A stretch of DNA of 64,000 bases from Styela clava (lineage: Eukaryota > Chordata > Ascidiacea > Stolidobranchia > Styelidae): positions 14,880,001-14,944,000 of the forward strand of contig NC_135251.1 in NCBI RefSeq assembly GCF_964204865.1. Direction: 5' to 3'. The notes below the pieces were generated by a model. The model was not told the origin of the DNA, did not search any database, and saw nothing but the letters and a program-made list of their open reading frames with translations. The translations under genes were made by a program, and so were the position numbers. How positions within the stretch are numbered: position 1 is the stretch's first letter; every line of letters starts with the position of its first letter. Below, in pieces: positions 1 to 64,000 of this stretch.

Positions 1-528
1 ACGCCGGTTTCTCCAACCATGAAGCCGACTCCAGTGTCAACTAAAAAGCCATTTGTCGCGTCTAAAAAACCATCACCTAAGAAACCAATTACACCAAGCA
101 AACCCCCAAAAATTCCATCGAAGAAACCCGAGACGCCGGTTTCTCCAACCAAGAAGCCGACTCCAGGGTCAACTAAAAAGCCATTTGTCGTGTCTAAAAA
201 ACCATCACCTAAGAAACCAATTACACCGAGCAAACCCCCAAAAATTCCATCGAAAAAACCCGAGACGCCGGTTTCTCCAACCATGAAGCCGACTCCAGTG
301 TCAACTAAAAAGCCATTTGTCGCGTCTAAAAAACCATCACCTAAGAAACCAATTACACCAAGCAAACCCCCAAAAAGTCCATCGAAGAAACCCGAGACGC
401 CGGTTTCTCCAACCAAGAAGCCGACTCCAGTGTCAATTATAAAGCCATTTGTCGTGTCTAAAAAACCATCACCTAAGAAACCAATTACACCGAGCAAACC
501 CCCAAAAATTCCATCGAAGAAACCCATT
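1..528 (+). repeat. Four in-frame 132 bp coding repeats (44 residues each)
   Basis: The phrase acgccggtttctccaacc recurs at 1, 133, 265 and 397, an exact 132 bp period. Each unit codes a 44-residue block rich in Lys, Pro, Ser and Thr, with KKP spaced through it. Units differ by only a few bases (for example ATG against AAG in the second codon group, and a Thr-Lys to Ile-Ile change in the fourth), so the array is young or kept uniform. It may extend left of the window. Confidence 0.95.
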
Positions 529-3500
529 TCTCCGGTTGAAAAACCTAGAAAACCAACAGAAAAGCCAACAAAAAAACCATTATTACCAAGGAAACCATTG
601 AGAAAACCCGGCGCTGGCAAGAAACCTACATTACGAAGGAAACCTACTGGATCCAGACGAAAACCAGGCGTGGCTCCCAAAAAGCCAGCCACTCCGTCTA
701 AAGCACCTGCAAAAAAGCCAACCGCTCCAACGAGAGGGCCTCTGAAAAAGCCTGTTACAGGGAAAAGACCTAATTTACGCAGAAGGAAACCATTAGGAGC
801 TAGAAGGCGACCAGGCGTAGCTCCCAAGAAGCCCATCGGAACTATAAATAGGCCAACCCCAGTAAAACAAAAGCCTGGTGAAACTGCCAAAACACCTAAC
901 GTTCTGATAAAACCAACTTCTGTGATTGAAAAGCCAGTAACAACAGCCACTGCGACAAAGGAACCAACAAAAGAAATAATTATACAGACCACAGAACCAC
1001 CTACGTCGCCAAAATTGTCTCCCACTACAACAAAAGCAACCGTATCAACAATTCAGCCTAGCACAACCACAAAAGAATTGAAAAAAACAACCGTTGCAAC
1101 CACTATTCCTATTGTGGCGACAAAGATACCAACTGAAACCAAAAAACCAACCATTCCGAGACAAGCTCCTGCAAAAAAGCCAACCGCTCCAAAACGAGGG
1201 CCACTGAAAAAGCCTCTCACAGGAAAGAGACCCAATTTACGCAGAAGGAAACCATTGGGAACTAGAAGACGACCAGGTGTGGCTCCTAAAAAGCCTACCG
1301 GCACTACGAAGCCAGTTCTAACCCGACAAAAGCCTAGTGAAACTGTCAAAAAACCTGAAGTTCCGACGAAACCAACTACTCCAATTCAAAAGTCAACAAC
1401 AACTGCGACAAAGGAACCAACGACAGAAACAATTTTACAAACCACAGAACCACCTACTTCGCCAAAATCAACGACATCATCGACACAGAGATCTGTTTCT
1501 GTCACGGAGAAACCAGCAGTCACTAAAAAAACAGTCACGCCTAGTAAAGCACCTACAAAAAAACCGGTAGTTACAAGAAGGGGACCCCTAAAAAAACCTG
1601 TTTGGGGAAAAAGGCCAGCTTTATCTAGAAAGAAACCTATTGCTGGTATTAAGAAACCGGGAGAAATTGCAAAGAAGCCCGTGGGTACCAGAAAGAAGCC
1701 AGGTATGGCCAAGAAAAAACCGGGTCTATCTGTCAAGAAGCCAGCGGGTGCCCAAAAGAAACCGTTTGTTGGTAAGAAAAAGCCTGGAATCCAAGGTAAA
1801 AAGCCTGGTTTGGCTCGCAAGAAACCATTACTCGCCAGAAAGAAGCCTGGCTTTGGTAAAAAACAACCTGTTAAAAAGCCGCCAATAAAACGACGACCTG
1901 TACCAACTAAAAAGCCTATTAAAAAACCTTTGCCCGGAAAAGGTAAATTGGGATTAAAACCTGTTGCCAAAGGACGAACCGGACCTAAGCCTGTAGTCGG
2001 AAAAGCAATAAAAACTCCTACAACAACAAAATCAGCGGCAGTAAGTACAACAGAAGAACCAACTACTACTATTGCGCCAACCACAACTGAAATCACAACT
2101 ACTAGAAAAACAACCACCACGAAACCAACAACCACGACCCCCAAAACTAGGCCCACAATGCCAACTTACCGCGCATTACAACCAATAACGCGACGACCAG
2201 CTTACCCACGCCGACCCACAACTCGTCCACCTCCTCGATTAGCAGCACGAGGTCGACTTGGAGCCAACTCTGGATTCCGCCCACTTGCCCCCGCAAGGCC
2301 ACCGATACGAGCCCGCCCGTCACTCCCAATTTTCCGTCCTCTTGTACCATTGAGTAACCGACCCATATTGCCAAGACCCGTGGGTACGTTTTCACCCGAG
2401 AGTGTTGCAATATTGAAAAAAGTTCCAAATGTACCGGGAAAAGAATTAGATCAGATAGATGATAAATTTGCTGTGGCGAAAGATGGAGATGCATGGCAAG
2501 GGATGGATGATGGATTGAATTATAAGCCTCAACTGACTATTAACAAAACAGTATATGGTTGCCCATACTACGAATCAAATATTACAGTTTTTAGCTTTTG
2601 GCCAGGAGGCTTCAATGCAATGGTAAATTTCTCTCGTCTAACGAAACCAATGATGAATGGATGGATAGTGAAAATACAATTCGAGTCACCAATACTTGAT
2701 ATTGAAACCCACGTTGTTAATTTCTTCATCGCCACAGACGACAGAAAAACCGTTGCGTTTTTGCCTAAGCCGTATATGGCAGTACTTCATTATAATCAGG
2801 TAAGTGCGATATTGGTGTATAAATTTTTCATATTGATAACTTGGTTAATATTATAACATATACAAATCAAAATACAACATACACAATATAAAATTTGTAT
2901 CACATATATTATGTCAACTATTTGAATTTTCGCAAATTTTGCAGGATTTGACAGTCGCCTTTATTGGAAAGGTTGGCAATGAAGACATAAATGTGCCCCG
3001 TGGCAGAGCGTTGCTCATGGGAAAATGTACTGACGACATACTCGCTGGCAAAGTTGTTGGAAACATGTTTCAAGGACAAAAAGTACTAGAAAAACTTGGA
3101 AACGGCACTAAAGCAAAAGAGTGAGTATCGATGTATTTTTATTTTATTTTTTTCATTACATCATCTGTGAAATTTCCACACAATTATGAAGAATCATTCA
3201 GAAACTTATTTATAACTTGCATTTATATGTACATTTGAAAAATATTGTTTTAATTCCAGGGTTCCAAGCGCTCCAACAAGACCTCCAGCAGTTTCAAGAG
3301 CGACAGCCACTGAGCAAACTCCAGCTCCAAGAAGACCAGGAGCGGCAGGAGCTGGAGTCAGGCGGCCCGGTGCGGCAGGAGCTGGAGCCAGACGGCCCGG
3401 AACGGCTGGAGCTGGAGCCAGACGGCCCGGAACGGCAGGAGCTGGAGCACGACGACCAGGAACAGCAAGACGCCCTGGAGCAGCACCCCGACGAACCGCT

Positions 3501-6500
3501 CGGCCAAGATCAGCATTCAAGCCTCGTCCCGGGAATATCTGGCCCGCAAATAGATGCTTGGCAAAATCTGCTAATGGTGTCCTTCCAGAAGGAGGATTAA
3601 CAAGACCAAAATGGTCTAAAAGCTCAAGCAAAAGTAACCATAACAAGTCTTTAATTTTATCATAAATTTACAAGATTTGTTGGTTTAGTTTCTCAATCGT
3701 GAACAAAAACGCAAAATTTTGTATATATATATCAAATATGCGGAAAAATATCAATACTTGAAACTTGAATTTGGCGATGCTTTGAATGAATTAGGAATTT
3801 TGGTAGAATGATAGCAATAATTTGAAGTCAATTTCCTGCTTATTGGTCGCTTCGTATTACAAGACATAGAACATCATTTACATCATCATATTATCATCAT
3901 TTGTTTCGCTTCATTATAAACACTGTCAAAAACCTCATCTACATTATCTATATTTTACCTTTCATTTACACAGAATCAATCTATGATTACAACGAAGTTC
4001 TGCATAAATCTGGACTTTTCTACATGGCTCAGAAATCTGGCAAACTTCCTAAAATATTCCCAATACCTTGGAGAGGCGACTCTGCACTGAAGGATGGATG
4101 TAACACTGGGGACGCCTTGTTCGGAGGACTTTACAGTGGTAAGTTTGAGATTAACTTCTTTTACAATCGATAATGTTTAGTAATACATAAATGAATTATA
4201 TCTAGCCTAATCCAATTACAATAACGTATATGTATAATAATTTTGGCAGCTGCGTAATTTTGAATATAGACCTCTTCTCATTCATAAGATAAGTAGGTTG
4301 AGCGAGTCCAAACATATAAATCAGATATATATAGCTTCTGTGATCATCCGGAGAGCAAGAGCACGCATGATGATCCCGCATTTTAAATCTGTATATTTCG
4401 TGTTCTGATGAGTTGTCAACGACACCATGGATGTGACTGCAATTTGCTTATTCAACGCTGAACATAAAAACATTGTTATATCATCATAATCACTATGTTT
4501 CGATAATTTGGCCCACTGCTCACAAAAAAACTATTCTGATCAACTTTAGGTGCTGGTTACGAAAAGTCTACATTGGCTATTGCATTTACAACAACTATGC
4601 TTGCTTGGGGAGGAATTGATTATAAATCAGCATACACTGCCGCTGGTGAATACGACGATCTTGTGAAAATCATTAAAAGTAACGCAAACTATTTGATTCG
4701 CTGTCACACAAGCGCGAATGAGTTAGTGGTTCAGGTCAGTTTAAATTAAAAATGTAATAATATATTTTCATCTCTTGATCTATACTGCGTTCGAACCCGA
4801 ATTGGGCCACCAGTACTCAGTTACCTCACCTTGGGTGTAAAAACTCTGGTACATAATTTATATATAATGTTGCTGGTAGATGAGAATACTTCTGAACAAA
4901 TTGTTGTTTCAAACATTTGCGGTAAATAAAAGTCCAACATATGGACAATCAGTATAGCTGGTATATGACTTAACAACCTTTATTTCTTAGAAATATGGAA
5001 AAAGTAAGTAATAAAATACCAAGTAGTAATGACCATACAACGAAAGAATAATGATATGATTATATAAATATGAAAGAGATGTGCTAACATGTAGAGAAAG
5101 ATGTGACTACACATTACAGCATGCAGCTTACATTGTCAAGCAACAATAACTATCATTTATATTTGTTTCTTGAACTATAGATAGGAGACTATGATTCAAG
5201 TGGAACGAAATGGACAAGGCCAGAAGAGCTGGACGTAGAAGGAAGAAAAATATACAAGATAAATACTAAAAATCCAGGCCAAGATGTTGCTGCTGAAACA
5301 GCGGCCGCTCTAGCTGCAGCAGGATTCATGTTCAAGTCAACAGGTATGTCACCCGTTGAAATAGTTAATAATTTTAATCAATTATTTGTTTTACTTAATT
5401 AAATTAATCACTGCTAAGACATAGATTGTTGATGGATTTAGGGGAATGAACTCGCATAACTTTGCCATGGAGTGTTAATATTTAAATTTCATTTTCTCCA
5501 TGCCTTTTACGTTCATAATAAAGCTGGATAAATCCTATCTTAAACTTTTGTTGTTTTACCCCGGTCTTGCGAAAAATCGGGAAACAAACTGTTAGAAAAT
5601 TTCACTTAATTAATTCCACTGGATTAAAGAAATGGACAAATCATATAAGACAAGCCGAGAGTTGGTTGTTGTTAAATATAATCACATAAGTAATTCAGGA
5701 AGTTCTTTCGGAATTTAGTTGATTTAATGGTAATATGAGCTGGAAGGAGATATCGTTAATGGCATGATGTTATCTTATTCTGTCTCGCACAAAACGACTT
5801 GTCAGAATTTAACTCCGGAATTTTTGTTCAACAGATTCCAAGTTTTCTCAAGAATGTTTGCTCCACGCCAGGCAATTGTACAGTTTTGCACAGAAATATC
5901 CAGGCAAATATAGTCAAGTCATTCCCTCAACTGCGAACAGATATCATACGACATCTGACACTTTGGATGATTTGGTAAATTAATTATTTAGTATATATTA
6001 TTTATATTACTAAATAGGACATTACAATTCAACGTATTTGGTAGATCGATCATAGCTAAACATAACAGATAGAAATGCTGTGGTTACTCAAATTATATCA
6101 CAGTTAATAACTAGGTAGCGATCGGAGACCGCCGACTTATCGAACTTCCGCATGTTCAATCGCTCTGACTCAATAGCGACACCGCGTGTCCCATCACTTA
6201 TTAAATAATATCTTGCTAATTATACCACATAATTCATCCAAAATCAAGAGGCTTCTGGTCCGAGATATGATGGATGCACATGCAAAATTTGGAGCAGATT
6301 TAACCTCGCTTTCGTGAGATATCGCGTAGCATACGAAAGTGTCTAACAGACAAACAGAAAGACAAATACCTATCAACATACTTATCGATCGAGATCGCTA
6401 AATAATAAATTTGACTCGGTTTCCTCAAGTAATCTATTCTATTTTTCACGCGGCCAATAAACCCAATGCAGGCTATATTTATTACTATCTTGATGACATT

Positions 6501-8666
6501 TTTACCAAAAAACAACGAATGTGGCTGAAAATCAGAAAATTTGTTATTATTATGATACAAAGTAAAAATAAACTCAAACTCTTCAGCGGGCACAGCGGCA
6601 TTTAATTTTTGCGAATATTTTTATATTAACTTAAAATTTCCTGCTCATTTCAGGTGTGGGCAATGCTTTGGATGGGTAAAGCTACAGGAAATAAAGCATA
6701 TTTTGAAAGAGCAGAAGCTATGTACAAGAAAATCACCACAAGTCCTGTAAACCTGTTCTACTGGGAAGATAAAACAAACGCATTGCCGGTATGTTTTGTC
6801 GATAATATTTTGCATATTGAAGTCCTATTAAAATAACCAAATTGTGAAAGTCTTGTGGAAGTATACTCAGCTCCAAGTTTGCTGGCTGAAGATAAGCCAG
6901 TTAGATTAATGCATAATGCAATGCATATTTATATTAATTTAGTTTCTGTATTTTCATACTTTCATACATGCAAATTCATACTTTTGCCGAATGAATGTGT
7001 CTAACGATCTTTTTTAATAGCGAAGGACGTTTATGTAAATTTTCAACTATTGAAAAATCATAACATTCAGAAAATCGTTAATTCCATTTATTTACTGAAT
7101 TAATTGGAAATTATTGAATTTTCAGATATTGTTAGCCAAATTCACGAAAAAGAAGGATTATTTGATAGAGTCTAGAAAATTGATAATCAAACTGGCGAAG
7201 AATGGAACGCGAACACCGAGCAAACAGCTTTGGTTACATGAAAAGGGAACAAACATGCACACGGGTAATTTTGTTAAAATACATTCTCATTACTATTTTC
7301 AAACTCTTGAGAAGTATTAGTTTATCTTATGAGAATGGATAAATGTCCCAATTCCTATTTGGAAGACAACTACAGAATGCGTCATGACAATGGGAAAGTC
7401 AAGTCGGCATCGGATTTAGGCGCTAATAGAACTATATTCGATTATGTGTGACCAGAAAATCGGCAAACAAACTTCATAAAAGACTACTTTGTTTTATTCA
7501 AAAGTATTTTTTATTAAAATTTTATAGCAAACTCTGCGTTTTTGGCACTGCAGACAGCAATGATATATAAACGCTTTCCGTTCGGATCAATAGCAGCATC
7601 ATTTGCAGAGGAACAACTTCATTTGCTTCTGGGTGACGGTGAACGTAGTTACGTTGTCGGATTCGGTAAGAATTACCCGAAACGTCCTCATCATATGGCA
7701 AGGTAAATGACTTTATTGTTTGTAAGATATTTCTTGCATTCCCCAATGATAACAAGAACCCGGCTTGTATTTAGGGAGTCTATAGCTTGGGGATATATTA
7801 GATTTAAATATAATATTAGTCGAGACGTGATATTGCAAATTATTCTAAGGTGCATGGTGGGGGTTGACGTATAATAGGCATAATTAACTTAGGTACCATA
7901 ATATTACATTTTTAAGAAGTCAGTGTATTACGCAGTACGGTGGTTCATTTATTGTTTCACAACGCTTCGTTTTTTAAATCCTTGCTAGTTGTGTAACTCG
8001 TAGTATTACTGTACTCGGAGGTATTCTTCTGTACTGTCAGGAACCTACTACTGAGAGTTATATTCCTGCTTATTAGTGATGAATAACTAACAAATATAAT
8101 ACCTTAATTTTCAGTTCATGTCTTGATCCACCCGCTAAGTGTGATGCTTCTCGTTTACGTATATCAGCTGACAGTCCACATACATTGTATGGAGCCTTGG
8201 TCGGTGGACCTGATCAGCAAGGAAAGTGAGTACAATTAACTTATTTGATGAAAATATTTTGGTTAGAACTGAGTATATACTTGGCTTACGGAATATTAGC
8301 AGAATGAACAACAACCTTTTAATCCTTCACAGTTAGTTTTTTTTATATATTTATAGCAACCCAAAATTTCCACAAGATACATTTGTTATTAATACGATTT
8401 CTCAGGTGTTTAATCGAAATAGGTTTTACAGATAATGATTGACGACACAACTGTTAATATTCTTTCATTCTTCATTACCATACAGATACAACGATTACAT
8501 TACGGAGCAGATTCAAAACGAAGTAGCCATCGATTTTAATGCTGGATTCCAATCAGCTATAGCAGGGTTACGAGAAATGCAACTCCCGGGAAAATATCTG
8601 ATAAAATCCTCGTCAAACCAGTTGCGTAGGGTGGGACAACCTGTTCGAAAGAACAATGCAGGATAA
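1..8666 (+). CDS. GH9 endoglucanase-like protein with CBM2-like module and Lys/Pro repeats (5' partial, 12 exons)
   Basis: Exons seen: 1-2799, 2945-3120, 3260-3633, 3974-4138, 4550-4734, 5181-5343, 5835-5974, 6654-6788, 7126-7264, 7528-7702, 8115-8225, 8486-8666. All junctions keep frame, giving about 1580 residues; the frame is open at base 1, so the start and any signal peptide lie upstream. Order: Lys/Pro-rich repeats (about 1-690), Thr-rich and Pro/Arg linker, CBM2-like module (about 849-985, from YGCPYYESN, with GW and a second Cys in GKCTDD), an Arg-Arg-Pro-Gly/Ala-Gly linker, then GH9 (about 1117-1580). GH9 hallmarks are WRGDSALKDG, AFTTTMLAWGG, LWLHEKGTNMHTANSAF, the PHH motif and NEVAIDFNA with the acid Glu. 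The family's DAGD aspartates are replaced at the exon 4/5 join (SGGAGYEK) and HHR is HHM. GH9 enzymes cut beta-1,4-glucan; this one probably binds cellulose outside the cell but may not cut it. Family call very sure, activity doubtful. Confidence 0.9.
700..1640 (+). repeat. Three longer degenerate coding repeats in the same exon
   Basis: A block beginning APAKKPTAPTRGPLKKPVTG (about base 702) returns at about 1165 as APAKKPTAPKRGPLKKPLTG and, more diverged, at about 1549 as APTKKPVVTRRGPLKKPVWG. The first two continue into a shared Arg-rich stretch (GKRPNLRRRKPLG) and then a Thr-rich stretch, so the higher-order unit is roughly 400-460 bp. It shows that the linker grew by internal duplication at more than one scale. 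Confidence 0.8.
2545..3075 (+). other. CBM2-like cellulose-binding module within the GH9-like gene (spans intron 2800-2944)
   Basis: The segment starts with a Cys (YGCPYYESN), then FWPGGFNAMVNF and NGWIVKIQFESP, and ends near GKCTDDIL with a second Cys that could close the module. This resembles family 2 carbohydrate-binding modules: paired terminal Cys, Trp-x-Gly-Gly-Phe and Gly-Trp. One of the usual surface Trp positions is not obvious (the matching region reads IETHVVNFF), so binding strength cannot be judged. The assignment rests on pattern only. Confidence 0.65.
6118..6401 (+). mobile_element. MITE-like element, copy A (intron of GH9-like gene)
   Basis: A non-coding element of about 300 bp found five times in this window. 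Shared landmarks in order are ACTTATCGA near the left end, a GCGACACCGCGTGTCCCATCA-like segment (about 6175-6195), GCTTCTGGTCCGAGATATGA, TCGCTTTCGTGAGATATCGCG, a CAGA-rich stretch, ACCTATCAACATACTTA and a terminal GATCGAGATCG. This copy is the most diverged of the five and lies in the intron between the exons at 5974 and 6654. Confidence 0.7.
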
Positions 8667-8984
8667 ACAAATATATTTTATGAGATTGGAAAATCAGACG
8701 GATTTCTGATAAAATTGATGTTATTGATTACCATATTATTTTGGTTATAGTTAGTTCCACGCCATGAGTGGATGACCAAATATTTGCCTTGCATTTTCAA
8801 TTGAACTGATTGTTTTTCTTGTTGAATTTTTTATGTTCCACATTTTGGGTAAAGTAAGTCTAAAGCATATTGGCCCTTTCTCTGTCAGTCCAGTCAAATG
8901 CGAGATATTCAACTGTCTGGCCTAATTCAATGACACCAATTTTCATTATAGTAAATTAGCAAATTTGCAACAATTTTTCAAATT
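8667..8984. other. Intergenic, 3' side of GH9-like gene
   Basis: Holds the presumed 3' UTR of the GH9-like gene and then AT-rich sequence up to the tandem duplication. I see no gene and no clear polyadenylation signal close to the stop codon. Confidence 0.5.
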
Positions 8985-9661
8985 TTATTTTTAATCGTCT
9001 GCTATGAGATAGATTGTGACTGCTCTTGGTTTTCAGGCATGCATTTCAATCAATATAAGTTGTTTCATGAGACCGTATACTAAAAGGGTTGAGTCAATAA
9101 TAAGCTCCATTATAAATGTCTGTTATATGAAAAACAGATTTTTTTATATGCTTAGCACTACTTGAAACAATTTGAGATTGGTTTATCACATTGCCTCAAG
9201 AAGCGGAAAAATGGTTGTGTATATTAATCACATTGATAATTTTTATTTCAAATCCCCATGTTCTTTAGGTGAATAAAACAACAAACACATATTCAAATAT
9301 TTATCTGTTGAGAACTATTGGGTGTAGAACAGAATATCAACGTTTGATTCAATTATAGGTCCATTAAATCTGCAGGAATAACCAAGAACTTAATTGAAGC
9401 CTAAGAACATTTTGTTCTTTATAAACTTAAGTAAAAATTGGTAGCATAACGTTCAGTCCAAAACTACCACTTTACATGTGGTATGGATAATTTGGTAGGC
9501 TGTAAACCCGAAAAGTATCAAGCACATAAAATGAGTTACTTACGTCAAGAAATATGATATATACAACTTAGTGCTGAGCGAGACGGTTCTACAAAGTTAG
9601 AAGAAACAGAAACTTTCAGTCAGCCTAATCCATAACATCACGAGGCCCTGTACCTGTAGAC

Positions 9662-10399
9662 CAGGGGTCGGCAAACTGCGGTCAGCGGGCCATATGCGGC
9701 CCGCGGACAAATTTTTTGCGGTCCTCGAATGACTCTTAATTCATAAAACAAAAAAATTGATTCTAAATGCATTGTATCCACATAAATTTATGTGCTAACA
9801 AGTGCCGCTGTACGTTGTTTGTTTTATAGCAAGTAGTGTCAGTAAGTCGTTTACTGGATGGACGTCATCGTTGGTTGTAATTATAAATTAGGTTTATTAT
9901 GATTTTTAAAATTTGAAAATGTCTGGAGAATGGAGGGAAGTTTGCGACGAGGGCCGAACATTTCAAGTGCTAATAAGGAAAAATATTTTTATTTCTCGCG
10001 CATTTCAAAACCAGTTTGCTTGGTATGCCAGGTAAGCATCGCAGTTATTAAGGTATTTAATGTTAAACGAACGTATCATTGCAAAAACGAAATTCGACCA
10101 CGAGACTTGGTATTTCCATTTTTACACAAGGCTAGATTAAATAGCAATCATTTTTCACACAACCTCCCTAGATGATATAATTCCAACCAGGCGGAGTGGA
10201 GGTACTTTCTAGTATTCCTGGTACATTTATCATATTCAATATGCCGGTAACAAACTCCGTAATCATTTTAAATTTTGTGAAGCATTATACAGCTAAATGT
10301 AAACTAGCAGCATTTATTACAAAAGGAAAGAAAGAACAGAATATAATATTGAAGCAAACGTATTTTTTAAAGGAAGAAGTCGGGATGTTGACAACGAAG
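9662..10399 (+). mobile_element. hAT transposon remnant, copy 1
   Basis: Begins with CAGGGGTCGGCAAACTGCGG, a typical hAT-type terminal repeat, followed by gcc-rich sequence. At about 9930-10120 a frameshifted reading frame includes KPVCLVCQVSIAVIKVFNVK, matching the N-terminal zinc-finger-like region (CxxC, then VKR) of hAT transposases of the GTF2IRD2/ZBED group. Stops and frameshifts show it is dead. No matching right-hand terminal repeat is present; the remnant ends against the rolling-stone exon fragment. Confidence 0.75.
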
Positions 10400-10583
10400 A
10401 AATCAACGAACATTACCGTAAAGTTGATTAGCGTATCCACGCGTATGGCGTCCATAGCGTGCAGATTCTCGTACGGAAATATAGCAACCCATTCAATACA
10501 ATATACAGTGGTAACAAGTCGAACTGCATCTAATGCTATGGAGTAAAACACCCAATCGGCTTCGTGCAGCCATTTTATGTCCC
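10400..10583 (-). pseudogene. Rolling-stone-like exon 3 fragment, copy 1
   Basis: On the minus strand a good splice acceptor (ttatgtgattatag) precedes a frame reading GDIKWLHEADWVFYSIALDA and continuing to FTVMFVDF. It lines up with the start of exon 3 in the intact neighbour at 22601-24164 (GDVRWFHHLTWV ... MILDIF), including the same phase-1 start. Homology stops after VDF, where the hAT remnant begins, and I find no partner for the rest of the exon or for exons 1 and 2. Best read as a broken paralogue left from the tandem family. Confidence 0.65.
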
Positions 10584-10853
10584 CTATAATCACATAAGAA
10601 AGTATTCCATAACATGGAATCAACATTTAGATTGAAACAATGCATGGTGCATCAATGATATCAATACTCGAATCAAGTTATAGCACCTTCACAATCAGGA
10701 ACTTCCCGGCGTTCAGAGTCAGCACGTGTATTCTGTCGGGTTAGATTTTGTCTTTCTTCTGTTTGTATTTTCAAGGGGCAAAGATACGTTTGCCATTTTG
10801 AACCGATATTTCAGTATACCACTGAATGCAGAAAGATTGATCATACGGTAAAG

Positions 10854-10983
10854 CAGCGGTTCTCAACCGAACACCGGGGCTCAACAAGGGGTCCAAAGAG
10901 CAGTTTGAGGGGTGCTTGCTTCAATGCTGGGCGAAAAACTGATTTTATTTCATTTCCTCCATTTCCAAAAACCCGTGCTTCTT
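10854..10983. mobile_element. hAT-end-like fragment
   Basis: CAGCGGTTCTCAACCG followed by a ggggtccaaagagcag stretch looks like the terminus of a non-autonomous hAT element. Its partner end is not seen; it abuts the MITE-like copy B. The same piece recurs at 15595-15724 in duplication copy 2 with one change in the terminal repeat. Confidence 0.45.
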
Positions 10984-11024
10984 CGATTTTAATCGATTTT
11001 AATCGGTAAGTATGTTGATAGGTA

Positions 11025-11057
<33 letters not shown>

Positions 11058-11330
11058 ATGTATGTATGTATGTATGTATGTCTGTCTGTCTGTCTGTATG
11101 TCTGTTAGATGCACGCGATTTCTCACGAAAGCGCGAAAGCGAGATTGCAGGTGCATTCATCTTATCTCGAACCAGAAGCCTATTGATTTTGGGCGAATTA
11201 TGTCGTATAATTAGCAAGTTATTAATTAATTAGTGATGGGACACAAGGTGTCACTATGGAGTAAGCGCGCTGTTTTGGGGATCCCCTAACTTTCGATCGA
11301 TAAGTCTTCGGTCTCTGACCGATATTCTCG
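10984..11330 (-). mobile_element. MITE-like element, copy B
   Basis: Reverse-oriented member of the family at 6118. It carries a TCTG microsatellite interrupted by TATG units (about 11027-11105), the GCTTCTGGTTCGAGATAAGA-type segment on the minus strand, the GTGTCCCATCAC segment, GGGGATCCCC, GATCGATAAGT and, at the outer end, a GGTCTCTGACC stem followed by GATATTCTCG. Confidence 0.7.
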
Positions 11331-12489
11331 TTTCATTGCTTGATAAGATTATTTCATCGGGTGTTTTTTTGTGCATGAATAAATTGTTTGAAAATATTGG
11401 GATTTGGAATCTACCAATCAAAATAACACTATAAATACCAGTGGAATAATAATCCGGGGACAATGAGTGCTGAAAGCGTCCAGACGGGGGACAGTTACAG
11501 TTTGATAATTTAAAATAATAAACGGCTGTTCCATTTATACATCCAGCTGGCAACCATACCAGTTGAAACACAAATGCATGGTAAAGCAAAAAAACGTGTT
11601 AATTGTTCCCCACTGAAAATAAATAATAGCCGTATACTATTTTTAACAGTAGTATCACCAGATTACTGTTGATTTAACAATAAATAAAACGTAGTTTTTT
11701 GCATCTGTTGGTTTAAAAGTGTGTTTATATATATATAAACTATAACTTTTGTAGGCCTACTTTGAATTTGATAATATTTTGACAAGTAGAGCCATTTTAC
11801 ATGAAATTTTTTACGTTTTTCAATTCAAACAAAACTATGTACAATTAAATGTAGCCATTTTGAGGCAAAATGCTACTATTTTTGAAACTACTTATACAAT
11901 CCGAATAATGTCCTTTCAGCTTTGCTATGTGTTTGAAAACGACTATAGAAAGTCAGTAGTGAGTAGCCTGAATGTATTAATTTGTATTGTCCACATATAC
12001 GGACAATCAATGCCTCTTCAGTGCTACACTTTCCAGCGCTGCAATCCGTACACGGGCATCTACATAATCCTTCTATCATAGTATCTCCATTCAACTTCTC
12101 TTCATTACTATTTTTCGATTGATTTCCACTTATATATACTCAGATATTACATGAATGTTCAAAACATGAAATGCCTTAATTAGTTCAGTCCAACTTAGTT
12201 TGAATAGCAGCGTAACGTAACTTGAATTATTAATATATTTGCCAAACAGCCAAGTAGAGAATTGTTCTGCCGTGTTTTTCTTTGAAATTAACCAAGTATG
12301 CGCAATGATAGTTTTACATATCTTCAACTGAAACTATTCATATGTAACTTGTCTGCAGTTTTGATTAAATTTAAATCAAATTTTTTTTAACTATCAGTAG
12401 AGGTTGCATTCAATTGAATAGAAAATTTTTAACTACTGCATATTTTTGAAATGGGTAAGGATTTACACACCAGCACAATGTATTCATTG

Positions 12490-13318
12490 TAGTGGTTCTC
12501 AACCTTACAATTGCCCTGGTCCCTTTGGATTTGGCTGAAAGCGGAGCCAAATTTACCATTCGGCAAGATAGGCTGAACCCCTTGTCCCATATTATTTTCG
12601 TTTGAAAAATTAAAAAATTAAATACATTCAAATAAGTGAATTCTGATTTACACTGATAAAACTTTTTACCGCGACTAGAAACGGGTATTATGACGTCGGG
12701 GTCTCATCATGCCAAGGCGTTTTATTATAGCCTTGAGTTTTTTAAAAGTGCTGTGTTTTTTCAACGTGCTATTCAATTAATCGAGCGATAAGCGTACGTA
12801 GCTTCATTTAACCTAAATTTCGCATTGCACGCAATATAAAAAATTGTTTATTTCGTATTTACATAAACATAAAATGTATATATGACGTCACAAATAATTC
12901 AATGGAGTCTTATAACGAACGTCATTTTAAAGAGGACCTCATAAATAACTTAGTTTAGAGCTTACATATGCAGAAATAAGGCGATTTCTGGTACTCGAAT
13001 TTATTAAATGTATGCGCGGCATGTCACATTGTAATTGTCACTTTGACTAGGTTTATCTTCGTTAAAACATAAAAAAAATAAAGCAAAATGGGAATTTATA
13101 TTTATTTTAAATAATGCAGTACAAATATAATATATACGATTGCTCCAAAACACATAACTAGTAGGACTGACGTCGCAAAATCATAGTTTCTGTGATTTAT
13201 GTAAAGTTTAATACTGTTGAACACAGATCCTCGGTCATTGTGCTTTTTTACTTTACTTCCCTGTGATTAATATTGTGTACAAACCGACGTAGCAATAAGA
13301 ACTACACTGGAAATGAAC
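12490..13318. mobile_element. Probable decayed DNA-transposon sequence (hAT-like left end)
   Basis: TAGTGGTTCTCAACCTT at the left resembles a hAT terminal repeat, followed by GCCCTGGTCCCTTTGG. Further right lies TATATGACGTCACAAA with the AGAGGACCTCATAAATA segment, which recurs in weaker form at 22139-22195. I see no transposase and no matching right end. The same stretch is present at 17187-18023. Confidence 0.35.
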
Positions 13319-13994
13319 TTTATTTTCAATCGTCTGCTATGAGATAGATTGTGACTGCTCTTGGTTTTCAGGCATGCATTTCAATCAATATAAGTTGTTT
13401 CATGAGACCGTATACTAAAAGGGTTGAGTCAATAAAAAGCTCCATTATAAATGTCTGTTATATGAAAAACAGATTTCTTTATATGCTTAGCACTACTTGA
13501 AACAATTTGAGATTGGTTTATCACATTGCCTCAAGAAGCGGAAAAATGGTTGTGTATATTATTCACATTGATAATTTTTATTTCAAATCCCCATGTTCTT
13601 TAGGTGAATAAAACAACAAACACATATTCAAATATTTATCTGTTGAGAACTATTGGGTGTAGAACAGAATATCAACGTTTGATTCAATTACAGGTCCATT
13701 AAATCTGCAGAAATAACCAAGAACTTAATTGAAGCCCAAGAACATTTTGTTCTTTATAAACTTAAGTAAAAATTGGTAGCATCACGTTCAGTCCAACTAA
13801 CACTTTACATGTGGTATGGAAAATTTGGTAGGCTGTATACCCGAAAAGTATCAAGCACATAAAATGAGTTACTTACGTCAAGAAATATGATATAAACAAC
13901 TTGGTGCTGAGCGAGACGGTTCTACAAAGTTAGAAGAAACAGAAACTTTCAGTCAGCCTAATCCATAACATCACGAGGCCCTGTACCTGTAGAC

Positions 13995-14740
13995 CAGGGG
14001 TCGGCAAACTGCGGCCAGCGGGCCATATGCGGCCCGCGGACAAATTTTTTGCGGTCCTCGAATGACTTTTAATTCATAAAACAAAAAAATTGATTCTAAA
14101 TGCATTGTATCCACATAAATTTATGTGGTAACAAGTGCCGCTGTACGTCGTTTGTTTTATAGCAAGTAGTGTCAGTAAGTCGTTTACTGGATGGACGTCA
14201 TCGTTGGTTGTAATTATAAATTAGGTTTATTATGATTTTTAAAATTTGAAAAATGTCTGGAGAATGGAGGGAAGTTTGCGACGAGGGCCGAACATTCCAA
14301 GTGCTAATAAGGAAAAATATTTTTATTTCTCGCGCATTTCAAAACCAGTTTGCTTGGTATGCCAGGTAAGCATCGCAGTTATTAAGGTATTTAATGTTAA
14401 ACGAACGTATCATTGCAAAAACGAAATTCGACCACGAGACTCACTTGGTATTTCCATTTTTACACAAGGCTAGATTAAATAGCAATCATTTTTCACACAA
14501 CCTTCCTAGATGATATAATTCCAACCAGGCGGAGTGGAAGTACATCCTGGTATTCCTGGTACATTTATCATATTCAATATGCCGGTAACAAACTCCGTAA
14601 TCTTTTTAAATTTTGTGAAGCATTATACAGCTAAATGTAAACTAGCAGCATTTATTACAAAAGGAAAGAAAGAACAGAATATAATATTGAAGCAAACGTA
14701 TTTTTTAAAGGAAGAAGTCGAGATGTTGACAACGAAGAAA
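13995..14740 (+). mobile_element. hAT transposon remnant, copy 2
   Basis: Duplicate of the remnant at 9662 with the same terminal sequence and the same KPVCLVCQ coding trace (about 14250-14440), again out of frame. It is interrupted on the right by the MITE-like element that begins at 14741. Confidence 0.75.
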
Positions 14741-15141
14741 CGAGAATATCGGTTGGAAACCGAAGACTTATCGATCGATAGTTAGGGGATCCCCCAAAAC
14801 AGAAACTGCAGTTTCGATTCATCCGCTCTTGTAACTTGCGCACTGCGCATCGCACACACACACTCGGCGGGTTTCAAAATTCTCTCGCTTTACAAAAATC
14901 TAGATCACTATATCAATAATTGATTGATAACTCGCTAATTATACGACATAATTCGCCCAAAATCAATAGGATTCTGGTCCGAGATAAGATGAATGCACAT
15001 GCAAAATCTGGAGCAGATTCAATCCCGCTTTCGTGAGATATCGCGTGCATCTAACAGACACACACACACACAGACAGACAGACATACAGACAGACATACA
15101 AATACCTATCAATATACTTACCGATCTTAAGATCGATAAGT
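14741..15141 (+). mobile_element. MITE-like element, copy C (absent from duplication copy 1)
   Basis: In copy 1 the site reads gacaacgaagaaatcaacg; here about 400 bp sits between gaagaaa and tcaacg. The insert begins CGAGAATATCGG and ends with ACTTACCGATCTTAAGATCG then ATAAGT, a near-perfect hairpin. It contains the family landmarks plus extra ACACAC and CAGA microsatellite. The empty site in copy 1 defines the element ends to within a base or two. Confidence 0.8.
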
Positions 15142-15324
15142 AATCAACGAACATTACCGTAAAGTTGATTAGCGTATCCACGCGTATGGCGTCCATAGCG
15201 TGCAGATTCTCGTACGGAAATATAGCAATCCATTCAATACAATATACAGTGGTAACAAGTCGAACTGCATCTAATGCTATGGAGTAAAACACCCAATCGG
15301 CTTCGTGCAGCCATTTTATGTCCC
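15142..15324 (-). pseudogene. Rolling-stone-like exon 3 fragment, copy 2
   Basis: Duplicate of the fragment at 10400-10583: same acceptor and same GDIKWLHEADW frame, with a Val to Ile change. The frame now runs directly into the inserted MITE-like element at 15141, which replaces the boundary seen in copy 1. Confidence 0.65.
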
Positions 15325-15724
15325 CTATAATCACATAAGAAAGTATTCCATAACATGGAATCAACATTCAGATTGAAACAATGCATGGTGCATCAATGAT
15401 ATCAATACTCGAATCAAGTTATAGCACCTTCACAATCAGGAACTTCCCGGCGTTCAGAATCAGCACGTGTATTCTGTCGGGTTAGATTTTGTCTTTCTTC
15501 TGTTTGTATTTTCAAGGGGCAAAGATACATTTGCCATTTTGAACCGATATTTCAGTATACCACTGAATGCAGAAAGATTGATCATACGGTAAAGCAGCGG
15601 TTCCTAACCGGACACCGGGGCTCAACAAGGGGTCCAAAGAGCAGTTTGAGGGGTGCTTCAATGCTGGGCGAAAAACTGATTTTATTTCATTTCCTCCATT
15701 TCCAAAAACCCGTGCTTCTTTGTT

Positions 15725-16023
15725 ACTTATCGATTTTAATCGATAAGTATGTTGATAGATATTTGTCTGTCTGTATGTCTGTTTGTCTGTTAGATGCACG
15801 CGATATCTCACGAAAGCGAGATTGAATCTGCTCCAGATTTCGCAAGTGTATTCATCTTATCTCGGACCAGAAGCCTATTGATTTTGGGCGAATTATGTCG
15901 TATAATTAGCAAGTTATCAATCAATTAGTGATGGGACACAAGGTGTCACTATGGAGTAAGAGCGCTGTTTTGGGGATCCCTAACTTTCGATCGATAAGTC
16001 TTCGTCTCTGATCGATATTCTCG
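15725..16023 (-). mobile_element. MITE-like element, copy D
   Basis: Duplicate of copy B within duplication copy 2. Its microsatellite is much shorter (TGTCTGTCTGTATGTCTG class) and its right-hand hairpin is intact (ACTTATCGATTTTAATCGAT then AAGT). It also retains the TGAATCTGCTCCAGATTT segment that copy B has lost. Confidence 0.7.
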
Positions 16024-18139
16024 TTTCATTGCTTGATAAGATTATTTCATCGGGTGTTTTTTGTGCATGAATAAATTGTTTGAAAATATTGGGATTTGGA
16101 ATCTACCAATCAAAATAACACTATAAATACCAGTGGAATGATAATCCGGGGACAATGAGTGCTGAAAGCGTCCAGACGGGGGACAGTTACAGTTTGATAA
16201 TTTAAAATAATAAACGGCTGTTCCATTTATACATCCAGCTGGCAACCATACCAGTTGAAACACAAATGCATGGTAAAGCAAAAAAACGTGTTAATTGTTC
16301 CCCACTGAAAATAAATAATAGCCGTATACTATTTTTAACAGTAGTATCACCAGATTACTGTTGATTTAACAATGAATAAAACGTAGTTTTTTGCATCTGT
16401 TGGTTCAAAAGTGTGTTTATATATATATAAATTATAACTTTTGTAGGCCTACTTTGAATTTGATAATATTTTGACAAGTAGAGCCATTTTACATGAAATT
16501 TTTTACGTTTTTCAATCCAAACAAAACTATGTACAATTAAATGTAGCCATTTTGAGGCAAAATGCTACTATTTTTGAAACTACTTATACAATCCTAATAT
16601 TGTCCTTTCAGCTATGCTATGTGTTTGAAATCGAGTATAGAAAGTCAGTAGTGAGTAGCCTGAATGTATTAATTTGTATTGTACACATATACGGACAATC
16701 AATGCCTCTTCAGTGCTACACTTTCCAGCGCTGCAATCCGTACACGGGCATCTACATAATCCTTCTATCATAGTATCTCCATTCAACGTCTCTTCATTAC
16801 TATTTTTCGATTGATTTCCACCTATATATATATACTCAGATTTTACATGAATGTTCTAAAATAAAATAATGCCTCAATCAGTTCAGTCCAACTTAGTATG
16901 AATAGCATCGTAACGTAACTTGAATTATTAATATATTTGCCAAACAGCCAAGTAGAGAATTGTTCTGCCGTGTTTTTCTTGAAATAAACCAAGTATGGGC
17001 AATGATAGCTTTACATATCTCCAACTGTAACTATTCATATGTAACTTGGATGCAGTTTTGATTAAATTTAAATCAAATTTTTTTTAACTATCAGTAGAGG
17101 TTGCATTTAACTGAATAGAAAATTTTTAACTACTGCATATTTTTGAAATGGGTAAGGATTTACACACCAGCACAATGTATTCATTGTAGTGGTTCTCAAC
17201 CTTACAATTGCCCTGGTCCCTTTGGATTTGGCTGAAAGCGGAGCCAAATTTACCAATCGGCAAGATAGGCTGAACCCCTTGTCCCATATTATTTTCGTTT
17301 GAAAAATTAAAAAATTAAATACATTCAAATAAGTGAATTCTGATTTACACTGATAAAACTTTTTACCGCGACTAGAAACGGGTATTATGACGTCGGGGTC
17401 TCATCATGCCAAGGCGTTTTATTATAGCCTTGAGTTTTTTAAAAGTGCTGTGTATTTTCAACGTGCTATTCAATTAATTCAATTCGAGTGATAAGCGTAC
17501 GTAGCTTCATTTAACCTAAATTTCGCATTGCACGCAATATAAAAAATTGTTTATTTCGTATTTACATAAACATAAAATGTATATATGACGTCACAAATAA
17601 TTCAATGGAGTCTTATAACGAACGTCATTTTAAAGAGGACCTCATAAATAACTTAGTTCAGAGCTTACATATGCAGCAATTAGGCGATTTCTGGTACTCG
17701 AATTTATTAAATGTATGCGCGGCATGTCACATTGTAATTGTCACTTTGACTCGGTTTATCTTCGTTAAAACATAAAAAAAAAATAAAGCAAAATTGGAAT
17801 TTGTATTTATTTTAAATAATGCAGTACAAATATAATATATACGATTGCTCCAAAACACATAACTAGTAGGACTGGCGTGGCAAAATCATAGTTTCTGTGA
17901 TTTATGTAAAGTTTAATACTGTTGAACACAGATCCTCGGTTATTGTGCTTTTTTACTTTACTTTCCTGTGATTATTATTGTGTACAAACCGACGTAGCAA
18001 TAAGAACTACACTAGAAATGAACTGTAACATGTCTTTCAATTCCAACACACGCGGCTTGTCATGTAAAGTTGTAACCAAAAATGCAACTATGCATGAACA
18101 AAAGAGAAATTTGAAGAATATCATATTCGTTTTGTGATT

Positions 18140-19940
18140 TTACACCCTGGCACTTCCATTTGCAGAAACCATTACTTCAAGTCCAACGTTATTTTCTCCA
18201 TCTCCACCTTCATTGCCGTTTTCCCCAACAGTAGGCTGCATACACGACGACTTTATTGCTATGAATGCCCTCAAGTGGTAGAAACCAAAAGACACCGCGT
18301 GTACAGCAGGTGCGCCTACTAAAATAACTGCAAAGACAACACCAGTTGAAACTCCTGGTTCTGATTTCCAGTCTAAAATACCAGCGTAAAATTCCGATTT
18401 ATCATTTGCTCCGTGCAGTATCAACGTAATCAATACGTACGTGATGCCGTATAGAGAGACGTAAACGAAATGCAAAAACCGAACCGGAACACGAGAAATA
18501 AACAGGTCTATAGTGACCAGAACTGAATTCATAACGTGCTGGTGAATATTGACAGCGTTACTAGTCACTTTGTTATCTGTAAGGAAACTCCAATACAGAA
18601 TTGTGATGATATACTGTGCTCCTGTTGAGGCTGAACTCGTCACCCATGTTAAATGGTGAAACCATCGTAGTTCGTCTGAAATAAATACATCCAGAAATAA
18701 CAAAAAAGTAGAACTTAAATTACATCAAAATGTCAGTTATACATAAGTCAAATGAAATTTTTCAAATATATTCAGTATATTTTATAATAACTCGAACCTA
18801 AAATTTCGATAATAACTTTGAATTTCCTTGGAAATAATAATAATAATTCTGCAAGATATGCAAGAGCAAACTTTTCATATGCCAATCGTGGTATTTAGTG
18901 CCATAAAAATTCAACTATACATTTCCTTTTGCACTATATAAAATATAATCACCTTTATTGCATTTGTTCCCCATACAACAATCTGGTTCAGATCTTCCAA
19001 AATAAGCATCTCTCGTTAATCCATATATTGAAACGACAAGATGAAGAAAGAAGTGAGCTACGAGAGTCCATTCTCCCCAATTTGATAGATATGCATAATA
19101 TTTAGTGTCGTATTTTATAAGATGCATAGCATTCATGATCGACCATAGTAAACAGTAAACGAAAATACATGCTCGATACGCGACGTAGACAGACTTGAAA
19201 CGAAACCACTGAAAATATAAAAATATGTTAATATGTATATATTTCTTTTTCAGTTAACTAATGATTTTGAATGTTATAATAATGTTTTATTATTTGAGCA
19301 CTGGAATTTTCTAATGGGTATATTAAGAAAGCTTGAAAGCCCCTACATAAGTGTAGATCCGTTCCAAAGTCACGTTAACTGAACCTTCAAGACGTAGACG
19401 AAGTTTGGAATTAGGCTATTAGCTGAAACATCTTTCAGTCAAAATTCAAACCGAATGGTGGTGAAGTTGATAACCTTGCGTGGTGAGACTATGAATGCGC
19501 GTTCATTCAATGTTATATTCTCAGATTCACCACACCAATTATATTCTCATCTGAAATTGTCGTCCAGGAGCCTGTGCTCCGTTTTTATACCAGATCGCTC
19601 ATAGTACCTAATTTTTCAGCTATTCATTTAACGTTTCTGAGGACTTGTAACCATAGACATCCCTATTAAAGAACTCTATCGTGATAGTCTCGAGTGGCTC
19701 ATAGTTACTGAACTTATGTGGAAAAAAATAAGGGTGCGTAACGGTACTTTGATACCCAATTATATCTTCGAATCAACTTTTAAAAAACACACATCCGTTG
19801 AACTAAAAAATTTTCAAATAAATATTCAAGTATTCTAAAAAAAAATTTGTTACCTGTGCTGAGTAGAAGTCAGTGGGTTTTGCATCGGCAAATCCAATAT
19901 GTTTACGTTGAAATTCATATGCACAAGAAGTAACAGCCAT
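18140..19940 (-). CDS. Rolling-stone-like multi-pass membrane protein A
   Basis: Three exons on the minus strand: 19854-19940 (start codon at 19940), 18953-19208 and 18140-18675, with phases 0 and 1 and about 292 residues. The N-terminus MAVTSCAYEFQRKHIGFADA leads to DFYSAQ|WF, the family's conserved entry to the first membrane segment. YLSNWGEWTLVAHFFLHLVV matches the Tyr-Leu-Thr/Ser-Asn-Trp core of rolling stone. Exon 3 starts DELRWFHHLTWV and holds several further hydrophobic segments ending at SFGFYHLRAF, then a Gly/Asn/Glu-rich tail. Drosophila rolling stone is needed for myoblast fusion; for invertebrate deuterostome relatives the role is unknown. First of three intact tandem paralogues, with two broken fragments further downstream. 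Confidence 0.9.
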
Positions 19941-22600
19941 TTTAATTTAAGACTAATGAAGCTTCACCATATGAGTCATTAATTAAATTTCGAGTGCTTC
20001 TACTAAATCTATTAGAAAAATAAGGTATGAACTCAAACAAAGAAGCACAAGGCTCCATTACTTCCATACGGTGTGAAAAATAATCGACTGTCCTTTGGAA
20101 CGTGTCACTTGACTAAAATTACGTCATGCCATAAATCAATAACAATTTTTGGCACAAATTTTCCAGGTCAGAAAAGAAGGGCGTGACAAACGTTTGTGCA
20201 TTTCTGCTTTGATAATAATTTTTATGGCACAGAAACTGCATATGCCAGAACACTATACGCCTATCAATACAGGCAAGCGATGTGTGAATAAATAAAAAAT
20301 TTGTAATTACTTTGTATAACAAAGTAGGTAATTGAACAACGTATAGCATAGAATTTCTGAAAGTATTACCAAAAGGTGTTTCTTCTGGTATCACATAGTT
20401 AATACTACCTCATATGAAGAAATCGTATGACATAATCTAGGCTAGAAATATTTATAATTTCCCAACAATGGTGGCGTTGGATTCACTGCATAATTTCGAA
20501 TACAACACCTGAATATATCGTTAATTACCTGTATATAATTGCAATCTACACGTCTGAAAGTCCAAAGTTGTTACGCACGTCTCATAGAAATCGTATTCTA
20601 TTCATTGTAAACACCTAATCCTTTCTAAATCTCTTCTACTGCAACCACGTTTTGGGCAGAAATTAATCGATTTAAAGTGAAAGGCATGCCGTTCGCGTCG
20701 CTCTAAAATAACTTTTATTTTGTCTGTTTCTGATATTAAATTGTTGCGTCATTCCGATTCGTGGTGACTTATCACGTTTCAAGTCAATCTTTTAATAACT
20801 CAACTAATGCATTATTTTTATCTTTTAATATTATGAAATTGAATATATTCCTTTTAGCCAAGTAGACTATTTTAAACAGATTTCAAGTTTGTAACAACAA
20901 CAGAAGACAATGACACGAGCCAATGTATGATTGCTCGCCCAGTTACACCTTGGACTGTCAGCACCGCCAACTGAATAATACCTTGGTACTGCAATATACT
21001 GCCGTTCATATACAGCCCAATATCCCGTTTTGAAGCAAGCCATTCAAATGCCAATTAGACAAGTAAGAATAAAAAGGATCTGCTGTTCGTACTCAGACCA
21101 AAACTGTATTTGCTATTGTTACACATTACCATCTTCAAGAAGAAACATTTTTAACAACCACATCTTTCCGCGTCAATTTTTGTGGAAGATGTATAAATTT
21201 TATCGAATCAAAATATCATTTTTTATATGCTTACTAATACCGATTTTACATTGTTTAAAAACAGTAAGTACTTTTATTGAACATTTCGCTCCTTCATTCA
21301 GAGGGCAAACTAATAGCCTGTTTGATGATTGCATTAGTTATAAGAAAAACATCGTAATTTCGCATATGAGGTTTCACAAGTAAGCATTTAAGTTACTGAT
21401 AATTCTTTACATGCTTGTTCCCCCTGATATTACAGCGTACAATAATAAAGTGTGCAACATTTTGTTTCGTGTTTTTATGTACTGCACAATATCTTTGGTA
21501 ATAAATCTAGAATGCTAAATGAACATTGATATTATTTATCTGTCTAACCCAACTCACAACCCTTCAGAAATACCCCAATGCGCGTTATCTACATCTATCT
21601 TTTGCGGCAAACTGGAATAATTTCTGTCAGACAGTATTTAAGACGCTGTCAATCGATTTCGATGCAACTTTAGTACCAGATTACTATTCTGTTCCGCCCG
21701 AGGGTTGGCTTCAGTGTGGTATTTTGTTTAGGCCATGGTCGAATAAGTGCAATTTAAGCAGTCAAAATTTTTCTGATATCCCCTTATGAGTAATTAAATA
21801 GTGCGATATTTGTTTAAGATCAAATTCGAAAGAGTGCAATTGGGTAATGACATTTTATTTTTCACAAATAAGGCTTTCTGATTAGTGTCTCAACAGTGAT
21901 TCGAAATAACGTTTTTGCAAATTTTCATTGTCGAGGTGTATTTAATTAAACGATAGTATTCAACAGAAATTAGTATTTAGCTCTTGCGACTTTTACGTCT
22001 CTTACTAAAACGTTTAGGACTAGAAAATTAGTGTACGTATCTCACTTGTACCCGAAATTTTGTATTTTGTGCAATATAAGTCTTTTCATGACATTATTAT
22101 ACATTTAGCGAAAAATCTATTATGAAGTCATAATAATTTTATGACGTCACTGAAAAGAGGGACCTCGCAAATAGCCTAGCCTAGTAGGGCCTCTCATCGT
22201 CTAAATTCGATCCTGTTCCTGCCGAATAGTCTGAACCCTAGACACTGACAGCTGGTGTTTTATTACTCCACACAATCGTATACTTCTCATTTACACCTAC
22301 TTGATAACAATTACAAAGTTTAGACCAAATAGATATTCATATATCAACAGTTGGAAAAACATTGCTCTTATCAGAGGAAGCCTTCACCACGTAGACAGTT
22401 TTAGAATTATACCAATTAATTTTAACAACCAGTGAAATATACTTTCGCGAAGAGTATTCTTAAATGTACTTTTAATTTAATAATTTTCGAACAAAATGGC
22501 AATATTCAAAATGAGAGGTTTGAACACGAGTCAAAAATCTGACATTGCGACAAGACAAAAAATTAGTGTATTCTTTTTTCCATACTCGTAGTTTTTCCAT
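19941..22600. other. Intergenic between rolling-stone-like genes A and B
   Basis: AT-rich. Short open frames near 20872 (-), 21030 (+) and 21526 (+) have no family resemblance that I can see and no clear splice partners. Near 22139 the sequence TATGACGTCACTGAAAAG is followed by a GGGACCTCGCAAATAG stretch, a weak relative of the repeat at 12883. No rolling-stone exon remnants were recognised here. Confidence 0.5.
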
Positions 22601-24164
22601 TTAAACGTCCTCTTTGGGGTGTGACATCTCAAAACCAGAATTGTCCTCCCCGCTATTCTCTGAACTTGTGGAAGAACAACCACCACTTCTCGCAATGAAA
22701 GCCCGGAGATGGTAAAATCCAAAACTAACTAGATGTATAATGGGTGATCCTACAACGATCAGCCCAACACATACACCGGCACTGATACCAGGTGCACTTT
22801 CCCAGTCCAAAAGATTTGTATAGAAAGCCGATTTCACATCTGCTCCGTGTAGAATTGCGGTAAAAAGCACATACGTTAGTCCATAAAGGGACACATAAAT
22901 AAAATGAAATAAGCGAATTGGAATTCGTGAAATGAAAATATCTAAAATCATTAACACGGAATTCATTATGTGTTGGTGTACGTTTGCGGGCACAGAGGCT
23001 ACACTTATGCCAGATAAAAATGCCCAGTAGATAATGGTTACAATGAAGTTGACACCAGCTGTTGCCGTAAGTACAACCCAAGTTAAATGATGAAACCAAC
23101 GAACATCACCTGTAAAAGTAAATAATCGATATTTGTCCGCTTGTACATACTAGATATGAAGGCTACTGTGGCTGTGGTTGTTTCAAATACATTGATCCAA
23201 CAATTGCTCTAGGTCTACATCTATAATCATAACCGACTTGATTCGGGCCATCCAAATGAGTATAAGACAATAGTGAACGTGTTTCAGCCGCTTAGTTGTG
23301 TATACCAATTGTCTAGTCTATAGTATTATAATGATACATTCATTTACATGCTTGTATTTGAGTCTGTGAGGTGTGTGCAAAAACAGTTCAAATGGGCATA
23401 GTCTACCTAATCATGCATGACTTGGAATTTTCCGTTTTGTGGTAAACTATCCATATAATTTTTATGTTTTGGAGCTTATAAATGAAGTTGACCTCGTCAA
23501 ACTTACCATTGTTGCATTGGTTTCCTGGGCAGCATCCAACTTCAGTTGACGTCGAGTCTCTTGATTGTGAGAACAAACCATAGATTGCCACTAGAAGAGC
23601 AAGAAGAAAATGTACAACTAGTGTCCATTCCGCCCAGTTAGACAAATACGCAACGTAGATTGGGTATGCTTCTACAAGAATAATTGTTGTATTGATCGAC
23701 CAAATCAGACAGTAGAGAAACATGAAGGCACGATACAGAACGAACAGAATTTTAGAGTTGAACCACTGTAAAAGAAAATATTACTATTATATCTTTCATT
23801 GAAAAATTTTCGAGTTTAAAAAGCATTAACTTTGATAATGTATAATGTTGAAAAGTAAAAGCTTTTAGATAAAGCTCGTAAAATAAAATCATTTTCCATT
23901 GTTCTTGAAATTCTTTAACATGAACTGCAAAAGCGTTCAAATAGCAGTATGCATAAGCAGGATACTGGAATGTGTAAATTAATTTGAATAACGTAATATA
24001 GAAGTAGCTTACAATAAAAATTTAAAGCAATGCAATAGCACAAAGGAAAAATTTGGCAATTCGTTATACTGTATACTTACTTGTGAAACATAGAAATCCG
24101 ACGCAGAAGCATCTGCAAACGCAAAATGTTTGAGTTGAAATTCGTAACCACAGCTTGTGGCCAT
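22601..24164 (-). CDS. Rolling-stone-like multi-pass membrane protein B
   Basis: Three exons: 24081-24164 (start at 24164), 23507-23765 and 22601-23109; phases 0 and 1; about 283 residues. MATSCGYEFQLKHFAFADAS then DFYVSQ|WF opens the protein. Exon 2 has FMFLYCLIWSINTT and YLSNWAEWTLVVHFLLALLV; a Cys pair (GCCPGNQCNNG) sits in the loop before exon 3, like CCMGNKCNKG in gene A. Exon 3 begins GDVRWFHHLTWVV and ends in a Ser/Gly-rich acidic tail. Sequence and exon structure are closest to gene A. A multi-pass membrane protein is certain; its biological role is not. Confidence 0.9.
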
Positions 24165-27100
24165 TTCGGTTTAAAATCTAAATCAGTTAAGCGTGAAATT
24201 TGTCTCTAACTGACTTGATCTGCAAACTTGAAAAAGGGCATTCAAATATATCAACTATTCTACCCAGAAAAACTGATCAAAATCGACATAAAGCAATTAG
24301 CCTATCGAATTCCTTAGTGTTTTACTACAGTAAAACCTCGTTAATAAGGATTGGTAGAATGCACGTATATATAAAAACTCTTTATCTATTCGTGCATTAG
24401 CCCGATAAGTTAATAGAGTATCGTGACACTTTCGTGTGCGCGTATGTGACAGTTATGTAGTTCCGGCAAGATGAGTCACGCGAATTGCTCAAGCCATGCA
24501 AGGTATGGACATCTATCAGTTAAATACAGCATAACGCATTGATCGCTGGAAAAAAACTAATTATCGATATATGGTGACGAAATACGATTTAGAATTTGCA
24601 TATATTGAATTGAAGAAGATACCACTCGAGAAGTATTATTTGTCTATAGCCTCGGATAGGAAACACCACATAAGGGACGATATAAATCTGAATGTGACAA
24701 AATTACAGTTCATATTTTGGACATACTGGTGAAATATACAACATTGAAATATCTTTCTGCTCGCACTATTTCAAGGCAACCTACCTAGTATTACTCTGGG
24801 TAGTGATTTAAACAACGATTACTACACTGTCCAGTAATCTCCTAGCTATATCTCTGCTACAGCAATAAATATAAACGTAAATTCTCCAGATACTGTCTGT
24901 TGTCTTTATACTATGTACGCGTTTACCAACTGGTAATTTGGTCAATCTCGAATTAGTAACATTCCATTTTCCTTTAGGCATATTCTGTACTGGCCATAAT
25001 TGGTCTTTGTCTCTCTCGCACTGTTTCGTCTTTACGCCTGAATAATTCACAAAAGCTGGTCATCTGCATTTGTTATGCGCGTCAGATTTGGTAGCATCTC
25101 GTGTTGACCCGAAGATATAGTCACTCATTGAGGTAGCTTTTAAAGCATGTGGTCACAGTCACATAATGCTTGGATGCCACAGTTTAAAACACGATTCAAA
25201 GAATGCTGCCGGCCTCGATAGCCGAATAATAGTAAAATTTACATGGGTGTTTAGGAAGTAACATTCGTGATCTCGTAAAGTTTTACTGTCTATTGTCTAT
25301 TCAGATATGATATAAGTTATGCGATATCGTATGTCCGACTTACTTTATCGTAAATAGAAGTAGACCCCATTACAAAATGTAGCTTAAAGAGAATTTTCAA
25401 AGGATTATTACCAATATTCTATCCAAACCTAAAGCATGAGTTAAATAAACTGCAAGCAAATAGTCCAGTTATCTGTAGATACCAAAATATACTTCATGCA
25501 ATGAATGCTTTTGATGGACCATTCGATAAGGATTTGTCCACTTGCATCGACTTCCGCGTTTACATCCGTCACAATGGGTTTTTAACCACCAGTTGAGGGT
25601 GACACAAATTCAGCTAGCTGCCCAAACACGTTTTCCGCTCATGTAACCACCTCGCTTTGAGTAGTATTCAGTTTCGCTTGTAATTTTTTAGTTCAAATGT
25701 ATTAGCATTAAATGATAGGGAATATTAGCCAGTACATTTTACAGATGAAGCTCGAGCGAAAACTTCGACGATTAGAAAAGCGAAATCAACATACAATCAC
25801 GGAGACACTCCAAATAGGCTTCAAACTATCCCAAAACTCAACTTGGTCTTCGGATTATAAAACCTGGGTATAAAAATAATTTTTCTGTTGCGAATATGTT
25901 CTATTGTATGTTATATTTTATAATGATTTAAAAACAGCATATCGATGCCAGGTTATAACAATGATAAAATAAAGATGCGAACTTTACAAGATGTAAGAAT
26001 AAAACAAAGTACATGACCCCGACACACCACATGTATGTCGAAGTAATCTATTACAACAAGGACATTTGAGAAAGAACTTAACTCTAGCTCCTCCCCATAC
26101 AGAGATGAAGAGGAATTAGCGGAAAGAACTCCCTGATTGGCAGATTACCAAAATTTCAGATTAAGCTTCCACAGTCTAAACTATAATGTCGAACCTTCCG
26201 GTGATAGAAAATCGATTTCCTAAAATTAAACTTGTATGGATTTTATCAAAAGTAAGGAAAATGTACATATGGATCGTTTTGTTCTTATGTTGTTATTGTT
26301 TTAGTTGTTATTTTTCTTCTATATTCTTAGAAATCTATATTGTATTCTATATTGAAGAAATCGATTATTTTTAACTACTGGACCAACTGCACGGTTTTTA
26401 ATTCGCCTATCGTGACGACTGTCTTCCTTTTTGATTTTGCAAGTCAAATGTTTTTCGATACCGATGATGCACTGTAGACTAGATACGGTAAGTTACTGTA
26501 AATGGAAAGTACTGTCAATTTTTTGGTAAGACGTGTGCACGAAGCATCATTGTCACATGTTCTGATAAAGCTTAGGCAGTGTAGGTACCGGTAGTAAATG
26601 AGTTACGAAGGTCCACAGTTTCAACTACGTTAAGGATATGATTTTTGAAGTAATTGTGAGTGAAATACTTGATTCGGCTTTCGTGTCCATATATATATTT
26701 GAGCCTTGTTATCCTTCGCTTTATTTTATGTCTTGATAGATCGAAAACCTCTGATTCTTTATATTTGAATATCTAGAATACTAAGTAGTAAATATATTAT
26801 ACGTGTTTTCCAGCTCGCTTTGAATAATATGACCTTGTCGATTTTATCTACCCCTTTTTCTAAGATGTTGCGTTCCACCGACAGGAACTACAATAGCAAA
26901 GATTGTATATATATATATATGTTTCAATATATTAATTGCGTCTTGGGATAGTCGACGACAGTAGTTCAATAATACAGACAATAAAAAATACGCAACACTG
27001 ATAAATTGATATCGCACATTGTTATGATGGAATTTTCTATTTTGTCCATGCAGGAAAGCGGAAACAAATGCGACTGTTTCCTCATATGTTGAATCATTTA

Positions 27101-27269
27101 CTCATAATTAAATAATACACAATAATTAAATGTACGGGGCAACCGACATTTGTTTTGTCGTAATTGCATCAAACAGAATATTCGAATTTAATTTTCCCTC
27201 GTATACATACATACTCGCATATATAGACATATCTATATGTTAAACATAAGGTATAGTTGCTTTATCATA
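24165..27269. other. Intergenic between rolling-stone-like genes B and C
   Basis: AT-rich with scattered short open frames and small AT microsatellites (for example near 26910). I see no gene, no transposon end with a partner, and no rolling-stone remnant. A tRNA-like phrase near 25211 (GGCCTCGATAGCCGAATAA) lacks the rest of a tRNA. Confidence 0.45.
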
Positions 27270-29320
27270 TTATAACAAGCTCTCTTCTTGACCCAGAGAA
27301 TCACAATTCAGTTTCTTATTAATATCTTCATCATTACTACCATTTGCAGTCTCGTTATTGCGTTGACATGCTCTGGAGTCAAGTTCTGAATCCCGTTTTC
27401 TTCCTGCAAGTTTCCTGGCTAAAAAAAATCTCAAATGATAAATGCCAAACGCTAGGAAATGTACTAGTGGAAACCCAACACAAAGCACGCTCAGGCCTAC
27501 AATCGTCGATATAACAGGGGCATCCTGCCAATCTATAACACCATTGTAAATCTTTGTCTGCAGCCCAGTGACGTACAAAATTAGCGTCAATAAAGTATAT
27601 ATAGTTCCGTAAAACGCCACATAGACAACGTGAAGAAGACGGAATTGGATGCGTGAGACCATCAAATCAATCGTGATCATAAGTGTCGTTATCCCATGTT
27701 GATGAATTATAATTAGTAATGGCATTGCGTCTTCTTCTCCGGCCAGAAAAGTCCAAAACATTATAGTAATCAAGTACTCAAGGTCTGTAGATAATGTCGC
27801 CAGAACCCAACAGAGACGGTGAAACCATCGAAGTTCGTCTGAAAGTGACAAAATATATTATATTTTTGGGCAAAATTCCGTTGTAGTCAAACAATTCTAT
27901 CATATGATGAATGATTAGGAAAAACTTTCTTATTTCTACTATAACGAGGACAAACTGTAAGTGTTGGTAAGCGTTTTTTCATCAATAAATACTTTTCAAT
28001 CACGCTTGATAATTATATACGCAAACCTATGTAGCAAAATGCATTTATTCGAGAGACGTTCAGACACTACAGGTATTCATAAATATAAATTAGTTTAACA
28101 ACAAAAATAGTGTTATTAACTAATAACTATAAGTAAGTACTAAAGTACCTTGCTCACGATTACTCAGAGCAGAATAATTCGGTATATCAGAAGATTCTTG
28201 TGTATTTGTGTAATTATTATCTTTTCTCACGCCGTACATAACCGTTCCAAATGAAACTCCAAAGTACAAACATAGTGTCCATTCCGCCCAATTGGTAAGG
28301 TAAGCAAACGTATAGAGCCCTTCATATTGGAATATATTCACAATCACCCATACGAGGGAATATAGAAACATAGCACCACGATAACATGCAAAAAGTCTTC
28401 TTGATTTGAACCACTGCAGTTAAAGTAAATATATATTAAATTTGCTCAAATTATAAAATAACAATATTAAAAAAAAACTAACAATCTTTTTATTACATTT
28501 TCCAAAAATTATTGAACACGAAGTGTGAATATGTGTCTCGTTTTCAAAAGTGTTGTGGGGTTTTCTACGAGACTAATGAAACAATCGATCTCAGAATTTT
28601 GAGAACCTGAGTATGGAGTCGCTAGAGGGCTATTACTTTAATTTGCTATTTCAGAATGTTGCGTCACCATGTGGCATTACTTCATTCCAAGGTAGCTATC
28701 TTCTCGACATGTCCGATACTCCGCTAAAGCCTTAGTGTACTCGTTATGGCTTCTCATGGAATTTGCAATTTCGATTGGAATGACCAGATAACAGAATTGT
28801 GTGTAAAATTCGCATAGGCAGCCGCGGTTGAAGACTGGGGACTTTCATGTCGATACATTCGAGCATTGCTCACTTATATATTGATATGAAATCGATTCTT
28901 AGAAACTTTTTAGCTAAGTATGTATTATCCATTAGTTTAAATTAGACAGTTGGCTTCATCGTTTTTTGTGCAACAAACATAAAGTTTGTTTATAGGCAAT
29001 CAGGAATTATCTACAAAAGAATTTCTTGTCAAACAATGTGACTTTAGAAGAGATGAAATCTTATAGATTTAAAAATTCCAAGATGTTGTTTCATATCGAA
29101 TTTCAACACAAATTTAAATATCCAACTCCAAATATTTCGAGAAATCTATGAAACATTTTGAGTTAAATAATAGCACATTGCACATAACGAAAAATCCCAT
29201 ATTTATACGATATATACGCAAAAAGGAACTGCAAACCTGTGAAGCATAGAAGTCATCCGGTTTGACATCAGCAAATCCAAAATGCTTTTTTTGGAACTCA
29301 TATCCACAACTCGTCGCCAT
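27270..29320 (-). CDS. Rolling-stone-like multi-pass membrane protein C
   Basis: Three exons: 29237-29320 (start at 29320), 28149-28413 and 27270-27838; phases 0 and 1; about 305 residues. MATSCGYEFQKKHFGFADVK then DFYASQ|WF is nearly the same start as gene B. Exon 2 carries AMFLYSLVWVIVNIF and YLTNWAEWTLCLYFGVSFG; the Cys pair found in A and B is missing and is replaced by a Ser/Asn-rich loop (NNYTNTQESSDIPNYSALSN). Exon 3 starts DELRWFHRLCWVLATLSTDL and ends with a longer polar tail (about 46 residues, Lys/Arg then Asn/Asp/Glu-rich). The most diverged of the three intact paralogues. Confidence 0.9.
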
Positions 29321-32300
29321 GCAAGTTCTAGTATACAAAAGTAATATTCTTTTGCATTTATATTACAAACATTAAAAAAATCTGAAAAAGGAATACAGGA
29401 ACTTTTCAACTCAGTTGTTCAATAAGAAAAAACTTTGCGTGAATGCACTGGTATACACTCATTTTTTCATATATATTCAAATCGAGATCGGACTGTGAGT
29501 TATTATTTCTCTAGTAAATACGGTTAATTTCCGTGGAAGAAGCCTGCTGACGCCTCCAATTTAAGACGTGTTTTAATATCAGATGATCACCGAAGCCAAC
29601 CCTGGAATTTTGCAAGAAGAACTATCGTGCCACGTGATACATACAAGAGACCGTGGACTGCATCCCACAAAAACAAACACAATATAATGTTGAATTTGAA
29701 CCATGCAAAACAAGCCCACCCGTCAGTCTTTTGCAATGCGAAAAATTCTTAGTTAATGCAGAACATTATTTTCCGCATGGGAGATCAGAGACTATAAGGT
29801 CTATTGGTGTCCGCAGACAGCGCTGATATACTTTCTTAGACCAAAGTATAAACGTTGCGCTGCGAATACCTTGAAACACATGTCCCGATGTCGACTTAAG
29901 AAATAAAACGCTCTTCAGAGCTATGTACTACTATACATAATAATCATATTTAAATCGCCTTTGTCCTCTTTTATTAAATTGAATCTTAACCAACTTAGAA
30001 GTCGCTGCAGTTAACATCATACACTAATTCGTACAGCTAACTTATAATATTGATTATATACTAACAGCTACATTCTTCTTCTTGCTATTATCTCGGGTAT
30101 CACGTAATAAAATATACATTGTATGTGGAATGTGCACACGCAGCTGTGTTTGCTCGACAAAGGCGCCAAATTTGAAAGCCGTCAGAGGAATTACAAACTA
30201 TACACATGCTACGAAGAGATATGATTTCTGGTCTGACACAATTACTATAAAATGTAATATTCTAGATGTGGGATTGTGACCATTTAAATTTCTCGTTGGC
30301 CTAGTAAAATAGCTCCCAACCTTTTATAGAAGAGCTCTTATTTGCATATTATGATACTTTTCATTACTCACGGATTATATAAATTTTTTGTTTCTATTTT
30401 ATGTTTAATCTTTAATGGATGAGCTGGCTAGACACTCAACTCTGTCTCTGGTTTTGTACAGTTTTAATAAATTATAAGGTAGGCGTAAATATGTATTGCA
30501 ACAATACTAAACAAAAAAAGAATATGAGGAAACTACACGCAAGTAAAAGGGAAAATGACTCACCTAAAAACAATTAAATTCTCTTAGCGGTGGGGAAACC
30601 CTGGTCTAGTCCAGTGGTTGTGCATTCATTAGAGTACTATACTAAATATGTTTGTCTAGGGTTCGACTGAGGGTCAAAAGGGTCAGAACTGAATAGCTCA
30701 TCCTTGTGATGCCGTTGCTGCTTGTTTATTGGCTTGTTAAGAGAAGAACACTTGAAAAGTGTAAAAGATATATGTATGAATATATTTATATTACCGACAA
30801 TATAAAATCGACCTTAAAGCTCTATATTTTCTCATACGAGATCACCACACTTGTATCTTTTTACATAGATATACGTTTTATAAAATTATCCAGACATACG
30901 GCTGCATAAGATAGTCAAACTAATATCTATATATATATATATACATTAACTTCCATGGAAGATATAATATGCTTTTACCGTTCCTTGCAAATTACGCCGT
31001 CGATGTGAAGTAATCCTATAATTTCTCGTTTCATTCTGCATGAATCTATCTTCCCCTTAGCATTTTTTCAAAGCAAGCCCCAGCTTTCATAAATTAATAT
31101 TTACAGCCACTTGATAGCACGACTGATAATGTCTGTCATTCTTAGGTTATTTAGGTCAAATACCCAGGAGACCCTTCAGCCATCAGCACTTCCGTAATAC
31201 TTCATGTACGCGCTTTGAAATTGGGTAATATACACTAACGAAGCGTTGCCGGCGTGATTAAATATTTGATATACTTGCACCACCGCTTCTGCTTGACTGC
31301 ACAAGATCAACGTACTTTGTCGAATTTTAAACTACACGACTGCAATATGTTACAGAACATCCTGTATTGAGGGCGAAGTTGATTTCGATATTTTTAACTT
31401 GTGTCAAGTAAGGACCGGTGATAAAATACACGATCTGTGTATGGCCAAATGTTTAGCGTGAAATATTTACAATATAAAGATATATTATAAGCTTAAAATT
31501 GGCGTCAGTTTTGAGACTCCAAATATTTCAGTCTTCAAATCTGTCAAAACTCGCGCTTATTACATCAATATGTGCATGACATTGACTGTACATTTGAACC
31601 CACGTACATTTGAACCATGTACATTTGAACACATGTGTATATCCGCGGGTTCAATCTATATACGGGTGCTAAAACCCATGGGTTAGGTTAGTATGGGTTC
31701 AAATATCGGTAAAACAAAAAAAAATTTCATAGGTGCAATAGTATGCAGGTGCAATTGCCGTGGGTTCAGCTGTACACGGGTTTAAATGTAATGGAACCGT
31801 GCATGACATATTGACATCGAGATTTCCATGTTCGGATGTCGGATGTCGCTCGATTGGAATTCACAAGACGTATTAGATTGACACTACATTCGATGTGATA
31901 TTTCAATCATACATACATCGGCTTATTCTCTGACGTTTTCTGTAAGTTAGCTATGGTTAAGCGAGTGTGTCGTGTTAGTCGGCCATAATTGTTCGTTTTT
32001 ACTCCAAGAATTTCATGATTGGATTTATACTTGCGGTGTTTGAAGATTGTTTCTTCATATATGCTTTTAATACCGCTCTAACTAAATTATGCCTGTTATT
32101 TTGTCAGTAATTATAGAGTGAAATAAATATCTTAATGAACTAGCAGTACACATTTTACACCAAACTACTCAGCCAAAATTAAGCTTATTGGAGGGAAATT
32201 GTTCTATTTACCTGAAAACATGTTATTTTAAATATTCAGAACTTTTAACAAACGAAGCGACAAGATTCCCATATTTGTATTGTCACCCATCAGACATGTG

Positions 32301-35300
32301 TTTACACAATTGACAGATACATTCGAATAGTTAATTAAAATTCGATCGAGGGTTTTACTGAATATGAAATCAAAATATTTGTATGATTTTACGGTTATTC
32401 AATCTTTTTTACAAATTATTACATTCAGAAAATTCCATCTAAAGCATTGTCAGCTGAATAAATTGAGTCCTTCCAAGAAGTGATCTATACTTGCGAAACC
32501 ACCAAAATTTAATCAAAAATAATTACATAGAAATAACAATAATCTAGATGTCAACTATTCCACTTCTATAAAAACGCGAGTAAATTTTGGTCTCGAAATG
32601 TATTTAATTAAATAGGAAATACGGTAAAATTATTTGAAAACTAATCAAAGTTGTTGCTATAAATAACACTGACTGTAAGCTGAATATTGAAGAATTTCAG
32701 GAAGTTTCCGGCATAACAAAAGGTCAATAGCTCAGATAAAATTATGAGTTGTGAATTGAGAGTATGCTCAAAGACATATTTACCTGGGAAGTGGAAACAG
32801 CCAATATTCTTTTGAAAAGCACGTTGACTATTCTTTGTAAATTTTTGCCAAATCAAAGGTCACAAACACTCACAAAAAAGTGGAAAACCCGCTTGTAAAA
32901 AACAAGTCTACGAGCGTCCATTAACCTTGATCCAAAGTCGTTCACGTCAACAAGGTAAAAAAAACTATTCTGGCTTCTTTAATTCCATAGAATTATTTTT
33001 TATCAGAGGCTGTTTAAGGGACCACAGCTGATAAACCGTGTCCCAATCGAAAGATGTGATTCCACATATTTTTTGATCAAATCGAACTTTATTTTGTCAC
33101 AATGCAACATTCTGCAATATGAATATTTGTAGATGACCTATGATCTCACTTCGAAGAAAATTCCCCTAAATCTAAAACTATACGAACCATAGATATCAAA
33201 AATGACTCTAACACATGCACAGATGGAAAAAGTGTAAAAAGAGCGTGAAGATGTATCTCCAAGTCATAATAATCCTGACAAAAATATCGTTTACATGTCA
33301 TACTGATACAATTGAAATGCTGTCCCTATTCCGCGTAATGTCTGCGCCCGACCATTATTTTAGATGGGACTTCGGATCATGGTCTTAGCAAAATTAGTAG
33401 AAACATCCAGCAGTACCTGTCGCTAGAGAAATCTAATACCTAAGTACATATAATAAGAGACATGTCCAGAAGAGTCAAATATTCAATTGAGTTCATTTTG
33501 AGCTGAAATACTATCAAATAAATGGACTTGAGAGAATCGAGATGTGACGCTTGCTGTGTTGCCATCAAAACATCCAGCCTCGCGAATTTGTTCTGGAATG
33601 ACATGAAATGACAAACTAGTTATCTTCTAAAAAGAGTTATTTTTAAGTTATTAGTGCAGGTAAAATATAATCATTTATGAACGATCGATGCCCGTAACCC
33701 CACAGCAATCTGAGGTTACTTAACATGAAGAAACGTCAATATTTTTGAAGGAATCGTCAACTCCAGATCGATCGATAATTCTGAATAAATAAAGACATGC
33801 CGTCTGGATTGCGTGTTATGTTGGAAATTGAATTGTCGACTTGCCCAGTTTATCGTAACAGGATTACGCTAGAAACAAGCGTAAAATATTTCTGTAGGAT
33901 GGTAATATTCATTAATTCTGTACGGCCATGCGAGAAAGGGTATTTTATACACCAATGAGTAAATCAGTTTGATACTAAGACATGTGAACGTAGTGCTTTG
34001 GGTATTAATGTATGAGTGGCATTAGTATATTTTTAGTCAAAGCTCGAAATGGTGTATGCTACTTCAGCTAAAATTTTATTACAGTAGTTTTTGCGACATA
34101 TTTATCAAATATTAGAAAGTAATTGAAAATAACTAATAGCTACCGACAACATAGATCGAAGAAATGAGTGCAAGCAAATAGCATGACGGTAATATTTTGT
34201 ATATTCAATAGCAACGATTTAATGGCGAATGCATTGTCCTAATGCAGAACAATGAATAACTTCAATAAGCATTTGGCATCGGCGGCCTCTCGAAAATAAA
34301 TAACCTAAATAGCTTGCAAATCTTAATCTTATTAAACGTAATGGGTTTGCGCTAAGTTGATTACAGTCTAGTGCGAGTTTAATATCAATTTTCAAAATCT
34401 TTGCAAAATACACGGTTTCTTGAACTTTGCCTAATAATCGGAATCTTATTACGGCAGAGGAAAATGCAATTAGTCGGATTGGCAGTATCAAGTATTTTCA
34501 CAACGGATTATGCAAATTTGTGGATTCAATTGCACGAATAGTTACTATCAGTAGACGCATGTATATGAAATTTCGAAATTCACGAACGAAAAACACAGAC
34601 AGCGAACAAAGTTACATTTGGGAAGAAGCTAAGGATGCTTTAGAGTAGAAGTATAAATGGCATATATCGAAAGTTTAATGTTGTACTTCATAATAGAAAA
34701 AAGCTGTGAAATCTGAGCAAACCTTTAACATTGTGAACAAACCAGAACAATAATGAGTCAACGAAAAGCATTTCCGTTATTTCAAGCACATCACGTCCAT
34801 ATGGGATATAAACGTTCATCGTGTTTCAACATGGTTGATAAATAACGAGAATAGCATAATATACACCATATGGAAGATTCAAGTCATGCATTATAACTAG
34901 TATCATGCATTTTTCTGTTCAATCGGCTGTGCTGTTTATTGAGCCTAGTTGTCAGCTTTTGTATAGTGGTCTGCAATGGAGTTTTAAGATTTGGGCTTAG
35001 GATCGAATTCGAGCGTAACATTTATTTTTCAATATTTGGTATCACCTTTGTAGAACAGTTACTCGCACAATCTTGGAGATAATAAAATTTTATTGATTTT
35101 GTTTGCGCTTTGCGAGTAAGTCCAACTAAAACTTTCACTAGCAAAATTTATTTTGAAGAAAATTTGACATACATGTACCTTCCCGTGTGAGCTTAATACT
35201 TCCAAATATCTTCGGTTCGGGATTCTCTTGAAAATTAAAGTCAAGTTTCTGCACGCTAAGCTTAAAAATTTGTAAAGCAAATACTCAAGGCCAATTATAT

Positions 35301-35638
35301 TAAGAAAGCATTCGTAGGAAACTAGAATTGGCGAAAGAGCTAATTAGTTTTAAGTGTATAGATTTTACAGTCAAATGAGATTCTATTTGGGTTACATGAA
35401 ATTGTATCATAAATATGGGCGTACGATAATCCCCTGTCGTATATATTTAATCTACAAAATTTTGAGTTCAGCTTCGGAAAGTGAAGCGAATCAAAGAATT
35501 TGCTGATAATTTAGTAAATATTTGTATCAGTTAAGAATAGATTGACAGCATCAATTGTTTATAAATATGACCAATGAATGTATTTTTTTTCGCATTAAAT
35601 ATCCTATTTTTTATAAACAGTTTATGCATAAAATCATA
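29321..35638. other. Large intergenic region upstream of the DKK3-like gene
   Basis: About 6.3 kb with no gene that I can support. It contains one inverted-repeat element (31589-31790), a TA microsatellite near 30930-30950, and a tRNA-like stretch near 30600-30675 that does not fold as a tRNA. Overlapping opposite open frames near 34219-34648 have no recognisable domain. Regulatory DNA for either neighbour could lie here, but nothing specific was seen. Confidence 0.45.
31589..31790. mobile_element. Small palindromic element with long flanking direct repeats
   Basis: Starts TACATTTGAACCC and ends GGGTTTAAATGTA, an imperfect inverted repeat. Inside, TACATTTGAAC recurs twice more and GGGTTCAA appears in the opposite orientation. 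The element is flanked by GTGCATGACATTGAC (31572-31586) and GTGCATGACATATTGAC (31799-31815), which look like a target-site duplication of about 15 bp with a 2 bp slip. Transposon class not assigned. Confidence 0.45.
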
Positions 35639-38600
35639 ATGAAAATCATTACAACAGTATTAGTATTTCTTTTACTGAAGTGCACGAGTGTTTCATTTGC
35701 TTATACTGAATATGATGAGGCATTTGACGAAGATCTTTACGAAAGAATGCTACCTGATGATGATATAATGCTGAGTCGTAGACGAGAGGATCCTGTCTTA
35801 GACGAGGAATATTGGAAAGATAACGAGATTGATGCCAATGGCAATCGGTTTAGTCTATCTACAAATATGGACGGTGATGTTCAGAGTATCATCCTATATA
35901 ACGGAATTGACATTAATGTGAGTGATTTCTGGTAACTGTTTGCTCTGTTTTTAATGCAACAATTATTCAATTACCAATAACATATTTTCACTGCATATAT
36001 TCATTATATAGTTACCTATATAATAGTATTTATATTTTTGATCTAAATTAGAAATTACCGGCCAATTACCACAACACAACTACAATCACTAAAAAGGTTG
36101 GAAATACAACTGTCTCCACTACTGTCAAAATCGATAAAACAACTGATCCGAAGACAGGTATTTCATTCTTTTGATATAAGCTGAACCCTGATGTACCAAT
36201 TCACCCAATCCAGGCTTATTTTGTTCTAAAACAATTCCATCATCATTTTTATTTTTATTCTTCGAAATACTTTAGGTGCTGTCTCAGTCTCTGTAATGCA
36301 ATCATCAAATGAAGGTGTGCCCCTGAATCAATGTTCTGCTTCTTCGCCATGCAAAAAAGGTATACAATTATTTTGAATCTTTCGATTGAATAAGAACGCT
36401 GTAAAGCTTTTCAAAATTGAAAATAGAATTTATATTTCAAAATATCGCCAGTTCAAGCGATGGGCAGATTATAATCTTTATAGAAATTAATAATTTGACA
36501 AGCTGCTGCTTCAACATCTCGGACAGCTTCCGATTAAAGCAAATGATTGCAAGCCATTGAGGTCAGACAAAGAACACTAGATTCCCGTTTAGGTGACGTA
36601 TTATACACGATTTTGCTTCTAATACGGCCAAAAGGTAATAACAATGACAGCACGGGGTGCATGAGGAGGACATAGGATATAAGAATCTTTAGCGACTTCA
36701 GTATCGAATGCTGTCCTGTGATAAAACAACACTGCACAATCATAATAGCTAAGTCATAAAAAAGTCATAAACTATGCAGCAAAGTACATGTTAGGACAAA
36801 CTGAAAATTTTTATCAATATGTTTTATTGTAGTTACCGTTACAATGTAGAAGTACATTGTAGAATCGAGTGAGTATAAGCATTAATTCTTTAAGAAAATT
36901 ACCGATCGATTTTTAGTTCAGTTTTGTTAAAACAATACAAACACCTAATTTTCACGTAGCTCAAAATATCCTGCAATGACTTATGTTAAATTATATTGGC
37001 CAAGATGAACGATGCATATTTTTGAATAAAAAATTTCCTTATTTTACAATTGGTAATTGGTAAAATATTTCTTCTGAGCAGTGTCGATGGGATTTCAAAT
37101 ATAAAATATTCATAAGTCATGAAAATTTAACGACGTTATGTATTGGATGACAGTGTTGAAGTACAGCATATCATTGTCAAATCAGATTGCCGTTCCATCA
37201 AATATGAATAAAAGTAGATTGCAAGAAAGATTTTATCCGCCCTGAAATATCAATAATTAGATACGCTACTACGCAATTAGAAGCTATCCTTTTCTGTTGG
37301 CAGTATTTTTTATTCAAAAAACGCCAGCTCGAGAAAATTAGGCCGATTTGTGATATTGAGACTATATATGTTGGAATTAAAAAGAGCGATCGTTACATCA
37401 ATGATCTTCATAAATCTACAACTGCTATATCTATTGATTTCGGATAAGAAAAAATAAATTATGAAATAAGTAATCGTAAAATTGAAAGAACTACAATAAT
37501 TCCAAACATGATTGCTGAAGAAAGTTGTTGGACTCCATTAATTCTGCCCTGCTCTAGTATATGTGAGTGCGAGTGTGTTTGCGCGCAGATTATGGTACAA
37601 ATGGAAAACACATCTCATAATCCTTTCATTTATATCACCTAGGAATGTATTGTCGTAAGCAGTTGGTTGGAGACTTCTGTAGAAAATGCAGCAACAAATC
37701 TAAATCTTGTACAAGTAATGAACAATGCTGTGGAGCTGATGCAACTGGCTCACTCTGTGTTCGAGGAACTTGCCAAACTGGATTCTCGAAAGGACAAGCT
37801 GGGACACTTTGCAAGGTAATAGAACAATATTTATACAATAGAAAACACTTCGATTTGATACATTACTAGTAAGAAATGTCCAAAATTATTTAATGAGGTT
37901 ATGATGAAATTTCATTTGTATTCACTTACCAGATATCTGCTTAATTTTTTTGTCCGATGGCTGTTGTTAGTTTAGTAATGCAATAAGTTTCATGAATGGG
38001 TTTCTGTATAGAGTGATTCAAACGTGTTTTTACATTTAACTACAGTTTCAAAGCGATTGCAACACCGGTCTGTGCTGTGCACGAAAATTTCTACATCAAA
38101 ATGGAGAATGCCAGAACCTTGCAAAGAAGGATGAAAAGTGTGCAGTTTCTTACTCGGAGTTGAGCACAATCATGCGTGGAGGTTTGTGTCCTTGCAAACA
38201 AGGATTGGTCTGCTCTTCGGGGTGAGTCTTATTGCGAATTAAGATTATTGTAACCAGTGGAAATTGAAAAAAAAAAGTTATTTGTTGTGTTAATTATAAA
38301 TTGCTTTGCGAAGAAGACAATTACCGGTTTTTCAACAAGGAACAAAATTTTATTACTTTAGCCTAATACTAACTAAACAATACAGGTTTTCTGGTCAGTT
38401 ACCTATGAAATATATATAGTGAAATAACTAGGTTGTTATTGATCGTAGCCACTGTTTTCACTTTGTTTCATGCTAGAAGTAAAATAAAAAAGGAACGTCA
38501 ATTATTAGCCTAGATTGTATGAATTTACGAAGCCAACGGTACTGGACGTTGTATTTTCTGTAGAGTATTGTTTTAGACGTTACTTCTGGTTACATATAAT

Positions 38601-41461
38601 GCACCAAGCAGTTAAAAACATATTATTGTGTGTAGCGAAAGTTAGTACCATTCTTCGAAAATTTTCGAAGCACCCTCTCAGCAGATGAATTGGTGACAGA
38701 GAATAACGCATTTAGGTAGTTGCAAAATACTTATAAGCATATGGTCGCATCATAGTTTTCACCTGATTCGTATCATTCACATCTAGTTTCTGCGTCCCAT
38801 CTAAGTGTAAACTGTAATTGCTAACACACTCTTTCATTGGTAGATCTTATCGCCATTTCCATGCAAATGCATAACTGTAAAGTGCAATGTAAAAGTGAAG
38901 CGCGAATATATAAAGTACATAATATACAAAATAGTTATGATGATTCATTTTAGATCTTGGCTGGAAGGATTTTTTGGCGGATCTATGAACACACTACTTG
39001 GAGGAAATACATGCAGGTTGCCGAGGAAAATAGCTAACCGTAAGTTTTTTAATTTTTTACTAATCAATAGCTAACCTGTTTTAGTAGAAATTTGGACGGC
39101 CATCAAATGTCGATTTGAGAAAAAATAAGTGTGCACTCTTTTATCATCATTTTGCTATTCACAGTCTTGTCCAAGAGACATATTTTTCTGTTCCAGCCCT
39201 TAGAAATTTATGCCTGTCCCTTCTCATCCCATCCTATTCCCGTTGAGATACAATTCAATAAAAATTATTAAATTTATGAAAATTAAGAAATAGGACTACA
39301 TGTGCAAAGAGACACGCATAACAACAAAATTTATTGACGTGGCTAACTTCAAAGTCAAAAATTCAAAAGTATCGTCTAATTATGGCAATTCAGTATCATT
39401 CTGGCACTCTTATTCTATTTCTTGAGTCACTCGGCGCATTCAGCAAATTATCAAGTTCTTGCTTATCGACTGTTTCTAATAATTCAGTTAGTATGGGTAA
39501 TTCCAGAACCATTTCCTTAATTTTCATGTTACATGCAAATCTGCCGTACACAAAGTTTATAACAAGAGCAGGTAACATCCGTTTTCGTAACTTACTCAAT
39601 AACAATCCGGTCGCAATAAATGAGCGCTTTGCTCTACTCCTGCAGATGACAATGGTATGGCCAAAACAATTTTCCTGCATTTAGCAGGGAAAACCTGTGT
39701 TTATTTATTTTTTTCAATAATCTAATGGATGTGAATTTGGTTGCCGTAAATGTTGAAACATGGAACAGAATAAATAATAGATATAAATACAAAAGGAGAG
39801 TAAAAACCTTCAAAACTTAGAAAAGTATAAAGACTATGTTAGCTCTGACGTAATCAAGTTGCTATGACAAGGCTACTTGCCCCCATTGGAAATACAAATG
39901 CGTGCTCTCCCAACCCATCCGACGGGATCTTTCCCATTCCCATGGACAAACCTGGCTATTATTCATATTTCAGTGGAAATCCGTATTGAGATTATCGATG
40001 TAACTGCTGATGAATTTGCGTGACCCTCAGCCACAGAAAAATGATTCCTATACTCAACCATTTCAAAAATTTTGATGCATATTTCAATATTGATATTATA
40101 GAGCTTGGCACTCACGAACTGGCTTGCTTGTTTTATAACTATCATTTTGACTGAAAATATTTACCTAATTGGCATTTAAAAGCATTAGCAGCTAACTTTT
40201 GGCCATCTCAGATCTTTCGGGATTACTGCAACTAAACTAAAACTCGTAGAACAAATTACCATTGGGTTATTTCGATTATACCGAAATTTTGAAAACACAT
40301 TAAATATAATAGTTTAACAAACAGCTAGCAAAATCACAAAAACGAGCTAATGTTTACCAGCATATTTAAAAACATATTGTCACGCTAATAACCGAATTGC
40401 GTAAGTCATTTTTGGCGATTTTGAGTTTTTTTTTTTATAAAATAGGTATTTATGTAATGCTGCGCACCTCTCTGTTAACTCAGATTTTATTTTAAGAATT
40501 CCGAAACCCATAAAAATGGAGATTTAGTATGACATGCACATTTGTGCAATTGTTTCGTCATAATGAATTATCATTGACCGCGGGACTATTATGACGTCAC
40601 AAAGGCAAAATAACCTCGGCTAAGTATTTTCGAGTTTTTGCATCTCGGATTCTAGCTTAGCGCGTGTTAATTTGAATTTATACTACAGTATAGGAAGACG
40701 TGCATTTGTGATATTCACTGTCCGAGTCCAATTTACCTTGGTTGACTTTTATTTTGGGTGCATTGCTGTTTTATTCTTTATATTTAATCTTAGTCTTATG
40801 TCGGTGGGTGTGCAGAACGTGTTATATTGATGAAATATATATTTTTAAACATTAAAAATAATGTAATTGAAACTGACTGGCTATTTTGGGGATTAGACAT
40901 TGTAGATACTGAGAATTACATTCGTTTTTGGAATGTTTAGTTTTCAGGACTGGTGCATATAGTAAAGTTGCAAAATTGCGTATGTCCCCAATTCATAAAC
41001 ACATTTCTGCCTAAGTCACAGTGCGCCATTATGACGTCACTTAAATGCGTCATACAAATTAACTTAAATCCGGCTACTATCAAAAAATTGAACCATGGCA
41101 AATTATTGACTCTCAATGGCATAACAATATCATTAGGAAGTTTTTTACGTTTTTCTCAAAACTGCTAAAAATGACTTACGCAATTCGGTTATTAGCGTGA
41201 CGATATGTGCGTCTGTGCAGCTGATAAAATTTCAATTGTTACACCGCCATTGACATTTTGCTGAATAGGTATTGTCACAGAAAAAAACTTGGGGGAACAT
41301 CAATATGCAGACAATGGATACTTGAATGTTATTGAATTTGTTTACAGACAACGACTAATTAGATATCCTCGGTAACTGATTAATCTTTTTCATTGTTAGA
41401 TTGGCCATTTGGTTTTGACAATGAAGACGACGACGAAGACTTTGAGGACATCTTGGAATAG
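35639..41461 (+). CDS. DKK3: Dickkopf-3-like secreted protein
   Basis: Seven exons: 35639-35917, 36052-36157, 36276-36359, 37643-37815, 38046-38221, 38954-39039, 41400-41461; frame holds throughout; 321 residues. The start at 35639 gives a signal peptide (MKIITTVLVFLLLKCTSVSF). An acidic segment precedes LPANYHNTTTITKKVGNTTV, the conserved DKK3 N-terminal region, with two Asn-X-Thr sites. Two ten-cysteine domains follow: CSASSPCKKGMYCRKQL to VRGTC, and TLCKFQSDCNTGLCCARKF to NTCRLPRK, the pattern of the Dickkopf Cys-rich and colipase-like domains. The last exon codes an acidic end (DNEDDDEDFEDILE), as in vertebrate DKK3. A secreted modulator, historically linked to Wnt and TGF-beta signalling; partner unknown here. 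A possible AATAAA signal lies at 41939. Confidence 0.9.
40379..41201. mobile_element. 823 bp non-autonomous DNA transposon with 35 bp terminal inverted repeats
   Basis: Left end GTCACGCTAATAACCGAATT continues to ...GTAAGTCATTTTT; the right end is its exact reverse complement for 35 bases, ending at 41201. No transposase frame inside. Two direct copies of ATTATGACGTCAC occur at 40588-40600 and 41028-41040. No convincing target-site duplication. It sits in the last intron of the DKK3-like gene. Confidence 0.8.
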
Positions 41462-44400
41462 ACAATGATATCATAAACTTCTAAATATTAAAAAGAGTTC
41501 AAGCAATCGTTTTCTACCCTTCTATTTGCGATACTGCTGTTACGACTCACGTTTATTTCTTACATATATAGATGATTCTTCGAATGGAAACGTTTTAAAC
41601 TAATTTTAATTTTCAATAACTGTTTTGCTCGCGATGAATTTAGAATCTCTCGTGTTATGATAGGTTTGAAGAAACTGTAATACTTAATGGCATATTGCCG
41701 TTATGGCGTACCACTCATTCCAACCCCGAGTTATAACAGTTGCGAAAAAATGCAGCAGCAAGATTCTGTTTGGTGGAAGTCATTGATTAAAAAATTGACA
41801 CCACATTTCATATGTGAGCCATTCAGTGAAAAATGTTCGCCATCTCTGAATAGTGTCGAATGTACAGAACTTTTTGTTCATTAGATCAGTATTGTGTGTC
41901 TGCCAATATACATATCAGGGCATATATATATATATATCAATAAAGTAACTATAGAAACTGATTTCACATATCAAAATCGTATCTCAGACCTAATCACATA
42001 TTCATTGATTGCTGTAAATATTGAAGTTTAATTTTAATTGACATTTATTATTTTAATGAATGAAAATCCAAATAAAAGAATCTGTTATTATGATAAGATT
42101 GATGTATAATATATTAAAGATGGGTTACCGTGCCAGAACGCGGTTATGAATATACATGAACGTAAATGATCACCACTGAAAAATTATCATTAAGAAAATG
42201 TAAAGGAATGTATTTAATACAGAATTGTCCCATATACGTATATGCGTCGAAGCAGAAATGGAATTTGTGGTAGCTGATGGTATTAATGGCGATAGTATTA
42301 AAATACGATGCAAGTAAAGAGCTCAGACATATTTTAAACTTTTATTTGTACACAAAACAAACTGACAAGCCATGAATTACTCACAGAATATATATAAATA
42401 AAGAGTACGCAACTACATGCAAGAGATCATATGAAAGCATCCTTGTTTGCCAATCAACTAGTTGAACAGCAACATTCTTAACTAATAACAAGGGAGCGTC
42501 TCATGCCAAGTATTAAATTGTTTACAGTACTTTACCTATTACAGCAACCCACTGTACGGTACCCAGTCTACAGTGCGTCACGGGTATCGAACACATTCCG
42601 ACTTTCGCGTTGCACCATTTCGCTCAATCAAAACGGAAACACCCGTCACGCTCTGCGGATTAAGAACCGTATTTCTATGAATAAAAAATAATACAGCAAA
42701 ATTTTTGATGAAATATATATCAGATATCAAAGCAATTTTTCCACAATATTAAGAAAACTACTTACAACAACATAATAACAAAACGATACATAGTCCCACT
42801 TTGTGTCCAACAAGAGAGCAATACCTACACCGCGGCCAGAACGAAGTAGTCAGACCATCAGATCGCTGAAATGAGATCTTGGAACCACCACATGGCGTGC
42901 AGGTTTTTAATTTTTATGTCGTCACAACACAAAACTTCAATACGTCCTCGTAACGGGTTGAAGCATTTGAACACCCAACGCTATATATCCTGGTGCACAA
43001 AATTGAGCCAGTTATAAGCACCATTAAAATAATAATATTAATAACACAAAACTTCAAAGTGAAAAACGTAAATTCCATAGTGCTCACAGAAATTTTCGAA
43101 ATAAATGAAAGTAATAGCAACAACAACAACCTTCAACCAGTGAAAATTTCAAAGCAATTGGTCCAGTAGTTGAATATGGATTTGTTCACAACAACAACAA
43201 CAAGAAGTATATTAACACAACAAACAACAACGATTTTGTGTCCAACAACACTAACTTATAAAACATTCCGAGACTCTGACAATTTTAGACTGATTTTTGT
43301 GACCAAAAGCCACGTTCTTGCATTTATTTAAGAAAATTTGAAGTCTCCGCATTCAACTTCACAAAGTAATACCACCATGCTATAATTTTAAACAAGAGAG
43401 CGATGACCCAGTATATGAACACGGAACGAATTAGTTCAATCTGTCACAATGGACTACAGGTACCGCAGCCTTAACGACTTCGCCTGACCAACAGATCGCG
43501 AATGCGGAATTTTATATATATTTTATACATATTTTAATTTTGATGACGTCATCGCACACATAAAAAACGAATCCCTTACAGCCCACAGAAATTTTTGAAA
43601 AAAATAAAAGTAATGAAAAAAGTTTTCTAGCATAAAATACAATCTTAAACCACAGAAAATTTCAGAGCAATTGGTCCAGTAGGTAACTGAGAAAGAACAA
43701 CAAAAACAAGAATATAAATACAAAATTACAAAACGATCCATAGGTCCATTTCGTGTCCAATAATGAATTGTCGAGAAAGTTTTATTTGGTTTACAAAAAA
43801 ATATCTCATATATATATGATATTTACTAGGCTTTAAGCTGTTGCCAAAAATACACTGTAAATATCAAACAACACATTAAACCAAAAACTTGCGAAGTCTT
43901 CGCTATTACCGCATGATGTTTTTATTTTCCAAATGGAATCTGACTGTACGAATCGTGAAATATAAAACAAATAATTTAATCAGGTGTATTATGTTTTCAT
44001 TTTGTTGTTAAAAATACTGTTGATATAAGATAAAAGGTCGCTCATTTGTCCTGCTCTATCAAAAGCTGTGAGATGGTCATTTTCAATGCGGCACGTGTAT
44101 AGATCTTACTGGTTTGTGTTTGAAAGAAAACCTTTTTAGGTGACTTAAGATGTTAAGCATCGGTGACACTAAATGTTCCTCCTGTAAATGTAATGGTGTC
44201 TATTGTTTCCAGAAACAACAGAAAGGGATATAAAGTATTCAGGACCGAAAACATTAATTGAACATAGGCAGACACCCGCATGGCGCGAAACTGATCTTGC
44301 TTGATTCTTTGAGGGGTCAAAAGTGGGTTTTGATAACCCCCCAAACAGCAGATGTTATTTTGCATCGTCATCGCTGAAAAGCAATATTCAAAATTGTCAT

Positions 44401-45617
44401 CACGTGGTTTAAGATGAGGTCATTTTATTCAGTTGAAAAACAAAAATTCTAAATAATTTATAATTCTGTACAAAATATTTCATCTTCTAATCTTCGAATT
44501 ATACAAAAAAAATCGCTTTATACTCAAGTATCGTTAATTGACATTTTCATTAAAAATCCGTCTCATATACGAATAATATCAGAGTTCCATATTCTATTAA
44601 AATAGATGTGAGAAAATTCTGAAAAATTACATCTTCTCAGTAATTATAATATTTTTTAATAAATATGGAATACAACTAATTGAAATCAAGATCAAAACTT
44701 CAAAAAGAGCTATCACAATACATGATTAAGCTGTTGATAAAAATGGATCCTGGGAATTTTAAAAAAAATGAGAATTTCTAGAAGAATATATAAATTACCA
44801 AACGTGAATTACCAATTTCACCAGAATAAATTTTTTTCGAATGTGCAGCCCGATCAGTGCCGGGGATATAACCAATTCTGCCATTTAAAATAGTACCGTC
44901 CAGCGCTCAATCCTATTACATCAGAGGTCTTGTGATGAATTTTAAAATATTAGTAGGTTTTCTTTGGTTTTTACAAGTGTGTCCGTCAACACTCCATTCT
45001 GTTTTCATACTCGCAATTATAAACACAAGATGAAGAGTGATTACAACAAAATATACAAAACACAGGAGTGGTGTTACGACTAAATCAACTTCCCCTTATT
45101 GAAAATTTGCGTTCCGAGTTCTCATATAATCCCAGATATTTCCGTTTCAGAGGCACTTGGTTTAAAAGTGACCGTATGGAAGTGCTAGAGTTATAACAGG
45201 CCATCATGGCAAAGTAAGAATAGCTCACGATTTGGTCCTGCTGCATTGTATACATTGATTTAAAAGATGAAACATTGTTTCTATTTTGTTAAAGTAAAAT
45301 TCAATGTCTTGTGAAATTAAACAAATTATTTCGTTTGAAAATGTATTTTCCGAGTAAAAATCACTACAAAAATGAGATATTTTCATTGATTTCTCTATAT
45401 ATGTAAAACTGAGCAAACGAGAATACGATATCTGGTGGATATGAAAGATTGAGATTAATACTTGTAAACTATGAAAAGTTTATTAAGTAAGTTATCCCCA
45501 TGATTAAAATTTATTTGATAGCACCCATCGTCACCAAGGGTTTGTAATAAGTCATGCATTCCGAACATACACATTACGTATAACTCGATAATTTATATAT
45601 ATGTTCAGATTATTAGA
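41462..45617. other. Intergenic between DKK3-like and NK3-like genes
   Basis: Begins with the presumed DKK3 3' UTR (AATAAA at 41939). A repetitive block occupies about 42720-43770. The rest, 43800-45600, is very AT-rich and shows no gene or transposon end. It could contain homeobox control elements, but none can be named from the sequence alone. Confidence 0.45.
42720..43770. repeat. Diverged repeat family, two to three units
   Basis: The phrase ACAAAACGATACATAGTCCC ... GTGTCCAACAA (about 42778) returns as CAACGATTTTGTGTCCAACA (about 43226) and ACAAAACGATCCATAGGTCC ... GTGTCCAATAA (about 43731). AAAATTTCAAAGCAATTGGT (about 43143) matches AAAATTTCAGAGCAATTGGT (about 43656), and both are followed by CCAGTAG. 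Two further shared segments keep the same order, so these are diverged head-to-tail units of about 450-500 bp rich in CAACAA. No coding frame was recognised. Confidence 0.55.
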
Positions 45618-47538
45618 ATGGAAACCAAATTTAGAAGAGTTCCATATTTGACATCACCAGTGAAAAAAGAGTTCCAGCCTTTTTATATACCCAACTCAAA
45701 TGATAGTGCGTTCATAAAACAAAGTCGTTCAGGTGAGATTTATTGTAGACTACATATTTACAAATTTGTCTCAAAATTTTGCCCAAATTTTATTTTATTT
45801 AAATATTTTGATCTATTATAACAAAGGATTTCATTAGTAAGTCATGAGTGTGAAATAAACTACTCAAATATACGTTTTGTGGAAACTGCAAAAAATGATA
45901 TTTACGTTCGTTCCATGATACGCCCGAAAAAAATCGAGCGATTTTTAGTAATGATTTACAATATTTTAATCAATTAGTCAGCACCACCATAACTGGCTAT
46001 TGAAAATATTATTTTCAATTTTTTTTGACAAAAAATAATTCTTGCAGCTATAGGTACAGATAGAAAGATATGCCCATTGTATTTGCATATATACTATTAT
46101 TACATTCCACTACTTTAATTCGAAAACAAACTTTATTCATCAAATTTTTAGCAGCTCACAGAAATAGCATGAAGGATTCTTTATGTTACAATTTAAATAA
46201 AGAAAAAGAGAATCGAGAAAATTGTCGTCTTGCTAGATTGCCTTCTCCACCATGGAAGTCCAAAATACCAATCGAAACGCATACCATGTCGGACAAACTT
46301 TTTCGTGACAAAAAGAAAAGAACGAGAGCGGCATTTACTCATTCTCAAATAAGGGAGTTGGAAAATAGATTTGCTGTTCAAAAATACTTGTCAGGACCTG
46401 AAAGATCAGAATTTGCCAATGCGTTAGATCTCACAGAAACGCAGATAAAAATATGGTTTCAAAACAGGTAAATAAATATTTGTTTTGAATGTGCATACCC
46501 GTCATTCTATTTGTATCTCCCTACAGGTAGAAAAAAATATTGCAATCAGCTTTTTTGTGAAGAATAGTTAAAAAAAAAACTGCATATTTGCAGCGCTCTC
46601 ATGTAAAAAAGCTATTCTTCAGATGTAAATATCTAAACTTTATTTCAACTGATTGTATGTCGAATATTGCTATCGTGATATACATGATTCTTTCAGCGCC
46701 ATTTTGTTTTTCAGAAGGTACAAAACAAAGCGACGTTTGCGACTAGCCGCTGAAATGATGTTTGTCGCAACACGACATCGTCTCCATGCTTCTGTGGCAT
46801 CAATGGTACAATCTCCAATCCAACGACTTATGTCGTTTCACCAACACAGATTCCCAATTCATGAATCACCATTATTTCAGCCCGTTTTTGGACAGATGCA
46901 CACAAATTCTTTATTTGGAATGCCAGGTAGAGTTCCAAAATTAATTGGATTCAAAGCTCTTCGTCCTTGTAAAATTATGTAAAGAATGAAGTTCTAAATC
47001 ATTTTTTTAATTAATTAAATAACCTCAAAAGACAATCAGAACACTTTAATTTCGAATATCTGTATTATACCGTAACACCTACATACGGTAGCCTACAATA
47101 GTTAAAATTTGACAGCTACAGATTGTTCTTTATTTTGCAGGGTTACCACAGGTTCAAGGCACATTCAGCAATAGAGTTTTTATATCCCCGGCAAAAAGGA
47201 ACAACATTCAACTACAAACTGATTTATTATCAAGCTTAAAATTTACGCCAATTGATGATACCAACTCACGCCCTCCCTTTCCAAGCGCAGCAACCACCAT
47301 CCCTGGTAGCATTTCAGACCAGAGAAGATTTGAAAATATACAAGACATTTGTTCCTTCCGTGGTACGGACTTGCACGACGACTTTGACAAGACCAAGATA
47401 CGTCCTTTTGATATTAGAGAACTTCTTAAGCCAGCAAATTCTGACTTGGTAAATTCACAAAATAGTCGTACTCGTGAATACAAATGCAACTCATACCCAC
47501 ATCAATTTCTGCTTTATCCAAAATATGGTGAAATATAG
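45618..47538 (+). CDS. NK3-class homeobox transcription factor
   Basis: Four exons: 45618-45732, 46152-46467, 46715-46926, 47141-47538; frame is kept at every join; 346 residues. The homeodomain covers about residues 93-152 ([16 protein letters not shown] ... YLSGPERS ... [20 protein letters not shown]), split by an intron between Asn51 and Arg52 of the homeodomain. YLSGPER, LTETQ and RYKTKRR are features of the Nkx3/bagpipe class; Tyr54 is the NK-type residue. The N-terminus is short (92 residues) and shows no TN/eh1 motif, but FDIRELL near residue 304 fits the eh1 pattern. NK3 proteins act in visceral mesoderm and skeletal patterning in other animals. If the exon 3 donor is skipped, translation ends at 46982 with a different short tail. 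Class assignment is firm; orthology to a particular Nkx3 is not. Confidence 0.88.
47406..47426 (+). other. eh1-like repressor motif in NK3-like protein
   Basis: Codes FDIRELL, which fits F-x-I-x-x-[IL]-L, the Groucho/TLE-binding eh1 consensus. In NK-family proteins such a motif usually lies near the N-terminus (TN domain). Here it lies about 150 residues C-terminal of the homeodomain, in an otherwise low-similarity tail. Motif match only. Confidence 0.5.
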
Positions 47539-50500
47539 GTTCATCGTTGTTTTTTTGTTTTAATATTCATGAGTGAAATTTATTGGATGTTCCTCTGGCC
47601 CTTAAGCCAAGAACAATTCTTCCTATACATTATTATTCAAATATTTTTTTTCATTTTTATTACTGAACGGTTTAACTCTTACAAACTGGTTTGCAAGTTT
47701 ATCTCCATGATTCAAAATACTTAACCACCTACTATTTAAAAGTACTAATAACTCGCCGTCATGACTTAAAAAGGCTCACGAAATCCGGAGAAGCCGCTTC
47801 AAGGCGTATAACAAGGAGATGCCTATTTTTCCTACTATCGTCATCGAACAAGTAGAAATACTCATTCTTCAATATTATTAAATTTTCATTTTTCACTTGT
47901 TTTATCGTATATGTAGAATATAGATTTGAAATATTGCAATTTGAATATAAGAAGCAATCAATAAAGGAAGTGGTTTGTAATTAGCCACTCAAGTATCCTC
48001 TTTGAATGAAAACGTTTGTGCGAATGTTGTTGCGCAGGCGCCACGGAGAGGTTCTGCTGTAATTGCGTAGTTTATTTTATGTCATGTTTATTTTAGCATT
48101 CACGTTTGCTATAAATCAGAATTGTGACGCCATAAAGTATCCGTGCTTTAGTGAAAACTTGTGTAGCCGTGAGAAAACTTAACTATTTGACAACAAAAAC
48201 GATTAAAATGACGACAATACAGACTCGAACCTGGGACAATTGAAACCATGCATATACAGGATCATGTATCCTTTTTCATGTGCCGTTTGATAATTTTCGA
48301 AGGGAGTGAATACAGGTCCACGTCTCAGCAAAATCGTTTATACCAGGAACAACTTAGATTGATGTTTGTTTCGATGCTGTGCGCTTTAAACTATGTGTTA
48401 ATGCAGTATTAGCGAGGAGAGGAGCGATAATAGTTATGAATTTTTCGTTACCAGTAGCCCAGCTGGATTTATAATCGAAGGGGTGATCTCATCTACTAAA
48501 TACCACTTGATCACGAAACACTTTAGGTTGTTTGGTTAGTAGAACCGTTAGGATATTTTCGATTCGTAATTTATTTGGGAGGACTGGTAATCTGTATTTT
48601 TGTACGTTCACTAAAATGACGGAAAAAGGTAGCAATCTGATGAAGTACGGCCATTTTCGATAGTAGAGCCACAAATTATGTTTTAGTTTACGTTTCATAT
48701 TTTTCTCGTCGTGTACTGTTTACATATATTTATATACGTTGTTCGCATTTAAAATCAAATGGGTTTGCACATTTAGTTGTTTATTCTGATTTTCTATCTC
48801 ATAGTGAATATTCAACCTGAGATATGTCTCAAGCAGACTCCGATACTTGACAATGTCAATTTATCACAATAGACCCTAATAAAAACTTTTAGGTACAATT
48901 CATTGGATGAATGTTCCAAGAAAGGTATATGTTAAGTGCTATAGGCCTACATCTAATCCTCCTGAGAAATTCCAATTTGAATTATAAAACGGTAAGAATG
49001 TTTTCAAACAGAATATCAACAAGACCTTTATTTGAGGAGACTAGAACAGGTGAAGATAAAATGTAATTTGAGTTGATTTAGGTGCATTATGACGTAACAT
49101 AGATATAACGAGTATTATATGTAGCATAATCGAACCTATAAGAATAAAGTAGAATAAGGTTTTCGGTTATGTTCTATTTTGCTTAGTAAAAAAGAGCAAT
49201 AAAAAATAAGAAAAAGAATTTGTCTAAACAATAATTACTGAAGAGTTTTGTGTTTCAAAAAATTTATTATATGCTACATTTGACTGCGTCATATGTCATT
49301 ACAATATAGCTGACAATTTGACATTTTGTGTATTTTCAGGTGCTTGAGGGCGGAAGGAGATGTTGTTAAAGTTATCGAAATGGAAAAGAAATATTTACCA
49401 CTTAAGTCCTGTGTTAACATTTGCTTAAAATGGGAAGTGTACGCAAAACAACAAAATGAGTGCTCGTAGCGTTCGTTTGAACAGTCTAAGTGGTGGGTGG
49501 TATACTTGTAGTTCTTGACAATATAAACAAACATTTTTAAAAAAGGTTGAAGACGTCTTGTTCTTTATGAATTGTAAAGTCATCTACAAAAGTTTATGGG
49601 AAGATCTCTCAATATCACTTATAGGAGAAGTTGCGAAACATTGAAATATAAGAAGTAATCGTTAAGTTCCTTGAAATCATTTTATTGAAATTTAGTGGAT
49701 GGTGATTATGTTTGGTATGACAGCACAAACTCTCGGTAACCCCAATTGGTGAGTAATATGAATATACAAACATCCTTTAGCCCATGTGGATGTGATACAC
49801 CCCTTGGATTACACCAATCTGGTCCAAACTGCATGCATCATTATTATCTGTGGCCCACACCACATTTGCTGGTATAGGTGAGTAATCTGAAAGTTGATCT
49901 AGTTTTGTGACAGATGGCGCTCAAGGGATGTTTTGGAGACAAACTGGACAGGTTGGCCTGTTAGAAACCAATGGTGTGAAACTGTGAATTGCCCAACATA
50001 AGGCCTTGCAAATGAGTGACATGAGTAGCGTAACGCAATGAGCATATGTAACGGCACTAGCGAACATGGTCAGAGGCGGAAATGAAGCCACGATATAAAA
50101 CATTTAAACAGGTCCTGAATGATTCGGATGCTGCGGAATATCCACAGTGCCACTGTGTTGAAAAAATTGATGTTTGAGTATGAGTGCAGGAAGCATTTCT
50201 TCTCTTTGCAAAAATAAATTTTTTTTTTCTGCGAAACGAAATTGGAGGAATGGAAAAGTGTGAAATCCTTTTTAGCGGCGGAATGTTTATCGCTTTTTTA
50301 ACCTTCATTACTTGTAAACAAGTTGGTTGAATAATATGAACTAAAAAGCTTCCAAAAAATGTTATTACTCACACTTTCCATCTTGTCATGAATTACTCGA
50401 GGAAAAAAATTGTCTGCTTTATATCAGATATGCTTGATAACATGAGCAGTGAACCTAGTGACATATTCTTTGAACTCCTTATTAACCTTATGAAATCGAA

Positions 50501-51010
50501 GCTCTTATGAACAGCGGTCTTCAATTTATTTTCCATACATCTCGACAGCTCTTTGAACATAACCGATCGATAGAATTCGTGTTATGCCACTACGCTAGTT
50601 CACGAAACTTTTTAGTCTACAATCAACATGTCGTTGTTGAGGTGACTTACACCAATTATAAGAGAGTGGTTCGCCATATGATGAAGCGCTCTTAGCAGCT
50701 TTCTTCTCACCTAGATGAGTATATACCCTCCTAAGCTAAAGTATCTTCCTCAATACAAAGTACACAACTCTACAACGCGCGCATAATACAGATGGCATTT
50801 CACCATATAATATATCTTCTTTATTGCACAGCGCAAATTCTTTAAAATTCAAACCATCAAAAAACGACATAAAGTTTCTTTTAGGACACAAATAACCCCA
50901 ACCAAATCCCTTTGTACATAAATCAACTGGAACGAAATTCTGATAAGAAAACGTCGTCTATCAAATCCAATTAGAACAAGAATAGAAAAGGAATGTTCAG
51001 CAAAAAATAT
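47539..51010. other. Intergenic between NK3-like gene and CDK5RAP3
   Basis: AT-rich with no supported gene. CAGCGGTCTTCAA at 50512 looks like a hAT terminal repeat without a partner. Two copies of GGTGAGTAATNTGAA near 49750 and 49881 are a minor local repeat. A 235 bp MITE follows immediately. Confidence 0.45.
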
Positions 51011-51245
51011 GGTACTCCCGAAGTATGTGAACCAAGATGGCGGACACCGGAACGTAGGATGTATACCAGGTTGGGGTTCGCCATAATTTTATTCCAATTT
51101 TCCTTATTTTAGTTCTATTACGAGTTCGGGGACTAGCCAAGTGACTCCCGTAGTATTTGTACCTGAAATTATGGACTGACCTTAACCTGGTACACATACA
51201 ACGTTCCGGTGTCCACCATTTTGTTTCACATACTTCGGGAGCACC
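51011..51245. mobile_element. 235 bp MITE with long inverted repeats and 8 bp target duplication
   Basis: Left end GGTACTCCCGAAGTATGTGA, right end ...CACATACTTCGGGAGCACC, near-perfect inverted repeats of about 55 bp that include CCGGAACGT and ACCAGGTT. Both sides carry AAAAATAT (51003-51010 and 51246-51253). A degraded internal copy of the tip (ACTCCCGTAGTATTTGTACC) sits in the middle. An 8 bp duplication suggests a hAT-type enzyme moved it. Confidence 0.85.
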
Positions 51246-51471
51246 AAAAATATTGGTTTACAAGGAATGCAAACATGTCAGCTCCACTGGTCCAAATACC
51301 ATTTAAAACAGACTCCGTTACCTACACGGATACCACTTTTCTGCATATTTTGTATGTAACCTTTCACTCTTCAGCCACGAGAACCCATTTTAATCGAAAT
51401 CACGCATCATATTGACATTATAGCTAAAACTTTGGAGCAGCTTGCAGTGAATCCAAACCCATAGACTCTCT

Positions 51472-54400
51472 CTACAGTTGATTTATAGTTCCCAACAAAT
51501 GTATAGGCCGGGTTTTATATCTTTTTGAAATGTCATCTTCGATCTGCATTTAAATATTTTATGATTAACCAAATTTGCTTGTACTTAAAAAAAACTAGCA
51601 TTTTCAAGAGGCAATTCACTGCAGTACTCAATATAGAACTGGTTTACTGGTGAATATTAATTAGGATATAATATCTATCAAAGAGTGATAAACCTGACAG
51701 GGTTACATGCATCTTTTCAGGACTGTGGGTGGACGTGTTACCGGCTTACCGCATATCATATGGTCCGATTAAGCAACTCTCATTATTTATGTTCGGTTTA
51801 TTTTGTTTTTACATGTCAATCTTTTTATTAAACCAATTTGCTTTCAGTTTATAACCATTCTAATCATGCACAATTATGTTGCATTACCCACCAAGAGTAT
51901 GATATATTTTAGTGGGTCAAATCTTTGAAGTCTTGGTAAATTTCTACTCAAAGCGAGTTCCCCAAAAACTCCTCAAAAGTATTGACAAGGTCATCGACAT
52001 AGGAGGTGCAGATGATCAATGAAAATTTTAGAATCATACATGGTTCAAATAGGAGAAACCTCTATAGAGTTAAAGAAGGAAACTGACACCACCATCACTA
52101 ATTGTACTACCATCAAATCAAAGCATATAACAATTTTTCACAAGCTTGAAACCTGTTTCCTCACACATGTTAGTAAGTTGTGCTATTGTCAATAGGATCA
52201 TAAAATCCTAGTTGAATGTACCAAATGTTGAATAATAATTGACAACTGTGCTTACAAATACTTACACAATCAATGTTAAATAAAATCTTACCAGTTTTTG
52301 CCACGCTTTAGTTTCTTCTATAAGTGCTTTTAGTTTAGGTTGAAGTGATCTTTGTTCAACAACAGCATCCGATCTTCTTTTAATTTGCTCTAATTTAATA
52401 CCTTGATGTTTATCAACAAGAGCAAGCTGCCTTTTAAGTGTATCGATCAGTCGATCAACATACCTGTTTGATCAAGATTAGGAATATGAAAGTATATTCA
52501 AAGAAAAATGTATCTCAACAGAGGATTGCTCAGAATTGTTCAATGTGACGTTGATGTGGAATAAAGATATGAATTGGATAAGTATATATGGATGTTTCTC
52601 CAATCATTAACTTCCTTATATATTTGTTTCAAATTGTATAATTATCAAGGTGATATGACAATTGAAATTGAGGCAGCTACTCAGATACAGTACTTCTGAA
52701 TAGTAGGTAATTAACATTTGGAATCTTAATGACGGCGATCTTATGAACCTATTTGTGTTGTGAGCACTGACTAGCTTTCAAGTCAAAAGTTGAGGAAAAG
52801 CATATTGCATATTTTTGATTATCTCCCATGTAGCCTGAACCTAAATAATCTTTGATCAGACACGAGAGCCTGATTTGTTTTTGTTTAAATGTGTTATAGA
52901 AAAAAAAAGACTTCTTCTTTTAGAAAATCTGTGTATTCCCTTAGAAAAATATATACGACAAGACAAGGATTTGGCAAGTTTACAGAATATATTAATTATT
53001 TTGTCATACCTGGCTGTCTACAGCCAAAGCGAGACCAGGCCAGGTATTTGATTTCTGATATAGATATTATTTTATTTACCTTGGTGATCCCAATATCCTG
53101 CACAAATGAGTCATCCTTGTTGATGTTAAGGAGTCGTAAATGCTTGTGACCTTTGACTCCATGGTTTGCATGTCTTTCAAAGATCGCATTTGCAATAATG
53201 CAGGTGCAGATTGAAATTGATTTATAGAGAGAACATCTGCAGGCATTGCCAATTCTTTAGCACGTTGAGAGAGAAAACCTTTGAGCTATATAATAAAATT
53301 CAGTGAACTGTTTCAGTATCAGTACTTTAGTCCTAGCCAGGATAGGATGGGATTTACATATTTATCCCGGGGAGAGGCAAGCCGGTTACCAGTGTTGAGT
53401 ATGGAATTGGTTAGCCAGGTATTTGTTTTCAGAAGCATGGACTTCATTCCTATTAATCTGAGGATATTTTTAAACAGCTTCTCAAATTAATCAAAAACTC
53501 AAGGTTTATGGTTTTCATGTGAATAAACAGTAAATCTTGTCCTGTTTTTTATAGTGTGCAATAGGAAATGATTTTCATATTTATCCTAGGATAAATGATA
53601 AGATGGCATAAAAATTTGTTAAACTCAATCCTTTTGTCCAGCTACCTCAAAATCACCGCCCAATGATGAAATTTATTCTATATATATTTATTTACAGTCA
53701 GATTTTTCATAATCCTGTTTCTGATTACACATTATTAACAAAAATTTAGATAACGAATACTCATTGAGCTTCTCATTTTTAGACAATTTTCATGCTTGCC
53801 ACTTCCTTAGAGCTCTGTAGCTAACTATGATGTTCAGAATCATTTATAATAACAAACCTCTATTAACTCATTGACAAACAAAGTCCTTGTTTTTAGGTTC
53901 TCCAGGACTGTCATTGCATCATCACCAATGGCTGTTCCTTCATCTAACATTGCAGATCCGTTAGGTACCTCTTCGATAGTTATCTGTAACCATTTCATAT
54001 AAATTAATATAACAGAAAAACTATATTTATCAGAAGCTCCTCTGTAGGCTAATTGTCATCAATAGAGGTAGCAAATCTGGGTTCAGTTGGGGTGAAGGTC
54101 TGGCACAGTTTAGGATTGAAAATTTTATATTGACTGAGTGGGGGTTGTTAATGTGCTCAGTTCTCGTCTCAGAAGCACAAAATATGGTGATTCTGTTAGA
54201 AATTGTCATTGTCTGCATGGGCATGGCTAGCACAACATGTAGGTATATTAAGATTGCTGCTTCCATGGTATTGATGAAGTTGAATGCACAACTGTAAGAC
54301 CAAGTTAAGATGGGAGTCGAATAAACAAAACCCAACCTATGCCAGACCTTGACTAAAGTGTACAGTAGGGGTGTGCAACATGCAGCTCGTGGGCCAGAAC

Positions 54401-57400
54401 CCAGCCCACCAAGCCGTTTAGTGTGGCCCTTATCAAGACTCAGATTTTTACCCACCAAGCATAAAATCCTTATCGGACAGTTTGTGTCTTGAAAAGGGGC
54501 TCACATGGGTGAAAAAACAATGTATTTTCGTTCTTGTCGCTGCGTTAAAGCTTCCGGCGTTGCCCGGGTATTACTGTAGCCACCTGATAATGTTGAATAG
54601 CCCTATTCACCAATTACTTATTTTACATACTTCCTCAATATCCCAATTACTTTTGCTTTCAGACTCAACGATTTCAAATCCATTTTCTTCATTTTTTGGT
54701 TCTTCTTCACCAGCTGTTTCTAATGTTATTTCACCTATGCCAGTGTCATCTAATTCTATGCCAAAATCTATTTCATCTGGCACTGGTACATCATCAATTG
54801 CCCCCCAGTCAATCTATACACAGAAAATATAAAAACACATTTTGAAAGACAGCATATAAAATAGGTAATCATAGTCCTGAAAAAAAAAAAAAAACAGAAA
54901 GTTGAAATGAAATTCACACATTTGAAGATTTTCATTACCAACTACCAAGCATCGAAAATCATGTCAATTTGACAAGCTTACAACAAATTGCTCAAAGGTT
55001 TAAGTTCCCTTTGGTTCATATACAAAACAAACAACTGGAAGTTGAGGTGAAAGAACATCTTGTATCTTTTTAGTTAATGGATGATTAGCGGTTATATTGT
55101 TGATGAATATAGATCACAAGCTACACCAAAAACATGAATGTAGATTACATAATACGGGATGACCAACAAAAACAGAACCCAGGTCATATTCTAGAGCTGG
55201 GGGTCCTGACCCCCCATCATCCTGTGGGTCACAAACAGGCTCAATGGAGGTTGCGGTGAAATCTTTTACGATACTAACTTATGCTAAAACAAAATATCGA
55301 TCAACTTTGGAAGATTTGTACTCATCATCACCGAAGAGGAGCCAAGATTCAATCTTTTGTGCGAGAATATGTGAGCACATCGGTCTTATTAAAAATATCG
55401 CCAGTTTTATTATTTTTTATATTTTATGTTTTATTAAAATTAAATTTCACTTATTAAATTTAGCAGTGCCAAATGGGTTGTAGTGGAAGTCGTTCGAAGA
55501 ACACTGTTCCATAAGGAACATAACATTTGTACAAACCACAAGGCGATTTATATTACTGAAACTTTTGGGTACGATCATACACAAAGTAACACACAAGTGT
55601 TATTAAATAAATTTTCTTCATTTTCGTAAAATCAAGAGAATATGGGTTCTGTTTTTTTAAAGTCACCTCGTACAACGGCACCCAATACATATTGAAACAT
55701 CAGGCTTAGCAATTGAAAAACACTAAAAAATGAGATAATGTCCAACTAAAATATCACAAAACGTAAGACAACAAATCTTACCTCTCCTCCTTGATCCTCT
55801 TCGAGTTCAGTTTTACAAATTTCAGCATCTTTGTGAATGATTTTACTTGGAACGTTTCCAGTTCTCCATTGATATACAGTTGCATTACCATTTTGTGATA
55901 TAAAGTTGAGCAAAGGTGTGATAGAGTTTTTAAATTGGTCACTGTAACATGAAGACGAATAATGTAAGGGATTGCATCCAATATCTAGTCGTAAGTTACA
56001 GTAGTTACGGATATTGTTGACATACAGTGATAGAAGTTAAACAATTTTTCAACTCAATAGCTTGAATACAAACCCTCAATTGGGAAACTTTGCCCAAGTT
56101 TCCCAATTGAGAAGTTGTTTTAGGAATGGAATTTTATTTTGTATATGCATGAAGTACTGCTACCAATATTCTTTATAATTTAGTATTATTTATATACACA
56201 TTACACATTATAAACCAGTGGTTCTTAAACTTTTTCGAGCGCGACCCAAATCTGAGTTTTATGAATACTCGCGACCCAATCCTAAATAACGCAAAATGTG
56301 TTTTTAATGTTAGTACAGTTTGACTCAAATACAGACAACTATTTATTAGAAACAGTCCATTGACTCAGTGAGATTGATGAAACTGAAATTTCAATACACA
56401 GCTCTATTTTACTTAACGCAATACGCAGGTTGTCACGGGTATCGAGGCGATTGCGAGCTTAGTTTTGATAACCGTCAGTGCCAAATATCCTCGCTCGCAC
56501 AAGTGCCTTGTCGCGAATTGTAGCAGAAAAGGCGTCCGCTGTCCGTCGCAAACACGACATCCTAGCTGGCCTTCGGTATCTCTCGCAATATACAACTTTT
56601 TACTCATCAAATGTGCACACACTGCTTCGTTCGAGGTAAATGGTGCCTCGAGATGAAGTCACATTTTCTCTAGATATTGAATAATCTAATGTCGAGAAGC
56701 GAGCTTTTTCATTGCGTCGTCTATTACAATTTACATTACCAAAAAGACACCCATTTTTGGTTATTTTAATCCACTAAGACGACATTCCACGCGGTCAACA
56801 CAACGACAAGCGACGTGCATGGTTACCGATACCATAACAATAATACACGTGACTGGCATATCAGAATTGTGATGTAACAATGAGCTCAAGACAGTTCTTT
56901 CCGTGAATGAAATTTTATTTTTTATTATTTTTAAATACAGGAGTTTAGAAGCTAAATTGAAACATTGGGAAAGCTGAAAATTCTTCCTTCTCCTCTTAGA
57001 TTGCCCTTGCATTGACGACCTCGTCGCGACCCATGTTTGGGTCGCGACCCATACTTTAAGAACCACTGTTATAAACTATGGTATTGAATTTATAACAAAT
57101 TCAGAGTGCGAGTTACACGTATCACTAGCTGATGATCCAATGAATATTGGAAGGGAAGCGCGTTTTTTTTCTTCATAATTAATTTATTATCTTTGATTTT
57201 GCCTTTGAAAAACACAAAAAACGATATATATATATATATTCTGTGTTCTCCAAATCATAAATCATACCTTTCGAGAGTAAATTCAACAAACGTTGCATAG
57301 AATTCTGAGATTGATTCAATTTCTTTGACCTTTTCTGCAATATCATTGAATTCATTTGGTAAATTTTTTACAAGATCCAACAATTCATTTTTAACATGAT

Positions 57401-59031
57401 CGCCAGTTATTCCAATCTTTTTGCATTCAACTTTATATAATCTTCGAGCTTCATTTGCATTCCTGATACAGTCCTGTTCTTTTTTTGAACATTCCTAAAG
57501 TGGTCAGAAAGATAATAGAGTACAGTATAATATGTTTCACATCAATAAGTAAATATATACAATATTGGAGTGTGGCTAATATTGTTTTGTGTGGGTTAGT
57601 CTGCAAGACAAATCGAGGTATTCAAGGCCCTCCGACTCGATACTTTTCCATTTTTCTAAGAATTGAGGACGCACTCATACTCAGACTCTAGACTGTAAAC
57701 TGAATATAATATGTGGTACTTCGTATTATTATGATTATTATGGCTTGCCAGCGCTCGCCTATTCAGGATAAATATGCCATAGAATCCCTAATAATATACC
57801 AGGAGGTCCTGTTTAAATCAGTTCTATTCTTCCAAACTTAGATCTGCATGTTTAAGATTAAGGATAGGAGATATTTTGTATAATTTTCATGCTGAACAAA
57901 AGTTCAAGATTAGCAGCCAGATGGGCACAACTACTTACTTGGTACTGCCGATGGTACATACAGAGTTATACCTGACCTGAAATAATAAAGAATTTACTCA
58001 CTTCCTGTATTTGTTCACATTTTGTTCTTTGTCTCTTGATTGATGGAATTTCATAAGTAAGATTCCGAAGTAATCTGCTCGATAATTCAGCAAGATATAG
58101 ATTTTCTTTTTCATACAACTTCACAATTTCTTGCCAATCCTGTTGAATATTAAGAAATAGTGAGTATTTCATGCAAAATATTCGAAGATTCATAAATATT
58201 GGGCATTACATATATAAAAATAAAACTCTCAAGTCACAATTGTTATATTCAGCAAATATCTCTAATTTATTTATTCAAACATATTCCAGTTTTTTATAAG
58301 AATATTTCTTGAAGAAAAGTTACACAGATTCACTCAGACGCAGAGGAGCTTTTCTCTGAGCTAGAGTATGGGTGACAATGGAAGTGCCAAGCGATACTTT
58401 GATATGCAGAATTATATTAGTGAATTTCAAGTTCCTAAATGCCAACCAGACTTGAAGCAGCTCAATGATCAATATGATCAGCAGAACAGCTTAATTCCAC
58501 ATAACTAAAACTTGGAAATAACTTTTAGTACTTGACATTAAATGCAACAAATACCTTCATTCGTTGAGAGGAATACAGTCCAAATATATTTTTACTATCT
58601 TTTTCAGTGTCCCTCAATACATCAACAATTTTTTTGCACTTGAAATAATGAAAACATGATCCTTCCAGCAACTTCTTCATCTCTGGTGTGCTTGGCATGT
58701 CTTGCAGAGCATTAGAAATTTTCTCTTTTACAACCTGAAATGTTGATTTTTTTTAGTCATTTAATTGAAACAAGTTTACGTAAAGTTAGTAAGTTACAGG
58801 ACGTATGCCAGACATGAAGCCTTTTTAGACTAAACCGCTTGGATACTTAATAATTCAGGAATCAAGAACAGATATTTAAAATATTCATGTAATGCAAGTA
58901 CCTCAGACAATACATACCTCAGCCGATGTTTGCCACTTTATATTGCAATGTCTTCGATCTATCAACCAATCAACTAATTTTGTACATTGAATATCTATCG
59001 GAAGTAGATTTTCACCTTCTGTATTGGACAT
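51472..59031 (-). CDS. CDK5RAP3: CDK5 regulatory subunit-associated protein 3 (UFM1 ligase cofactor)
   Basis: Ten exons on the minus strand: 58918-59031, 58555-58734, 58002-58139, 57268-57494, 55782-55941, 54631-54813, 53858-53983, 53080-53285, 52292-52463, 51472-51543; all phases agree; 525 residues against about 506 in human. The N-terminus is highly conserved (LPIDIQCTKLVDWLIDRRHC, then NIFGLYSSQRMKDWQEIV, YEIPSIKRQ and GITGDHVKNELLDLVK). NGNATVYQWRTG, IDWG (residue 274) and the C-terminal DISKRYKTRPIHLLG also match the family. The protein works with UFL1 and DDRGK1 in UFMylation of ER-bound ribosomes and ER-phagy; its IDWG-type motifs bind UFM1 and ATG8 proteins. Here one canonical IDWG and one IDFG are present. 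Introns hold several transposon remnants. It starts 505 bp downstream of the PWP1 stop. Confidence 0.95.
53579..53596. other. Perfect 18 bp palindrome in a CDK5RAP3 intron
   Basis: ATTTATCCTAGGATAAAT reads the same on both strands. Nearby sequence (about 53325-53420 and 57765-57775) repeats AGGATAAATATG- and CATATTTATCC-like phrases, so it is probably part of a decayed dispersed repeat and not a regulatory site. Confidence 0.5.
54095..54350. mobile_element. Possible small MITE in CDK5RAP3 intron
   Basis: AAGGTCTGGCA at the left is matched by TGCCAGACCTT at the right, 256 bp from end to end. No target duplication was recognised, so this may be chance or an old element. Confidence 0.3.
54363..54470. 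mobile_element. hAT-end-like fragment in CDK5RAP3 intron
   Basis: CAGTAGGGGTGTGCAACATG then CAGCTCGTGGGCC resembles the terminus of a hAT element (AGGGGTGTGCAAC class). No opposite end or transposase was recognised next to it. Confidence 0.45.
55190..55480 (+). mobile_element. hAT transposase C-terminal remnant in CDK5RAP3 intron
   Basis: GGGGGTCCTGACCCCCC and CTGTGGGTCACAAACAG are followed by a short plus-strand frame with FTILTYAKTKYRSTLEDLY, similar to the F-x-x-L-x-x-x-K-T-K-x-R end of hAT transposases (the dimerisation region). Truncated and not functional. Confidence 0.4.
56216..57068 (-). mobile_element. 853 bp defective hAT transposon with 8 bp target duplication
   Basis: Ends CAGTGGTTCTTAAAC and TTTAAGAACCACTG are inverted repeats, and TTATAAAC flanks both sides (56208-56215 and 57069-57076). 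The ends also share GCGACCCA-type subterminal sequence. On the minus strand a frame at 56413-56622 contains TRHLCERGYLALTVIKTK, the C-terminal LCE(K/R)-x-F/Y-S/L-x-L-x-x-I-K-T-K signature of hAT transposases. It is an internally deleted copy inside the CDK5RAP3 intron between exons 4 and 5. Confidence 0.9.
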
Positions 59032-59536
59032 CTTGATGTTCGACACTACTAACTAGCGAAAAGATCAATAAGCTTACACTAAAAAGTGATATTAAGAAGT
59101 TTGGCAGCATTTATTAAAGAGCACTACTCCTATTTTGGAAAATTTAAACATTCTGCCTGAAGTAGTTGGTAAAGAGAGTATGGACTTTTGAGTAAGAGAT
59201 TTGGATGAAATATTTCTCATAATACAAACAAACATTTAAAATGCAGTGTAAATTAATTTATTAACCTATGAATGTTTATCAAATCTCTCAGAAAAATATT
59301 GACGAATATCAGAAGTGTTATGGAAATAAATCTCAACAGGATTTCGCAGGCATGATGAATTAGGTTAAATTCTGAAGATCAAAGTAAACATTTCAAAAGA
59401 AATGAAGAATGACAACTGCCAAAATATGGACATAACATAATAAAAAATATTTTGAATTTTCAAACTAATTTCAAGTCAATATTATTATCGTTTCTTGAGC
59501 TTATTTTTATCTTTCCAAGACCAATGTAGTTCATTG
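59032..59536. other. Spacer between PWP1 and CDK5RAP3 (both minus strand)
   Basis: Should contain the PWP1 3' UTR and the CDK5RAP3 promoter or 5' UTR. A minus-strand AATAAA at 59257-59262, about 280 bases past the PWP1 stop, is a possible polyadenylation signal. A gap of 505 bp is too wide for a typical operon junction. Confidence 0.45.
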
Positions 59537-61189
59537 TTAGATCAGTGATTTTTTATTTTGTATTGACTGGTTCGCAGAAGTTTTTTTCTTTCTTTTACGT
59601 TTTTTCTTTTTTGAATCACCAGAACCATTAGGATGATTTCCATTTTGTTTAGAAAATTTATTTATTTTGTTAGGTTTAATGTAATCCTCTCCCTGTATAT
59701 ATTTCAAAACTTCATCATCCTCTTCTCCATCTCCACTAATTGGACTAATTAATGTAACATCACTATTTATATTATTAACTTGCTCTGGTAAATCAAAGTA
59801 CTTTGCAGTTTCAGAAATTTTTGCAAGGTCCCACAATCTGACTTGACCTTTTTGTCCACCGAAAGCAACAACAGAATTTTCATCTGGATTGCCTTCACAA
59901 CAATGTACCATTCCCATTTTCATATCTTTTTCATGAACTAATTTTGGTTTGTCAAAATTTAGGTCCCAAAGTTTTACAAGACCATCACTAGAAGCAGTTT
60001 GAAGTAAGCAGGAATTATTTTTAGAATCAGATTGATTCAAGAAAAGGCCAGGAATTGCACCTTCATGCGCTTTCCATTTATGTATAAATTCGGTAGGCTT
60101 TCTTACATCACAATAAAAAGCAAAACCAGAATCACAACTGGCAACAAAGTATTTACTATTTTCATTATTCCATGTGATGCGTTCAACTTCCCCATCAATA
60201 GTCCATTGTGCAACTGTTCTTATTTCCAGAGTATCTGTCATAATTATATTTCCATCAAAAGCACCTGACAGTAAATGTTTATCAGATTTTGGCATCCAAG
60301 CTAGAGTTTGAACTTTATTTTTATGGTCTCTGAAGACTCGAGTTGCTTTTCCTAATTCCAAGTCCCAAAGAGCTATAACTGTATCTGCCGATGCGGAAGC
60401 TAGCTGGTCATGTACAACATCAGTCCATGCTATATCTAGAATTGCATCAGCATGTCGAAAGTCAATTTTTCTCCTTTGTTTTGAAACTTTACCTTTCCCA
60501 ATAGAAGCCACAGGCTCTAGTGAATTTAATACATCTAAATCCCATATATCAATCGTTCCATTAAAGTTGCCTACAGCAAGGAGGTTGCCTGAATTCATAT
60601 TCTCAGCACCTGGATCAAATCCAACCCATTGCATACATAATGGTGTTTCCAACAAAGGTATATCATGATGAACATAGAAGTCTCCTGATTTGTGATTATA
60701 TACATAAACTTCCAAAACACTAGAATGTTGACCACATCTGGCACAAACAAGCAGATTGTCATCAGGTTTGAGTTGGACTGCTGACTTTTCTGCTGATTCG
60801 TCTTCAGAATCAGAGTTGATATTTGAATCAGATTTTGACTTCTTTGTGATATAAGGATCCGCATCATTGTCTGCAAACATGACCAAACCAGAAATACCAG
60901 TTGTGAAATCACCTTTTTCATCATCATAATTTTCTAGACCATATTCTTGTAGATCTTCTTCATCAGAATGTGATTTTTCAGGACCAACTTTGATTACAAT
61001 TTTTCTATCATCATTTTCATCTTCCTCAGAATCAGCATCCTCTTCTATATCTTGTAGCTTCTCATTTTTCATAACAAGTTTCAATTCTTCAGGAGTTAGA
61101 ATAACTTGATCAGGTTCAAGTTTTGCAACTCCTCTTTTAACCCATGTCAGACAGAATATCTGACTATTTTTTCCCTTGACTTCATCCAT
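59537..61189 (-). CDS. PWP1: Periodic tryptophan protein 1 homolog (WD40, nucleolar)
   Basis: One uninterrupted frame of 550 codons from the ATG at 61189. The start ICLTWVKRGVAKLEPDQVIL-type region (Phe-Cys-Leu-Thr-Trp) matches PWP1 (VAWVRCGVAKETPD in human), followed by two acidic stretches, YDDEKGDF and DPYITKK. WD40 blades run from about residue 150: NFNGTIDIWDLDVLNSLEPV, ASASADTVIALWDLELGK, LSGAFDGNIIMTD, ASSDGLVKLWDLNFDKP and MKMGMVHCCEGNP with FGGQKGQVRLWDLAKI. The tail is basic (KKKKRKRKKK), a likely nucleolar signal and longer than in human PWP1 (about 501). PWP1 supports ribosomal RNA transcription and ribosome assembly. The lack of introns contrasts with every other gene here, but the frame looks intact and conserved. 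Same strand as CDK5RAP3. Confidence 0.95.
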   Translation of the reverse strand: MDEVKGKNSQIFCLTWVKRGVAKLEPDQVILTPEELKLVMKNEKLQDIEEDADSEEDENDDRKIVIKVGPEKSHSDEEDLQEYGLENYDDEKGDFTTGISGLVMFADNDADPYITKKSKSDSNINSDSEDESAEKSAVQLKPDDNLLVCARCGQHSSVLEVYVYNHKSGDFYVHHDIPLLETPLCMQWVGFDPGAENMNSGNLLAVGNFNGTIDIWDLDVLNSLEPVASIGKGKVSKQRRKIDFRHADAILDIAWTDVVHDQLASASADTVIALWDLELGKATRVFRDHKNKVQTLAWMPKSDKHLLSGAFDGNIIMTDTLEIRTVAQWTIDGEVERITWNNENSKYFVASCDSGFAFYCDVRKPTEFIHKWKAHEGAIPGLFLNQSDSKNNSCLLQTASSDGLVKLWDLNFDKPKLVHEKDMKMGMVHCCEGNPDENSVVAFGGQKGQVRLWDLAKISETAKYFDLPEQVNNINSDVTLISPISGDGEEDDEVLKYIQGEDYIKPNKINKFSKQNGNHPNGSGDSKKKKRKRKKKTSANQSIQNKKSLI

Positions 61190-63549
61190 TTAATTTTCTG
61201 AAAATGTGAAAGCAAAAATTATGCATTTATAACCTATATACGGGTAATACTTCATTATTTACTGACTCTCAAGAGCCATTGGCATGTTGTTATGTTTTCA
61301 TTTCAATTAAGTTTCACTGAATCTGTTTCGAGTAATAAACTACACCAAGGTCGTAAAAAAGTCTAATTATGAAGGGAAAAAATGGTACAGCTGGGCAGTT
61401 ACAGTAAATATGAAATGTGGTAAAATCCATGAACTATGTACTAAATATTCTCATTAGCAGATAGCAATCAGTTCCATCAGACATACATGACATAACAATC
61501 AGCATAGTATCATATAAATAAGTCACCTCAAACTCTCTGGACATTTGCAAAATCATTAAATATAAAAGAGCGATAGGAATTTTCTGGGAAGAATAATACT
61601 TCGTTTATGAAGCGAATAAAATAGAGAAAAATAGTTGGTTAACCCGTTGACCGCATGTTGAGTGTGGGTGGGCTGGGGTAGATAGATTATTTCGAAAACT
61701 TCACAATCTGACAATACAAAAAAATGAAAAATGGAGAATTCTGGAGAGCAAGCAAAACCTTTAAAAACGTTTAAAACAAGATGAGTATCATGTGCTCGCT
61801 CACCACAAACTTTATTAAACAAGGCTTGGGCCAGCAATAAACACAAAAAAATACGCAAATGTAATGAAATTTCGGGTAGTTGTTTACTTTTAAAATACTC
61901 AAGCTAATAAGGACCAATTCAATCCGATACAAAGACGAGAATATCGATCGAAGACTTATCGATCAAAGTTAGGGATCCCCAAAACAGAAACTTCGGTTTC
62001 GATTCATTCGCTCTGACCCTATAGTGACACTGCGTGTCCCATTACTAATTAATTAATAACTCTCAAATTATTCGACATAATTCATTATTTATCCAAAATC
62101 AATAGGCTTCTGGTCCGAGATATGATGAATGCACATGCAAAATTTGGAGCAGATTCTACCTCGCTTTCGTGAGATATCGCGTCTAACAGACAGACAGACA
62201 AACAAATACCTATCAACATACTTACCGATCAAGATCGATAAGTAACAAAGTGTGTAGGTGTAAATGTAATGTGATAAGGTGACGAGAAGGGTCAAAAACC
62301 ATAAAAACTACATTGATTTGGCATTGGTGACAATGTGATACAGTGAATCAAGATACATATAAACAAATCAAAACAATGCTGGTAAATTCTGCGCTCCGGC
62401 AATTATAAAATCAATTATCAGGAAAACACTAACTGACTAATCACACGTAAACATGTCGGCCCATATAATTAATATATTATAATATGTTTGCAGTGCTTTT
62501 CCTACAAAAATATGGAATAAAAAGCACTCGTTGACGTAAAATGGTGATGCCGTAGTTCAATTTCATTGCAAAAATACCACAGTGACAAAAAAATTGTTAC
62601 TAAAAAAACAAGCTCCGTAAACAGATTGAAAGTTTCATTACAGTCTATGCACAAACATGGATTCGTGTATTGGGTTCTTTTGTCGTTTTCGATACGTTGA
62701 ATTTAAAATCATTGTATCCGTTTCAATGCTTCCAATATTAATATCGAATTTCCAGAACGACCACCATTTCAACAGGTGCAGTGGTCTTTTTGGTGCTTTT
62801 GTGAAAAACCTACTGTAATTTTCAAGATTCACTAGTGGACTACTATAAATTTAAAAGAGCCTACATAGCTATAGCCTACAGGCCTACTAGACTTACTATT
62901 TCAGTGTCACAAGATTCAATTTACACAACAGCACAAAGAGGATCCAACATAAAATCTATCTGACACATTGATAGATACTGAGATAATGAGTTTAAGCAGG
63001 AAGAAGTGACTAAAAGGCTTGTTTACTTGTTCTGTTCTTTCAAAACCATCATTCCGATTCAAAATGTTTGAGCAAATGCTGATATCTTATTTTAGTGTTG
63101 CCTATTTCAGTATTCGCTATTTCAGGTTTTTAGGAACTACAGGGCTAATTTTTGATTACTGCAACTAAACTAAAACTCCTCCGAAGGCGAACTGAATTTT
63201 TAGTTATTCAATTTATAGCTAAATTCAAGATTCTCAGATAGCAATGCACTAATGTATAAAAATATGCCTAAGTCAGTGAGTGCAGGAGTAACAATGCGTC
63301 TAAATGGCTGTACAAATCTCAATTTTTTGGCACCTTTGACATCTTGCCTATTTTCGAACTACGATTTGGACCTTATGGTTTGCGAAAAAACGAGAGCACG
63401 TGGGTATTAGGTTTCCATTGAGGAAACTTTTTCTTTCAATTTTTTCTCTCTCGTTTACAGATCATTTAGTTCGGATCGTCGTGGTGAGAGGTTCTCTATT
63501 TTGCACATATTCTGCCATTTAAGTGTCTTTCAAAGTTCTTTTAGGGACA
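61190..63549. other. Intergenic between PWP1 and the right-edge gene
   Basis: Divergent promoters are expected here, for PWP1 (-) and the right-edge gene (+). It contains one MITE-like element (61936-62243). The rest is AT-rich with short frames that look like chance. Confidence 0.45.
61936..62243 (+). mobile_element. MITE-like element, copy E
   Basis: The cleanest copy of the family, 308 bp, from CGAGAATATCGATCG to AAGATCGATAAGT. It includes ACTTATCGATC near the left, GGGATCCCC, a CGTGTCCCATTACTAATTAA segment, GCTTCTGGTCCGAGATATGA, a short CAGA run and the right-hand hairpin ACTTACCGATCAAGATCGAT. ACAAAG occurs just outside both ends, a possible 6 bp target duplication that the other copies do not confirm. 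Confidence 0.75.
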
Positions 63550-64000
63550 ATGTCCGATACATCTTCGGGGTTGAAAATTTCTCATTCTTTGATGATATTT
63601 TTTGTTATTGTCTGTACAATTTTTCTGCCAGCAATTCTAGCAATTTGGTTGCTATCACTATCTATCAGAACCCATTATGGTGAGTATTCCATATTTTTCC
63701 TGAACTTGAGTTTTTGGTTGGCCATCAAACAACAAATCATTAAGATCTCATTTAAAATCTTGGTAGTGTAGTCCAATACGGTATCTCTGTATCTAGCAAT
63801 TCTCTGATCAGGTAAATTTAGTCTATATAGACTACAAATATATTTAATCCTGAAATCCTACTTTGTCTATAGTCTGGTATTTGAATCACACCTTCTGATT
63901 CAGTAATAATTTCATAATACACTAATAATGTTTCCTAACCTAAGTTCTGCGGTAGGTATTGTTAGTGTACTATTGCATGTGACTCGATTTTTCATGAGTG
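63550..64000 (+). CDS. First exon of an unidentified single-pass membrane protein (3' partial)
   Basis: The ATG at 63550 opens MSDTSSGLKISHSLMIFFVI and runs for 43 codons to a strong donor (TTATG|GTGAGT) after base 63679; the following bases to the window end are read as intron. Residues 13-38 are a hydrophobic segment (LMIFFVIVCTIFLPAILAIW), so the protein probably starts with a short cytosolic end and a signal anchor. I do not recognise the family. Without the next exon, the alternative is a chance frame next to a chance donor. Confidence 0.5.

Follow-up and report, generated by a model that had tools for sequence, protein, structure and literature searches.

The Klotho proteins have inactive GH1-like domains in tandem, by which a protein ligand is bound, and the chitinase-like protein YKL-39, an inactive GH18, is reported to bind its sugar, according to the available part of one source (PMC7828330). 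Among animals, GH6 has been reported from tunicates alone, and the available part of the report in question describes the GH6 domain of the tunicate cellulose synthase (CesA) as being without a catalytic Asp, and the larvacean GH6-1 as a dead GH6 domain too (PMC10334666). For T. fusca 1js4, the excerpt at hand of another paper gives D55 and D58 as the catalytic base residues, with a Glu as the acid (PMC4221708). The cellulase families of ascidians are treated as digestive, and dead domains are not mentioned, in the accessible portion of a further study (PMC6011409). An inactive animal GH9, or a poly-GH9, was not found among the open-licence papers listed, which does not imply its absence from print. 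To our knowledge, the protein organisation of tunicate cellulose fibres is poorly known. Below we report a gene of the tunicate Styela clava that ends in a GH9 domain without the base Asp pair, and place this domain among the other GH9 domains of the same genome.

The window analysed here is a stretch of 64,000 nucleotides (C2:14880001-14944000), and the genome searched along with it comprises 376.6 Mb in 379 contigs. On its plus strand, 12 exons between 1 and 8666 belong to a gene which enters from upstream and ends with its stop at 8666; no stop interrupts the 1579 codons of the spliced exons, and each of the 11 introns is GT-AG. Exon 1 (1..2799, +) is an open frame without stop, being the window part of an exon of about 6.2 kb that starts upstream of the window, at about 6640 of locus L009. 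It contains a Lys/Pro-rich region with tandem repeats (132 bp or 44 aa, 4.0 copies at 1-525), after which a CBM2-like module begins. This module (2548..3028, +, limits by eye) occupies 2548-2799 of exon 1 and 2945-3028 of exon 2 (2945..3120, +), the latter joined by GT-AG with the frame kept. Exon 3 (3260..3633, +) has 30-bp (10-aa) repeats RRPGxAGAGA at 3339-3467, plus the linker RCLAKSANGVLPEGG, which by eye resembles the linker preceding the GH9 domains of paralogues. The GH9 domain itself is encoded by the last nine exons, all on the plus strand: exon 4 (3974..4138), where it starts, exon 5 (4550..4734), exon 6 (5181..5343), exon 7 (5835..5974), exon 8 (6654..6788), exon 9 (7126..7264), exon 10 (7528..7702), exon 11 (8115..8225) and exon 12 (8486..8666), with the stop codon TAA at 8664-8666. 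A splice alignment with the domain as query returned these GH9 exons identically.

The domain belongs to the GH9 sequence family, with a PF00759 match of 360.7 bits (2e-107) over profile positions 1-443 of 444, the cut-off being 27.7, and with 43% identity (E 2.2e-105) to PDB 1ks8, a termite GH9 endoglucanase. As to the residues of a GH9 enzyme, the acid Glu is present and the base Asp pair is absent; in the numbering of the 1ks8 row used throughout, DAGD stands at 54-57 and the acid is E412. The first-pass annotation had claimed that DAGD is lost between WRGDSALKDG (exon 4) and AFTTTMLAWGG (exon 5), which proves right, with SGAG in its place, except that the string given there has one Gly too many. 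Across 4138/4550 (donor GTAAGT, acceptor TTTAG, phase 1), exon 4 ends in AGT G within the former DAGD codons and exon 5 resumes with GT GCT GGT, so that the spliced frame reads GGLYSGAGYEKSTLAIAFTTT. Its alignment with GGYFDAGDFVKFGFPMAYTAT of 1ks8 is gap-free and gives D54 to S, A55 to G, G56 to A and D57 to G, while the Glu of NEVAIDFNA in exon 12 aligns with E412; both Asp are gone and the acid is kept, just as previously read. Four neighbours in the loop that do not vary among nine intact rows differ in the window domain as well (V59E, F61S, P64A, M65I), showing a remodelled loop and not a point error.

That a splice-model or assembly error conceals a normal DAGD we regard as extremely improbable. 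The altered residues do sit on an exon junction, as had been pointed out before, and the splice sites are indeed found there; however, 19 of the 21 GH9 models of the genome, the window gene among them, have an intron that interrupts the four motif codons after their fourth base (L010b and L028 have no intron at the motif), so the junction is ancestral and no bad splice guess. A DAGD-coding piece, already said to be invisible in the intron, is absent from all six frames of the 4138/4550 intron, and the codon pattern GAYGCNGGNGAY occurs nowhere in the whole 64 kb window (0 matches; mean of shuffles 0.16). By tblastn of the domain, no second GH9 exon copy is seen in the window, where only weak matches (E at least 0.10) occur. 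The codons AGT GGT GCT GGT differ by six bases from GAT GCT GGT GAC of the intact L011, and by at least five from any DAGD codons (hand count), and cleft residues are lost in exons 6, 9 and 10 too.

These further losses were counted over eleven 1ks8 positions (54, 57, 124, 206, 253, 301, 305, 359, 360, 361 and 412), chosen as cleft positions of GH9 enzymes. The window domain keeps five of them (Y206, W253, H359, H360, E412) and has lost D54, D57, H124, W301, R305 and R361, against 11 of 11 kept in eight of the nine intact domains of the same genome and 10 of 11 in L011. In exon 6 the H124 region DADH has become DSSG, in exon 9 W301 is replaced by K and R305 by M, and in exon 10 PHHR reads PHHM, while exon 8 retains the equivalent of W253. 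Compared with 101 of 137 other near-invariant sites kept, the five of 11 in the cleft give a Fisher p of 0.076; a differently chosen earlier list gives 5/12 versus 66/83 (p 0.0097). An excess of cleft loss over other conserved sites in the window gene is suggestive. When the other 11 dead domains are tested likewise, with L012-L014 entering the invariance and cleft tests as one row for three domains, p <0.05 is obtained in five to six (L010a, L020, L021, L025, L026, L027) and not reached by L010b, L015, L016, L017 and L024. Judged by its residues, the window domain seems to be disarmed, with an eroded grip on sugar. With the base Asp pair and most of the sugar-gripping residues lost, no cutting of beta-1,4-glucan is expected, and the non-cutting character proposed by the first-pass annotation is well supported by the sequence. 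Its other proposal, cellulose binding, is not supported and is partly contradicted: six of 11 cleft positions are replaced, and the loss of H124, W301, R305 and R361 does not suggest binding through the cleft.

The gene itself is supported as a maintained one by its 1579 codons without stop, its 11 GT-AG introns and its full-length GH9 match. Simulated neutral drift to 66% identity to the start over 438 codons produced at least three stops in 200 of 200 runs, with a mean of 9.2. The dS of the window gene against the paralogues L012 and L015 is not computable, and purifying selection on this gene itself is putative. A DNA search of the genome for a second allele returned the locus itself and, as the second of two matches, a GH9 exon on C16 that agrees at 72% over 115 bp.

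The region preceding the GH9 domain is of unusual extent. Together with L009, the window holds one open stretch of 2055 codons, composed of about 938 Thr/Ser-rich residues and then about 989 Pro/Lys-rich residues, with no Cys in either and 22 sequons; by its composition, the protein may be called mucin-like. Upstream of this stretch, a sushi-like exon covers the whole profile (1-56) with 12.5 bits (E 0.2), below the cut-off of 20.7, and in the intact paralogue L022 a sushi match exceeds the cut-off, with 25.8 bits. By arithmetic, the protein measures about 2700 aa from the giant exon to the stop, that exon included. Neither an N-terminus nor a signal peptide of the giant protein was found in the upstream sequence, and so its secretion is something that we infer. 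The CBM2-like module scores 15.2-16.5 bits against Pfam CBM_2, below the cut-off of 24; two of the four such modules in paralogues score 15.9 and 17.1, and the other two have no CBM_2 match. The module of the window resembles weakly the one upstream of L011 (23.1 bits over 39 aa), and its tblastn against the GH9 loci gives no match. A spliced search with a paralogue module as query finds modules in L011, in L023 and in its own source on C1, with partial matches elsewhere; on the window module it gives a score of 46.8 with nonsense exons, for which reason the Trp residues there were compared by eye. Of the three planar Trp of CBM2, one appears to be kept in the window module and two to be replaced (V, Y). 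All three are present in the modules of L021 and L023 and in the second of L011, and the first module of L011 is also without the third.

Concerning the whole genome, the PF00759 search yields 120 exon matches, which were grouped into genes by eye and give at least 21 GH9 domains; the L010a/L010b boundary was set by hand, the middle exons are uncertain in the models of L022 and L024, and there is a 1-base exon in L024 and an 8-base exon in L028. Twelve of the 21 domains are without at least one of D54, D57 and E412 and are called dead. Motif and acid are DAGD and E in L011, L012, L013, L014, L018, L019, L022, L023 and L028. The dead domains read SGAG/E in the window, TGGG/K in L010a, DGGD/K in L010b, NAGD/Q in L015, DGGD/Q in L016, AGGD/Q in L017, DAAS/H in L020, DAGN/H in L021, HSGD/A in L024, IAGD/Q in L025, DGGD/A in L026 and DGGG/S in L027. 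Thus 11 of the 12 have lost the Glu, and the window domain alone keeps it. Dead and live copies alike have the second DAGD codon split by the phase-1 intron of the 19 models. On a tree of 23 rows, computed with the motif and Glu columns left out and with many forks poorly supported, the dead or intact state changes at least four times when regain is allowed, of which the well-supported branches force only two; a hand count without regain gives five all-dead clades. The window domain stands alone on the longest end branch of the 23 rows (1.48). Among the three dead pairs tested, the usable one is L020/L021, with dN 0.111 and dS 1.006 (NG86) or 0.119 and 0.883 (YN00), hence dN/dS of 0.11-0.14; L016/L017 is saturated (dS 2.96) and L010b/L024 is not computable. 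As for intact pairs, dS is not computable for L018/L019 and is 3.08 for L011/L018. Three near-identical intact GH9 genes, L012, L013 and L014, lie about 15 kb apart at C6:13.93-13.97 Mb, with dS of 0.02-0.06 in the two pairs tested, a recent duplication.

Other dead GH9 domains appear to lie in poly-GH9 genes. L010a and L010b (L010 3944-9569, C2:29.03 Mb) are both dead and share a single open frame with no intron between them. At C1:15.79-15.78 Mb (minus), L021, L020 and L019 are two dead domains and then an intact one, joined without a stop by GT-AG linker exons, one of which, between L020 and L019, had to be 12 bases long; CBM2-like modules lie upstream in this locus by the spliced search. 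Four GH9 domains stand in a row at C16:18.87-18.89 Mb (L015-L018), three of them dead, each with Glu replaced by Gln, and the last intact. GT-AG linker exons can connect L015, L016 and L017 in a frame free of stops, the sites between L016 and L017 being weak, and two attempts to join L017 to L018 each met one stop. The two dead domains L027 and L026 (C8:20.02-20.01 Mb, minus) can also be joined by GT-AG splicing without a stop. All these joins test only frame and splice sites, since the linker queries were taken from the very DNA searched. If L018 is counted in its array, seven of seven non-final domains are dead versus five of 14 final or single ones, with a Fisher p of 0.007 that serves as a description, the domains being related and not independent.

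Putting these results together, we think it probable that the pseudo-GH9 is maintained as a folded module ending a giant extracellular tunicate protein. This protein would contain, in this order, the sushi-like stretch, about 940 Ser/Thr-rich, mucin-like residues, about 990 Lys/Pro-rich ones, the diverged CBM2-like module, the short repeat linker and the C-terminal GH9 domain; it is probably secreted. The GH9 domain, keeping the family sequence at full length, should not cut beta-1,4-glucan, and would most likely act as a folded unit for binding or docking, by which the extended protein is anchored in the extracellular coat, possibly via contacts to protein or to a non-cellulose glycan, or via a weak residual contact to cellulose. 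The structural part in a cellulosic matrix that had been suggested earlier is consistent with the Ser/Thr-rich and Lys/Pro-rich architecture and with the tunicate host, and a role in matrix or tunic is, for its part, what we would infer.

A dead cleft that still grips a glucan chain and crosslinks tunic cellulose, which is how the domain was understood before, seems unlikely to us. It could draw on the five cleft residues kept, Y206, W253, H359, H360 and E412, on the CBM2-like module in front, and on the statement, in the available part of one source, that inactivated carbohydrate enzymes may keep or gain affinity (PMC7828330); but four cleft residues beyond both Asp are lost, and the CBM2 match stays below the cut-off with two of three planar Trp apparently replaced, as compared by eye. 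Far less credit is due to a domain that is still an enzyme of altered substrate, with its base now elsewhere, such as at Glu 59 in SGAGYEK. A carboxylate does stand there, two residues past the lost D57 in a remodelled loop, and the window domain has the acid E412 that the other 11 dead domains have lost; yet all nine intact rows have Val at position 59, and H124, W301, R305 and R361 have gone as well, which makes this reading very improbable. Decay towards a pseudogene without present function would fit the longest end branch, which suits relaxed constraint too, and the eroded residues of cleft and CBM2-like module. Against it stand the open frame of 1579 codons with 11 canonical introns, the retention of 101 out of 137 near-invariant sites outside the cleft and the stops that the neutral simulation predicts, and we hold such decay to be quite improbable.

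The host genome also contains GH6, in keeping with a tunicate. A GH6 exon matches PF01341 with 35.4 bits, and three open frames of L029 (C9:16.18 Mb), when joined, give a GH6 match of 57.3 bits. In L029 the GH6 lies downstream of a hydrophobic open frame, which recalls the fusion in the tunicate cellulose synthase; this hydrophobic frame has no Pfam match. L029 is a likely candidate for CesA. Elsewhere in the window, three related hydrophobic open frames stand in a row at 18140-18724, 22601-23149 and 27270-27857 (minus), with a similar piece at 14963-15367, and presumably resemble rolling-stone-like membrane proteins. An open frame at 46064-46471 (+) has a homeobox-like stretch with KIWFQNR, and a 550-aa open frame with WD-type repeats at 59537-61189 (minus) resembles, we assume, PWP1.

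In a wider view, which we put forward tentatively and with somewhat less than even confidence, a cellulose-making animal may have turned an ancestral cellulase family into non-cutting coat proteins. Twelve of 21 GH9 domains would have been disarmed, on several occasions, some in poly-GH9 chains whose non-final repeats are dead and whose only live domain, if any, is the final one, and that of the window gene as the end of a giant protein of mucin-like and Lys/Pro-rich sequence. With an intron anatomy common to its members and residues lost to different degrees, the GH9 set supplies named candidate coat proteins without catalysis that can be put to the test, and a natural series in which to follow the change of an enzyme fold into a module for binding or structure. 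Compared with the animal GH9 endoglucanases (1ks8, 3wc3, 8ihw), the window domain is alike in its full-length GH9 sequence and its acid Glu, but has neither the base Asp pair nor H124, W301, R305 and R361, and is fused to a giant repeat-rich region. The Klotho proteins are likewise animal glycosidase relatives without catalysis, and the repetition of their domains along one polypeptide recalls the poly-GH9 paralogues; they belong to another GH family and have a receptor role, and only one GH9 is present in the window gene. YKL-39, too, is an animal glycosidase relative without catalysis; it is reported to bind its sugar, whereas the cleft of the window GH9 is itself eroded. The GH6 domain of the tunicate CesA, as far as the available part of its description goes, is similar as a maintained cellulase-family domain without a catalytic Asp in tunicates, and differs in being GH6, of bacterial origin and part of a synthase.
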